Positions 1 through 64,000 of a stretch of DNA of 64,000 nucleotides are shown in pieces. A program made the position numbers and the translations under genes. The DNA is from Erythrobasidium yunnanense. Taxonomy: Eukaryota; Basidiomycota; Cystobasidiomycetes; Erythrobasidiales; Erythrobasidiaceae. Under the pieces are notes generated by a model, which did not search any database, was not told the DNA's origin, and was given only the letters and a program-made list of their open reading frames with translations. Positions within the stretch are counted from its first letter, which is position 1, and the number at the start of each line of letters is the position of its first letter. The stretch is taken from contig BCJC01000008.1 of assembly GCA_001600175.1 (NCBI GenBank), forward strand, positions 1,242,781 to 1,306,780. The letters run 5' to 3'.

Positions 1-1
1 G

Positions 2-175
2 GAGGTGAAGGCTGAGGTGTTCTGGATGGCCGCGAACCTATCGAACTGGAACGAGAGCGCGGAGGTGACCGACTTCGGGCTTTCCGAAGGCCCAACTTGG
101 GGAGAAGGTCCATACCCTCGTTATGAGCACCTTCCAGATGCGAGAACTACCAACAGACGATGTTGGAAAACGTGA
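2..175 (+). CDS. possible 3'-terminal exon of an unidentified gene
   Basis: An open frame enters from the left edge and runs 57 codons to a TGA. It is rich in Trp, Glu and Pro, with local sequence WMAANLSNWNES and GLSEGPTWGEGPYPRY. No family is recognised. Composition looks more protein-like than the opposite-strand frames here, but a partial exon of this length cannot be proved by eye. If real, it ends about 560 bp upstream of the GH5 gene, leaving 176-739 as 3' UTR plus the glucanase promoter. In that gap I see no other gene. Confidence 0.25.
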   Translation, partial: EVKAEVFWMAANLSNWNESAEVTDFGLSEGPTWGEGPYPRYEHLPDARTTNRRCWKT

Positions 176-739
176 AGAGCTTTCCAGCCAAGAGATACTG
201 TGCTTGCTGCGCCTGGTCGAGATAGCAATGTCCTCCCAGACCCCGTCAAGGATGCTCCAAGCGCGACAGAGCCGCTGTCGCAGCAGCTGATGTATGCAAC
301 CTGACGCTGTGTGCAAGAAAGAGTTGGAACCCAGAACCTCAAGGCAGCCTGCATCCGGTTCAAGCATCCTTTGTCGACAGGCCGTTTCCCGCAGCCTTTG
401 TCGCACAGGCAAACATCGATTGCACGCACAAGCTGGCACGTTGCAGACTTTCATACACTGTTAGAAGCACTCTCATGCCTCACAACATCGTAAGCTGGTG
501 AACTCACAGCATTCGGCGCCCTTTCAAACTCCAACGTTCCCGCGCCGTAATGATCTGGCAACTGAAGATCGTCTCGTATGCTAGGTACGCTGTTCTGATG
601 TTTGCAAGCTTCGCCATTCAGTCGGGATGCAAATCCGCAAGCCATCGATCTGTTTGTTGTGCTCACTTCCAGTCCAGAATGAAAGCCGCTCGAAGATCCT
701 TCTCAATGCTGTGTTCTCTTTCACTAACTCCTTACCACT

Positions 740-2711
740 ATGCATCTATCCCTGAGTACAGCAGCTGCGAGCCTGCTAGCAGCATATCTGGCTGCTTCAC
801 CTGTGCAGGTGCAAGCTGGCTTGCTTCCTAAAGCTCGACCTGTGGGCCATCTTAACTGGGTCAAGCGAGAGAGCGCCGGAGAACCAAGCTGGACCTCGAA
901 GCATGACAGTGAGGGAGATTTTCTGTTGAGGTGTCAGGGTCGCTGAGATCGTTCGCCTAGGCACCCTTCTATCGCCTGAGCCGCCAGCTGCAGAGATTGC
1001 ACAGGTCCAGTCTTACAATACTCACCTAGCGAAACAAGCCTTTGTCAACCTAGCGAAACTGTCTGGTAAATCAGCGAACACACCCGATGACGATTCGCAG
1101 GTCGAGAAGCGGGCAGCAAGACCTCAAGGAGTCCCCGCTGACAAGGCTGTCGAGGATATCCTACCAAAGTTCCTCCACCTGGCAGCGGAGCCGGACAGCG
1201 GCAAAGAGGATGAACAGATGCCTACTCCTGCCTTTCCATACGGATCTGCACCAATACGAGGCGTGAATCTTGGTGGATGGCTAGTCCGTGAGTTGCGACT
1301 TCTCTCGGCTAATGCACCCAAATTGACCTTATGTCCTTGCAGTCGAACCCTGGATTACTCCTTCCATATTCTCGAACGCTGGTGACCCTAAGGTCGTTGA
1401 CGAGTGGACCTACGGCGAGAAGTATGGGCCAGTAGAAGCAGGACGCCTGCTTACACAGCACTGGGATACCTGGATCACCGAAGACGACCTCGCACAAATC
1501 GCTTCTCTGGGTCTAAACCATGTCAGAATCCCTATTGGCTGGTGGGCGCTCGACAAAGACAGGAAGGAGCCTTATCCTCAAGGGCAATACCCGTATTTAT
1601 TCGGGGCGGTCGAGTGGGCTAAGAAGCATGGCTTGAAGGTCATGATCGATCTGCATGGGGCGCCTGGTAGTCAGAATGGCTTTGACAAGTATGTCCATCA
1701 ACTCTGGTATGGTACCGCCCGCTGGCTAACCTTTTTACGCTATCTAGCTCTGGTCGCCGAGGGAATGTGCTGTGGCACACCGACAAGGAGAACGTCGATC
1801 GCACCAAGGCAGCCCTGCAAGTTCTCCTCGATGACTTCTACCAGCCAGAGTATCAAGGCGTCGTCACTTCCATCGAACTTCTGAATGAACCTGCTGGCTT
1901 TGTGGGAGGCAATATGATGGAGAATGTTAAGCAATTTTACTATGATGGCTATGGTCAAGTGCGATACCCTGAATCTGGCGGTGGTAACACTTCCGCCTCA
2001 GATTTGCTCGTCTCGTAGGCCATTCTGCCTCGTCGTCAGCGAAACGTACTGAACCCATCGACTAGGATCCATGATGCCTTCCAGCCTCTACCTTCTTGGA
2101 AAGGCTTCATGCCGTCACCAAATTGGAAGAATGTTGCGCTCGATACTCACTGTAAGCATAAAGCACCCACTGCCTTGCGATCTTCAGCTAATTCGCATTT
2201 CCACAGACTATTCCATCTTCAACCAGCAAGACCTTCAGATGTCAGACGACGATCGCATCCAAGCTGTGTGCAAGGCTAAGTCTGGTCTCGTTGACTCGAA
2301 TGCCAATCTTTGGACCTTTGTTGGAGAGTGGACTCCTGCCAACACTGATTGTGCGGCAGCCTTGAATGGTAAGTTTCCTTCCACATACTAAAGCTTGTTA
2401 GGTGCTCACATGCAATCTCCTTGTAAGGTGCAGGCGTAGGTTCGCGCTACGATGGTACCTATCCCGGCTCTCAGCGCATCGGCTCCTGTGAGGGCAAGAC
2501 TGGGGATGCTAGTAAGTTCAGCGAAGAGTTCAAGACTTTCCTCGGCAAGTACTGGGAAGTACAAGCTACTGTCTTTGAGTCTGCAAGTGGATGGATGCAG
2601 TGGGCTTGGAAGACGGAGGGCGCGGATGAATGGTCATACAAGAAGGGCGTTGAGTACGGCTGGATACCCAAGGATCCTTCGCAGCGCAAGTATCCTCATC
2701 CCTGCTCTTGA
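740..2711 (+). CDS. secreted GH5 glucan 1,3-beta-glucosidase (exo-beta-1,3-glucanase)
   Basis: Removes glucose units from the non-reducing ends of beta-1,3-glucan during wall remodelling or glucan use; expected to be secreted. Seven exons give about 544 residues: 740-908, 961-1287, 1343-1688, 1748-2014, 2066-2151, 2207-2368 and about 2434-2711. The N-terminus is a signal peptide (MHLSLSTAAASLLAAYLAAS) followed by a roughly 130-residue pro or linker region containing a KR site. The catalytic domain opens with RGVNLGGWLVLEPWITPS, carries the acid/base Glu in LLNEPAGF and the nucleophile Glu in FVGEWTPAN. The third-from-last acceptor could be AAG (2427) or CAG (2433); the latter gives the family's usual NGVG. 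In-frame stops inside the locus all fall in introns. The family assignment is firm; the exact glucan substrate is inferred. Confidence 0.9.
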
Positions 2712-2788
2712 TGGTGGGTCATGTAATGTTGGTAGTAAGTTAACGATCTTATGTTGGGTCTCGGGTTGTAATCGTTACGCCATATCTA

Positions 2789-3115
2789 ATGCGACTTTCT
2801 TTGATACGACGGTCGCTGCCTCGGCTCACACTCTACACTGGCGGTCCTGAATGCTCGCTGTGCGAAGTTGCGAAGGAGAAGCTCGACGAGATGCGATCGC
2901 ACTCTGCGCCTTTCGAGCTTGAAGCAGTCAACATACGCGCAAACAGGACAGACAAGGAGCTCAAGAAGGCGAGGAGATTGTGGCAGTACGATATACCGGT
3001 GTTGCTGCTGGACGGGAAATACATCATGAAGCATCGCATCAACGAATCGCGACTTCTCGAGCTGCTCGAAGAAGCCAGCAAAAGCAGGAGTAGCAACAGC
3101 TCAAGGAAGACGTAA
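2789..3115 (+). CDS. glutaredoxin-like small thiol protein (DUF836 / YDR286C-type)
   Basis: Single-exon gene for 108 residues. A thioredoxin-fold start, LTLYTGGPECSLCEVAKEKL, carries a CxxC active-site pair (CSLC), followed by the cis-Pro region YDIPVLLLDGKYI typical of the glutaredoxin-like family that includes yeast YDR286C and human C5orf63. The basic, Leu-rich first dozen residues could act as a mitochondrial presequence, though this is only suggestive. The C-terminus is a Ser/Lys/Arg tail. It starts only 78 bp after the glucanase stop, on the same strand. Function in this family is poorly known; a thiol-disulfide role is inferred from the CxxC. Confidence 0.8.
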   Translation: MRLSLIRRSLPRLTLYTGGPECSLCEVAKEKLDEMRSHSAPFELEAVNIRANRTDKELKKARRLWQYDIPVLLLDGKYIMKHRINESRLLELLEEASKSRSSNSSRKT

Positions 3116-3903
3116 CAAGCTATGTATATGTATACTCAAGAGAAGAGGATGCGTTACTGGCTACAGCTCGGAGTGCCCTTCTGACCTGAACCGTCGACTC
3201 GCATTGCCCGCGAGACTGGTGCAATCGACCACTTCCGCCCGCCCTGGTATTCCATCGTCATGAAGTTATACGTTCATTAGATGCAGCCAAGCACCTCGTC
3301 ATTGGCATGCAGCGACCAAGTCTGGGAAGAAAAGGCTGGCTGTCTCAAATCAAAGGCTTCGATACCGACGAGAAAACTCGCTGACGTTGGCGACACCGTT
3401 ACATCACCTCCACGCTACACGAGTATGCTATCAAGAATACTCTCCAACCTCTGTCGTCTCTTTTCAGCGACCGTGCCCTTATGCGGAAGCCGGACACCGG
3501 CCACCTGCCTGTCCGAGCCAACGCTCACTGTCAATATTATTGCATTGAGTAGATGGCACGCTGTATACACTGAAAGGCACCGTACCTTTCAAGCTGCGTG
3601 CCCTGTCCTGGCCAAATGTGCCTGGCAATTATGAGCGAAAGCGGAAGTCGAAGCATGGCAATTTAGCAAGAACCTTGGCTAGAACATCCTACATACGTTC
3701 CAACTCTCTTCATCCTCTCTTTCCTCTACTACCCAGTCAATCTTCAAGCAAGACAACTCGAGCTAGACTCCTATCCGAACATAGCTGGACTATCGTTCGA
3801 CGCACCTTCATCTTTCTTCAGCCAACGTAGATCATCTTTCGCAAACCTTTTTCAACCCACACATCCACCTTTATTCACTCGTCGATATCTCAAGCCCGCA
3901 AAA
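3116..3903 (+). other. intergenic region with pyrimidine-rich leader
   Basis: Nearly 790 bp without a convincing gene. The frames present have no recognisable similarity or splice-linked continuation. The last 200 bp before the protease start are rich in CT tracts and end in an A-rich start context (gcaaaaATG), consistent with a promoter and 5' leader for the downstream gene. Confidence 0.5.
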
Positions 3904-6499
3904 ATGCATACACCAACTCTCATTCAGACGGCTTTCACAGCAGCATCCCTCATCGCTGGCGCAGCTGCTGCACCTGTAAGACGTGGATCAGTAGTCGACG
4001 ATGGCTTCCCCTCGGCACCTCCTTCTCGCCGCGGATCGTTTGTAGGCGATGAGCTTCCCTTGTCTAGACGTGCATCTATAGTCGAGCTTCCGACTCCACC
4101 TTCACGAAGAGGATCAGTGGTAGATGAGACAGCATCCTTGTCCGCCAGCCGACGTGGCTCGCTAGCCGGTGCGAACGATATCACCGCATCTCGTCGACGC
4201 TCTCTGGCACCTGAAGACGTACAACCCGCACGAAGAAGCTCAATGGCAAATCCTGGCGACATCTTCGCAGCTCGCAAGCGCTCTGTCCTGGCTGAAGATG
4301 CCCCTGTCAGGCGCAGCTCAGTAGCTGGTCCTGCAGACATAACTGCTTCCCGCAGACGGTCTCTGGCTCCGGAAGATGCTTACGAATTCCCAGCCCGGCG
4401 CAGTCTCGCTGCACCATCACCAGCCGATATTTTCGCTGCTCGATCCCGTGCATCTGCACCTGGCTCGTCAGCTCCGCTCCAAGTCAAGGTGGATGTCCAA
4501 GCCGAGGAGGCAGACGAGGATGACACTCCTTTTGTGCAATCGCCTGTCTCGACCTCCAATGCTCCCACTGCTGCAGACATCTTCAACGCTCGTCGACGCT
4601 CTGCTACTCCCGAAGCGCCTGTTCGAAGGAGCTCCCTCGCGCCCTCTGCAGCTGATATCGTGGCGTCTCGCAGAAGATCAGCTGTAGAGATACCGGCAGA
4701 GTCTCTCAATCGGAGAAGCTCGGCCGCACCCTCTCCCGCCGATATTTTCAATGCAAGAAGGCGATCAGCTATTCCAGAAGCAGCTGACCCTCAATTGGCG
4801 AGGCGCAGCTCGCTCGCTGCTCCACAAGACATTGTCTCTTCTCGAAGGCGATCCTTCGCAAACGGCGACAACACTCCATCTCGCCGCTCATCCCTAGCCA
4901 ACGAGCTTCCCGTCTGGCGGACTTCATTTGGTGCAGTTCCTCCCACCGGAGGTTCAGTCGTGGTCGAAGAGGAGGTCGCACCAGAGGACGATGTTCCAGA
5001 AGCTTCTACATCCGCATCCCCTGCTGTTGCCATCATACCCCTTCACAAGCGCGCCGAAAACCCTCTGGCTCACGAGGACGGCTCCGTCAATTGGCATGCA
5101 GCTACCGTATGTCACCTTCTCCAAGTCTTCGTCAGCGTATCTACTTTGAGCTGACAATTGTATCCCTACTAGGCTCATCTTGACCACATCAACATAAAAT
5201 ACGAAAAGGGCATCATCGCACACCAAGTCAACAAAGGCGAGCCTTTACTAGATGCTCGTCACTACAGCCCAGAAGAACTGGTTGAGCGAGAAGAAACCCT
5301 AGCGAAAAGGGCAACAGAAGAGTTGGCGGAAGAGGCAGTAGCACCCGAGGAAGCTGGCGATGATGATCTTCCTACTGTCGAAGACGACTTTATGGCTGGA
5401 GCCACTGAGTTCTCGGTGGGTAACCCGAATCTAGCCGCCTTCAAAAGCAAGGCCGTCAAGAGGCAGAGCGGTGTTAAGCTTACTGCGTATAACAATGACC
5501 TATGTGAGCTTTACTTAATCAAGCTTCAATTCCTTTCTTCACTGACTCTCACTCTTCTCGACAGTATGGGCTGGTCCCGTGACAATAGGCAGCAATGCGC
5601 AACCATTCATCCTGGACTTCGATACAGGCTCCGCCGACACTTGGGTTCCTTCCAAGAACTGCAAGTCCTCTGCGTGCGCCAAGCACCACAAATATGACCC
5701 TTCAGCAAGCGAGACGTCCGATCTCATGAGCGACAACAAGCTCAGCATCCAGTACGGTGACGGCAGCACTACTACTGGGCAAGTATACCAGGACAACCTC
5801 ACTATCGCTGGCATGACCGCCAAAGACCAGACTATCGGAGTCGCGACCACTCTATCGAGTTCTTTCGCCAATGATCCTCATGATGGCATCATGGGCATGG
5901 GCTATCAAAGTATTTCACAAATGAACGAAGCTCCTGTCTTCCAGACTTTGATGAAACAGAACAAAGTTTCGAAAGCTCAATTCTCCTTCAACCTGAACTC
6001 CGGCGGCGGTTCCGAGCTATACCTTGGCGGCGCTAATCCCAACAAGTATAAGGGCAATATGGAGTGGCACGATGTGGTATCTGAGAGCTACTGGGTACTT
6101 CAAGCGGATGCTCAAGTGAACGGCAAGACAGCGGCGGACGATTTCTACGCGATTGTCGATACTGGCACTACTGTCGTAGTCGCACCTACCGCGCAAGCGA
6201 AAGAGTTCTGGTCTAAAGTCGAAGGCTCGCAACCATACTCCGGTGGCTACTACACTTTCCCGTGCGACAGTGCACCAGAAGTATCGTTCAGCTTTGGCGG
6301 CAAGAAGTGGGAGATGTCTGAAGGCAACCTTAACCTAGGCGCTACTCAAGCTGGCTCTGATAGATGCGTTGGCTCCATCGTTGGCATGGATGTTGGCATA
6401 TCAGCCTGGATCATCGGAGACTCTTTCTTGAAGGATGTATACACCACTTTCGATTTTGACAAGAACCGAGTTGGCTTCGCGGAGAAGTCGGATTCGTAG
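3904..6499 (+). CDS. pepsin-like aspartic protease with long repetitive dibasic prodomain
   Basis: Three exons (3904-5106, 5173-5503, 5565-6499) encode about 822 residues, twice the normal size for an A1 aspartic protease. After a signal peptide ending in GAAAA comes about 330 residues of degenerate repeats of the type PADIFNARRRSA-x-PEA-xx-RRSSLAP. They hold some 20 dibasic sites, nearly all in R-R-x-S or R-R-S context. A second pro-segment with acidic runs follows and ends at AVKR (about residue 498), the probable kexin site releasing the mature enzyme. The catalytic half has both aspartates, in DFDTGSADTWV and VDTGTTVVV, and ends with the usual IIGDSFLKDVYTTFDF. The enzyme is probably secreted and self- or kexin-matured. 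The repeats could be spacer, autoinhibitor or a source of released peptides; their role is unknown. Confidence 0.9.
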
Positions 6500-6690
6500 A
6501 CCGTACAGTAGGGGATGAAGTGTGTATGGAGTCTTAGATTCGCTAGAGGCTGTTATTGTTATTATAGACCGCATCCTGCAGATTAATCGCATGCAAACAA
6601 GAACGTATTGGGGCTCACTTGTCTTATTATTCAGCCGCATTGACTTGTCAAGCTGCACTATGCTACACTCTTTGCCATTACCTAGCTACT

Positions 6691-9600
6691 TCACATGAAA
6701 TTAAGCGAAGAGAACCCCGAGTCTCCTGATATCGGGTTCGTAAAGCCTGATTGCGAACTCCAATCTATATCGGTGAAGAAGGCTGACAGACTCGGCAAAC
6801 CGTCCATGCCATTCTCCACATTACTTGCCCAGTCTGCCAGAGGCAGATTAGATGGACTAATGCCAGTCGAGGGAGACTTTGCGAGGTATCCGGCAAATGG
6901 ATTATTGACACCGTTCTGTGAGTTCGGACTGGCGCTTGGCATATCGGCATTGTGCGTAGCGAAGAACTGTCGGATGGAATCCAAGACGCCCTCGGAGTCA
7001 GGGGAATAGCCTGTGCTGAGATGTTGCTGCTTCTTGAGCTTCATTCGAAGCATATATACGTCCAGCAGGTTTGCATACTGCCCGGCAGGGTGAGGCCAGG
7101 TGCAGTCCTTGCTTCTCCAGGTCGTTACGAGGTTCTCGACGAGGCGGCCGACTTCCTGAGCTTGCTCATCTTTCAGCGCTCCAAGACGTACAGTCTGCTA
7201 TACAGCTTAGCCATCGTCATGCTCGAATGCAGTAGACTTACCTTCAGAAGGAAGACCGCTGCGAAGACAAGGTAAGAATAGTAGCGGGGTGGCATGAAGA
7301 TAAGCAGGCCTTGCGGCGAACTGATTTGCCCTACTCGAAACACTCAGCTTAGGTTAGCTCGACAATGTCAAAGAATGCTTACACTCCGTGATGATAGCAA
7401 GCGCTGCGTCTACTGCGTCCATAATATACCTAGCATCTGGAAGCTTTCCGACGCCGTCCTGAAAGACGGGTGCTGGGCTGTTCTCGTCTGGTGGAGGCTC
7501 CGTACGCGCCAATATAGCTGAGAAAGGATAGCTGTTCAAGTATAGGCGGAGGTAGAGCCAAGAGAAGTGCAGAGTCTCTTTGACTGGGCTTGACCAGGGA
7601 TGCTGCCACCATGTTCGTTTCCACGCATCGACACCCAGCCGGAAGTCGTCAATGCTGTCGAGATAGCACGTGAGCTGTGATCTAGACTTGGCTACAAGAA
7701 GCCGACATACTATCGAGCGTAGTTTGCCAAGCGCATCATTTCCATCTGCTTTTCCTTCGTTGACGAATAGAGGACATCTTGGACTGTTCCAAACAGTGTC
7801 AGACAATTGTTTACCCTTGCGACGATTGACCCACTGTTCGACATGAGCTGGATCAGATCCAGATGTGCTTGCATAGCAGAGGCATATTCGACATGGTCCA
7901 GCTGACAGGCTGCGAATAGAGTTGGGTACTCGGCTTTCTTGCCTTGTGCAGAATTTGCAGGACCACGACTCCAGAATCCTCGACCCATACGGACGGAGAT
8001 GCTGTGGATCTCAAGTCAGACTTACGATTGCAGAATAGATAATCGGTGACACGACACGTACGATCTGTCTGCCCAGTAGCAGCATGTCCAAGCTAGCGTC
8101 CGCCTTTCGCGAGAGTTTGGATGTAAAGGATCCTTGTGATGCGACTTCGCCCATGTTGCCTGATCCAAGCCAAGAAGATAGCCTAATCGGATAGCCTGTT
8201 CGTACTGTCAGTATGCAGTTTTAATTTATACTCGTTCGGGACTGACCGATCCAACCATGACCCAGACGAGCGAGGTATCCTTTACTTTCTGCCTACCTTG
8301 CGACTGCATCTCTGGACCGACCCACTCCGACAGCAACAGCAGAGCCTCTACAGCTCCGACTGATGCTCTCTCGCCCCACATCGCGTTTGTCAACAAGTTC
8401 TTCGTATACGACCATATCTTCAAATGAAGAGCAGAGTCGTCCATCCCTCTACTTGCGATGACGCAGATTGCTGCCAAAAGAATTGGGTCTTCATAGGCGA
8501 AGCGGCCGAGATTGGCATCGGTAAGCCTGATCGTAGCAATGAGAGGATAGAAAGGGTGATAAAAGCGGACAAAGGTATTCGAAAGCTCGCGGACCCTAGA
8601 GGCGATGAGGATGCCATCTTTGACAAGTTCGCACTCGTCCAGAGATGGATATAGCTTGTCGGGCTGTAGCATAAGCTGATTCTCTTGGTTCTTCTCGTCC
8701 AAGTTGGGTGGCGACGGTGCTCTCGAAGGCGCTTCTGACTGGCCCGCTGCATGTATGAGGATGTCGAAAGCATCTGCTGGGTTCTTCAGCTCTTCTGCGG
8801 AAGCAGCGCGCCTTTTCGGCGTCTGGTCCACCTGGGCTGAGGCTTGCTGAGATTGCTGAAGCTGCTGTTGAAGCTGGTGGTGGTGCTGTTGCTGCTGTTG
8901 CTGTTGATGTTGCTGGGATTGAAAGCTTTCCCACGGTCTCGATGAAGACGCAGAAAGATTGTTTATAGACATGCTGCCAGAGGATGTAGACGGACGTGCT
9001 GAGCTTTGCCAGGATAGACTCTGATTGCCGTCCTGCGGTATAATCGGCTGACTGGGGATTGAAGACAACACTGACCAGTTGCTTGGAGTATGACTTTCAG
9101 GTAGAGGAGCGGATGGAAGGGAGTGCGAGCTTGAAGGCCATGCAGGACCCGCTTGACGCGGGCTGGGGTTGAGCAGTGGTAGAGGCTCAAGTGCGTTCGC
9201 CGAAGTGGACTGATGAGGCACAGAGATGCTTGCAGAGCTTATGTCTTCGTCTACAGTCTCACTCTTTGTCTTGTTGCGCTTCCATTTCCCTCGTTTCGAT
9301 TCGGTCGCTACCACGCAGGGTCGCCCGCTACGTATGCAGCGTTCGCAAGGAGGTTTGAAAGCTATAGCGATGAAGACATGAGCGCTTAGCAAAGGAATAT
9401 TCTGTAAGTGAGGCCTACGCTGTCCCGTTGCGGGAAAGATGCCTGAAAAAGCCGGGTCAGTATGAAGCTTTCTCGAGGGTGTGAGTGGAGATTTCGATAG
9501 CCTACACTTTGCCTTTCTTGCTCTACATTCTTCGCAGGCTGGATGATGTCGGATACAGAGTTCAGAAGGTGAGCGATAGAGGGTGGGTGGTCAACAGGTA

Positions 9601-9888
9601 GGGAATCAGACTGGGCAGCATCAGTATATGCGATAGATTACCTCTATAACCTCTACTATAACTCCTCGAAGGTCCGCTGGCGGGATCCTGAGCATCTTGC
9701 ATCTTGCTCAAGGAGGGGTGTCTCTCGCTCGCTAGACCCCGTTGATAGCCGAAGCCGCGAGACTGATGCCTCTTCTTCTTCTTATGTGGTTCTCCTTCAA
9801 GCAGCAAGAGCTGCAGTGCTTGCGCGACAGGTGCGAAACGGTAGTAAGACAAGCTACAACCAGGCTGCCTGACAGCTCGCCACCCCAT
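6691..9888 (-). CDS. Zn2Cys6 fungal transcription factor with middle homology region
   Basis: DNA-binding regulator, nuclear. The zinc cluster is split by two introns; once joined it reads CEECRARKAKC, a 12-residue loop, then CERCIRSGRPC, giving the C-x2-C-x6-C-x12-C-x2-C-x6-C pattern, followed by a basic stretch RGKWKRNKTK. A Ser/Pro-rich linker with a Gln/His tract (CAG-type run near 8860-8910) leads to the fungal-specific domain: AIRLGYLLGLDQA, SISVRMGRGFWSRGP, DDFRLGVDAWKRTWW, YYSYLVFAAVFLLK. I infer eight introns, including 9641-9539, 9505-9443, 9418-9362, 8248-8196 and 7710-7655. Frame changes along the locus are explained by these. The start at 9888 is the first ATG after the upstream gene; a later Met is possible. 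The target genes are unknown. Confidence 0.85.
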
Positions 9889-9951
9889 GGTCGCGTCAAG
9901 TCGTGAGAGCAGATAAACGAACCGGATACATGTAGTTACTCAGTCTAAATG

Positions 9952-12783
9952 CTACAACTCTATGAGCAAGCTCTTGCTGAGCACCTTACACCTCACATCC
10001 GGATCGACCACGATTGTCTGGGTATTATCGATAATCAGTGCCGGTCCTTTCACCAAATTTCCTTCTTCAAGCTGTTCGATCTCGTATATCGGACAATCGT
10101 CTATCCTGCCCGTCTCTTCAAAATAGACAGAAGTCGTTTTTTGGCTTTTCGGAATCTCCTTGAAGTCAATGGAGTCGGCTTGTGAGAGTATACTAGGCTC
10201 AACGCCTGTTGATGACTTTCCAATGCCACGCACGCGGACATCGTCAACTATGATGTTCTTGTCTTTGAGCACGAAGCCGAATCTGCCATGATTCAGCTCA
10301 TGTTCAGCGAGAGCATTATAGAAACGAAGCTTGAGAGCTCACTCCTGCTTGTAATTATCCTCAAAGATCTTCTTATCGATCCAGCCCTCCTTCGGCCGTT
10401 TCGTCATAAGCGGCGTGTCCGTCCCATCGTATCTCAAATTCAGATATTCTTCGACTTCGATATGGTCGTCGTCAAAGCCAGCTGCTTCGAGTTGTTTCCG
10501 AACGCCTTGAGCTAATGATTCTAAGCGAGGCTGTAAGCGGCCCTGCGCGTCGTCTTTGTTGAAGGTCTCGGATGAGGGTTCTTGCTTTTCAAACACGCTG
10601 CGAGGGGCAGATCGTCAACTTTGGTCTGAAGTACTCGGTGGCACCACTTACCGATCTGACAAGCTCATACCGTACGCCGACAGTATGCTACTGAATCGAT
10701 GTACCAATACCGTTTTTATGCCCAGCGTCTTGGCCAATGAACAAGCATGTTGGCCTGCGGCTCCTCCAAACGCCGCCAGCAGATGCTTAGCAGCCGAGTA
10801 TCCTCTAGCTTCTGTTAAGGCTCGTATAGGCCGCGACATGGTCTCGTTCGCAACTTTGATGAAGCCCCAGGCTATCTCGTCTAATGACATGTCATGCGAC
10901 AGCTGCGGCCTGATTTCGTCTGCAAGCTTGGAAAAGGCTTTGCTGGAAGCTTCGATGTCCAAAGCTATCGCAATCATTCAAGGTCAGCCTGGCCGGCAGA
11001 AAAAATTACTAAAGCGGCGGGACCTACGTTGATCCTCGGTTTCGCCGAAGATCTTGGGGAAGTAATCTGGTAACAAACGACCCAGTAGGAGGTTCGCGTC
11101 CGTGACGGCTAGAGGCCCGCCTTTTCGATAGCAGGCAGGTCCAGGGTCACCTTTTGCAGATTCTGGACCGCAAGTGAAGAGGCCATTCCGGAAGAAGAGT
11201 CTGCTACCACCTCCAGCAGCGACAGTGTCTACGTAATCCCACTCGTCTTAGCTCAGGACCGAAAGAAAAGGGGACGAGACGCACTGATGTCGAGCTGCGG
11301 ACTTTGTATAGCTATCCCGGCTGTAGTCGTCTCGAAGACAATCTCATATTCTCCTGCATACCGACTGACGTCCGTCGAGGTTCCACCCATATCTAAACCC
11401 AAGCACGGCTGTCGTTTCTTTTCGTCCCACGAAGTCATGGCATACCCGACAACACCTCCCGCAGGTCCAGAAAGAATCGAATGTAGTCCACTGAAGGTAT
11501 TCACATCCGTCAAGCCTCCGTCTGAGCGCATGAACTCGACACGAGTATTCTTCTTGTTGATCTCGCGACTTTTCGAGATTGTCTTGTCATCGTTGGTATT
11601 CTCTGTCTCCATACTAGCAGCTGCTTCTACGCCTTTCCGCAGTGATTCATCGAAGCCATCAAAGAATCCATTTATATAATCTTGTAGGATGGGCGTGAGG
11701 TACGCATCCGCAGATGATGAAGCTCCTCTCGGCACGGCTTTGATAGTAGGCATGATCTGGCTGGATAGAGAGATCTGGTGAAAGCCTACTTCTTTCGCTA
11801 TCTTTCCGACTAGAAGCTCGTGTTCAGGATATGTGTAAGAATGGATAAACACGACAGCTAGGGAGCGGAAGCCTTCGTCGTGCAGTTTCTGGAGATCTTG
11901 CCGGATCGCATCCTCGTCTGGCTTTTGCAAGATCTGGACGGCTTCACCTGACAGTCCGCGAACGATGTCTTTGCTGTCTTCGGAAGAAGCGCCATCATAG
12001 CCTCGTTCGACGGAGCCATCTTGCCCGAACTTGACTTCGCGCTCTTCTCGCTTCGGATCGCTCGTGAAGCCAACTAGTGTGACGCGCTCGTCCACTTCGA
12101 TTACTTTCTGGTAAAGCACTTCTGGCTTCTGGATATTTAGGGCGAATATGTTCGGGCGGGACTACAGGAAGGAAAGGAGCTGTTAGCATGTGCAGATACT
12201 ATATCAGACATATAACATGCCTGATTGCCTATAACGAGCAGGTCCTTGAAGCCCTTCGTTGTCAGGAGCGCTACTTTGGCACCTTGCCTTTCGAGCAGCG
12301 CGTTTGTCGCAACCGTCGTACTCAGTCTAGAGCACAATATCAGCCAAATGAACGGTCATGACAACAGACTGACCCACCTGATCGTGCCAATCTTCTCGGT
12401 CGAGAACTTCTCTTCTCTGGGTATCTTTTTGCCCAAGACTTGTTCAAGGACTCTTCGGATACCTTCTCTAGGAGCGTCTTTATAGTTGGCAGGGTCCTGC
12501 GATAAAAGTTTGAGCACGACTTCATGACGCTGCCCTTCTTTGCCGGATGCCTAGTTGAACGAGGGGACGATGAGCGAGCATGAACATATCAGGATGGATA
12601 TAGTAGGAGCATACAGAGGATGAAGACGAAGATGTGGAAGGGTCGGCAGGCCAGGATGCGTAAACGTCGGTGAAAGTGCCTATTCAGGACGGAGTCAACT
12701 CGCGAGCAGCAAGGCCAGAACGACGACAGCGCACCTCCTCTGTCGACGCTGATATGTATCGAGTGGTCTGGGATGTCGGGCAT
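9952..12783 (-). CDS. 5-oxoprolinase HyuA-like half only (truncated OPLAH)
   Basis: 5-Oxoprolinase opens 5-oxoproline to glutamate with ATP in the gamma-glutamyl cycle. Nine exons give about 789 residues covering the hydantoinase A-type N-terminal and middle domains: [83 protein letters not shown]. The frame then stops at 9952 where normal fungal enzymes (near 1,290 residues) continue into the HyuB half; there are only 64 bp before the next gene, so the HyuB part is absent here. Intron 4 (12220-12162) appears to use a GC donor. Either this is a stand-alone HyuA-type ATP hydrolase subunit or a truncated enzyme. The reading frame shows no damage upstream of the stop. Confidence 0.85.
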
Positions 12784-13086
12784 CTTGAGCGGGACCGGCT
12801 ATTGTCGTATCATGCAGGATCCAAGATGCAAGAACAGAAAACGCGGCTTTAATGCTATGAAGGGCACACACAAAATGTATTTGTTGCAACGATGTCTATG
12901 ATGCCGCGTCAGGCTGTAACGCCTACTAGATTGCTTCGTCGTCAGACTGTCGCGGGTTGGGTTCGCTCCATAATTTCCAAAACGCTTTCACGAACATACC
13001 GGCAGTCAATGGCAATCACACCGCTGCCTTCTACATAGCTCCTCCTGCTCCCTCTGCTTTTCCCGCTGCCTGTTAAAAGCGCGAAG
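12784..13086. promoter_or_regulatory. divergent intergenic region, oxoprolinase / first F-box gene
   Basis: About 300 bp separate the oxoprolinase start (minus) from the first F-box start (plus), so both promoters must lie here. The right part (about 12960-13080) resembles the segments upstream of the other two F-box genes: a TTCGCTCCAT core, a CGCTTTC/CGCTCTTT stretch, CAATGGCAATCAC-like sequence and then a CT-rich leader. No defined factor site is recognised. Confidence 0.45.
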
Positions 13087-14313
13087 ATGGCCAAACTCAC
13101 AGACCTCCCGACCGAGATTTTGGAAGAAATCTTTCGCCAATTCCTCTCGAGGAAGCTCACGGATCATGAACACATATGCCAATGGGTCTATGAAACTGGT
13201 GCCAGAAGGAGACGTGCCACGCTGTACTCCCTGTCTATGGTGTCGAAAGCCATGTCCAAGATCGCTCTTCCTCTCCTTTACGAGCAATTGTATGACTGGG
13301 ACGACGTGGCCTGGGCTGTTGACAATACTTGTCTCGGCGCGAGTATACGATATCTGGCCTATACTCGTTACCTAGCGATAACGTTCGACACGTCAATACC
13401 TGGGGCAGAAGAACCTCTATCCGCCAGGCTGCGGGCTGGCTTGTCACACCTTGTTCGAGTGACACATCTTCGTCTGGATTTGAGCTGCAGCTCTACCGTA
13501 GCCAGCACTCTTCTGCTGTGCTTTGCGCGCTTGTCCGGCTTCCACGGTTTACAAAGCCTCTACATAGACGCTTCACAAGCGGAAGACAAGCAACACACGC
13601 TCTTCCGAGATGTCTGTCAGTTCACCTCTCTGGCAGGTCTAAACCTGTACATCGAGGATCAGGTGGGGTTTCTCGGCTCTCCGGAACAATCCCTGGTACA
13701 TCTGAAATTCGTGGAAGTGTCTTACATCGGCGATGGGGATGATCTATCCGCTTGCATGGCACTAGTATCGCCCAGCACCCTTCGACAGCTGTTCCTTCCG
13801 GACTTCGATCCCAATCCCGTCTCATGGTTTCCGCTGAGCAATATACTCGGAAGGAATGTTGTATGGACAGAACTCGAAGAGTTAGAACTCCCAAGTTTCG
13901 CTATACCTCCCGTTGCTTTCTGGACTTCATCTTCCGCTCAATTGCCAAGGCTTCGACGGCTCAATCTCCGCTTGAACACCATAGCAACCATCAAAGAGGT
14001 ACTGCCTACGATCCCAGATGGCTTAATCTTCCTTGAGCTTGTGAACATGGAAATAGCTCATCTGGACGAGGCTCTCGACCTCATTTCTCGTCGAGGATGG
14101 ATCAGTCAATCGTTACAGCATATCGAAATGGACTTCAGCGTTGTGGGATCGCAGAGCTATCTCGTGGATGATGAGATCTCCTCACAGAAGGAAGACTTCC
14201 TCGACGCCGCGCGAGAAGCCATGTCGGCTTTGGGAGACCTGAATATCCTGTTGGAGCCGAAAGACTTAGTGGAAAGGATTGCAGGATTTAGCTTCTGGCA
14301 CGACGGGTCTTGA
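13087..14313 (+). CDS. F-box protein, tandem family member 1
   Basis: Intronless gene for 408 residues. The N-terminus MAKLTDLPTEILEEIFRQFL is a compact F-box, which would dock to Skp1 in an SCF ubiquitin ligase. Next come SMVSKAMSKIALPLLYEQL and a leucine-rich body (LRLDLSCSS, FHGLQSLYID, LKFVEVSYI, LPRLRRLNLRLN) resembling irregular LRRs used for substrate binding. It ends with an acidic C-terminal helix region and GFSFWHDGS. It is closely related to the two genes that follow and shares their length and motif order. The lack of introns is unusual in this window. The target protein is unknown. Confidence 0.8.
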   Translation: MAKLTDLPTEILEEIFRQFLSRKLTDHEHICQWVYETGARRRRATLYSLSMVSKAMSKIALPLLYEQLYDWDDVAWAVDNTCLGASIRYLAYTRYLAITFDTSIPGAEEPLSARLRAGLSHLVRVTHLRLDLSCSSTVASTLLLCFARLSGFHGLQSLYIDASQAEDKQHTLFRDVCQFTSLAGLNLYIEDQVGFLGSPEQSLVHLKFVEVSYIGDGDDLSACMALVSPSTLRQLFLPDFDPNPVSWFPLSNILGRNVVWTELEELELPSFAIPPVAFWTSSSAQLPRLRRLNLRLNTIATIKEVLPTIPDGLIFLELVNMEIAHLDEALDLISRRGWISQSLQHIEMDFSVVGSQSYLVDDEISSQKEDFLDAAREAMSALGDLNILLEPKDLVERIAGFSFWHDGS

Positions 14314-14519
14314 CTGAAGGAGCGGGTCAAGCGCAACATCTGGCAGACCATCTTTCCCATGTTGAGAACAAGAGGGAGCCGATGTCCTGAAGAAACAGTA
14401 TGACATTCTCTTCAATGACGAACGTAATGCGCAGGGCCCTGCGTTTGACTCGCATGCATTGAATATGTACAAAGCAGTGACCTGGTCGATGTTCCTGGCT
14501 AAGCTGCACTCAGCAGAAC

Positions 14520-14736
14520 TGCTATCTTTGTAATGAAAGAACACAATGTCATAGTAGATGCCTTCCGCATCACATTCCGTTTCGAAATTCAGCTGGTTGC
14601 TTCCAGACTCGCAGTGGCTTCGCTCCATCATGCCAAACGCGCTCTTTAGCGGACGATCAGCTGAGGCGATCACTCGTCTGCCTGCCGCATATCCATCACT
14701 ACACCCTCACCTTGTCGTCTGCCGACTGACGCGAAG
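14520..14736 (+). repeat. upstream segment shared by tandem F-box genes, copy A
   Basis: The stretch before the second F-box gene matches the stretch before the third (16140-16381). Shared blocks are CTTTGTAATGA(A/G)AG, TTCG..TTCAGCTG.TT, TTCGCTCCATCA and CGCGCTCTT(T/C)AGC, and then the gene start itself. The duplicated unit therefore includes promoter sequence as well as coding sequence. A second shared block, GGCAGACCATCTTTCCCA, lies just after the stop of F-box 1 (about 14342) and of F-box 2 (about 15996). Confidence 0.6.
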
Positions 14737-15963
14737 ATGGCCAGACTCACAGACCTCCCGACCGAGATTTTGGAGTCTATCTTTCGCGAGTTCCTCTCAA
14801 AAGAGCTTGCGGACCATGGATACATGTGCAGATGGCTCCCTGAACAAGACGCCAAGCGCACGCGGGCCACGCTGTACTGCCTGTCTATGGTGTCGAAAGC
14901 CATGTCCAAGATCGCCCTCCCTCTCCTCTACGAACAATTGTTTGACTGGAACGATGTATCCTGGATTATTTCAGATAATACTTGTGTTAGCGCAAGTACA
15001 CAACCTCTGGCTTACACGCGCTATCTAAGTATCACTTTCCACAACTCGACGTTTGGGCCAGAAGAGACTCGTTTGGCCAGATTGCAGGAGGCCTTGTCAC
15101 AATTCCTTCGAGTGAAGCATCTCCGTCTGGATTTGCGCTGCAGCTCTACCGCAGCCAGCACTCTATTGCTATACCTCGCGCGCCTCTCCGGCTTCAGTCG
15201 TTTACAAAGTCTCGACATAATCGTTTCACAAACGGAAGACCAGCAACATACGCTTTTCCGCGATGTCTGCCACTTTAGCTCTATATCAGGTCTGTCCCTC
15301 TATCTTGGGGACGACATTGAATCTGTCGGCTTCCCGGCAAAACCGCTGGAACATCTAAGATTTCTAGAAGTGTCCTATATCCGTGATGAGAACGATCTTT
15401 CAGCCAGCATGGCTCTAGCAACACCTCTTAGCCTTCGACAGCTTTCCCTTCCGGATTTCGATACCTATGTCCACTCGCTGGATCCGCTGATCAAGATATT
15501 TGGAGAAGATACATGGATAGAACTTGAAGAGGTGGAATTTCCCAGTTTTGCGACAGCTTCGGTCGGGCCTCCGATTTCACTATCCGTGCAATTACCAAGG
15601 CTTCGACGGCTGCATCTACGCTTGAACAATGGAACAGTCATCGCAGAGGTACTCCCTACAATCCCTTCAGGCTTGGTCTTGCTCGAAATTCTGAACATGG
15701 AAATGATTCAGCTGGAAGAGGCTTTCAACCTTATAGCAAGTCGAACATGGACGGATCACTCGCTGCAACATATCGCCCTGGACTTCAGCACAGTAGAATC
15801 ACAGGAATACATCGCGGATATCCAAGTCTTTGAGCAGAAGGAGAATTTGCTCGCCGCAGCGCGAGAAGCCATGTCGACTGCAGAAGCCATGGGCATCAGA
15901 TTGGAGCCGAAAGACGTAGTCGCAGAGATCGCAGGACTCGAATTCTGGCGGCACGGATATTGA
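14737..15963 (+). CDS. F-box protein, tandem family member 2
   Basis: Intronless, 408 residues, the closest paralogue of the preceding gene. F-box MARLTDLPTEILESIFREFL, then the near-identical LSMVSKAMSKIALPLLYEQL, the leucine-rich body (LRLDLRCSS, FSRLQSLDIIVSQ, LRFLEVSYI, LPRLRRLHLRLN) and a C-terminal IAGLEFWRHGY. Sequence between the copies has diverged most in surface-like positions, while the F-box and the LLYEQL block are kept; this fits duplicated SCF adaptors with drifting substrates. Its own promoter belongs to the duplicated spacer described at 14520. Confidence 0.8.
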   Translation: MARLTDLPTEILESIFREFLSKELADHGYMCRWLPEQDAKRTRATLYCLSMVSKAMSKIALPLLYEQLFDWNDVSWIISDNTCVSASTQPLAYTRYLSITFHNSTFGPEETRLARLQEALSQFLRVKHLRLDLRCSSTAASTLLLYLARLSGFSRLQSLDIIVSQTEDQQHTLFRDVCHFSSISGLSLYLGDDIESVGFPAKPLEHLRFLEVSYIRDENDLSASMALATPLSLRQLSLPDFDTYVHSLDPLIKIFGEDTWIELEEVEFPSFATASVGPPISLSVQLPRLRRLHLRLNNGTVIAEVLPTIPSGLVLLEILNMEMIQLEEAFNLIASRTWTDHSLQHIALDFSTVESQEYIADIQVFEQKENLLAAAREAMSTAEAMGIRLEPKDVVAEIAGLEFWRHGY

Positions 15964-16139
15964 AGGCAGAAGCGCGAGAGAAACGCGGACCGCTCGGCAG
16001 ACCATCTTTCCCAAGCCTAGTTGCAGCAGCTAGCAGATGCCCTTCAGAAATATACGATATTGTTGAGAAGGAGGAGACGGTGCGTAATGTCCGGACTTAG
16101 CTCGATGCGGTTCCAGGCCAAGTTCTCGCCGAGCAGGAA

Positions 16140-16381
16140 TGCTATCGCGCTCTTTGTAATGAGAGCACAGCCAATGTAATACAAGATGCTTGCGGCTCTG
16201 ACCTCGCTTTCGCGGTTCAGCTGCTTACAGTCAAATTCGCATGGAGTCTTTGGTTGCCTTCGCTCCATCACTTGCAGACGCGCTCTTCAGCATACAATCA
16301 GTTCAAGGCGATCCCTCGTCCACCTGCTTTACATTCATCAATACATTCTCGCCTGCTTCTGCTGGCGTCCTGGTGCGAGAG
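16140..16381 (+). repeat. upstream segment shared by tandem F-box genes, copy B
   Basis: Homologous to 14520-14736, with the same order of blocks ending at the F-box start. An in-frame ATG at 16241 lies inside this copy and would add 47 residues to the third F-box protein. Because the equivalent segments upstream of the other copies are not coding, the extension is less likely than a start at 16382. Confidence 0.6.
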
Positions 16382-17629
16382 ATGGCCAAGCTCACAGACC
16401 TCCCGACCGAGATCCTCGAGTCTATCTTTCGCCAGTTTCTTGCTCGAGAGCTCACGAGCCATGAGTACATGTGCGAATGGTGGACTGAAAACACTGCTGT
16501 AGGAGCGCGAGCTGCACTTTACTCTCTATCAAGGGTATCGAAGGCCCTGCATGAGATCGCCTTATCCCTGCTCTACGAGCAATTAGACGATTGTGACGCA
16601 GTGTCCCGGATGACTCTGGACCCTGCAAAGCTCGGCGCAAGTGCGCAATGCCTGGCATACACTCGCTACCTCGGGATTGCCTACGAATCTTCGGAAGACC
16701 AAGCGGGACAGTCTCTATTCACAAGGTTGCAATTGTGGCTACCGCGCTGCGCGCGAATACAGCATGTCTATCTGTACTTGGACTGCAGCTCATCTGAGGC
16801 CAGCGCTTTATTGCTGTACCTGGCCGGGCTGCCCGGGTTCAGCAAACTACAAAGCCTCCTGATCTGTATATGGGGAGCCAAAGACGGGAAGCACACCGTC
16901 TTTCGAGATGTCTGGCGATTCGAATCTCTATTAGCTTTCGAATTGCACCTCGAAAACATCGAGGACTCCGCAGTCGCCGTTGGCTTTCCGGAGCGGCCAC
17001 TGGAACGCTTGAAATATCTAGATGTCTGCATCAGCACGGCGCATGATCTTTTTGCCTGCATGGCGTTGGCATCACCGCGCTCGCTACAATTCCTTCATAT
17101 TCCCGAGCGCTGGGGCAACGCCTCCTTCATTGTACCATTGGCGCAGGTACTGGGTCAGTCCACATGGGAACAACTCGAATCTTTTGTCCCTCCGACTTTC
17201 GTCACTGCTGCTCCTGCTTCGTGGTCACTGACCGCGGCTCAATTGCCTGCCTTAAGGTCGCTGCATCTCCGCTATCATTCTCAATCAGTCATGAAAGAAG
17301 AGATGCCTGTCATCCCGGCCGGTCTTGTCAATCTTACAATCTTCTGGCTGAATCTGGATCAACTGGAAGAGATCTTGGTCCTTATTGCCGGTGGTAAATG
17401 GCTTGCTGCGTCGACAAGGCGAATCATACTCGATATTAGCGAGGTGGAGATTGGTGCTGAGCCATCAAACGACGATCCTGTTGTCAACGGGCGGACTTAT
17501 TCGAAAGAGGGGTTTATCGACCTTGCGCAGACGGCTCTTCTGGCTGCCGAAGCGTCCAACGTAGTGCTAAAACCTGATGATCTGGTGGCACAGATTTCAG
17601 CCTTCAAGTTCTGGCGGGACGCTGCCTGA
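16382..17629 (+). CDS. F-box protein, tandem family member 3
   Basis: Intronless, about 415 residues from the ATG at 16382, chosen because MAKLTDLPTEILESIFRQFL aligns exactly with the starts of the two upstream paralogues; an upstream ATG at 16241 is open in the same frame. The body repeats the family pattern: SRVSKALHEIALSLLYEQL, then LYLDCSSSEASALLLYLAG, LPALRSLHLRYH, and finishing ISAFKFWRDAA. It is the most diverged of the three. Role as an SCF substrate adaptor is inferred from the F-box. Confidence 0.8.
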   Translation: MAKLTDLPTEILESIFRQFLARELTSHEYMCEWWTENTAVGARAALYSLSRVSKALHEIALSLLYEQLDDCDAVSRMTLDPAKLGASAQCLAYTRYLGIAYESSEDQAGQSLFTRLQLWLPRCARIQHVYLYLDCSSSEASALLLYLAGLPGFSKLQSLLICIWGAKDGKHTVFRDVWRFESLLAFELHLENIEDSAVAVGFPERPLERLKYLDVCISTAHDLFACMALASPRSLQFLHIPERWGNASFIVPLAQVLGQSTWEQLESFVPPTFVTAAPASWSLTAAQLPALRSLHLRYHSQSVMKEEMPVIPAGLVNLTIFWLNLDQLEEILVLIAGGKWLAASTRRIILDISEVEIGAEPSNDDPVVNGRTYSKEGFIDLAQTALLAAEASNVVLKPDDLVAQISAFKFWRDAA

Positions 17630-19105
17630 AACGGACGAGCCAGATGGAGATGTGGGGTATCGAAGGGCATCGGTCTACACAGGTCGTAAGACGTAAGGTA
17701 GCAAGGACATTCTAGCGTATTTGTATCCAATGCATCACTGTGTCCGCTACTCCTGTTCGTTTGTCCCGAGTGTGTTCCGTGGTGTTGCGAAGTGAATCGT
17801 ATACCCTATACAGTAGGCCTCAACTTAGCAAGAGACGCGAAGAATCAGCAGCGATTGCCGCTTGCTGTCCAGTCCCATTCTTGCTTCTTCTTGCTGTTCT
17901 TGCTGTCCAAACATCGCGGTCGCGTGTCTATGTCAGACGTAAACAAAGCCGTTGGGATGTTGTTGCGGGCACCGCGTGCAGGGCAGTGAGAGGCAGATCT
18001 GCTCTTTGCTTCTTTCTCTTGCAATCTATCAATCCCTTGCGAAACTCTCGACGAGGAAGCTGGCCAGGCGAACTCTGTCACTGGAATCTGGATCCCATTG
18101 AAATTGAGTTGGCAGCTGTACGTCAACCTCGCTGGCTGCTGGCGATGTAGGGTAGTTGATGTTAAGATATCCTTCATCTTGCTCTTCCTTCTTCCTTGCT
18201 TGTCCCTCATCGCAGATCCAGCGCCGACCGTCACCTCCTCGTCGCGTCCTCAGCAAAGACACCACGCGGCATAAACGAGAGAAAGAGGGTGCTGAAAAAA
18301 GCGACAAAGATCCCGGGAGAGGGCAGCAAGATATAACGATACTACTCTCTCTTTATTCTGCACTCTTCACTATCTTCATCACAGAATTTTCCAACAAAGA
18401 GGAGACCTCGCTTTGTCTGCTCGCCGCTGCGCTGTTCCGTCGCCTTTAGGTCGCACCTTCAGTTCCATAATACCATCCAAACTCCGCCTATCGAGACTGG
18501 ATCAGCATAGTCTGTACCGCGTATCGACACGCTCCGGGCATTGACGAAATCAAGAGGAAGAGAACCGCCAAAGGACAGCTGTAATCTCCCGGAACAGCTG
18601 GCGAAGATTCGCAAGACTTCGCAAGAGAGCACAGTCTATTCCTTTCCTCTTCTCCAACCAAGTCTGCTCACTTAAATCGGTAAGTCCCTCGCGCTTCTCT
18701 TGCTCTCTCCTCTCGTCTCGATGGCCAGCCGGTCAAGGTCGAAATAAGCGGCTGTTCAGCAACAACAGCAATCAGCGCACCACTCTCCTCCTCTCCTTCA
18801 TACTTTACACCGTATCACTATCTCGCTCATGTACTGATCGTTACGCGCTGGCTGCTGTAGAACGACCCTTTACGACCTCTCAAGACCCTTCACGACCTGC
18901 TTTTACGAACAAGCTACGAGCTTCTCACGAACACTACATAGAACAACAACATAGAACCACATTCAGTCCTCACGCTCAACCCGATCTCAACACTACTTAT
19001 CCTCAGTATCACCGGTAAGAGGCGTCCAACGGTCAAGCGTTCCGTCGAAGGAGTCACTGATGTCAATCCCGATTCGCAGCTATCACTCAGACCATCCAAT
19101 CAATT
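17630..19105 (+). other. long intergenic region and probable spliced 5' leader
   Basis: About 1.5 kb with no frame that looks like a conserved protein. The right half is pyrimidine-rich with many CTCTC tracts. It contains donor-like GTAAGT at about 18680 and GTAAGA at about 19015, each followed by plausible AG acceptors, suggesting one or two introns in the 5' UTR of the PX/PB1 gene. The left part is the 3' flank of F-box gene 3. Confidence 0.4.
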
Positions 19106-21538
19106 ATGGCCATCAAATCAGCTGCTGTGCCGCACTACTCGAAGAGCAACAATAAAGTCGTCTACGCGGTTCGCGTCTGCCCCATCTCGCCGGCCCAAGA
19201 ACCGTATACAATCTACAGGCGCTGGGACGAGTTTCTCGACTTTAGTGCGAAGTGCGTGTTCCATATCTAGCTTCATAGACCATATTCGCTGACCTCGATT
19301 CAAACGACAGACTCGCTTCAATCTTCCCCACTTCAACCGCAGACGACCCCGATCCATCTTTATATCGACGCATCCGGCTCTCTCGCAAAGTCACACTCTT
19401 CGTAACGACAGCGACGCATACTTCTCGTCGGGACGAGCTCGATCTCTTCGTCCGGCATTTATTCAGCCTTCCACACGCTATCACTTCCTTCCCACTCGTA
19501 CAAGACTTCTTTGCAATCAAGAATAACTGTTTAGATGGACTGAGTCCGCCGAGCCCGACGCCGACGCATACACATACGTTTGATGGACCTATGCCTACTT
19601 TCCTCTCGCATGCGCCTGGGAACAGTCACGGTGGAAACGGAAAGAAGATCCATAAAGCCAAATCGAACGATAACCTACTGTATCCTACAGTCAAGGAGAG
19701 ATCGCCGTCTGAGGGAGGAGAAGGAACACTGCCTATGTCGCCTTTCAGACCGACTCTGGCTGCGAAACGCTCTACGCCCGATCTGAGACGCTTCGTATCG
19801 AGTCAAGCACCTGACTTCCTCGCCTCGAGCAACAAGACACCTAGAAGCGCGCCTCCTGCACTTCCTCTACCTCCTCTTCCTACTGCTCAGGATGAGTTCC
19901 CTACGACTTCGTTAACATCTTCACCGGCGACTTCTCCCTACCCTGCACAGCTCAACTTCCGCTTTCCAAGACCTGCTCCTCTGCCTCCTTCAGAACCTTC
20001 CGTCGCGACTGCTAAATCAGCCGAAAGTGACGATGTCGCATCTACACGTACAGCATCGACTATCAAGCCTTCACGAAGTGGATCGACAAGTAGAATCTCA
20101 AGTCCGCTGTCGTTCATGTCGGATAATACGGAGGAGAACTATTCTTCGTCGTCTGCTTCGACTATCACGCCTGGGAATTATAGTATGAAAGCAGCACCGA
20201 GACCTGGTGCACTTAAGCACTTCAGGTCTTTGCAGGCGAGTCCTCTCTTTTCTCTGATACTGTGCTAGGAAATGAAGAGCTGATCAATCAATGCTACTTC
20301 AGGACATGCGAGTTGTGGTTACGCCTCACCCGCAGTTGCCCGCCACTGCTCAGCCGAGCCCTGTCAGAGGACCATCATTCACTCCAGCTCCGGCGCCTCC
20401 TATGGCCCGCACGCGTTCCGACAGTCGAATCCTTATGAAGCCTCTTCCGCAAGTCAGGGAAGACGAGACGGTCACTCCGCCTCCATACAGCGCTCCTCTG
20501 TCTCGAAATGGTACTGTGTCCCGCAAAGGACCTTCGGTGAACACTTCTGTGCAGCCTTCTACGCATCAGCCTGCGTTAGGCTCACCCATCTCACCTGCTT
20601 CAGAGAATCGCTTCCATCGACCATCTATCTCAAGCTTGAGGAAGCTGCAGATGACCTCCTTCTCTTCTCAACATCAGATGCACAATCAACAACAGCAGCA
20701 ACATTCGGCAACTTCACCGCGAAGTCGGTCGAATCATGCCCAATCCTCTTCCATCTCATCGCTGTCAAGCACCGACTCAGCCGGGTCCTTCTCTCTTTCT
20801 CGCTCTACGAGCTCTGGTGGCCTAGGACTCGACTTCTGTTCTTCATCTCGAGAGAGTCTCGAGTTGGGAAGCGAGCATTCTTCCTCGCCCTATATGGCCT
20901 CTCCAGATCTATCAGCTGCGATCGCACATAGTCCTTCTTCTGCTTCCTCTTGGCAATATCAAGGAAACGACTACATCACCACGAATAGCAGCAGGAACAA
21001 CAACCATCTTCCGCCTTTGCCTTTCTTCTCTTTCCCAGCAGCTTACGAGACGCCTAAGATGACGAGGAAGGGCAGTCGGACCAGAAGTCGAGCTTCTTCT
21101 CTACATACTCCCGTCCTGGAGACTATACTAGCTTCTCCAGTCCTAGGTGGCCCAGAGCCCGCAGAACCTGAAGCGCCCTCCATCACGCTCAAGATCATGA
21201 CGAGTGCAACCAACAACAACTTCCTGATGAAGGTAGCACGAACGTCTTCTCTCAAACAAGTCCGCGACAAAGTAGTCAGCAAATGCCAGATATCGCATAT
21301 CGACATCGACGAGAAGCAGTTTGAGCTGGTTATCAATCCGGGAGGCAATAAAGGTGGAGCAGGATCCACAACGGCGGGCAAGACGTCAAATATGTTTGAT
21401 GAAGCGACGTTGGGCTCGATCGCGAACCTTTCGGGAATAGAGCTCAATCAGGCTGGGATCGTCAAGCTTGAAGACGAGGAAGACTGGCAATTGGCTGTCA
21501 GTCTTGCGAAAACGAAGATTACACTTCGGATTCTTTGA
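19106..21538 (+). CDS. PX- and PB1-domain scaffold protein
   Basis: Three exons (19106-19251, 19311-20235, 20303-21538), about 768 residues. The N-terminus is a PX domain, a phosphoinositide-binding module: VYAVRVCPI, YTIYRRWDEFLDF, FPLVQDFFAIKNN. The C-terminus is a PB1 heterodimerisation domain with ITLKIMTSATNNNFLMKVAR at its start and KLEDEEDWQLAVSLAK, an acidic OPCA-like motif, near the end. The 500-residue middle is Ser/Pro-rich and probably disordered. This resembles the PX-PB1 half of Bem1/Scd2 polarity scaffolds, but I see no SH3 domains. The second intron only keeps frame if it uses a GC donor (CAG|GCGAGT). A role in membrane-localised signalling or polarity is inferred. Confidence 0.75.
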
Positions 21539-21875
21539 AGCAAAGCAACTCTCGCACAACCTCTTTGTACAGCTGCATAGATCGTTCTCCTCTATCTTAC
21601 CTCCTCTCGGTCCCCCATTCAATCGTTCTTCAGATTCTCCTATTCTATAGTAGCAGTTGTCAGGACGAGATCAGGTAGTGCTGTTATTATACTTCTTCTA
21701 CTGTATACACGCCGGCTTGAGAACCGCAAACAACCCCTCCACCTTCTTTTCATGTATCGATAAACCACGCAACATAGTTATGGCCCTGTGTCTAGTCTCA
21801 TGTACCATAGCCTTCCGGAGGCGCAATATATCGTCTACCTCCCAAGCTACGTCTCGCTATCCCTTGACACATGCC

Positions 21876-22743
21876 TCAAGCAGAGGAAGCTTCTTGCTGT
21901 TGAACATGGTTGACAACGCCCCGTAGCGAGAGCTTTTCAAAGCATCAGTACAGCCTGACATCGATAAAAAAGTGAACCGCTTTGCGAGCGCCGAGCATAC
22001 CTCGTACCCGTATATCCCACAGCCGAACATGCAGCCTGCACAGACTGCAGCGGTCTTCGACTTGCGGAACTCTTCACGAGCTTCTATGTTGGATATGTGG
22101 ATCTCGTAGACGGGCGTGTCGACGCCTGAGATCGCGTCTCGGACGGCATATCTGCAGCAAGCTTCGAATTAGAGGCAGAAGCGGCGCAATTGCAGCTGCA
22201 TACGAGTCGTGACAGAACGCTCCCGGGCTAGAGATCAAGAAGACTATCAGCTCGAGTGCACATTGCAGCTGAGAAATACGGACTTCATGACGATTCCTCC
22301 CAAGCAGCGAGCATAGTGTATCAGATCGATGAACACGCCTTCGTGATTCGTCTGTGCGCATATCCTGAGGTGCACAACGTCAAGCGAGTGCAGGTAAGGT
22401 CGTGCTAGCTTGTAAACGCACACTTTGACGCCCAGCTCCTTCCCGAGCTCCGTTACGCGTTGTTCAATCTGAGCTAGGGTAGTTGTTCCATAGTGCTTTG
22501 GATCTCGTTTGCCAAAGAGGTTGCTACGCTCAAAGCATCAGGAGAGCCAGACCTTCAAAGAGTTAGCTTTTCGCACTGATTGGGGCCAGACAGGAGGAGG
22601 AAGGTCTTTGTATCTCTAGGATTGGTAGCCCCATCATCAGGGTCTACGTTCTTGATGCGCGTCACGCCAAAGTCATCCTGCGGGTCCGGCGTGAGCTCGG
22701 GCACGGTGCTGTCAGACGTCAATCATACGGTTGTTAGGGGCAT
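21876..22743 (-). CDS. qutE: catabolic type II 3-dehydroquinate dehydratase
   Basis: Converts 3-dehydroquinate to 3-dehydroshikimate in quinate breakdown, cytosolic dodecamer in the family. Reading the spliced minus strand gives FLLLSGPN, then [19 protein letters not shown] (catalytic Arg and Tyr), [49 protein letters not shown] (catalytic His) and [15 protein letters not shown]. Six introns are inferred: 22728-22678, 22576-22524, 22421-22365, a short one near 22290 whose edges are uncertain, 22203-22152, 22000-21933. The start at 22743 (MPLTT) is the only ATG that reaches the core once the first intron is removed. It is divergent from qutB across 220 bp. Confidence 0.87.
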
Positions 22744-22963
22744 GTTTGCGATGTTCGACGAAGGGTTGCAGAAGGAATGTCTTCCTTGAAGAGACCTCTA
22801 CGGTAATATCCACTCCCTGGTGTCTCCCTCCTATTTTCAGAGGACTTGAAAGTTGATCCGGCTCACATCCGGAGTACACTTTCTGAGTACGCAATTTCTT
22901 GACAGCAATCTTTTCGCGTTCCTTCCATACAAGACAGCTTCAGCATACAACGTACACTCCACC
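22744..22963. promoter_or_regulatory. bidirectional qutE-qutB promoter region
   Basis: Shared 220-bp upstream region of two divergent quinate genes. It contains a direct repeat ATCCGG at 22856-22861 and 22867-22872, spaced 11 bp centre to centre, about one helical turn. This could be a binding site for the cluster activator, but the repeat is not obviously present in the same form upstream of qutD or qutC, so the assignment is speculative. Confidence 0.4.
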
Positions 22964-24331
22964 ATGACCATTTCTGAGGAATACAAGACTGTCCCCGGCA
23001 AGACTTACCTCTATGGCTACCCTTTGCACGGAACCTGCAAGCTGCGACTGTTCTGGCCTCGCAATGACCAAAGGCTCACGCATTAATGCATTACAGACTC
23101 TCCCTTCCTCCATAACACCATGTACAGGCTCGCTGGCGTGCCACGGTGCGTCGAGCTTGCTATGCGATCAAGGGTATCAACGGTGCTGAACTTAGTATGA
23201 GCAGGACATACCAGAAGATGGAGACACAGAACTTCGAAGACATCCTAGAAGCAACAAAGAAGCCAGACTTTGCAGGCTCTGCTGTAACAATGTGAGCTTA
23301 AGAGCAATGCGAGACTAAGGGCACCTGAGCTGATGTGTCAATAGGCCATACAAAGTGCGCATCGTGCAAGAATGCGGCGACCTTACGCCGGAAGGCAGAG
23401 CCATTGGAGCATGCAACACGATAGCTTGGGTCAAGAAGCCGGATGGCTCGAAAGTTCTGTTGGGGCATAATACTGAGTAAGGCGTGATATGACAATCGAT
23501 TTCATCCTCTTGCTAATGATAGACTACAGCTGTACCGGTATCCGCGAGTCTTTCGTGCACGCTGGCTTTCCATTGGCAAAGACGGGAGATGCCAAGAAGC
23601 CAGGGATGATAGTAGGCGGAGGAGGTGCATCTCGGTGTGTCTTATTTCTTTCAACATTTCTGGGGCCCTCTGACTGTCATACTACCAGATCTGCCGTCTA
23701 CGCGCTGGCAGTCTACTTTCAGTGCTCGCCTATATACGTCGTCAACAGAGATGACAAGGAAGTCGAAGTCATGGCTGCATCATTCAAGGAAGGCGCAACT
23801 GCAGAATTCAATCCAGAACTTATTCACATCAAGACACCTGAAGAGGCATCGAAGTTGCCTGCTCCAGCACTTGTGTACGTGCTCGAACGAGCTTACAGCA
23901 TACATATCGGTGGTTACTAACGTGCCTGGTATGCAGAGTCTCGTGTATACCCGATTTTCCACCTTCTACAGCGGAAGAGAAGGCTGCACGCGCGACCTTG
24001 GAGGCAATCCTGGACAAAGATGAGAAGGGCGGGCTCATCGAGATGGTCCGTATTGATCTGTGCTCTCATACTTCCGGACTCGACCTGACCATCCGTCTTC
24101 CGCTTGCAGTGCTATCACCCTACTCCAGAAACGACAACTTCGCGGTTGGCAGAACAGAAAGGGTGGCATGTCATTACAGGCGAGAAGCCTATGATATACC
24201 AGGGTATAGAGCAGCAAAAGCTATGGCTAAACTGCGAAGAAAAAGACCTCCACGTCGAAGAAGTCGTTCGAATCGTCAGTGAGCAGGTCAAGCAGGATAA
24301 AGCTTCTGGTTCAGCACCGCCAGAGAATTAG
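22964..24331 (+). CDS. qutB: quinate (shikimate) dehydrogenase
   Basis: Oxidises quinate to 3-dehydroquinate, the first step of the pathway. Eight exons make about 323 residues: 22964-23036, 23097-23145, 23196-23291, 23345-23476, 23530-23634, 23689-23874, 23937-24045, 24110-24331. The substrate loop reads GYPLHGTYSPFLHNT, where biosynthetic shikimate dehydrogenases have HSxSP. Further motifs are FAGSAVTMPYKV (catalytic Lys), GACNTIAW, GHNTDCTGI (catalytic Asp), the Rossmann glycine loop VGGGGASRSAVYAL and VVNRDDKEV; the Asp there favours NAD over NADP. The first intron must use a GC donor (T|GCAAGC) to give the correct loop length. Family is certain; quinate rather than shikimate preference rests on the cluster context. 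Confidence 0.9.
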
Positions 24332-24851
24332 TCGTGTATTGGCACAGTTCTGCGTTCTGTTGTGACAGTCAATCTCGTCGTCTTCTTTATTCTGCTCCTT
24401 CGCACTCTGATCTTCCGCAGCCTTCGCAGCGGATGCCGCGCCGTCCATATCTATGCTCTCCGATGATTTGGCACGCTTTGCGCGCAACCCAGTCAGTATC
24501 GCACCTCCTTCGAGCTCCACCAAATGACTGCAGGAGCAGGCCGGGCCGTTCGGCGGGGAAGAATATGTGGAATCAGAGCGAGACTCTGGATCTCCTCCTT
24601 CCAAGAGGAGTGGATGAACTCAACCGAAAGAAAAGAGGCTTTACTTCTATCCGCCCTCGCAAATAGGAGGTCCAAGCGGGGTAAATGACAGGAAAATTAG
24701 TGGAAGTACTCCGCCAGATTCCGGGGCTCGCTTTGAATTGAAATTTCATCCTTCGCCTTGGGAGAGGATTGAAAAGAGATGAGATGAGGGGGTGAACTTG
24801 TTCTTCTTCTTCTTTTTCTTCGTCCAATAACACTCTACTTGTCAGTCAATC
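24332..24851 (+). promoter_or_regulatory. intergenic region upstream of qutD
   Basis: About 520 bp between the qutB stop and the permease start. It must contain the qutB 3' end and the qutD promoter. The last 40 bp are a CT-rich leader (TTCTTCTTCTTTTTCTT) before a CAATCATG start context. No clear inverted CGG or quinate-activator site is recognised. Confidence 0.4.
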
Positions 24852-26745
24852 ATGGGCAAGCTACTCAACTACATCAAGGCCAGCAAGCACGACTCTGCTC
24901 CTGATGCCATCTACAACTGGAAGCTCTATGCTGCCGGTGTATGCGCTGCCAGCGCAGCCGTCATGATTGGATACGACTCTGCCTTCTTCGGAACCTCCCT
25001 CGCTCTAGCATCGTTTAAGAGAGAATTTAATCTTCTACCTCCCGCGTACTCTACTACTAGGTTCGGCAACATGTCTGCCAGTGCGTGCCGAAGATGCTTC
25101 CCCGCTCACCATGCAAGACACTGATTTGTCTATCATTCTGCTACAGACATCGTATCAGTCTATCAGGCTGGTGCTTTCTTCGGCTCGCTAGGCGGATACC
25201 CAACGGCCTTCTTCGCCGGTAGAAGATGGGGAATGCTCCTCAGTGCGATTGTATGCTTCGCAGGATCGGCCATCATGTTGGCTGCAAAGACATCCACTGG
25301 TCTAGCTCCTATCTTTGCTGGTCGTGCCATCGCCGGTGTTGGTATCGGTATGGCTTCATCTATGGCTCCCTTGTACATCTCCGAAATCGCTCCTCCTCAA
25401 ATTCGTGGTCAGCTTATTGGCATGTACGAGATTGCTTGGCAAGTAGGAGGTATCGTCGGCTTTTGGTGAGTTTGGACACCGTATCTCCAGAGTCAGGCAG
25501 AAACAGAAGCTAATCCCACCCGTGCACGCAACAGGATCAACTATGGTGTATCTGAGAATCTCCCTTCCAACCGCACGCAATGGTTTATTCCTTTCGCCGT
25601 CCAACTCATTCCTTCCGGCATCTTTGCCATCATGATTCCTCTAGTCGTCAAGGAAAGTCCAAGATGGCTTCTGTCTAGAGGCAAGCGAGACCGTGCCATC
25701 AAGAATCTTACATACCTTCGCAATCTCCCTGCCGATCACCCTTACATCGTCGAGGAGGTCAATGCCATGACCGTCCAGCTCGAGCACGACGTCTCATCCA
25801 TTGGAAGTGGCTTCGCTGCACCTCTCCGTGCCATCTTCACAAACTGGCGCTTGTCTCGTCGTCTATTGCTCACCACATCCCTCTTCTTGTTCCAAAACGG
25901 TACCGGTATCAACGCCGTCAACTACTATTCCCCTACCTTCTTCCGATCCATCGGTGTTCAAGGTACCAACACTGCTCTCCTTACCACCGGTGTCTTTGGT
26001 GTCATCAAGTCTGTCGGTGCGCTTCTCTGGGCTTTCTGGTGGGTCGACAAGTACGGTCGACGAGCTGTCCTCCTCGTTGGTTCCGCTGGTGGTGCTATCG
26101 CCATGTTGGTCATTGGTGGAATTCTGGGCAAGACGAATCCAGCGGGCAACCCTACATCCAGCCTGCCGCCGTCAGGACAAGCTGCCATTGCTTTCTTCTA
26201 CATCTGGACTGCCTTCTACGCCATCGGCTGGAACGGTACACCTTGGGTCGTCAACTCCGAGTCCTTCCCCGGTTCAGTCCGTCTCGTCTCATCCACGACT
26301 GCCGCAGCCTCTAACTGGTAAGTTTTTGTGTTTCGATGTGTTTCGAGGGTGGTATAGACAGTGGAAGCTGACATCGCTTTGCTCCAGGCTATGGAACTTT
26401 GTCATTTCGCGATCCACACCTACCATGTTCCGAGAAATGGGACACAGTGGCTTTGGGGTGTACATCTTCTTCGGTGCCATGCAGATCCTAGCCATCTTCT
26501 ACGTCCTCTTCCTGCTACCGGAGACCAAGGGTGTTCCTCTTGAATTCATGGATCAGCTCTTCGACGACAAGCGCCCTATCACTGCTCACGGACGAGTCAT
26601 GAAGCAGGTCGAGCAGGAGCACGCTGCCTACGAGTCTGGCGAGCCCCGAAGCTACCTTAAGCCATCCGGAGAGCACAACCTCTTCGAGAATGCCAAGTCT
26701 GGCAACGGACAGGAGTCGCCAGATGAGCACTCACTCAAGGCTTAG
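24852..26745 (+). CDS. qutD: quinate permease, MFS sugar-porter family
   Basis: Plasma-membrane proton-linked importer of quinate. Four exons (24852-25080, 25147-25465, 25535-26317, 26388-26745) make about 562 residues with twelve predicted membrane spans. The N-terminal IYNWKLYAAGVCAASAAVMI and IGYDSAFFGTSLALASF match the QutD/QA-y pattern closely. Family signatures are SVYQAGAFFGS, GRAIAGVGIGMASSMAPLYI, SEIAPPQIRGQLIGMYEIAW, the PESPR-like KESPRWLLSRGK, QNGTGINAVNYYSPTFF and LPETKGVPLEFMDQLF. The gene lies downstream of qutB on the same strand. Substrate is assigned from similarity to Aspergillus QutD and from the surrounding cluster. Confidence 0.92.
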
Positions 26746-27220
26746 ACAATCGATACCGCACCATCGTTGGGGCAGTCTTCCTAAAATCATGATCAGAACC
26801 GTCCTCCTTGTAATCTTGTAAAGTAGCTTGCGCAGGGTAGTATTTGTGAATAGCGAAATGCACAGGGCTTTAAGCAAGTTTGCGTATTCATTAAGAAAGC
26901 GATTCGCTGCATTCACTGAGATTGTCGCGGCTTACTTCTCCTTGAACTTCACAAAATGACACTCGAAAGACCTGCAGCTTGTGTTGCGTTTTTCTTATGA
27001 GCGTCTCCTCCACTCTGTAGCCTTTACTCGTTCATGCTGCGATGTCAGAGTCTTGAAACACCCAGCTGCCCGCCTGCAACAAGTAATATCACGGCAGAAC
27101 GATGAGAAGCAGCCTCCTCTCAATTTTGGAGAAACAAGTATCATTGGCAGAATAGCTAGCTAGCGCTACGACAACAGGAGACTGAAAGACGACTACGGCA
27201 TACAGCAGGAACTCCATAAC
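26746..27220. other. convergent intergenic region qutD / qutC
   Basis: Two genes converge on this 475-bp stretch, so it should hold both 3' UTRs and polyadenylation signals. It is somewhat AT-richer than the flanks. I see no gene or repeat in it. Confidence 0.5.
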
Positions 27221-28429
27221 TCAACGAGCAGCAGCCGGCTGCAGCGGTGCCAACGCAACTCTCGGACTTGATCGACATCTCCAAGGTGATTCAGGCCTTT
27301 CCGCCGTCTTCGTGTCTTCTGGCATGTCATCTAGAACTTTGTCCAACTTCTCCAAGGCTACGTATGCGCGCTTGGCATGTTGAGCGGGAACGTTTGGGGA
27401 AGTATCGTGCAGAGAAGCGTTAAACACTTCCAGGCTGATGTCTCCCTTGTATCCTGTCGCAAGAATGGTACGTGCATATGCAGGGATAGGAAGAAACGCC
27501 CCTCTATCGTGTTCCATTGGGAATAGCCTGCAGTTTCGGCTCCAGGGCAGGAGACGAGGAGTACCAGAACTCTCAGGCGGAGGAGTTGATAGATGAGGAG
27601 GTGGCAGACAAGCGTCGGCTGTCTGGAAGAGGAAGATCTTGTCCCCAGGGACAGTTATTAAGAGCTGTTGTAGATGCTGACGCAGGTACACGGCGGATGT
27701 ATTCGGGCTACGCTGCAAGCCGGTCTGTAGATTGTATGGGTCGGCATATTCGCGCGCAAGGGAATTGAAGGAGTCGACTATGAGACCAAGGTTGCGTCGA
27801 GGCTCATAATTGACGCATGCCCAGGCCTGTGCCCAAGTATTGACATGCGAACCCCAAGAGAGTCTGGAGGAAGTGAATAAGCGCATGTTGGAATTACAGA
27901 ACGGTTATGCGGCTCACCCTTCGTATCCAAATCTAATCAGCGGACCGCCATGCTGACGGTGCCAATCGGCTGCCATGTCGGCCAGTTGCACGAGATCTTT
28001 AGATATAACGGATACCGAGCATGAGGTGGAAGGGTCGTTGCTGGAGCAGCAGAGGATGAGGTCGATTCCTAGGATGTCGCAGAGGGGAAAGTATGATGAG
28101 ACCTCCTTGAATTTCGCGGCCCGCTTTTTGGCGTCGGTAATTCCTTCCACATCTCGAAGCGGTTGTAGACAGTTGAAAGATATATCCAGCTCTTTTGCCA
28201 ACTGTGCCAGCTGTTTGGTAGCTTCGAGGCGTGTCTCGTGACTGGAGGATATGCCATTCTGTTTCTGGTAGAGCTCGACATAGTGCTCGAAGTCCGCGAC
28301 AAAAAGCTCGAAGCGTCGAAAGCCGGCCTGGGCTCCTGCTCTCAGTTTGTCCTCCAAGCGATGGTGTTCGCAGCTCCCCAAGGATAGAGTGGCGATAGCG
28401 AATCGAGGGGTTCTAGGTGTGCTTGACAT
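27221..28429 (-). CDS. qutC: 3-dehydroshikimate dehydratase
   Basis: Converts 3-dehydroshikimate to protocatechuate, linking quinate breakdown to the beta-ketoadipate pathway. Two exons (28429-27918 and 27863-27221) encode about 384 residues of a xylose-isomerase-like TIM barrel: FAIATLSLGSCEHHRLEDKL, FRRFELFVADFEHY, ISFNCLQPLRDVEG, GIDLILCCSS, IRFGYEGLSWGSHVNTW, GLIVDSFNSLAREYADPYNL, and GYKGDISLEVFNASLHD, which supplies metal ligands at the Glu and Asp positions expected in this family. It is somewhat longer than Aspergillus QutC because of a Pro-rich insert and an extended C-terminus. It is divergent from the activator gene. Confidence 0.9.
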
Positions 28430-29130
28430 GGTATGTTGTTCTATGAGACCTAGTGCTCTCTGAGCCTTGCGTGGAGACGACCAGATGAGAGGGAGGACAC
28501 AATTTTGCGTGCCGAGAAGGACAAGAGGATCAGCTGTGAACAGTTCTTCCGTTAGGGCAGTTTATGCGGATCTCTTAGGAGGGCATCCCTTGCAGATCGG
28601 TCATTGATCTACAATGTTCTTAAATGCGAGTACTGGACATGCGGAATCCAGGAGGACAGAGAGAGAACCGTCCTGGTCTCGAAGATTCAGAGACAGAATC
28701 GCCTATCACAAGTATCAGACACGGTTTGCCTCGAAGGTTTATCATCATGTGAGGACACAGGAGGTCTGACCGCGTCCACCGGTTCATATCCGAACACCAC
28801 TACGGCCCTCTGTCTCGAGCCCAAATTCTTGAGGGACCACCTGTGACCATTGGATTTTCGAGACGCTTGGTCGATGCGATGGCTCCTGAGCGTACGGTAT
28901 GGTATGTAGATGTCGTTAGCGTGCTTGTAATCTGCAAAGGCCTTGTCCAGAATTGGAAGAGAGCTGCTTCGTACTTGACCAAACGAGCGACATTGCCATG
29001 GAACCGCGGATACGTTTCGCATCAATGTGTTAAGACATCAGTTATCTCATACGAATACTCTGGTCCCATCGTTAGACTGTTCAAGCTGGCTGGCTGGAAC
29101 GAATGAGCCAGCGACCAATTCTGAACCATC
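28430..29130. promoter_or_regulatory. divergent qutC / activator upstream region
   Basis: Seven hundred base pairs between the starts of the dehydratase (minus) and the Zn2Cys6 activator (plus). It should carry both promoters and any regulator site that couples them. Reading frames across it are not conserved-looking. No element is recognised with confidence. Confidence 0.4.
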
Positions 29131-31885
29131 ATGGACGAAGGAGAAGAGAGACCATCCAAGAAACGCAGAGTCACCCAATCTTGCAATGTACGATACTCCT
29201 ATGGCCTCCTCCTTGCTTGTGTACCGGCTGTTTAGACTGTGTCTAATCTGACAGAACTGTCGAAAGAAGCGCATCAAATGCGACGGACAAGTAGGCCCAA
29301 AAACGCAATGAAGAGTCATAATTGCAGTACTGAGGCAATCCAAAGACTCCGGTCTGCTCACCCTGCGCTGCGAAAGATGCCTCCTGCGCATGGAGCGTAG
29401 CCAAAAAGCGGGGACCGGTACCAGGCAAGAATGCGCAAGCGAAGCTGCAACGGATATCGAATCATCTATATGATCTATACCAAGCGGTGCCCGGGCTAGA
29501 GGCCATCAGCGAGATGTTGCTCGGGCTGCAGACATACGATGCACAAGCCGTTTCGAGCTTTCTACAACCTCGTTTGCCAGCTACATTGGGGGATTGGCCA
29601 GCGTACAATATGTCCGCGAACAGTAAACATGCGGCCTGGAAATCTACCGCTGCTGGGAAGAACCTCGACGACGATGGCGAGTATGTATATGACCCGTCCC
29701 CTGGGCCAGATGAGGCTCCCCAGTCTGCTTTCAGCATAGGCAGCGATCCCGGCACATCTCGGACACAGCTTTCAGAACTACCAGAAGCTCTTTCCCAACC
29801 CCCTTCGGCACTACAGCTTCTATGCAATTCGTCCTCAAATAGCCTGACGCAGGTCAAGGCTGACAGCTACCAAGACAACCCAGTCTATGAGGATAGTCTG
29901 GAAGCGTTTCTCAAAGCATCGCAGTACGACATGTTGGAAAGTCCTCTTCCCCATCGAATTATATGGGAGAAGGGTTTCAACGATCGCAACCTCCGCCTGT
30001 ACGGCGCAACATCCGGCTTCATTGAGCTAGGAGCCGTTCCAAAGATTCAATCAAACCCATCACCACCTGTCGACCCCACCGATCTACCGCAACCTATCAG
30101 TATACCCAAGTTGTTCGAGACTTACCTGCACATCATTCACCCATATATGCCAATGTGCCCTCGCTTGGACATTATGCAATGGTCATGCAACCCGCGACTC
30201 TCAAGTGACCCAAATATACCCTGGGCTCTGGTCTTTGCGATCTTTGCATGCGCCATGCCGTACAGCGGTCGATCAGATCTTGTTGCTGCATCTCAAGAAG
30301 CGTCAGCTATGCGTCAAAAGGCGCGCTATCGAATCATCGAGGATCTGCACAATTCTACTGTTTCTACTGTACAAGCTCTCTTGCTGCTGAGTCTTGCGGA
30401 TTGGGGAGAAGGGGAGCTCACACTGGCTTGGCTGGGCATCTGTGAGTCTCTGACGGTTTCTATATGTTGCGTAGCTAAAATACATGCGGGACTCTCGCAG
30501 CCCAGGCCATCAGTCTGGCAATACACCTGGGCCTACATATTCCTCCGTCTAGTGGCCAGTACGAGGCTGACCAGACACAGCGACTTCTCACATGGTATTC
30601 CTTGGCTGTTTTGGATACCGCTTTAGCGTCACAGCTAGGCAGATGGCCATTACTTCCGGGCATTACAGCAGATCTCGACCTGCCCACAACGGGCTACGAT
30701 GAATGGGACTTCTGGAAATCACAAACTCCAGACGACCTGCACAAGATATATTCGTCTACTTCTGATGGACCGCTAAGGCCAAGTATGCAAGCGCAGCCCG
30801 CCGTGCCGTCAAGGATATACACCACATTCGGTCATTCTGTGGCTTTGGCCAAGATAGCACAAAAAATTCTTACTATAGCCAACGCCGTCGAGAGGACGCG
30901 AAGTCAGATGCAAGCTCTCAAGGGCTGTTGGGATGACCTCGAAAGCCTCGGTCGAGATCTCGAAGTCGCGTCATTTGAAGATGAACAGAACATCTCAAAT
31001 CACCCTCAGCATCGTATAGATGTGCATCTGGCGTGGTATCATTGGCGATTGGTGGTCATGCGGGAATTGTGAGACCAATACGCTGCAATAATCGAGAATG
31101 TGTTGACGATGGCTTGCAGGATATCGACGGGTGATATGCATGCTGATGTATGTCATGGCGAGGTCGTTAAGGCGCGTCATCTGGTTGCCGCAAAACTGAA
31201 GTTGCACACGTACTATCGTGCAAACGTCGGCACGAGTCTTCTGGCCTTTACAGTAGCTTCTATGGCTCAATCGTCAGCATCAGCAAGCCATCCAGAGATC
31301 ATCGCTCTGCGGCAACTGGGGTGTATCTTCCCGAGAATGGCACAGAAATTACTGTCTACTCTGCCTTTGGAGTCCGTCAATGCACCTGCGAGCGGTTCCT
31401 ATCCATTCAATTTCCCTCACGCACATCTACCCGTTTCGGATGTAGCAGTTCAGTCTGCTGCCACGCACAAGTCGCTCGCTGAAGCGACTCCCACATCTGT
31501 ACATCCCGACGCGACCCGGCTAACCTCGGCGCCGCAGAACATATGGCACTTTGCGCAGTACAGCCAGCCTGTAGCGAACAAGCAAGACATGCTGGTCCCT
31601 CCTCATCAAGGTACTCAAGGCGGCATATTTGCGAGCGGGTCCCGATCAGCAGTCGCAGAGGACTATTCGCTGCCTCACCAGGCTATCACCTCCCTTTTCG
31701 AGACCGGCAAGCTCGACAATCAGAAAGCGTTCGACGCAGCCAGCTGGGAACAGACCGATGTTCTAGCTGCACTTGGTACAATCGATATGCCGAGATTCAG
31801 TCGTGCCAGTACGCCCAACGAGCTGTCAGGCTTAACTGGAATGTTGGATCGCTGGTCGCACGGCGATGGGAATCTCTGGAGCTAG
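29131..31885 (+). CDS. Zn2Cys6 quinate-cluster activator (QutA-like)
   Basis: Likely the transcriptional activator of the surrounding genes. Five exons (29131-29187, 29255-29290, 29346-30441, 30501-31068, 31120-31885) give about 840 residues. The zinc cluster is assembled from three exons: KKRRVTQSC, NNCRKKRIKCDGQ, then TPVCSPCAAKDASC, a perfect C-x2-C-x6-C-x6-C-x2-C-x6-C. A basic linker KKRGPVPGKNAQAKLQR follows, then AVPGLEAISEMLLGLQTYDA, and the fungal-specific middle domain IPKLFETYLHIIHPYMPMCP through SQAISLAIHLGLHIPPSSGQ. The C-terminal 250 residues are disordered. Role is inferred from position between qutC and the repressor-like gene; a decayed partial copy sits near 52 kb on the opposite strand. 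Confidence 0.85.
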
Positions 31886-32055
31886 TCATGTTGCGCCATA
31901 GTTGAAGCCCATATTAGTGATATCGAAGTTTACTGTTGTTGTAGCTCGCAAACGTGAACGAGGATTGGAAGAACGCGCTTAAGGTCTCGCTTATACAACA
32001 ACATCCACTGCATTTGCAGCCTGGAAAGAGCTATAGCTACAAGCTAAGCATCTCG

Positions 32056-34507
32056 CTAAATCCTACCTATGGCTGGCGGTAAGCGGTAGCCGGTGATAAG
32101 TCGGAATTGTAGCTTTAGTGTCGCAGCCTCGATATCGGCTGGATGCAACACTACCCAGGCATCGGCCAGGCCAGCCGACTTGATGCGTGCCACCAGGGTG
32201 GAGTCGATAGAGCTTGCAGTGAGGTCCAGTAGAGTGCCACCTGTCGGAGATGACCAAAGGCTGTCGACTGCTTCCTCTGGTAGCGATACTGCATCGCAAG
32301 CGATGATGAGCGTAGGCGAATATTTGGCGGGCAGAGACAGATCTTCTAAATGTATAATGCGACTGTTGTCATCCGCATTCGACGTAAGACTTTGCACGCA
32401 GTAGATACGCTGTAAGCCAGCTTGAAGGAGGGCAGAAACTGCCTCTCTGCCTCGCCTACCCCTCGCGCCCAGGACAACAGCCACGCTGATCCCTGTTATA
32501 GCATTGATGGGCGCTAGGTTCCGCTGGATAGCCTCCGCCATTGCTATGGATCGACAGTTGTAATAGTTGGATTTGCCGGCAGCCCGGCTCCAGGTATCAC
32601 AGCCTCCTATCCAGCTGCCTTCTGGCGACACAAAGGCACCTTCAGGTGCACTCTGCGGCGATTCGACTGACATCAGACCGCCAGCTATTTCCGTTTCGCT
32701 ACCCACACATGCAGCGTTCACCAGAACATAGGGCAGGCTGAGGGCAGCAATGCCGGCTTGGAACCGCTCTATCCTGCTCTTGGTTGTTGTATCATCGAGA
32801 GACGCCTCAACGACAATAGCAAATGTTACCGTGTCGCGACTCGCTAAGAGGTGCCGCTGGATTGCAACGAAGGTAGGAAGGTACGAAGGAACGGGTAATC
32901 GGAAGAGTGGATGGGTGACTGGAGTAAGTAGATAGTTGTACGTGGCTGAAGCATCGCTGCCTTGACCTTCGTTAAGCGTAATGAAGGGAACGTCGGGAAA
33001 TGTTGGCTGCGACAGTTGTCGTTCGTTAAAAGACTGTCTGAAGCGGCGGAGACCCTCTAACTGGTTATGTTGCGAAGAATTCAGAGTGAGTTTGACGATA
33101 TCTGCACCAAGAGCTACGCAGTGATGATATAGCGAGTAAACATCATCGTGAGTCCAGCTAAGAGAACGAGATCGCTCAATATGCGATAGGATGACTCTTG
33201 TAGTTGGAGGCTTCTGGTCGATCAGCTTCCGTAGAAGCTCCGGTCCTAATTCCAGTTCGAGGTCTACGAACTCTACGCCCATCTTGAAAGCGGACAAGAT
33301 CAGGCTGGCATAGGAAGCCTCCGATGCTTCATCTAGTACAAAGCGTCCCTCTTGCCTTATTGTTTTGAGGCTAAAGACAATAGGTAGTTCGGAAAGCTTT
33401 CGTAATTGCGCCAAAGCGAAAGCAATTTGCGTAAGGTCGGGAGCGCCAGGATTTGCAGCTGGTGTGCTTTGTGGTGAGCTGAAGGGTGATCCTAGAGGGC
33501 GCTGCGCTTGTAACGTGTCTACTCGCAATTCGATGGCCTCGACTCCGCTAGTCGCCATTTCCAGTTTTCCTTTGTCCAGTGAGATAGGGTCTAGACCACC
33601 GAGTGTGAGGAGATATGTACGCCGAGGATGTTGAGGTAAAGGATCTGGACATGGCTGGAGCAGCCGCTTGACGAATCTCGTAAAGTCGCGTTCAACGTGC
33701 TTGAGGGCGAGCGAGGGTGCTTGCGGATCTCGCTTGGCCGTGAGAGAGTAATATGTATGTGTAGAACATTGTTCATAAAGCGGGAAGCGCTTAGACCAAA
33801 CTGCAAGAAGGAATTAGCAGACGTTGAATCGCTTAAGAGCAATAATAGTGCCATACCAGACCGGATCTCCTCGCCCCATTGCGGTCTTGTTCTTTCATTG
33901 ATGAGATAACTGATGACATTCTCCTTCTCACGCGTCAAGTGGATGACCGGGCCGCCGTTCAAGCCATAATGGACCAGGATCTCTCGGTTCTCTTCTCGCT
34001 CAACAACACCTCCGCCGCAAGCTATAACGAAGCCTTCGGAGCATTGTTCGAGTATCTTGCGCAGGATCTGGGTTTCGAGGTCGCTGCCCGAAGAAAGCAA
34101 GTCAGCCAAGAACCCGAGCTTGCTTCTCTGGCGGGCCGCACCGAAAGCCTTCCCAAGAATGTTGATCTATGTATTCATTTGGAGTGCATCCCGCGTACTT
34201 GCTGAGCGCTCTATCGCAATCGATAAAAGGTCGCCCGAGATGCGTTGCAATCACGAGCGCCAGAGTGCTCTTGCCGACCTGCGAAAAGGTGCAGAGTCTT
34301 GTGAGATCGCAGCATCTTTCTTGCAGTCAAGGCTGAACATACGCCGCGAAATCCGCTGATGATAAGGCTCGCTTTTGGATTGAAATGCTTTGTTCCGCGA
34401 CTTTGTGACACCGTCATGCTTGCGGGCTGCTGGTCGACGGCAGGCGCTACGGTATGCGATCCATCATCAGTATTGATAGAAGCTCGAGGAGCATCTTCGC
34501 TCTCCAT
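32056..34507 (-). CDS. qutR: AROM-derived quinate repressor (QutR / QA-1S-like)
   Basis: Four exons (34507-34343, 34278-34142, 34083-33857, 33800-32056), about 757 residues. Domain order matches the last three domains of the AROM enzyme. A shikimate-kinase-like part holds an intact P-loop GFRGVGKST and ACGGGVVERE. A type I dehydroquinase-like part holds LDPISLDKGKLEMATSGVEA and ADIVKLTLNSS. The C-terminus is shikimate-dehydrogenase-like. In AROM-type dehydroquinases the catalytic His sits in SYHD; here the aligned stretch is LSHIE, so the His is replaced, which fits a sensor rather than an enzyme. In Aspergillus and Neurospora such proteins bind the activator and block it without quinate. The start at 34507 (MESEDAPRAS) is the first ATG in the exon. 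Confidence 0.87.
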
Positions 34508-34695
34508 TGACCGGATCAAAAGGCTGATCTGTGCCGGAACGTATTCAAAGCGGACTTGTCAAAGAGACGCAGAGATTGATTCTCTTCTTCTCCTGACACT
34601 CAACAGCTTCTATATCGTCTGTGAAAGGCTATTGGTCCGCTTGCTGGCTCTAAATGAACGACTGCGACATCTACGCCAGCGAATATCCTCAGCGA

Positions 34696-36211
34696 TCAAG
34701 CCATGGGACGCTTATAGTCCATGACCTCGACACGCCGCCATATCTCCTTCGCGAGACGATCCTGTGCTTCTCTTGCTGTTTCGCCCTCCGTCCCGCTGCA
34801 AGGCCGTATGGCTAGATACAGCCGGCCGCCCAGATTGGCACCAGGAAGAGGTGCTTTCGAGGTTATATCAAAGTCTTCCGGCGGCTGTGCAGAGTACACG
34901 AAGCCTCCTGCTTCTTGTAATATGCATGTACCGGCACTAAAGGCAAGTCAGAGCGCTCTCCTCAGAAGAGGCCCCAGACTTACGCAATATCCCATTCCCA
35001 GCACCCAGCCTCCCAGAAGACATCTACAGCGCCCGTTGCTACGTAGACCATATCTAGAGCAGCAGAACCCAGCGAGCGGACGCCATGAACCATTCCTACA
35101 AGATTATGCGATGAGACCGATACTTGTCATGTATTGAAGGGTTATGTTCTCACCTCCCTTTCCGCCGCGACCTCCTACTTCGCAAGCCATATTCCACATC
35201 GAGTTGACCTTCTTTGTCAAGTTTCCGTCTGGCCTGTCTTTTCGGTCTTTGCCCCACTCTGCCGCGAAAAGACAGCCTTTCGGCGCCTCTGGCGGTATGG
35301 CGCCTGGAGGCTTGAGTAAAGGTAAGCGGGCAGAATACTGCGTAGGTGCGCAAGTTGCAGATGTCCGCGATTGGGTTTGTATCAAGGCGGGAAACGATGT
35401 TGGATCGACCGGCGTTAGGAATGACCCCAGACCAGTTGCTCCAGAGTAGAGTGTGCCGTTATGAGAGTCTTGCGGGTGTGAAGATACGCCAGAGACGAAA
35501 GGGGCATAGACAGCTCCGACGACAGGTTGCTTGCTATTTACCGTGAGCTTCGCCGATTTTGCAATGAAGCCTTTAACGACTTACTTGACCACAAGAGCAA
35601 TGGATATGCAGAATTGAGGAAAGAGATGTAGATAATTGACCGTACCGCTACGCGAGAAATGGAAAGCGTTAGAATCGAGCATACTTGCGACAGAGATTAC
35701 GTAGCTGACTCGAGAGGGTCGACGATCCATGTGGGCGTCTATTGGAAAGAAGAGTGAGATATCGCTGCGTAACACAAGCGGACCGACATACGTTATCGAG
35801 CAGAAAGCGCTTCTCCTGGCCGGCGGAATAGCTTTCTTCGCCAATGATTCTGTCATGCATCTTAAGCAGGCTATACAGAAGGCTTGGAGCATGCGAAGAC
35901 GCCTACTTATGATTTGGATACTTCGCGGCTATTGCTTCGGAGATCATGCGTTCGCACTTGACCAGACAACCCATTCATGAGACTTTGTACAGCAATTCTT
36001 GGATGGTATAGTACGAGCATACTTCGAGGTCTGCTTCTGTGACGAGGTCGACAGAAGACATTTTGACTGTCGCAGTGATGTGCACGGAGGACGCAGATGC
36101 CGACGTCAGGCCAGCTCGCGCTGCAGCCTGGCCGCGAAGATAGCTTCCAGCTTTCAGTGCTATAGAAACGCAGAAGTCATGCGCTTCGAGTAGGTCCAGG
36201 TCACCAGCCAT
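34696..36211 (-). CDS. qutG: inositol-monophosphatase-like protein of the quinate cluster (QutG-like)
   Basis: Mg-dependent phosphatase fold. Eight exons are inferred. MAGDLDLLEAHDFCVSIALK begins the protein, SSVDLVTEADLE and IIGEESYSAG carry the first metal ligands, WIVDPLDGTVNYLHLFPQF is the DPxDGT signature, and CWEWDIAAGTCILQEAGG is the second signature with the WD pair, so the catalytic residues look complete. A roughly 60-residue Pro-rich insert precedes GCLFAAEWGKDRK. The gene lies just upstream of the repressor on the same strand, as expected for the inositol-phosphatase gene that accompanies quinate genes in Aspergillus (qutG). Its part in quinate use is unknown; the true substrate cannot be told from sequence. 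Confidence 0.87.
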
Positions 36212-36497
36212 AATTGCAAGTTGCCGAGCGAAAGCAAGCGCGTTTCGGAGCAGGAAATCAACAAAGCACAGTCTCGAAAGGATTTAGCAAACTACAGTAT
36301 AACTCCCTCTACCACAGAAGATTCTGGAGGTACACCAACGGCGTACATCATCGCGGTTGATAACAGCTTTCTCGATGCGATATCGCCTGAACAATGCGAT
36401 ACGTAGCGAGACGAGATCTACTCTCTCTGTGCATACGCCGCATCAGAGCTTGAACAGTCTACAGCCACAGTTGAGCGAAACCTCAAAGGCCGGCACA

Positions 36498-37409
36498 TCA
36501 TGCTAGGTCCCCGGGCTGCCAATGCCATGGCTGCGTAAAGGACATTGCGCTTCGCAGATGCAAGCCCACATCTTGAGCTTCCTGTCGGTGCTCTGGCTTT
36601 GCATGTTCTAGTGACCAGGCTGAACCGGGCGACCACGCGGGCACCAGGCCTAAACGCCTGGCGACCTCGGGATGAAGTCTGTAGAGCACTAGACTTGAGT
36701 TTTCGGCTGCCGGTGCGCCCAATCGTATGATGTGCGTGCCTTCCGCTTCTTGTGTTGACGTCTCGTAACTTGTCGAGTCGGCAACGACATATGCATCTAG
36801 AGGACGCTCCAGACGCCAGTCTAGTCCGCCATTTATCGCTTCCTGCTCAGCTCTTGGGTCATATGGACACGGCAGGAGTTCTCTGATGCTCATATTGCCT
36901 ATCTCCAGATTTACGTAAAGAATAGGCGCGCTACACAAAGAAAGGTTCAACAAGGTGGCCGCTCTCGAGGATCAGAAGTGCTCACTAGTATGCAAATATT
37001 CTCAGCTTCTCGGCGAACGGTAGCCTGTCATTCTGCGCTCTACCTCGAGCATCAGGTACCAATTCGGTCTCATCTTCCCACGTGTCCTGCTGCGCCCAAT
37101 TATTCACCATCCAGACGGTAGCTTTCGCTCCATCTCGAGCTGTTGTCTCGTCGGCAAGGAGGAAGGGCTGGAACCCATCATCCTCGGGAAGCGTCCCGTC
37201 GGTTTGAGTAGCTTGCGTAGCACTTCTTCAGTAGAGCTGAGGTCGTGCAAGTCATTGCGTTGATCAATCTCCAGACGTGCGCAAGGCCCATAGCCCTCGT
37301 GAGCTCCGAGTGCAAAGTCGCGCTTGATGGCAGACAGGGTTTCGTCCTGGATGTCACAGGTGAGGAACAGCTTGATGGTAGGAGGGGTATAGTCTTGAAT
37401 GACTGCCAT
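36498..37409 (-). CDS. unrecognised protein next to the quinate cluster
   Basis: Probably three exons. The first ends at ..LSSTEE, with a 46-nt intron, then DDGFQPFLLADETTARDGA onward to LRIFAY, a further intron, and APILYVNLEIGNMSIRELLP to the stop. The total is near 275 residues. The two inferred introns both restore frame and have normal sites, so I regard it as a real gene. I do not recognise it firmly. The pattern beta-strand, FLLADETT, WMVNNWA and VNLEIGNMSI faintly recalls the DUF6924 type of short fungal and bacterial protein, but that is only a hunch. It is transcribed away from CLN3 and lies about 290 bp beyond the start of qutG. Confidence 0.5.
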
Positions 37410-37523
37410 ATGTCAGTGTAGCGCGGTGGAACGAAAGCAAGCCGGTTATGGTTCGCCCGACTCGATATTCGTCAACGTTTGCTGCCTTTGTTGAGGACGT
37501 CTCTCTGGCTCATATGCCCATGT

Positions 37524-39474
37524 ATGCCTTCGACCATTCCTATGAGCGACATCAACTCGGCTCGCGATGCACAGCGTCCTCTCCTCGGAAAGTCCAAAGA
37601 CGATGATGTTGGATTCCAAAAGCGCAAGCTCAGCGCTGCGTTCTTCTTCCTCGGGCTGCTGAAGTAGGTATATTGCCAGAGTCGTACTCTTGCATGCTCA
37701 TTCTCCTATCGTTACAGCAATGTTCTTTATGCACGTTTCGGTCCTTGCGCAAGGACAAGAGCCTCACTAATTTGCAGAGCAGGTCATCATACTCAGCGCG
37801 GCGCTAGATCTCGTTCCAGTGGTACGGAGCACTATACTCTGCTGAGCTTACGCATCGCTAACCGGTCTGTTCACAGGATGTCCCGAAAGGCGTACGCGCT
37901 TGATTCCCGAACCAAATCCCGACTTACCAGGCTGCGATGCAGGTCATTCTGTTCGCAAACATATTCCCAGCACTGTGCGTCAAGCTTGGTTGGCCTTACT
38001 TTGTTCCCGGGCGCGTGCGATACGGCAGACGCGTTGTCGGCTGTTCTGCTGTTTCTTTCTTGGGCATTCTGGTGAGCCTGACTCAAAGCCCTGCACCGTC
38101 CGCTGAAGATTGGCCAGCTGGTGGCCCTGTCAGACAGCCTTCTGGCTCGCCTGTTCGGCATAGCATTGGCTTCTTTCTCTAGCGGGCTAGGCGAGATGAC
38201 CTACCTGCAGCGTACGACAGTATATGGTGATGACGATCTAGCAAAGCTGGCTGTCGGATGGTTCTCGTCTGGTACGGGTGCTGCTGGTCTTGTAGGAGCT
38301 GGCCTATGGTGGGAACTCCGTTCGTTGGGCGTCAAGGCAGGACTCGGTATAAGCTCAGTGCGTACTATACAAGCTGATCCAAATATATGCTGACTTCAAG
38401 AATTAGATCCTGCCACTCTGCATGGCGGCCTGCTATTTCCTGCTCCTGCCAAAGTCGAACGCCTTTGCAGGTGCAGATCGGAGCGCATACGCTGCTCTAG
38501 CTACCGGAGATGAGCAAGCAGCCGACAATGATGATGTGGATGACTCAGAGCCGATCGCTTCATCTCACCTCTCGAGCCGCTCCTCCATCACCAAGCCACG
38601 ACTTAGCACGAAGCAGAAGATCAGGCTCGCAAGACCGCTTCTGTTGCCTTTCATGATTCCTCTATTTGTCGTATATTTTGCAGAGGTACGGTGTCAGGCT
38701 TCTCGTAGCTTCCCCTGCATAAGTGACGTAGCCGATTCTTCCAGTACACCGTTAACACCGGCATCTCGCCTACTCTGCTGTACCCTGTTCCAGACAAAAG
38801 CCAGCATTGGATCCTGGCTTCCATCATCGAGAAGCTGAGCGATTGTGAGTATGTACAAGCTGTAGCGGCCGACCTAAGCTGATGTGCCTTCAGACTATCC
38901 GCTGTGGCAGCTAGTGTACCAGACCTTCGTATTCTTTTCACGGTCATCAAGCGTCATATTCCATGTCCCTCCACTACCAAGGCGGCTTATCTTTCTCCCA
39001 AGTCTTCTGCAATTCGGAGTTCTGCTCGTCGCCCTTTCCGAGTCTACCGGCCAGGTTTTCACAAGTCTCTTCGGACCCGGATACGCAATAGGAGCATGCT
39101 CCTTCCTCATAGCTGCAGAAGGTCTCTTCGGAGGTTTAGCCTACATTAACGTCTTTCTACGAGTAGGCCTGATTGAGGACGGGGATGAATCGCAGAGTCT
39201 CGAGAGGAAGGAGATCTTGGCTAGACGCGAGTTCAGAATAGCATGCGTTGGATTCGCAGATACGCTGGGCATTGTCGCAGCCAGGTAAGCCAGACATCAT
39301 TCCAATCAACCGTCCAAGCTTGACAATTGTTCCAGCTTCCTCAGTTCTTGGCTGGAGCCGACGCTGTGTAGATGTAAGTGTCTTATGATATGTACTGACA
39401 TACCTGAATTGAGCTTGTGCATCTGCTCAGATCAAGTCGATCATGGTCGGCTTCTATGCCGGCAAGTGAAGTAA
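37524..39474 (+). CDS. BTN1: CLN3/Btn1-type lysosomal/vacuolar membrane protein
   Basis: Battenin family, a polytopic vacuolar membrane protein affecting vacuolar pH and basic amino acid handling; loss of the human orthologue causes Batten disease. About nine exons. Recognisable blocks are RKLSAAFFFLGLL, VIILSAALDLVP, VILFANIFPALCVKLGWPYF, FGIALASFSSGLGEMTYLQ, LAVGWFSSGTGAAGLVGAGL, LLLPFMIPLFVVYFAEYTVN, YPLWQLVYQTFVFFSRSSS, AAEGLFGGLAYINVFLRVG, and a cytosolic tail ending in a short basic segment. Roughly ten membrane spans are visible. The start is either 37524 or an in-frame Met at 37542. Introns are short and several keep phase 0. Identity is secure although some internal splice sites, notably around 37735-37780, are less certain. 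Confidence 0.9.
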
Positions 39475-39625
39475 ATGCATCGAGATGTAGCTATAGGTCA
39501 TCTGTATGTGTAGTGTCTTTCATGCACTGTCGTCTATGCGGAACACCTGGCAAGGTTCCGTATGTTTCGATGTCTTTCTCTCTCGCCAGTCAATCAGATC
39601 AGCTTTTTACTACACGACTTCAAAG

Positions 39626-41721
39626 ATGTCTGTCACTTTGGGCAGCCGTTTTGCGAGTGGCAGCTCTGCGATGCTGTGTCGCTGCATCAAGCAGACTCAG
39701 CCCTCATCATCAGCGAAAAGAGGTCTCGCGACATCTGCCTCGACTTCTTCAAGCAGCAGCAGCAGCCCGAATGGACCTAGGAAGAAGCAACCGCAAACGG
39801 TGAGGGAAAGCTCAGAACGTACATCAAGTCAATTGCGACGCTGAATCAGCCGTTCTTCAATAATTCCTAAAAGCATGCGACTCCGCGACGTCGACAATTT
39901 CACGCTTCTACGTCCAAGCTGGCCGCAAAGAACCCTTATACCGTGCTTGGTGTCGGCAAGAGTGCTACTTCCTCAGACATAAAGAAGGCATACTATCAGG
40001 TTAGACTGCTCAGCCGGAAATGAAGCATAGGAACTGATATTTCGCGCCGTCTCGTCTGTCTAGCTTGCGAAGCAATACCATCCAGACACTAACAAGGACG
40101 AAAGTGCAAAGGGCAAATTCGTCGAGATCCAAGAAGCCTACGACGTAAGAAACGATTCGCCAGCTTGGTGCTTTCAGGCTTTTCTGACATGTTTCTCTTT
40201 CCTCTCTCCATAGACATTGGGCGACGACAAGAACCGCGCGACGTTCGACAAGTATGGAGCAGCAGCACAACAGCCTGGATTCAGCGAAGAAGCCTATCAA
40301 AGAGCCACTCAATTCGGAGGTGGAGGTGCTGGCTTCTCAGACTTCAGCGAGTTCTTCGGAGGAGGAAGAGGAGGGTCGCAGGCTGCGTCCGATATTTTTG
40401 AGACTATGTTTGGCGGTGCTTTTGGTGGAGGTAGGCCTGGATCTGCCAGAGCCGGAAGCACCTACAGCGTAGGAGACGACATTCAAGCCACAGTTCGCAT
40501 CCCTTTCCTGGACGCTTGCAAAGGAACAACACGCTCTATCGATATCTCGCCCGTCGTAGATTGCTCGACATGTACGGGCTCTGGTGTCAAAGCAGGAGCA
40601 AAGCGCAAGACATGCACAGCTTGTAATGGAACCGGTACCCAGCAAGTCTATATCCAGAACGGGTTCGCAATGTCAACAACCTGCAGGACTTGCAATGGTG
40701 CAGGGGTCTTCGTCAGCGAAAGCGATATGTGCGGTACATGCTCTGGTGTCGGTAAAGTCAGAACGAAGAAGACCGTCGACATACCTATACCAGCTGGAGT
40801 CGAAGATGGAATGCGCCTCAATGTGTCTGGCATGGGAGATGCGCCTATAGAAGGAAAAGGACGGCCGGGAGACTTGCACGTTCGCATCGATGTTATACCA
40901 AGCAAGACTTTCAGACGGCAAGGTGCCAATATCTACCACGATCGATCCATACCCTTCTACACAGCTATACTTGGTGGACAGGTCACCGTGCCAACTCTAG
41001 ATCGAGATATCAATGTCAAAGTTCCGGCAGGAACACAGCCTGGTGACGAGATGACCCTGCGAGGTCGTGGAGTATCTCGTGTGAATAGAAGCGATCGTGG
41101 CGACCTGTTCGTGCGCTTCAATGTGACTGTACCTCGGTAAGTCTCAATTTTGTCGACTGCAATCAGGCTTAACTGGTTCATTACATCTGTTCAGTTCGCT
41201 CAACAAGCATCAGCGAGAACTTCTAGAAGATTTCGTCGCGGAGACAGAAGGTCGACCGACTTCCCGCCGTTCAAGCCCACAGCCAGAGACACCGGACGTG
41301 ATCGCCACGGCTCCACCATCCTCTGAAACAGATACTACAGATGCAGCGTCGACTTCAGCTCCTGCTCAGGAAAGCAAAGAGGACGAGATTGAGACAAAAA
41401 CCACGGAAGCAGGTTAGTGTCTGTTTTTCCTCTGTCTTGCCTTCCCTCCGCAACACGCTATCACCCACTACCACATTTCCTAGTCGTCTCCGTGTCTCAG
41501 TCCCCATATAGCGCGAGCCAAGCTCACGCATCGCTCCTGCAGGTTCTGACAGGAGCGATAGCGTTTCTTGGTCTTCTGTCCGACCTTCGTCCGATGAAAC
41601 TACTTCATCGTCAAGGAGCGGTCCTAGAGATGTGCCATACGAAATTGAGGAGCAAGTGAGACCCTCGAGTCTGTGGGAAGGCTTGAAGGGGGCTGCTGCG
41701 AACTGGTGGAAGAGCCGCTAG
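39626..41721 (+). CDS. MDJ1: mitochondrial DnaJ (Hsp40) co-chaperone
   Basis: Type I J-protein that stimulates mitochondrial Hsp70 (Ssc1). Six exons. The N-terminal 60 residues are Ser/Arg-rich without acidic residues, a good mitochondrial presequence. The J domain reads [40 protein letters not shown] (HPD intact), then a Gly/Phe-rich stretch. Four zinc repeats follow: [32 protein letters not shown]. The substrate-binding C-terminal domains include [19 protein letters not shown] and [19 protein letters not shown]. The tail is Ser/Thr/Asp-rich and ends [18 protein letters not shown]. Fully consistent with Mdj1. Confidence 0.92.
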
Positions 41722-41775
41722 TTCCTCCTAGTCAGACAGAGGGTTTGTGAGGGAACTCCGAGCTGACATCAATCT

Positions 41776-41964
41776 ATGCTTCATATAGAAGAGGATGAGT
41801 CGGAGTTATTGGAAGATGCCGAAGAGCAAATAACAGAGCCATCTACTTCGACAGGAGCAGCAAAGCCAAGGCAGAACAAGAGTCGCCGCTCGACCGCCGG
41901 CGCCCATACTATACCCAACGGCGATGCTGCAACTACTGCAGGCGCATCCACTTCAGTCTCATAA
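41776..41964 (+). other. short acidic-basic open frame after MDJ1
   Basis: A 62-codon frame (LHIEEDESELLEDAEEQITE at its start, then a basic SRRSTAGAH segment) lies 55 bp after the MDJ1 stop and directly follows a good intron 3' end (CTGACATCAATCTATGCTTCATATAG). It might be an alternative last exon of MDJ1, but I could not find a donor that joins it in frame. No family is recognised. Confidence 0.25.
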
Positions 41965-42206
41965 AAATTTCATCATCGCAAGCACACAGTGTTGTCATAA
42001 AGTAGCACATAGCAGTAGAGACGAGAGCATTAGCAAAAGGAAGGTAGATCACAGACGTCGTTCCGTATCTAGCAATGCAGTCACCAAGCCCCGCTCAGCT
42101 TTATGGTGTCTCCAAAGATCGTATCCATCTTGAGTTTGATACTACAACAACTAAGACTGACTGCATGGCATTAGCCCAAGTGCAAAGCGGAGCATATACA
42201 TAGTCT

Positions 42207-43228
42207 CTAATCTTTGCGCAACTTGTCTAGCCGTGCTTGCAGGTCATCGACTTCGGGATCTCCTCCTGCGCTGTTTGAGCCCCCTCCTCCGCCCCCGCTC
42301 GCGAGACCGCCTTCGCCCATAGCCACAGCTTGCCTGCGCTCTGGGACAGCTGTAGGCACTCCCAATCCTGTCGGAGTCTCTCCAAGCTGGGTTTGAGAAT
42401 TGATAATAAGCCTAGCGCGCACTCATACATTCTGACGCGGCTTACCTGCTGGCTGACGCTGACGCCAATCTCATCCAGGACTTGCTTCAAAATCTTATCA
42501 CTTTCTTCTTCCTCAGTCTCGCCTTCGTCTTCCATGACCTCGTCTACGGTATCTGACATCATTTCCTCCCTCATGTCCATAGCTGAGCTCTCGCGCTCAA
42601 AGTCTTGTAATATCTTGCTTATTTGAGGAAGGTTCATCGTCCGAGACATCATTCCCATTGCCTGTTAGAAGCCAGATTTCAGATTGTTCATCAGATAGGA
42701 CTGGTTCATTCAGCCGTAAGCTACCTTGGTCGCGCCTTTCATGGCTTCAGCCATTTGCTGGTTGGACCGTAAGGATTGTAACCGCAGGCTGACTGCTTGT
42801 AGCTGCGTCCGCATGGCGTAGAACTTGGATATGTACCGGCGCGTTCGGACGAGGTCTTTCGCCATGATCTTGCAAGAGCCCTGCATGCACAATTGTTAGT
42901 GGATGGATAAGTCTGACAATCAGCTCGTTGCACACCATCTGCCCGGCTTTTGCAGCTTTCTTGATGTCAATGACTATCCTCGATCAAACACCTCTTGGTC
43001 AGTACCGACTCATGGCTGTTATATGAGGCTTCCCCGAACCCAGCTTCTTCTCCTGGCCTTCGAGCTTCGTCCGCTCTCTGTCGAGCTCCCTCTGCGCCTT
43101 CTGTAGCGACCGCTGGTGTGCCCGCATCTGCTCGGCGGGCGTCTTCGTTCTCCCAAACAGCGTGTCCTGGCGGAATGGTTCAGCATTACGCAGTGTTCTG
43201 GATAGTCTAGCCGCACAATTATATTCAT
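42207..43228 (-). CDS. VPS2: ESCRT-III subunit Vps2/CHMP2
   Basis: Component of the ESCRT-III filament that buds and severs endosomal membranes; recruits the Vps4 ATPase. Six exons. A four-codon first exon (MNII) joins DTLFGRTKTPAEQMRAHQRS and AQRELDRERTKLEGQEKKL, the basic first helix; then VIDIKKAAKAGQM, GSCKIMAKDLVRTRRYISKF, SNQQMAEAMKGATK, MNLPQISKILQDFERESSAM, DMREEMMSDTVDEVM, and the acidic region EGETEEEESDKILKQVLDEI. The C-terminus DLQARLDKLRKD is a MIM1 motif for Vps4 binding. The Gly/Ser linker before it is longer than usual. Length and order match CHMP2A/Vps2 throughout. Confidence 0.9.
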
Positions 43229-43333
43229 GGCTAGCTGAAACGAGGTGTCGTGATAACAAGAACCGATGGTCAATCTGGATCAAGTTTGGTCTCAATCACA
43301 ACAATCTAGTCTCGTGCACTACGACGTGTATGA

Positions 43334-44562
43334 CTATGATTGCTCTACGAACTTGCTGAGAAACCCGATGAGAGTGTTCATGTCGGCGACTCCCTGGCCG
43401 GACGGCCCTTCCATTCGCTCATACCACATCCTGGCCTTCTTCAGCCAATCTATCTGCTGCTTTATCGTCAACCAACCCATCTCTAAGCCGTTTCTAGATC
43501 CCCAATGCCATAATTTGGGCAGTACTCCATAGATCTCCTCCCTGTCCGCAAGCACAATGGCCTTGCTGATGTCTTGTCTACTGGTAGTATTACGGTCTAT
43601 GGGCTCTAATTCCTCCAAAATCCTCCTGAGGAATGATCTGTTGGCTTCCCTGCTTTCACGTTCGGCCGGGCATAGGGAGCATACACTGCAATCGCAAGTA
43701 AAGAAGTACTTCTCTTGTAGTAGCTTGTTGCGAGCTTCGAATGTGTCTAGAATAGGAGCATAAGTGATGCTGAGCTCTTCGCCAGCAGCTATGTCCCGGT
43801 AAGCTCGCAAGCGGACCGTGAGGTCGTCGAAGTTCAGGTAGTAGCTGCAATTTGTGAAAGTTAGTGACTGTAGAAAGTGTTCGTTAGCAGTACTTACTGC
43901 AGATTCGGCGTACAGCTATGGTTGATCCGGCTTATGGTAGGACAGCATAACGCGTAACCTTCGTGATCCTTCGACTCCTTATCATTGGGTCGCATTGACA
44001 GAGAAGCAACACGTAAGGTGTTCGTAGCCAATCTTCCCGTAGTCTCGTGTTGCATAGCCGCTGGATAGCTGTTCGCGAGCTGTGAGATGGCTGTCCTAGC
44101 TTCTTCGGATAGATGACTCAAGGCCATTCCTTCCAGTATACCGGTCCGTGATTGAGGTAGTCGATCGGAATGCACAGTGAGGCGTATAGCGCAGATGTAG
44201 ACGGGTCGCTCCGCCATAACCAGCTGCCCAGCTGTTATCTTACGCTTTGCTACCAAGCCAGTCCCCTTGTTTGGAATCTGTCTACTCTCCCAGCAGGGAT
44301 TAGATGGAAAAGGGACCTCGTTCTTCCAGCATTGCCAGGTTGCTGCTTGGGCGATTTTTGCGAGGTTGTTGTCTACAAAGACGGATGATGGGTTGGCTGA
44401 TGCAGGAGGGAAAACACCAATATATGGCCCGACGTTGTTTCTTGTGTCAGAGTCGATGATGAGCGGCGACTCCTGCACAATGCGAGTACCGTCTCGGGCC
44501 TCGGAACCGGGCATGTCAGAAGAATGAATGTTCTGAAGGAAGGAAGTAGGGAGAGTTGACAT
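43334..44562 (-). CDS. SET-domain protein (SMYD/SET5-like)
   Basis: Two exons split by an intron near 43898-43844, about 390 residues. The N-terminal 90 residues are not conserved. IPNKGTGLVAKRKITAGQLV opens the SET domain, PTISRINHSCTPNLQYYLNF carries the NHSC motif of the S-adenosylmethionine and substrate pocket, and AGEELSITYAPILDTFEARN contains the closing Tyr. A post-SET cysteine cluster CDCSVCSLC follows. I see no MYND zinc finger inserted in the SET domain, so it is nearer to the SET5-like or MYND-less SMYD relatives common in fungi. Lysine methyltransferase activity is inferred; the substrate is unknown. Confidence 0.82.
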
Positions 44563-44826
44563 GTGATTTTGTTAGACAAAGCAGAAGAAGTATGCGTTCT
44601 CTTCAAACTTTAAGCAGGCTGCAGTTGCCATGGTCACGTCGCGGCTTGGGCTTTCGGAGCTGTAGACAGAAGGCGTTTCGTCCTGTTCCTCAGTATGACT
44701 TCGTTGCTTCAGATCTTCTGTCACCTTTATGCTGCAAGATGAATCGCCAAAACAGCCGGCTGGTCAGGTGCTGCTCTCTTCTTAGCGAGCTGGAGCGCGC
44801 TGCTTGTCTTTCGTGTCATTTGTACG

Positions 44827-45797
44827 ATGGCGCCGACTGTGGTGCTGATACGACACGCTCAAGCAGAACAGTCAGTCGAGCTACCATCATGCTGCTATGA
44901 CACATAGTATTGGCGAGAAAGCAAGAGAAAGCTGACCCGGCTCTGGTATTATGCGGTCCCTACCTTTTCCAGCAATGTCGCAGGCGACTGGTCCATCCAC
45001 GATCCTTCACTCACATCCTTAGGAAGGCAACAAGCAGCCATGCTACCTCTGGCCTATCCTGATCTATATGAACGACTATGCGAAGCCGGAGGAGTGATCA
45101 TGACATCCCCACTGCGCCGGACTGTACAGACAACCCTTTTGGCTTTTCCAAAACTCAAAGAAACACGAGTAGGACTCGAGATCTGGCCTGATCTGTGCGC
45201 CTGCAGTCCTTCCGTGATTAGCCGGACTGACTGATGTTTCTTCTATCCATATTTCGATACGTATCTACGTATAAAGACAAGAGACGCAGTCCCATCCCTG
45301 TGATGTCGGCTCGCCGCGGTGTAAACTGGAGTCGGAGTTCCCAGAGCCGTGCTGTGACTTCGCAAACTGCTTCGAAGGATGGACAGACAAGACAGGTCGA
45401 TATGCGTCAGAGTGAGCACAATACATTACAGGGAGGCGCAGGCTAACATCTTCATGGCAGCCGAGAAACGCTGCGGAAGCGCGCAATAGACGTACGTCGC
45501 TTTCTGAAGAAGCGGAAAGAAAAGATCATCGTGGTCGTGTGTCACGCTGGCTTCTTACGGCATATAGTACAGCTTCCGCATGAGCATATGGTGCGTAGCT
45601 TTCGATATTCCAGCTCGGCACCAGCTAACGCTCGTCATCAGTGGCTTAATGTGGAAGCACGAGTGTATAGGTTTGATGAGATGTTCAATAATCCACTGCA
45701 GCCGGATAGTGATGAGGCATTACTGGAACGGATACCGGAAGAAGAAGAGAAGTCAATCTTGGGTGGGACGAAAGATTTGTTCGTCAAGAGTTTCTAA
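44827..45797 (+). CDS. histidine phosphatase (phosphoglycerate-mutase-like family)
   Basis: Five exons. The first ends in VVLIRHAQAEH, where RHA replaces the usual RHG but keeps the phospho-acceptor His. After a 103-nt intron come NVAGDWSIHDPSLTSLGRQQ, VIMTSPLRRTVQTTLLAF with the second Arg, CFEGWTDKTGRYASD, IIVVVCHAGFLRHI with the second catalytic His, and WLNVEARVYRFDEM. The pattern matches the fungal branch of small cytosolic PGM-like phosphatases (YMR-type), which are not glycolytic mutases. The intron between LCAC and QSHPCDVGS is the least certain. Substrate unknown. Confidence 0.82.
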
Positions 45798-46438
45798 GCA
45801 AAAGCACTCTGTAGCATACATTGCATAAGTACAGTGGAGATGATGGCGCAGTTAGCGGAGTTTCCTGCAGACGTTGGTTCTCATCGCGCGTACCAAGGAA
45901 TCCACGTAGCTTATACGCGTAGCCTCCAATTGGAGACCCGCAAAATAGTTTCGCCTTGATTGTCGTAGTATTTTTGAGACGAGTCTGTGGAGTACTCTGG
46001 AGAGACCCCACGTCCCGATTTCCAGTGCAAGCGTTTGTACTTCTCCTGCCAATACGACCGAGAGATCGAGTTATAAACCTTCAACGCGATACATGACGAA
46101 TGAATCCTCGAGCACTTCTCCTGCTTCCTCGGCTTGTGGTGCCTTTCCGTTGACATGCAAAGCGCACGGACCCCGGACCCGTCATAGCAACAGCGAGCAG
46201 GGGCCTGCATGATCTTCGCTATTCTGGCATTTCTGCTTCTTTCCTCTGCTCCGACTGACTCACACTCATTTGAATACTCACTAACAACTTAGCACTCTAT
46301 CAGCCGCACCTATCTATCCTTCCGCAAAATCCTGCTGGTCAGGCAAGGATCAGCAAATACTGGACACACGCCAGAACAGGCTCGACGAACCTATAGAGTG
46401 ATCTTCTATCGTCTGGAACATCATCCAAGACTTGCAAG
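45798..46438. other. intergenic region upstream of the large F-box gene
   Basis: Six hundred and forty bp with no supported gene. A CT-rich, AAC-containing stretch from about 46240 onwards resembles a transcribed 5' leader, with donor/acceptor-like sequences (CTAACAACTTAG near 46290) that could mark a leader intron. Confidence 0.45.
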
Positions 46439-49400
46439 ATGCAGTTTGTAGACCAACAAGGTCGACATCTTCGGCCGAGCGAAGTATGGGCTCGCGGAGG
46501 CAGCACGTTCAGTCAAGGCCCTCTATTTTCCAGCAGTACATCTGCCATCAATAGCAAGAGCAACAACATCTACGGTTCTGTCAACGCGAGAGGCAGTACA
46601 GCAAACTCGGACAACTATGGCTCACCTTCGCCCGAAACCTCATCAGCAGAGCTCTTTACTCCCAATGATTATTCAGCACCAGCGACGCCGGACATGTCGA
46701 CGTCTATCAACAGAAGCTCCGTCTTCATGCGCGATGGACCTTCTTTGTCTTTTCAGATGCCAGCGAAAACACAGACTCTGCCGCCTGGACTACCTTCGAA
46801 AGGCCGTGCTCAGCATGCTCGTTCAGCAAGCTTGGACACACTTACAAAAGAGACTTTGGCAGAGGCGAAGACGCCAAAGAAGCGCTTCTTCACATTCGGG
46901 CGCAGCAACAAGGAGAACACCGATGGAGGCAATAAAGATGCAGATGCTACTACACCAGAAGGTCTGCCAAAAAAGGAGAGATCACGCTCTTTCGGTAGTG
47001 TGGGCGCAAAGCGAAGTAAGGTATTCGGTAGATCGTCAGAATCGTCAAACCCACAAGGTCAAGGCAGAGGGATTCCTGGAGGCATACGCCCGACTGCTCA
47101 AGAGGATGAAGAATGGATAGTGCTCAGCCAGTCGGCTGCAGCTAGTAAATCGTCGCTGAGCAGTAAAAGCAGTGAAGGGGTCCAGCCGGAAAAGAGAGGG
47201 AGGCAGATACCGCCTAATACGCCCAAGAAAGAAGTACCTCTACCTATGTCATATCCCCGTACTCCTCCGCGTATCGAAGAAGTCGCAGCTGCTCAGCCGC
47301 AAGCGAAATCTGCGCCAGTTCGAAAGCCAGTACCCTCACCTCAGCTTACTAGTCAGGCTACAGGCGGACTTCCTACGAGTCCGCCTTTCTATGGAAGATC
47401 CCAGCCTTCGTCAGGAGCTATGTCGCCTGTCCGGTCGCCGCAATATACCGGTATGTAGCTTTGCCTTTTTGCGTGTATAGCAGGCTAAAGCAGCATCACA
47501 GCTCGGATGTCGGCTGGTCCACAAGCTCATTATGGTACCACGAATGCTCATCAGCATGCTGGACAAGCCTTCAATGCCGCGCTTCAATACCCGCAACCCA
47601 ACTATGCAATGCATCATGGCATGCCAGCTCACAGGAGCACACCTCCGCCAATGTCCAAGCAATCTAGTCCTGTACCGCATCCTGCTTTGACAAGCCATAC
47701 TCAGCGTGACGTCTTCAGACAGCCTGTCCGCCCTTCACCTATTCCGCTTGCTCCTCCTTCTGCCGCCAAACCGGTAAGACCTCATGTTCAGATCCCTGAT
47801 TCAGGAGCTACGAAGTCGAGGACATCGGCTGGACATCCTGGGCGAGCAGGTGGATTCGCTGATCCTCAGTCAGCTGGAAGCCCGCCTCGCAAGGCGAAAA
47901 GTCCTGTACCGCCGGCTAAGGTGGACAGAGTACCATCGCCTCGATTAGATGTGCATCTGGAGGACGATGTCGAAGGAAACGACAAGGCTTGCAGGAGAGC
48001 TCGTGACGCAAAGGATCGAGCGAATCATGCCTCCGCATCAATTGCTAGCGGCAAGACGGATGGCAAGGCCCCCACAGATCCCTCTCCCAAACCACCTTCT
48101 TTATCTGGCAGTGCTCTAGAGCCCGGTGCCCAGGTAGAAGGGCCTTCGCAAGCTAAAGATGCCGATAAGCAGGAGGGGAGCTCAGAAGAAGCGGGTCATA
48201 CTTTGAAGCCGAAGTTCGAGCAGGCTCTCACTCAACTACCACACGACATCTTCGTCAATATACTGCATCACCTCGATTACTCCTCATTCAAGTCTCTACG
48301 GCAAGTCTCCAACACGCTCTGGCACACCTTCTCCACGTCAGACTTCGCAGAGTTAGTCCTCGAGCGGTATTTAGGAGGCATAGGCTATAGGAGGATAGTC
48401 TTGCCTCAAATACAGACGGATTTCCTGCAGATCTCTTTGAAGGATCTCGATGCTTTCCAAGCTGGTCTGGACTACTCGCTTTCGGAATATGCGATCTTTT
48501 CAGCTGATCATAAACGTCAAGCATTGGATATCAAGATGCAAAGGATGATAAGGGCTGCTACGAGAGCGTACAGCAAACTGGTCGTACGGATACGTAGCCA
48601 GCCGAGTGGGCTGAAGATCGCAAATCCTGCTTGGATCCACTCAGCGGCTGTGAGGACGCCTGTATATAAGAGTGGAAGAGCGGCCGTGTTGAGGGTCTGG
48701 ATCCCGAGTGTCAATACGTGGATGTCAGACAACGAGCTGCTGGAGTGCGAACGGTAAGCAATCTGCTTGTCGATAGGCATTGCACGTTACGATTTTCAGA
48801 CAACTGATGTCTACTGTCCAGAGAGTGTCACCGATCTGGAGTATGGAAGCAGCTTGAACGAGGCGATCTTATCCGAAACATCGCCGTCAGCGATATTGCG
48901 AACGAAGGTGAGTATACAATCAGGAAATTCGATTGACCTCACAACTGAGGTTGATGTCGCTTGATCAGGCATGACTATCTTTGACGGCCGATACTTACGA
49001 GACCTGGACTATCAGCATGATACGATCGGCCATCTGCCTTCTTGGCTTAATGCTTTATCGCTCTCGCCTGGCTACTTCCACAATCAGATAGCCTCTTCTA
49101 CTCCACAGCCTGTCTTCTACATCGATCTCACTCCCTTCGCACAAGCTTTACAACAAGGCTTGACCCTATGCAAGGAGCGAGCAGACATCGAGTCTCCTTC
49201 TGGAGATCGTTACAAAGTCAACAGATACGTCTACCGAACTATCATCGAGATGAAAGATGGGACTATTCTGAGAGATACGCAAGGAAGGACAAAAGGATCT
49301 GGACCTGGTGGTATCGAAGTTTTGCATTCAGATTGGGCAGGACAGCTCGTCATTGAGGTGGAAGGTACTTCGGAAGCTGCTAATGCTCTACTGAAGCGGG

Positions 49401-49543
49401 CAGTCCCTCAGCTCTCGAAGTCGGTAGGCCAACAACAAAAAGACACGAATAATACGCCTTTTCGCGTCATTCGTGCCCTGTCTAGGCCAGGCCAGATATG
49501 GCTGAAGCCAGTAGTAACAGAGCAGCCAACTCGTCAGCGTTAG
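46439..49543 (+). CDS. large F-box protein with conserved C-terminal domain
   Basis: Four exons (46439 to about 47450, 47503-48753, 48822 to about 48908, 48968-49543) and about 970 residues. The first 580 residues are Ser/Pro/Gln-rich, with basic clusters and many SP/TP sites, probably disordered and phosphorylated. An F-box, ALTQLPHDIFVNILHHLDYS followed by SFKSLRQVSNTLWHTF, sits about 60% along the chain. The C-terminal domain is well ordered: NTWMSDNELLECERECHRSG, VWKQLERGDLIRNIAVSDIA, IGHLPSWLNALSLSPGYFHN, NRYVYRTIIEMKDGTILRDT, and RALSRPGQIWLKPV. I recall this arrangement as a conserved fungal F-box family. An SCF adaptor role is inferred; its target is unknown. Confidence 0.8.
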
Positions 49544-49771
49544 CATGGTGTTCAAGACATACATCTAAGTATAGCCGGTTTTGTTGCCTCGAGGTGTCGT
49601 TCAAGCTTTCTACTGGGTTTAATGATAGTTGCACTGCCGTGTAGCTATTGACGCAACTGCTCCTTGCGATTTGCGAATATCAGATCCGATCCATGCATCG
49701 TAATTCAGGTCCACGCTGTTGCTTCTCTTCTTTGATCTGTACGAAGTCATCATCAGCGTATCTTTTTCAAC

Positions 49772-50155
49772 ATGCAGGCATTCAGAAGAAGCACCACAAT
49801 CATCTCGAGCAGGCAGCTCGTCGCAGCTCGCAGCAGCAGCGCTGTCGCAGCCCGCTCATTCTCCACTTCGAGCATCAGACCGGACGAGGACACGCCAGCC
49901 AAGAGGGATGCAGCCAAAGACAGCATCGCAAGAGGCGCAAAGAACGTGCGGACTACTTCAACGAGTTGGATCCCGATTGGAGCTAATCTGACACTTCCAT
50001 CGCAGACTACCGGCGTTATTGGCCAGGCTGGCAAGTTTGTAGCAAATACCCTGCGCGACATCGGCGATGCAGCAAAGGAGATTGTATCAGATGGCAGAGC
50101 TGAAGGAAAGGTGCGTACCGATTCTGGCGATGTAACTGAGATACCCGAATACTGA
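49772..50155 (+). CDS. short mitochondrial-type protein, first of a pair
   Basis: Begins MQAFRRSTTIISSRQLVAAR, Arg- and Ser-rich without acids and ending ARSFSTSS, a classical mitochondrial presequence. The start matches that of the next gene (MQAFRSSLVAASRRS). The mature part is about 60 residues: DTPAKRDAAKDSIARGAKN, then an intron GTGCGG..CGCAG near 49946-50008, then TTGVIGQAGKFVANTLRDIG and DAAKEIVSDGRAEGK. The final frame runs to a stop at 50153-50155, but GTGCGTACC...CTACTCAG could be a further intron extending the protein to about 50241. Amphipathic Ala/Lys helices suggest a LEA-like or membrane-surface protein; function unknown. Confidence 0.6.
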   Translation: MQAFRRSTTIISSRQLVAARSSSAVAARSFSTSSIRPDEDTPAKRDAAKDSIARGAKNVRTTSTSWIPIGANLTLPSQTTGVIGQAGKFVANTLRDIGDAAKEIVSDGRAEGKVRTDSGDVTEIPEY

Positions 50156-50561
50156 CGCTACCGTATTATGGCTACTCAGACTACGCGACAACACGCAGTG
50201 GGCTGGCCTTCCGAGTCCTCTACTGCACATACATTATACTGACTTTGCCTCGTCCTTGTCTGCTATCTTCAGGGCGAAATGGTGCGAGACCGCGTTTCTG
50301 GCCGTAAGAAGACAGAGGGTAGCGACAAGTAGTCAGGCTAGTCTCAGCATAAATAGCAGTGTAACTATTTATTCTAAGACAAAGAAAGAAAGCTATCCAA
50401 TTCCATCGTTCTACATGTTTCTTCTTGTTTCGATGACGTTGGGTTGTGCCTTGCCTTGCGCGCAGATTTGGAGCCTTGAATCTTTCGACACCTTGCTTCT
50501 TGATTCTGCTCCAATCGTTTCATCGTTCTTTCTACATAACCTTACATCCAACACCACCACC

Positions 50562-51243
50562 ATGCAAGCTTTCAGATCCTCCCTCGTTGCTGCTTCCCGC
50601 AGATCCGTCGTCGTCGCTGCACCCGCAAGAGCTTTCAGCGTTACGCCCCGATTCCAGAAGGATGCAGCAGACACCATCAAGGAGACTGCTGAACAAGTCA
50701 ACAAGAAAGTCGTACGTTTGCGATCCTGTCTAGAAAGGTGGTTGAAAGCTTCTCCCACTGACTTCTCCGTATTTCAGGGCGAGGGTCTGCTCAAAGGTGT
50801 AATCGAGCCCAGCGAGAAGGGTGCATAAAGCTTCAATGTCTTCCACTGACTAGGCATACTGACATCGATTGTCCAGCCGCTGACGCAGTCAAGTCGGCCA
50901 TCGGAGTAGGACAGCAGAAGGCTGAAGAAGCTACTCGAGACATCCGAGGAAAAGCAGCAGAGGCCACACAAGACCTCAAGGGCAAGGCATCAGAGGCTAC
51001 ACAAGACCTACAAGGTGCCGCCTCGAGCGCGACTGAGAATGCTAAGAGAGCCGGATTGAATGCTGGAGAGGACCTCAAGAGCTCTACAACCAATGCAAGC
51101 TATACTGCTGAGCAGGTCAAGGCTGAGGGTGCAAAGAAGTTGAACAATGGTAAGCTTGTATTCTTATAGAGGTGCAAGGAAAGACTTAGCTGAGATGGGC
51201 CACGTTCGTAGCTGCGACCGAGGCCAAGAAGGCAACTCAGTAG
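50562..51243 (+). CDS. LEA-like mitochondrial protein with 11-mer helix repeats
   Basis: Four exons, near 165 residues. A presequence (MQAFRSSLVAASRRSVVVAA, ARAFSVT) precedes DAADTIKETAEQVNKK, EGLLKGVIEPSEK, and then a run of Ala/Lys/Glu/Thr 11-residue repeats: QQKAEEATRDIRGKAAEATQ, DLKGKASEATQDLQGAASSA, TAEQVKAEGAKKLNNAATEA. This is the composition and period of group-3 late embryogenesis abundant proteins, which protect membranes and enzymes during drying. Introns lie at about 50713-50778, 50821-50876 and 51149-51210. It is a neighbour and partial paralogue of the preceding gene. LEA-like character is seen directly; stress protection in the mitochondrion is inferred. Confidence 0.72.
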
Positions 51244-51564
51244 AAAAAGGAGATTAGAAGCCTTGGCGCCGACCTTGTAGCTATACGTTAGCGAATGAAA
51301 GACATTCGAGTACGCAGTGGGCCTTACGACATGAAGATCGCGGCTGGCTCATAGCTTGTGCTCGAGCAAACCTCGGCATGATAAAATATGTAGACGGGCT
51401 AACGGCCACTATGTGAGGGCTCGCCGATTTCGGTCTTGCTTGGACCGTGCGTGTGATTGAGATAGGACTGACTGATCCTCCGCAAGCAAAGCGAGACTAA
51501 CAGCTTGGGCTGGACAGAGTCTTCAGCCAAAGTGTGTACCTCGTAGGCATATCACCCCTACCAC

Positions 51565-52365
51565 TGCTTCCACAAGCTAGAGTCAGCTCGCTTTCATCCC
51601 AGTCAGCTAAGGCCAGCAAAGTACAGCTTTGACTCTGAAGACACAAGGCTCTCGCAGCTCTTCAATGATTGGAGCGCGGAGATGATTGCGAATGGTAGCC
51701 GCTTCTGCAGCGGACTCTGCGCCATTCGGATAGCTGTGGTAATGCAGAGCGATCGCAAGCACCAGCGCCGTGGGAACGTCCGAAGCGCTAGCCAGCCGTG
51801 GATTGCATGTTCACTGCATTTTGTCCTCGTCCAGCCCAGGAAGCATAGACGACATCGCAGCATCGTCCGACGGCCTTGATGCGAACGGCGATGGACTTTG
51901 GGCGAGAGGTACACTGCCCGCTGTGGATGCAGAAGGGATGAGGATGGCGGCATGTCTGGCAGCTGGCATCTACTGGCCGAGACTTGAGATGGGATAGGTG
52001 GTCGAGGAGGCTGGGTTAGAGGATAGTGTACCGGCATGCTCACCTTGCTTGCTGCATCCACAGTCTGCGAAGATTCGTCCAGATGAGGGAGCGGATCGTT
52101 CCACTCTGCGTCGGAATGCTGGCCGGAAGCAGAGATTCTGAATAGTGTATGCTTTGCGTCTGGAGGCATGCTGTGTGCTGGCCAATCCTCCAATCTGCCA
52201 GGTAGCACAACGTGCAAGTCGCTGAGCAGTGACGAAAGGTCGTAATCTGCGATCCCCAGCAGCATCTGGCTGACCATGTCGAGATTCGGCACCGCACGAA
52301 AGAGGTCACATGGGCGGTTTGAGATGCGATGCACCTTCGCTTGCGCATTCTCTCAGTCAAGGCCA
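51565..52365 (-). pseudogene. decayed partial copy of the QutA-like activator
   Basis: The minus strand matches the activator gene at 29.1-31.9 kb. ENAQAKVHRISN, then AVPNLDMVSQMLLGIADYDL, then LEDWPAHSMPPDAKHTLFRI correspond to KNAQAKLQRISN, AVPGLEAISEMLLGLQTYDA and LGDWPAYNMSANSKHAAWKS. A later block, in another frame, matches the ALVFAIF...IIEDLHNSTV region and the GELTLAW stretch. The zinc cluster is absent upstream, the middle third is missing, and the two conserved blocks are in different frames with a stop between them, so it cannot make a working regulator. Divergence is substantial, suggesting an old duplication. It lies about 20 kb from the intact gene and on the opposite strand. 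Confidence 0.7.
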
Positions 52366-52452
52366 TCGCGAAAACATATCTAGTGTAAGAAGGTGGAGGG
52401 AGGACGTTGGCTACTTCGATATTGACGTTGCGTATATTTAACTTGTTGGGCA

Positions 52453-52749
52453 TCAGTCAGGAGCAACCATCCTTTCCGCTGGAAGATTGGATTTTCCCTG
52501 AGAATTCTCAGGGTCGGTATCATTACAGACGCTGCTTGACATCTTATTGAAGAGATCGCTGATAGGTCCAGTCTTGAGATCGTTCAACAAGCTGACCAAG
52601 CGAGCATGACGGGCGCTGGAGCTGAAAGATATGGCCATCTGAACAATACTGAAGAAACGGACCTTAGGATTGTGCCAGGCTTTGACCGTTTGGGCGATCA
52701 GGATGGCCATCGGAATCAAGGAGAATATTATGGCGCCGAAATCATCCAC
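52453..52749 (-). other. open frame with hydrophobic N-terminus, uncertain
   Basis: A 98-codon frame starts MDDFGAIIFSLIPMAILIAQ, one hydrophobic segment, and continues with VRFFSIVQMAISFSSSARHA to a polar tail. It does not join in frame to the activator remnant that follows it. It may be the leftover first exon of another gene or chance. No family recognised. Confidence 0.25.
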
Positions 52750-53865
52750 AGTGTGCTATTGTATGTATGCGGAACGGCGATGTGAAAGCTTGATTCTTGG
52801 CGATATAGACACGCCTTTCAGAATGTCGAATACCGAGAGCTGCATGGCCTATGACTTTGGTTTCGGCGGCGTCAAAGCCCGTTAGAGATGGTCTCTGTGT
52901 TTACTGTATCTTGCGTTTTGGCTGGTAGCGAATGCTGTTCTACTTGGACCTCGTTGTTCAAATGGGTGAGAACCTTCGTGTCCGTGCCCTTCTAACGCAG
53001 ATTATGAATTGAGTAAATTGCGGTCGATAGTGGCCGCGGCCAGACTGCCTGATGGAGTCTGAAAGCGGACCTCGGAAGGGCCTGCCGATGCCTTTGATCC
53101 TAAGGGTGGCGTACCAGCCCGATGCATGGGCCAGGTAATCACCTCTCTGCTTGTCCCATGCGAAGCCTGTGACGCGCCCGCTCGGGCAGTTCGTATGACA
53201 GTGATGATGGTCAGGAATGGTAAGGCCCAGTCGTAGCCACTCTTCCTGTCTCGTTTTTCGGAGGTTCTCATGGACATTTCCCCCGGGATTTGCTACCTCC
53301 CGTCCTTGCCGTACATCTGCGTTCTTCAGATAACTCCCGCTATGGACAATCTAGCATTGCGGCGCGTCGAGGACCAGTTGACCCGTCTTGGAGATGTACT
53401 CGAAGCCGTCACCGAGTATCCTGTTACGGCGACGCTCACGAATGGCTGACCAGACTCGCGATGCCATGCTCGCCAATTGGTGGACAAGGTATCCAGCTGC
53501 CGCCAATGCGGAAGTATCTAGAAAACCTTTGCGGAAAGATATGTCGCCGATGAGCGTGCGTATTGTTCCATCACCTATATTCCGATGTCGACAAAAAAGG
53601 GGAGGTAAAGAGGGCAGCTCGCAATGTTGCCAGGGTGTTGAGCGCCGTCCCTGGGAGAAAAAGGATGTCAGATCGGTCGCATACTACCTTTTCCAAATAG
53701 CAAGCACTGAATACAGATACTCACTGTAATTGCCATGGTATAGTAGGTACTGACACTCGTCAAACAATACTCGACGCAATCGCCCTCTGGCATGCACTTT
53801 GATTAGCGTTGCCCTTGGGAACGCTTGCTTGTTCAGCTAAAGGACGGCAGGCATGGAGTTCATCA
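52750..53865. other. gene-poor stretch
   Basis: About 1.1 kb in which I find only short frames on both strands with no conserved motif, no shared splice pattern and no terminal repeats. It belongs to the 51.3-54.5 kb island of decayed sequence. Confidence 0.4.
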
Positions 53866-53873
53866 GTCTACTT

Positions 53874-54182
53874 TCACACTATATCGAGATTACAAATCCT
53901 ACTTGCTGTCTCAGGCGTACACACCACTATAGCGTACTGAGACTTTGCGATTTGTTGAATGGCTTGTTGCATAGTCTGGGGACCGGCGAGTTTGAGGTCT
54001 CCGTGCAAAACTATAGCAGAGACTTTCGCTCTCTCACAGTCTGGTATGAAAGCTTTAGCAAAGCGGCGTTGCAGGATGAGGAACTCTCTTCTTCTTCGTG
54101 TAGCCTTGTGTAGCCTTGTGGTTCTTTCTCGCTCCATCTGTGGTATGCGGATTCCCAGCCTCGCTTGTCGAACACCGGCCAC
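53874..54182 (-). pseudogene. possible remnant of an SF2 (RecQ-like) helicase
   Basis: A 102-codon frame contains AFIPDCERAKVSAIVLHGDL, then QTMQQAIQQIAKSQYAIVVC followed by TPETASRI. The spacing of a gene-level AIVLHGD step, a helix, and a (Y/F)xIVVCTPE step recalls the Ia-to-II region of RecQ-type helicases found in repetitive fungal loci. The Walker A part and the helicase C-terminal domain are not seen nearby, so at most this is a fragment. Similarity is by memory of the family pattern only. Confidence 0.3.
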
Positions 54183-54388
54183 GAAGCATAATAGTCAAAT
54201 TCTAGTATTAGTGATCTTGGGAGGATGGTAGCTGAAGTGAAAGAATCAGAAAGATAGAATGTATAGGATGAGAAGATGCATAGAAGTGATCAGAATGAAG
54301 GGGAAAATTATGAAGAGAAGAAAAAGGGTAAAGAGAGCCTGCGCCAGCTTTTATAGTCCAAGGTTGGAAGATTCGGCGTCAGACTAGC

Positions 54389-54424
54389 GTCTTCCATTAC
54401 TCCACTTCCATGTAAGTGGAAGAC
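54389..54424. repeat. 36-nt foldback hairpin
   Basis: GTCTTCCATTAC and GTAAGTGGAAGAC form an inverted repeat of 12-13 bp with one bulge, around an 11-nt loop TCCACTTCCAT. It lies just downstream of the RBG1 stop and could be a transcript-end hairpin, a small foldback repeat, or the edge of a lost element. Confidence 0.5.
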
Positions 54425-54544
54425 CTGCTGCGGATTCCGCAAAAGTGGAGACAAGTACACGTCAGCAGTCGAACAGTTCACCGAGACGTTGCGTCGAGAT
54501 CGACAGGTCGAGAGATGGCTTCCAGCGCCATCCTGCCTAGCAGC

Positions 54545-56100
54545 CTAGTTGCTGAATATCGCTACAACATCCTCGTCGCACACGTTGTGGTTGAGACCAA
54601 CTCGATGTGCCGCAGGAGCGAATCGAGAGCTCTTGCCGCTATGGTCGAAAGTCAGTAGATCCTCTCCGGGCTTTAGAGCAAGCGCTTACTAGACCAGCGC
54701 ATACTTGAACTTCGCTGCAATAGATCGATGAATAGAGTTGCACTGCAGACGCTTCTCAGTGCTGCAGACCCTCGCTCGTCGAGCCCACTTACGACATCTT
54801 CCAGGGTCGAATCACGTCTGACCACCAAAGGATCGGTCAAATCGACAGCTTTCCCTCTGGGTTTCGTGTATATGCGAAGCATGCCCAGTTGCTATAGTAG
54901 TGTCAGCCGCGATCTCGACAAATAAAAAGCCGGCGCAGCTCACCTCCCAGATCGCCTTCTTCAGCCCATCCAGATTCAGTCCTAGTTCGCAGCTTATCAC
55001 AACAGAGTTTGGTTGTCTTGCTATCCGATCGACTTCTTCCATAGATATCGTATCGATCTTGTTGTATACGTAAAGGCAGTTGACATAGCGGCGATTGCCG
55101 ATCAGAACATCGATAAAGTCGTCCACCGTCAAATCCTCTTCGCGAATGTACACATCCATGTTGTGCAGCTTCTGGCCAGCGAGCTGTGCAGAAGGTTAGG
55201 CCTGACAGCAGTTGCAGCCTGAGAATGCCTACAATCGTTCGTATCGTCTTTTCGTCAATCTTCGTGAGCGGCACAGTATTTGAGATGCTGACTCCGCCAG
55301 CCTTCTTCGGTTTGAGCAAGACATCTGGCTTCTTCCTGTTGATCCTGATGCCTATTGCTTCCAACTCCACCTCCAGCAGCTTCTTCTGCTGCTCCGCCTT
55401 GTTGACATCCAGCACAATCAGAATAAGATCTGCTGTCTTTGCTACAGCCACGACTTGGCGTCCTCGCCCTCTTCCGCTTGCTGCTCCTTCGATAATTCCC
55501 GGCAGATCGAGGAGCTGTATGCGTGCGCCTTCTACCTCAAGCACACCAGGAATAGCAGCGAGTGTCGTATACTCGTATGCAGCTACGCTCGATTGCGTAT
55601 TCGTCATCTTGCCCAGCAGGGACGACTTTCCGACAGAAGGAAACCCTATCAGGGCGACTCGAGCGTCCCCAGATTTCGTTACCTGGTACGCATCTAGATT
55701 AGGTGTATATAGGGGGAAGGTGGAGTGATCAGCTCACGTCAAAGCCTTCGCCGGCTCTGCCAGACTTCTTGTCCGGCTCTAGCAGTTGCGCCCTATACTT
55801 TGCGAGCTTGGCTTTTAGCAGTCCGAGATGGTATCTTGCGGATGAGTATGGTCAGTAAGACTTCCAGGCCAAACTGCGAGTTGGCGCCTCACTCGGTCGC
55901 CTTGTTCTTCTGGGTTCTTGGAAACGGCGTAAGCCAGCGATTTTCGACATCAGAATACTTCACAAACCTTGCCATTTCGTCCTCGATCTCTTTGATCTTT
56001 TCTAGCTGGCGGTATCCACATTGTATTAGGTGCCAGATTATGACTTCGCGTTTTTGGCTCCTAGCCGGCGAGCGAGCTTACCACGCCCATGATTGCGGAA
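54545..56100 (-). CDS. RBG1: developmentally regulated GTP-binding protein DRG1/Rbg1
   Basis: Ribosome-associated TRAFAC GTPase that helps resolve stalled translation, together with a DFRP partner. About nine exons. The first exon is only MGV; then LEKIKEIEDEMAR, TQKNKATEYHLG, and the G1 motif LIGFPSVGKSSLLGKM. The DRG signature AAYEYTTLAAIPGVLEVEGA follows, then the G3 motif DLPGIIEGAASGRGRGRQVV, the S5D2L-like insert, the G4 motif NKID, SCELGLNLDGLK, and the TGS domain QLGMLRIYTKPRGKAVDLTD ending RVGLNHNVCDEDVVAIFSN. All motifs are intact and the order is that of Rbg1 rather than Rbg2. The last two introns were placed by matching the TGS pattern. Confidence 0.92.
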
Positions 56101-56221
56101 TAGTATTAGTGCTTCAAGTAGTGATACAGATGGTTTGACAGGTGTTTCGGAAGTTTTGGCGTCCGGTAAATCTGTAGCATAAATTTACTTAGCCTCTTGG
56201 TCCTGTACCGAAACTTCGACA

Positions 56222-57644
56222 ATGTCCCTTCCCGACCTTGAGCTGTTCGCAACAGCGTTACATTCTATCGCAACATCAAGCTACGCAGCTGCGAACTTGA
56301 TCCAAGATGCTGCAAAGACTGCCGACGACGAGACCATCGATTACAGCAATGGAATATCTCTGCTGGGCTTGAAGAACTCGTTGATGCTGGAATACATGCA
56401 CAACTTCGTAGTCTTGACTCTGGCTAGACTGCATGGACAATCTATATCGAATGCGAACGAGGTTTCAGAAGCTTCAGCAGACGCGAGCAAACTTGTCGAA
56501 ACGCTCGTCAAGGATCGGATTATCTTAGAGAAGATTAGACCGCTTGAAGCGAAACTCAAGTATCAGGTGGATAAGCTTGTCAAGAAAGCTCAGGATCACG
56601 AAAAAGCAGAGCAAGATAGAAAGTCAGGAAAGACTGCCAGCAGAGACGCACAGGCGGAAGAGGATGCTGCTATAGCGAATGGTACATATCATAAGAATCG
56701 TTTATAGGGCACAAGCTGACATTGCCGTCTTTTGACAGACCCACTGGCCTTCAAGCCAAATCCTGGAGCACTTCTTTCGAGAAACGAATCGGGTTCAGAA
56801 GCATCAGACTACGAAGACGAGGATGGAGAAACTGTATCGAAGCCGAGCAAGAGCGGCGATGGCATCTATAGACCGCCTCGTCTTGCGCCGGTTGCCTACA
56901 ACGAGCCGACCAGAGGTACGTATTCAATCGTCTGCGTGCATCATCTGATAGTATGAAGGCTGACCCCTTCGCCGTTTGTACAGGCAAGAAAGCGCGTATC
57001 CCACCTCCTGGAAACGGTCTATTGCGCGACCTGGCCACTTCGCTTACGGCTGCCAACCCTTACATCGAGTCTACAACCGGTCTGAGCGTCACGCCAACCA
57101 TGCAATCACGTAAAGCTAAGAAGTTGCAAGAGATCGAGCGGTACGAAGAAGACAATTTCACTCGCTTGTTCATGACAAAGAAGGATTCAAAGAGGAGAGC
57201 GATGGACGAGGAGGATATCGCACTGGGAGGCACAGGTAGTAGAGAAGACTACATGAGCGGTGCGAAGGGAGTACGAGGCAGGAAGAGTGGATTCGATACC
57301 GAGTTTGACGATCTTCTGGGTACAATTGGCAAGAAGCGGAAGGCCGGTCAGGCGGATGGGTGGGTCTTACCATTCTCTCTAACTACAAAATGTTTGCTGA
57401 CCGTATGTTTAGCTACGATGCACTTCGAGCGATGAAGCGGGACAAGCGACCCGCTGCTGCTGCTGGCGATAACGAGCTGATGAATATCAATGGTATTCCT
57501 TCGGAGAACGCAAGAGATCGTGGAGGTAGTAAGAAGCCAAAGAGTCGCTTCGAGACTGCACTCAAGCGTAGTCGGGCAAGTAACAGTAGAGGAGGCAGCA
57601 GAGGTGGTGGTTCCAGCAGCGGCCGTGGTAGAGGTCGCAATTAG
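56222..57644 (+). CDS. LCP5: neuroguidin/Lcp5 family, U3 snoRNP processome protein
   Basis: Nucleolar protein needed for 18S rRNA processing. Four exons. The N-terminal Sas10/Utp3/C1D helical domain reads ISLLGLKNSLMLEYMHNFVV, LVKDRIILEKIRPLEAKLKY, QVDKLVKKA. The acidic middle (SEASDYEDEDGE) leads into GDGIYRPPRLAPVAYNEPTR. The Sas10 C-terminal region has MQSRKAKKLQEIERYEEDNF and TRLFMTKKDSKRR, and the end is a basic Arg/Gly tract (RGGSRGGGSSSGRGRGRN). These blocks are the Lcp5/neuroguidin hallmark. It runs divergently from RBG1 across about 120 bp. Confidence 0.9.
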
Positions 57645-57756
57645 CTCGTTCTTCCCAAGTTGTTGTATCACGATGGTAATGAAATCGTTAGCAGAACATT
57701 CGCATACAATAGCTGGGCCAGCTCATTGCTTCTTGCTCCTTGCCTCCGCACACACG

Positions 57757-58911
57757 ATGGCTGCTCCTACGAAAACAGCCAGCATGGCGCTGGGCAGAAT
57801 CGCCGCCAGAAGTGCAGTACCAGCAGCCAAACGATGCCTGTCGACCACCTCGAAGCGCCAGATTGGAGTCGTCCCAGAGATGGGAAAGAGCCCGTAAGAA
57901 AAGGCAGGAAAGCAGATGCCAAACGACGAGGAAGCTGATGGTCTCGCACATTCTTGCAATGTAACAGCTACATTGAGCGAGCTGGTATCGACCCAAAGGC
58001 GAAATACGCAGAGATGCAAGGCCCGCTGCATCAATACGGCTCCTACCTCATCTCGACCCTCCCCAAGTTCATCCAGCAGTACTCTGTCCTCAAGGATGAG
58101 TTGACCCTCTACATCTCCCCTGAAGGTGTCCTTCCCGTTATGACCTTCCTGCGAGACCACTCAAACTGCCAGTACAAGGCGGTCATGGACGTATGCGGCG
58201 CAGACTATCCAACAAGGAGCAAGAGGTTCGAAGTTGTATACCATCTGCTTTCTGTCAAACACGCATCCAGAATCAGAGTCAAGACATACGCAGACGAGGT
58301 CTCACCGGTCCCTAGTATCGCAAGTCTTTTCAGAGGAGCCGATTGGTGGGTTTCACCATAACATCTGTCTGATGGGTCGCATAGCTGATAGCTTATTATA
58401 TAGGTACGAGCGAGAAGCGTGGGATATGTACGGCATCTTCTTCACTGGACACCCCGATTTGCGACGCATTTTGACCGACTACGGTTTCGAGGGACACCCT
58501 CTCCGTAAAGACTTCCCCTTGACTGTCAGCAGCACATCTAAACAAGGTGTATATCATGAGCTGACATGTCTTCTTTTCAGGGCTACACTGAAGTACGATA
58601 CGACGAAGAGCGCAAAAGAGTGGTTTCAGAACCGCTACAACTGGCACAAGCTTTCCGTAACTTCGGTAAGAAGCATGTTCATGTGCACTATAATTCCATA
58701 CTGACTAGATTATCCACTGCTCCTCCCTTTGTTCTACCTCATCTCGTTCGCATGCTTTCTAACTGACTTTTCGGTATTCTCGCACGCCTTTCGATAAATA
58801 GAGGGAGCAACATCACCTTGGGAGCAAGTCGGTCAAGGTACCGACACTCGGCCAGAGGCCTACAGACTGAAGGAGCCTGAGCCTCCTAAGCAGGAGGAGC
58901 AGAAGAAATAG
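57757..58911 (+). CDS. NUO-30: NADH:ubiquinone oxidoreductase 30 kDa subunit (complex I)
   Basis: NDUFS3/NuoC homologue in the peripheral arm of mitochondrial complex I. Five exons. A basic presequence ([20 protein letters not shown]) precedes [80 protein letters not shown], and the signature [20 protein letters not shown] through [20 protein letters not shown]. The C-terminus ends with a Glu/Lys tail. Every expected block is present, which shows that this fungus keeps complex I. Confidence 0.95.
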
Positions 58912-59269
58912 AAATATTCGGAAGCATAGGCTGGCATCCTTCGGCCCTGAGATACTATACAAGAGGTGCTAGGAGGTCCGCTTTCATCGCTCCTACTAGA
59001 TTGTGATGCTCGAAAGGCGCATGGATTGGGCGTGGCGGTCAGTCGCGCAGATTGTAAAACAGCAGCAATTTAGGATACCGCCATATGATCAGTTGCACCC
59101 GGTCCGAGGCGGCATGATAAGCCGATAACCTTTGACGAATCATATACTTGCTTGCATGCGCCTGGAAGAAATGGGTCGAGCTTGCTACAACACTCAGGCG
59201 TAACCGCCATACTACTAATAACAGTCATGCTACCAATGTGTACTGCGGATAGAGATATTGATCTGATCA
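58912..59269. other. convergent intergenic region, complex I subunit / MPE1
   Basis: About 360 bp containing the 3' ends of two converging genes. No gene or repeat is seen. Confidence 0.5.
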
Positions 59270-61805
59270 TCACATCCTTCTGATTTGCTGGTGCCCTAGC
59301 TCCAGGAAATCTTCAGGACGCTCTCGTTTCCCGCTTGTCCCTTTCTTGAACTTGGGATTCGTAGGAACTCGCATGTACGGAGAGTCCGACGAGTCGGCCT
59401 CGAACTGAGAGCCGTGCCGCCCCGTAAATTGGGTACTGTTGTTCATGGGTGAAAAGACAGCATTGCTGCTCATGCCGTTGTTGGCGCCATTCATGTTCAT
59501 ATTATTGTTCATGTTGTTCATGTTCATCATATTCATGCCCATTGGCATTCCTCCATTCCCGAATCCGTTGAAGTTGTTGTTGCCTTGCATCATCATCATT
59601 CGCTGCTGCTGCATAGCTGACATTTGCTGCATCTGTTGCATCTGCTGCATCTGGTTTACCATCTGCTGTTGCATCATACTGCCTTGCCCTCCAAAAGCAC
59701 CGTTCATCTGCATCATCTGCATCATCTGTCCATACTGATATTGCAGATTCTGCAATTGACCGGTCAACTGCGCTCGCATTTGAGCTGGAAGGGAGTTGGA
59801 AGAGAGAACATTCATAGTCGAGGTAATCTGTGTTTGAAGCATTTGCATCTGAGGTGAGATTTGGTTGCCCATCCCGTTGAACATGTTGTTGTAGCCGTTG
59901 TTGCCTCCATTCTGCTGCTGCATCATGTTGTTGTTCATCATCGGCAAGCCGTTTCCGTTGGGCTGCGACGAATCTGCTCGAGACCGCTTCCCTTCTGACC
60001 GTACACTCGGTGACAGTGAACGTCCAGCACCATTGGTCGTCTATAAGATCAGTTAGTAAGCATGAAGAACGAATGATCTTAAGTGTCACATACCTGCTCA
60101 TCGCCAGCCAGTTCTCCTTCTTCAGCAGGTCCGGCATCCTCAGATTTAGCTTGACTTTCGCTCGATGTCGGATCAGTCTGACTTTTCGGGTCAGAGCTCG
60201 ACGACCCGTCTTCACCAGAAGAAGCCTTGTCTTTATCTTGAGCTTCGCCAGCTTCTTTGCTTGCTTTCAAGGTATCTTCTAAGTATTTCTTGGCTCGAGT
60301 CCTCCTAGCCTCATCCTTTACCAAGCTTTTTAACGATTTGATCTTTGATTCGCATTCGAGACAAACGAAGTCGTTTTCAGAGAGATAGTTCTGTATACAT
60401 TCCTCACAATAGGATGTAGAGCAACATGGAGTCTTAACGGCATCTCGTAAGAGTCGATTACATAGAGAACATGTCAGGTCCGGATCGGTAGGAGCCAGGT
60501 TCTCTACGTCGTTCTTGGTCAGATTCGCTTGTACTATCCGGTGCTTCTCCCAGGATGCTCTGCATTGCGATTATCGAAATTAGCAATTACGAAGCCCTTG
60601 TAAAGTGAGTCTACTTACGCGTCAGGTCTCGCAACGACGAATGTACCTTCAGCTGTCACCATAACACCTGGCTGATTCTCTCCCTCCTGCGAAGGAGCCT
60701 CTACTGTGTGCAAGAAGCTCTTCGGGATACCCGTCGTCCGCTTGATACGTGGCTTGTTATCCCACTCTGGCTTGTCATTCGTCGGACAGTCCTGAATCCA
60801 GTGGCCTGTGAGAGCTCGCTCAGCAGTCGAAAAGTGTAAAAGATATGGATTGCCTTACCTCCTTGACCACATCGATAGCAAACATATCCAGCTGGGACAG
60901 GCTTATCCGGAGCTGTACTGTGCTGCGTCGGGCGTGGGCCTCCGGCACCTCTGCCTCTCCCGCCAAAGTAGACTGGCGTGACGCTAAGGAAAGTAAGAGG
61001 TATTAGGAGTGGCCAGAAAAGGAGATCTGCTTAATCTTGACTTACTTCTGCATCTGCTCTTGCGTGTTCTTCCATTGCTCATTCGTCGAACCGAAGAAAG
61101 CTGCTAATTTGGAAGCCTCATCACCATCTCCTCCATTCATCGTGATTGGAGCTTGTTGAGGAAGCGTGGATGTCTGCTCATAACAAGAATGAGTATGGAA
61201 GTCTACATAAATATGGTATATGTACTGACTGATGCTCTAGGTGCTGGGTCTTCTCTGCCATCGAAGCGTTTCGAGACATGACCACGTCTTCCGCCTGCGC
61301 CGGCAGCAGATCCGGATCCCATTGCAGTCAGGGTCGATCCTCCGGAGTTGTTGGAAACCATATAGTATTGTGCATTGCCTCGGCCTGGCCGAGAGGGAGG
61401 ATTACGCCGTGCTATGACAGAGGTAGACCTCGGAACGATTGCTTTATCGTCGCTGTACTCTAAGTATTACAAGTATATATACCAAGACAGGGAGGAAGAG
61501 GGAGGTAAGGCAGATAGTCAGTCATTATTCCCAGACATAGCGGGTATACCTGGCTACATGAAGGCAGGGAGCACCGGACTTCTAGCCGATCAAGTGATCA
61601 AGTAACCAGAGAAGAGGAAAATGGACTAACCCTCATTTGTATCTGCATTGTAGATGGCGAAGTCAAAGTCGGCGCCCTTGCCTAGCTTGTTTTCTGCCAA
61701 GATTTCTTTCTTGAGGTCCCAGACGCTGATACCGGTTCCTTCGAACTGGACAGTAGATGGTTCTTTCTGTGCTTTGAAGCGATAGAACACTACTGAAGCA
61801 GACAT
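59270..61805 (-). CDS. MPE1: Mpe1 (RBBP6-type) subunit of the cleavage and polyadenylation factor
   Basis: Regulates pre-mRNA 3' end cleavage and polyadenylation within CPF. The DWNN ubiquitin-like domain starts MSASVVFYRFKAQKEPSTVQ and GISVWDLKKEILAENKLG, continued after a long 171-nt intron (61630-61460) by EEYSDDKAIVPRSTSVIARR. A CCHC zinc knuckle follows (YICYRCGQGGHWIQDCP), then PEWDNKPRIKRTTGIPKSFL, and a RING/U-box with C-x2-C pairs in LTCSLCNRLLRDAVKTPCCS and YCEECIQNYL. The tail is acidic/Ser-rich, then a very Met/Gln/Asn-rich region of about 200 residues, and closes PEDFLELGHQQIRRM. Domain order is exactly that of Mpe1/RBBP6. Confidence 0.92.
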
Positions 61806-62465
61806 GGCTGTTTGCGAACGCTGTGTGTGCTGTATAAGGCGGGTAGGAGCAGGTGACGTGTGATTAAGCTACCCCCGGGGTCGATGGTAGACGAGGTTCG
61901 AGAGCTTGTAGGATTGTGTAGAGTATCCAGTAATGACTTGTCAGCTAAAGCCTGCTATCTGACCTGTGTCGCGCTGAGGAATGTAAGGGGGGTTGTGAAC
62001 AGCGGTGGAAAAGAGCTGTAACTGCGATGGATGGATAGGGAACGCTATCAGAGCACCACACAAAGACCTTGTCCAGAAGTGTGCTGCTTTCTGCGTCTGT
62101 GTCTTCGGGTTGCTGACGGGTTTCCTCTCAGCCTTGCGCTGCTGAGCGAGCACAAATCCCAGTTGGATTCGACGTCGACCCGAGTCTACGGCTATCTCTA
62201 CTCTAAAACGACGTCTACACTCAGATCTTGCGTTATCACGTAGTCAAAGCTGCCTTTGATTTCTGCGCTCAAGTTTCAAGTGTTTGGAGAGAAAGAGAAA
62301 GGCAAAAAGACAGCTCAAGCTCAGGGCAAGTCTGAGTTCAGTGGCGTCGGACAGGCGAAATGCAACGTGCAAGTATAGGCAAAGAGACTAGCATCTAAGC
62401 ACTTGCAGCTGTTGATCTAATACTACACACCCTTAGCCACAGCGAGAAAAGGCTTACACTTGCTT
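61806..62465. promoter_or_regulatory. MPE1 upstream region and succinyl-CoA ligase 3' flank
   Basis: Some 660 bp between the MPE1 start and the stop of the upstream minus-strand gene. It should contain the MPE1 promoter. I see no coding frame with support; a triplicated ATGTGCC(A/G)CAATGTG sequence lies outside it, in the last intron of the neighbouring gene (about 62534-62563). Confidence 0.4.
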
Positions 62466-64000
62466 TTACGCCTGAGCAGCCTCGACAGCTTTGGCAGCGG
62501 CCTGAAGTAGCAGAATATTCAGCATTAGTGACTTCCACAATGTGCCACAATGTGCCGCAATGTGATACACCAGGGAGCAAGGGAACGTACCTCGTCCAGC
62601 CCATCGAAGGGGAAGATTGCCATACCGCTCTCCTTGATCAGCTTCTTAGCTTCCTGCTCCTTCGTACCTTGCAGACGGACGATCAGAGGAATGTCCATCT
62701 TCAACTCCTCAGTGGCCTTGATGATACCCCTGCGTTACAATGACTCTGCATTAGCGACATAAGAATGACCACTGGGTAACATCAACGCACTCTGCGATAA
62801 CATCGCATCTCATGATACCTCCGAAGATGTTGACAAAGATGGAGCGAACGGACTTCTCTTGCAGGAGCAATTCGAAGGCCTTCTTGACCGCCTCGGCAGT
62901 AGCTGATCCACCGACATCGAGGAAATTGGCAGGGTTGCCGCCGTTCAGCTTGAGTACATCCATAGTAGCCATAGCGAGACCAGCGCCGTTGACCAAGCAG
63001 CCAATGTTGCCGTCTAGCTTGATGAAGTTGAGTCCGTATTCGGCTGCTTCGACTTCGGCTGAATCTTCTTGAGTTGTGTCCCGCATGTCGAATACCTTCT
63101 TTTGACGGAATTCTGCGTTCTCGTCAAACCCAAGCTTGGCGTCCATGCTGCATTAAAGGCCTGAACTCAGCTGTTTGTGCTTCTGTAACCGACATCAAGC
63201 TAGACTGACCACATGACACCCTCGGCAGTCTCGGACAAAGGGTTGATCTCTACTTGTGTAGCATCGGTATCCTTGAAGAGCTTGTATAGCTTCTGCATGA
63301 TATCTCCAGCTTGTTCCTGAGCCTTGTCATCCTTGAATCCAAGCTTTTTCGCGATGTCTTTCGCCCTGTGTAGACTCCATCAGTAATTGAGCCACGATAG
63401 CAGCAGCCTATCGGCGTACTCTGCTGTTTCCAGACCATTCTCAAAGTTGATAGGGTGGGTAATGATTGCCTCTGGCTCGTCTCGAGCGACATCTTCGATG
63501 TTCATACCGCCTCTCGCTGATGCCACAAGTGCAGGGCCGCCAAGACCTCGGTCGTTCAGGATAGCCAGGTAGTATTCGTGAGTAGGTTGAATTCGTCGAG
63601 CAAGCATGACCTGCGAAGATGCGTTCGCCGCGAAGAATGAGATACACTTTCAGGTGAAAGACGAAATGCTGTACTCACAGCGTTACAGAGACGTCCGCCA
63701 GCACCAGTCTGCTTTGTAATGAGCTTGTTGCCTATCATTTGTTGCGCGTAGTCGCGAGCTTGTTCGGGGCTGCGTACGATACTGAGCATACAATGCTCAA
63801 GACTGTTGGTTTCGATGCACACCTCTCGACCATCTTTACACCACCTTGCAGCCCGCTGTCAAAGTGCCCTTTCCCACGGCCTCCGGCTAGGACTTGAGCC
63901 TTAATGACGAGCTCATTGGTGTCGAAGCTCTTCGCGACCGTGTATGCTTCTTCTGCTGACTTTGCAGCCTTGCTTTCAGGTGTCAATACACCGTACTGTA
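62466..64000 (-). CDS. LSC2: succinate-CoA ligase beta subunit (partial, 5' end off window)
   Basis: TCA cycle enzyme of the mitochondrial matrix, making ATP or GTP from succinyl-CoA. The frame is open to the right edge, so the presequence and first residues lie outside. Visible are [40 protein letters not shown] (ATP-grasp), [161 protein letters not shown], and the end [11 protein letters not shown]. At least six introns. Identity is certain; ATP or GTP specificity cannot be judged here. Confidence 0.95.

Follow-up and report, generated by a model that had tools for sequence, protein, structure and literature searches.

An R-R-x-S repeat array ahead of a pepsin-type aspartic protease in a predicted secreted protein of Erythrobasidium yunnanense

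The locus and its gene model

The window analysed here, a stretch of 64,000 nucleotides from the basidiomycete Erythrobasidium yunnanense, carries at 3904-6499 on the plus strand a gene modelled with three exons and a predicted product of 822 residues. The first coding exon (3904-5106, plus strand, 401 codons) is followed by a GT donor at 5107, and both introns have GT...AG ends. The original prediction had located an aspartic protease within 3904-5106; the protease is in fact encoded by exons 2 and 3, outside this interval. The order of the parts along the predicted product is a probable signal peptide (residues 1-22, with a Kyte-Doolittle mean of 1.5 over residues 6-22), an array of basic blocks (26-328), a linker, a propeptide and the protease domain (514-818). 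A single open frame runs from the signal peptide across the array and up to a landmark that the paralogues also have. The main elements of the model are the following.

3904-3969, plus strand: probable signal peptide, residues 1-22 (MHTPTLIQTAFTAASLIAGAAA), assigned from the sequence by eye and from hydropathy
3979-4887, plus strand: array of 19 RR, RRR or RKR blocks, residues 26-328, read from the sequence
5035-5052, plus strand: IPLHKR landmark, residues 378-383, shared with paralogues (VPLYKR, IPLGKK)
5107-5172, plus strand: intron 1, 66 bases, GTATGT...CTGAC...TAG, with CTGAC as a branch-like site
5173-5503, plus strand: exon 2, remainder of the propeptide
5504-5564, plus strand: intron 2, 61 bases
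5565-6499, plus strand: exon 3, A1 protease domain

Intron 1 has a length divisible by three yet contains an in-frame stop at 5152-5154. If it were retained, the frame would encode an array-only product of 416 residues, and such retention would yield a secreted array devoid of the protease. The frame also extends 5' of the start codon as far as 3667, with neither a stop nor a Met. It includes, at 3820-3849, the segment SQRRSSFANL, which resembles the array unit SRRRSFAN and may be a relic, part of an unrecognised upstream exon or a chance resemblance. The neighbouring genes comprise a piece of a GH5 cellulase (1327-1881), a glutaredoxin-like DUF836 protein (2744-3112) and a piece of a hydantoinase/oxoprolinase (11256-12161). 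A Pfam scan of 20 frames of the window (19 of 64, plus one shorter frame) gave no match suggesting a biosynthetic cluster.

Register, spacing and age of the array

The repeated RR-Ser array described in the original prediction is confirmed, with adjustments. It spans about 303 residues, not about 330, and its 19 basic blocks consist of 12 RR, six RRR and one RKR; the plain KR sites also listed at first do not occur in the repeats. The claim that almost every block is followed by Ser applies to 14 of the 19 when the next residue is considered, the others being followed by Gly (4) or Ala (1). A stricter regularity appears one position further on, since 18 of the 19 blocks are in an R-[RK]-x-S register, with RRSL at residue 165 as the sole exception. 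The first five blocks (RRGS/RRAS) follow a simpler pattern; from residue 91 onward, seven two-block units can be aligned, a degenerate eighth being omitted. The spacing of block starts is 11-16 residues in 17 of the 18 intervals, and the remaining gap is of 65 residues. The repeated part is organised as follows.

4174-4422, plus strand: three two-block repeat units, xDIxxxR[RK]RS...RRS, from the alignment
4402-4590, plus strand: 63-residue spacer lacking a dibasic site and containing an acidic stretch, read from the sequence
4423-4455, plus strand: degenerate unit ADIFAARSRAS within this spacer, read from the sequence
4573-4902, plus strand: four more two-block repeat units, from the alignment

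This regularity exceeds what composition produces. In 20,000 letter shuffles of the 318 residues downstream of the signal peptide, R-[RK]-x-S occurred 1.09 times on average and at most seven times, against 18 observed, and the number of basic blocks averaged 6.3 with a maximum of 14, against 19. When the blocks were held fixed and only the spacers were shuffled, the motif still reached a mean of only 4.5 and a maximum of 13. The window has 88 frames of 130 codons or more, a count that takes in overlapping frames and non-genes. Of these, the array frame has 19 occurrences and the next-best frames two; the nineteenth is an RRSS located 5' of the start codon.

The repeats are old. Comparison of the copies gave a pS of 0.82 and a pN of 0.22 when all four motif codons of the 18 sites were taken, 0.89 and 0.13 with the R, R/K and S codons alone, and 0.79 and 0.26 over ten codons of eight DI units. 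By codon position, the differences were 0, 0 and 0.78 for the Ser codon (153 pairs) and 0, 0 and 0.62 for the Asp-Ile codons, the low values at first and second positions being largely built in because the sites were chosen for matching the motif. The motif Ser is encoded by TCN in all 18 cases, and the other Ser codons of exon 1 comprise 31 TCN and seven AGY; neither this codon use nor the saturation of third positions follows from the choice of sites. At the DNA level, the longest identity shared by any pair among the seven units runs to 14 bases, and Tandem Repeats Finder reported no DNA tandem repeat in 3800-6600. Third codon positions are saturated and the copies are therefore not recent; the persistence of the motif despite this saturation indicates selection on the array at the protein level.

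A protein search of the genome retrieved no further copy of the array. It returned the gene itself and one weak match (C5:232945, E 0.04); this candidate was rejected, the frame at that position being devoid of an RR array. A nucleotide pattern encoding D-I-x-x-x, then a basic-rich triplet, then Ser, gave 32 matches, seven of them in the array gene. The reversed control gave 29, so that the 25 matches outside the array gene are at about chance level, and none of these lies near another. On contig C10, an identical 26-base match at positions 2292 and 55565 on opposite strands hints at an inverted duplication there. Collections of viral and prokaryotic contigs, which are uninformative on fungal orthologues, yielded no relatives of the array or of the protease.

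The protease, its propeptide and its paralogues

The C-terminal part of the product belongs to the A1 family, with a match to Pfam PF00026 (Asp) at an E value of 2.8e-83 and 280.4 bits against a cut-off of 19.9. The closest solved chain is 9uf9 (E 3.2e-102, 51% identity). As in other A1 zymogens, the catalytic motifs are preceded by a propeptide with kexin-type KR sites.

5305-5310, plus strand: KR in exon 2, residue 446
5458-5463, plus strand: KR in exon 2, residue 497
5621-5632, plus strand: first catalytic motif, DTGS, from the alignment
5753-5767, plus strand: flap YGDGS, with the flap Tyr, from the alignment
6158-6169, plus strand: second catalytic motif, DTGT, from the alignment

The KR sites at 382, 446 and 497 bound and split the propeptide and lie outside the repeats. 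The mature enzyme probably starts after the last of them, at QSGVKLT. The original prediction set the array against known prodomains of about 50 residues; here 115 residues separate KR382 from the mature enzyme.

The joining of the array to the protease is supported by homology. The propeptide of the paralogue on contig C5 aligns across the splice junction with both the tail of exon 1 and exon 2, at an E value of 4e-16 computed as a two-sequence comparison and with 26% identity over 186 columns, which also cover the beginning of the mature enzyme; the paralogue on C8 gave a weak match (E 0.002). This bears on the possibility that the gene model is an artefact and that the repeat exon is part of another gene. 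The exon joining is indeed a matter of modelling, and retention of intron 1 would leave an array-only frame. Nevertheless, the array and the IPLHKR landmark share one exon, the homology crosses the junction and exon 2 has by eye no signal peptide of its own, and an artefact of this kind is considered extremely improbable.

The paralogues also indicate where the array sits in the zymogen plan. The sample, a subset of the A1 matches of the genome, comprised eight regions and one further locus (L002). For five of these nine, the start codon and the landmark were assigned by eye. The landmark, or what is probably its counterpart, begins at residue 34 in C5, 27 in C8, 33 in C9 (which has IPLRF with no basic pair), 41 in C2 (the region at 861k) and 58 in C7 (the assignment being loose in these last two), against 378 in the array gene. 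The array thus lies between the signal peptide and the propeptide, where the protein has about 340 more residues than the C5 paralogue. From sequence comparison, it is most simply read as the expansion of a short stretch present at this place. No array was seen in the paralogue frames (of at least 50 or at least 75 residues), whose prosegments carry scattered basic sites.

Two paralogues call for separate mention. The C5 paralogue (L024, G000:C5:1682300-1686300, minus strand), the closest in this region, has a propeptide that ends in a polybasic stretch (KKKRRRRSERHAKRAKARRQ) directly ahead of the mature enzyme. Another locus (L029, G000:C1:4556000-4559600, minus strand) shows, upstream of its A1 domain, a Ser/Thr-rich frame with RRSST and RRTT, a possible small-scale version of the array.

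Processing of the array and comparison with known repeat precursors

The continuous frame, the homology across the junction and the existence of a kexin gene bear out the layout originally put forward, that of a Kex2-processed repeat precursor with a protease as its last part. The proposal built on this layout is that a secreted A1 zymogen had the segment between its signal peptide and its propeptide, short in the paralogues compared, turned into a Kex2-processed array. Kexin in the secretory pathway would cut after the RR and RRR blocks and release about 17 peptides of 8-14 residues along with two longer pieces. A further cut at IPLHKR, probably a kexin site, would free the propeptide-protease, and cuts at KR446 and KR497 would mature the enzyme. 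The peptides and the enzyme would then leave the cell together, from one transcript and in a fixed ratio. By analogy with other Kex2-repeat proteins, the peptides might have an extracellular or cell-surface role, as signal or coat, though this is a weak suggestion. The release of about 17 short acidic peptides by kexin, followed by their separation from the protease at IPLHKR, is judged to have an even chance of being correct; splicing, secretion, cleavage and a function for the peptides are all steps that we infer.

Besides its register, spacing, age and position relative to the paralogues, several properties of the array are consistent with such processing. In-silico cutting after the basic blocks yields 17 peptides of 8-14 residues and longer pieces. 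All 17 have a net charge of -1 to -3, and their N-termini are Ser (12), Gly-Ser (4) or Ala-Ser (1). Their summed pairwise similarity is greater than in all 2000 pool shuffles and all 2000 shuffles within peptides. Of the 19 sites, 15 have Pro, Ala or Leu in the P4 position, which suits Kex2, since the enzyme favours these residues according to PMC8528282. The genome contains one match to the kexin P-domain, at a locus where subtilase motifs and a membrane segment are recognised by eye, in a piece that does not extend to a confirmed N-terminus. Genes of Peptidase S10, the family of Kex1, are also present. The array is, in addition, predicted to lack a fold when modelled from its single sequence.

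Other properties count against kexin cutting. According to PMC2515848, acidic and small residues are over-represented at P1' and P2' of cut Kex2 sites, and to a moderate degree at P4'. In the array, acidic residues are found at P1' and P2' of none of the 19 sites and at P4' of one, while Ala, Val or Leu occupy P1' at one site and P2' at seven. Lys is at P2 of a single site, the sites being of the RR type and not KR. This imperfect subsite fit and the Arg-only sites speak against the proposal, as does the strictness of the R-R-x-S register, which exceeds what kexin requires.

The same imperfect match favours a different reading, in which the array would be an uncut, disordered polyampholyte pre-segment acting as a whole and removed only at IPLHKR. 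Such a segment could prevent activity of the acidic enzyme, or maintain its solubility, while it passes through the secretory pathway, or it could tether the zymogen to an anionic surface. The RR blocks alternate with acidic spacers, every one of the 17 short spacers being net negative, and the mature enzyme has a net charge of -14. An AlphaFold2 model of exon 1, computed from the single sequence, predicts no stable fold (mean pLDDT 44.7) beyond five short helices, four at DI[FV]xxRxR units and one at 117-124 adjoining such a unit. Charge alone, however, leaves the fixed R-R-x-S register and the recurrent Asp-Ile pair unexplained, and kexin would be expected to cut RR sites that lie exposed in a disordered secreted chain. 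This reading, whichever of these roles is assigned to the segment, is considered unlikely but credible.

The register itself recalls the consensus of protein kinase A (PKA), R-R-x-S followed by a hydrophobic residue. The original prediction had raised this resemblance, and all 18 sites do fit it: the residue after R-[RK]-x-S is V, I, L, M, F or A in every case and other than Ala in 14. The array could accordingly be a multi-site phosphorylation region or a decoy for basophilic kinases, in a protein located at least partly outside the secretory lumen. The Pfam profile of the CFTR regulatory domain, a region phosphorylated by PKA, weakly matches exon 1 (E 0.0013, 18.7 bits) and the whole protein (E 0.0076, 16.3 bits), but both scores are below the cut-off of 22.5 and the array is not assigned to this family. 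The unit xDIVASRRRSA may resemble the PKA inhibitor peptide; a search of the PDB with the repeat profile gave three weak matches, with neither this peptide nor any other kinase ligand among them. The apparent signal peptide and the secreted type of the protease and its propeptide disfavour the intracellular role, and the kinase reading is held to be improbable.

The protease might also cut its own array at basic residues, in the manner of yapsins, which cleave basic sites. Its flap reads YGDGS, and in some fungal pepsins this Asp goes with a preference for basic residues at P1, a relation that none of the titles and abstract openings listed evidently addressed. Against self-processing, the dibasic sites and the kexin gene make a second convertase needless, and the paralogue-like chain 9uf9 has an identical flap, with no array that we know of; this mechanism is rated very improbable.

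Among the closest known systems are the Kex2-processed repeat proteins (KEPs), which PMC6339444 and PMC7329392 define as proteins with a signal peptide whose repeats are delimited by Kex2 sites. Like them, the array protein has an apparent signal peptide and a tandem series of similar peptides, 8-14 residues long, between RR or RRR, and its genome contains a kexin. It also encodes more than one type of peptide, as do some KEPs (79 of the 1193 surveyed, in the text of PMC6339444 available). Unlike the KEPs described there, it continues into a full aspartic protease, its repeats occupy a smaller share of the protein, and its sites are Arg-only but for one (RKR) and in fixed register with Ser.

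The procedure of PMC6339444 calls for a signal peptide by SignalP, and the array protein has an N-terminus that is hydrophobic by eye and by hydropathy. An emulation of this procedure gave 22 fragments besides the C-terminal one, a number which the procedure accepts. Motifs common to at least three fragments were found in groups of four and three, with assumed background frequencies and with one member of the group of four being a short partial match in a 53-residue fragment. The coverage, (4x11 + 3x12)/822 or 9.7%, is below the floor of 15%, and the array protein is consequently not filed as a KEP in the sense of that survey. This shortfall depends on the strict grouping, the coverage by the 17 core peptides being 23.7%. 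The rule in the consulted part of PMC7329392 asks for at least three tandem repeats, with at least eight residues between basic pairs and none above 100. On repeat number and length, the array has 17 spacers of 8-14 residues; the authors also apply a 40-residue seed test. The array protein would work like a KEP if kexin cuts it, which is given an even chance.

Other known systems share some of these features. In Hum3 of Ustilago maydis (828 residues; PMC4617103), a secreted hydrophobin domain comes after repeats that carry putative Kex2 sites. It is a precedent for the fusion of Kex2 repeats to a secreted folded domain, although its repeats are amphipathic and of 31-36 residues, whereas the array gene has a spacing of 11-16 residues and ends in an enzyme. 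Precursors of ustiloxin-type RiPPs, as outlined in PMC7329392, likewise combine a signal peptide with Kex2-type repeats. The analogy with ustiloxin drawn at the outset is not supported: Tyr is found by eye in only one of the 17 short core peptides, and no UstYa (DUF3328) match was obtained in the genome, in a search run with no positive control. The array also differs from such precursors in being joined to a protease. The word "aspartic" is absent from the main texts of PMC6339444 and PMC7329392, no Asp profile is among the abundant types in the part of Table 2 of the latter that was examined, and no protease fused to Kex2 repeats is described among the titles and abstract openings listed.

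The boldest reading would be that of one gene delivering a pepsin-type protease and about 17 secreted peptides in a fixed ratio, in a strict R-R-x-S-hydrophobic register, a zymogen pre-segment having become a precursor of peptide-hormone-like or coat peptides. It is offered tentatively, as somewhat less than probable. The array, with its 19 sites of the Arg-Arg type, provides a natural substrate for work on kexin specificity, and survey rules that demand a set repeat share could miss enzyme-fused precursors. If the array is cut, an enzyme and many small peptides would be hard-wired into joint secretion, the gene would offer a simple way to test the function of Kex2-repeat peptides, and the pre-segments of zymogens would be suggested as a birthplace of Kex2-repeat precursors.
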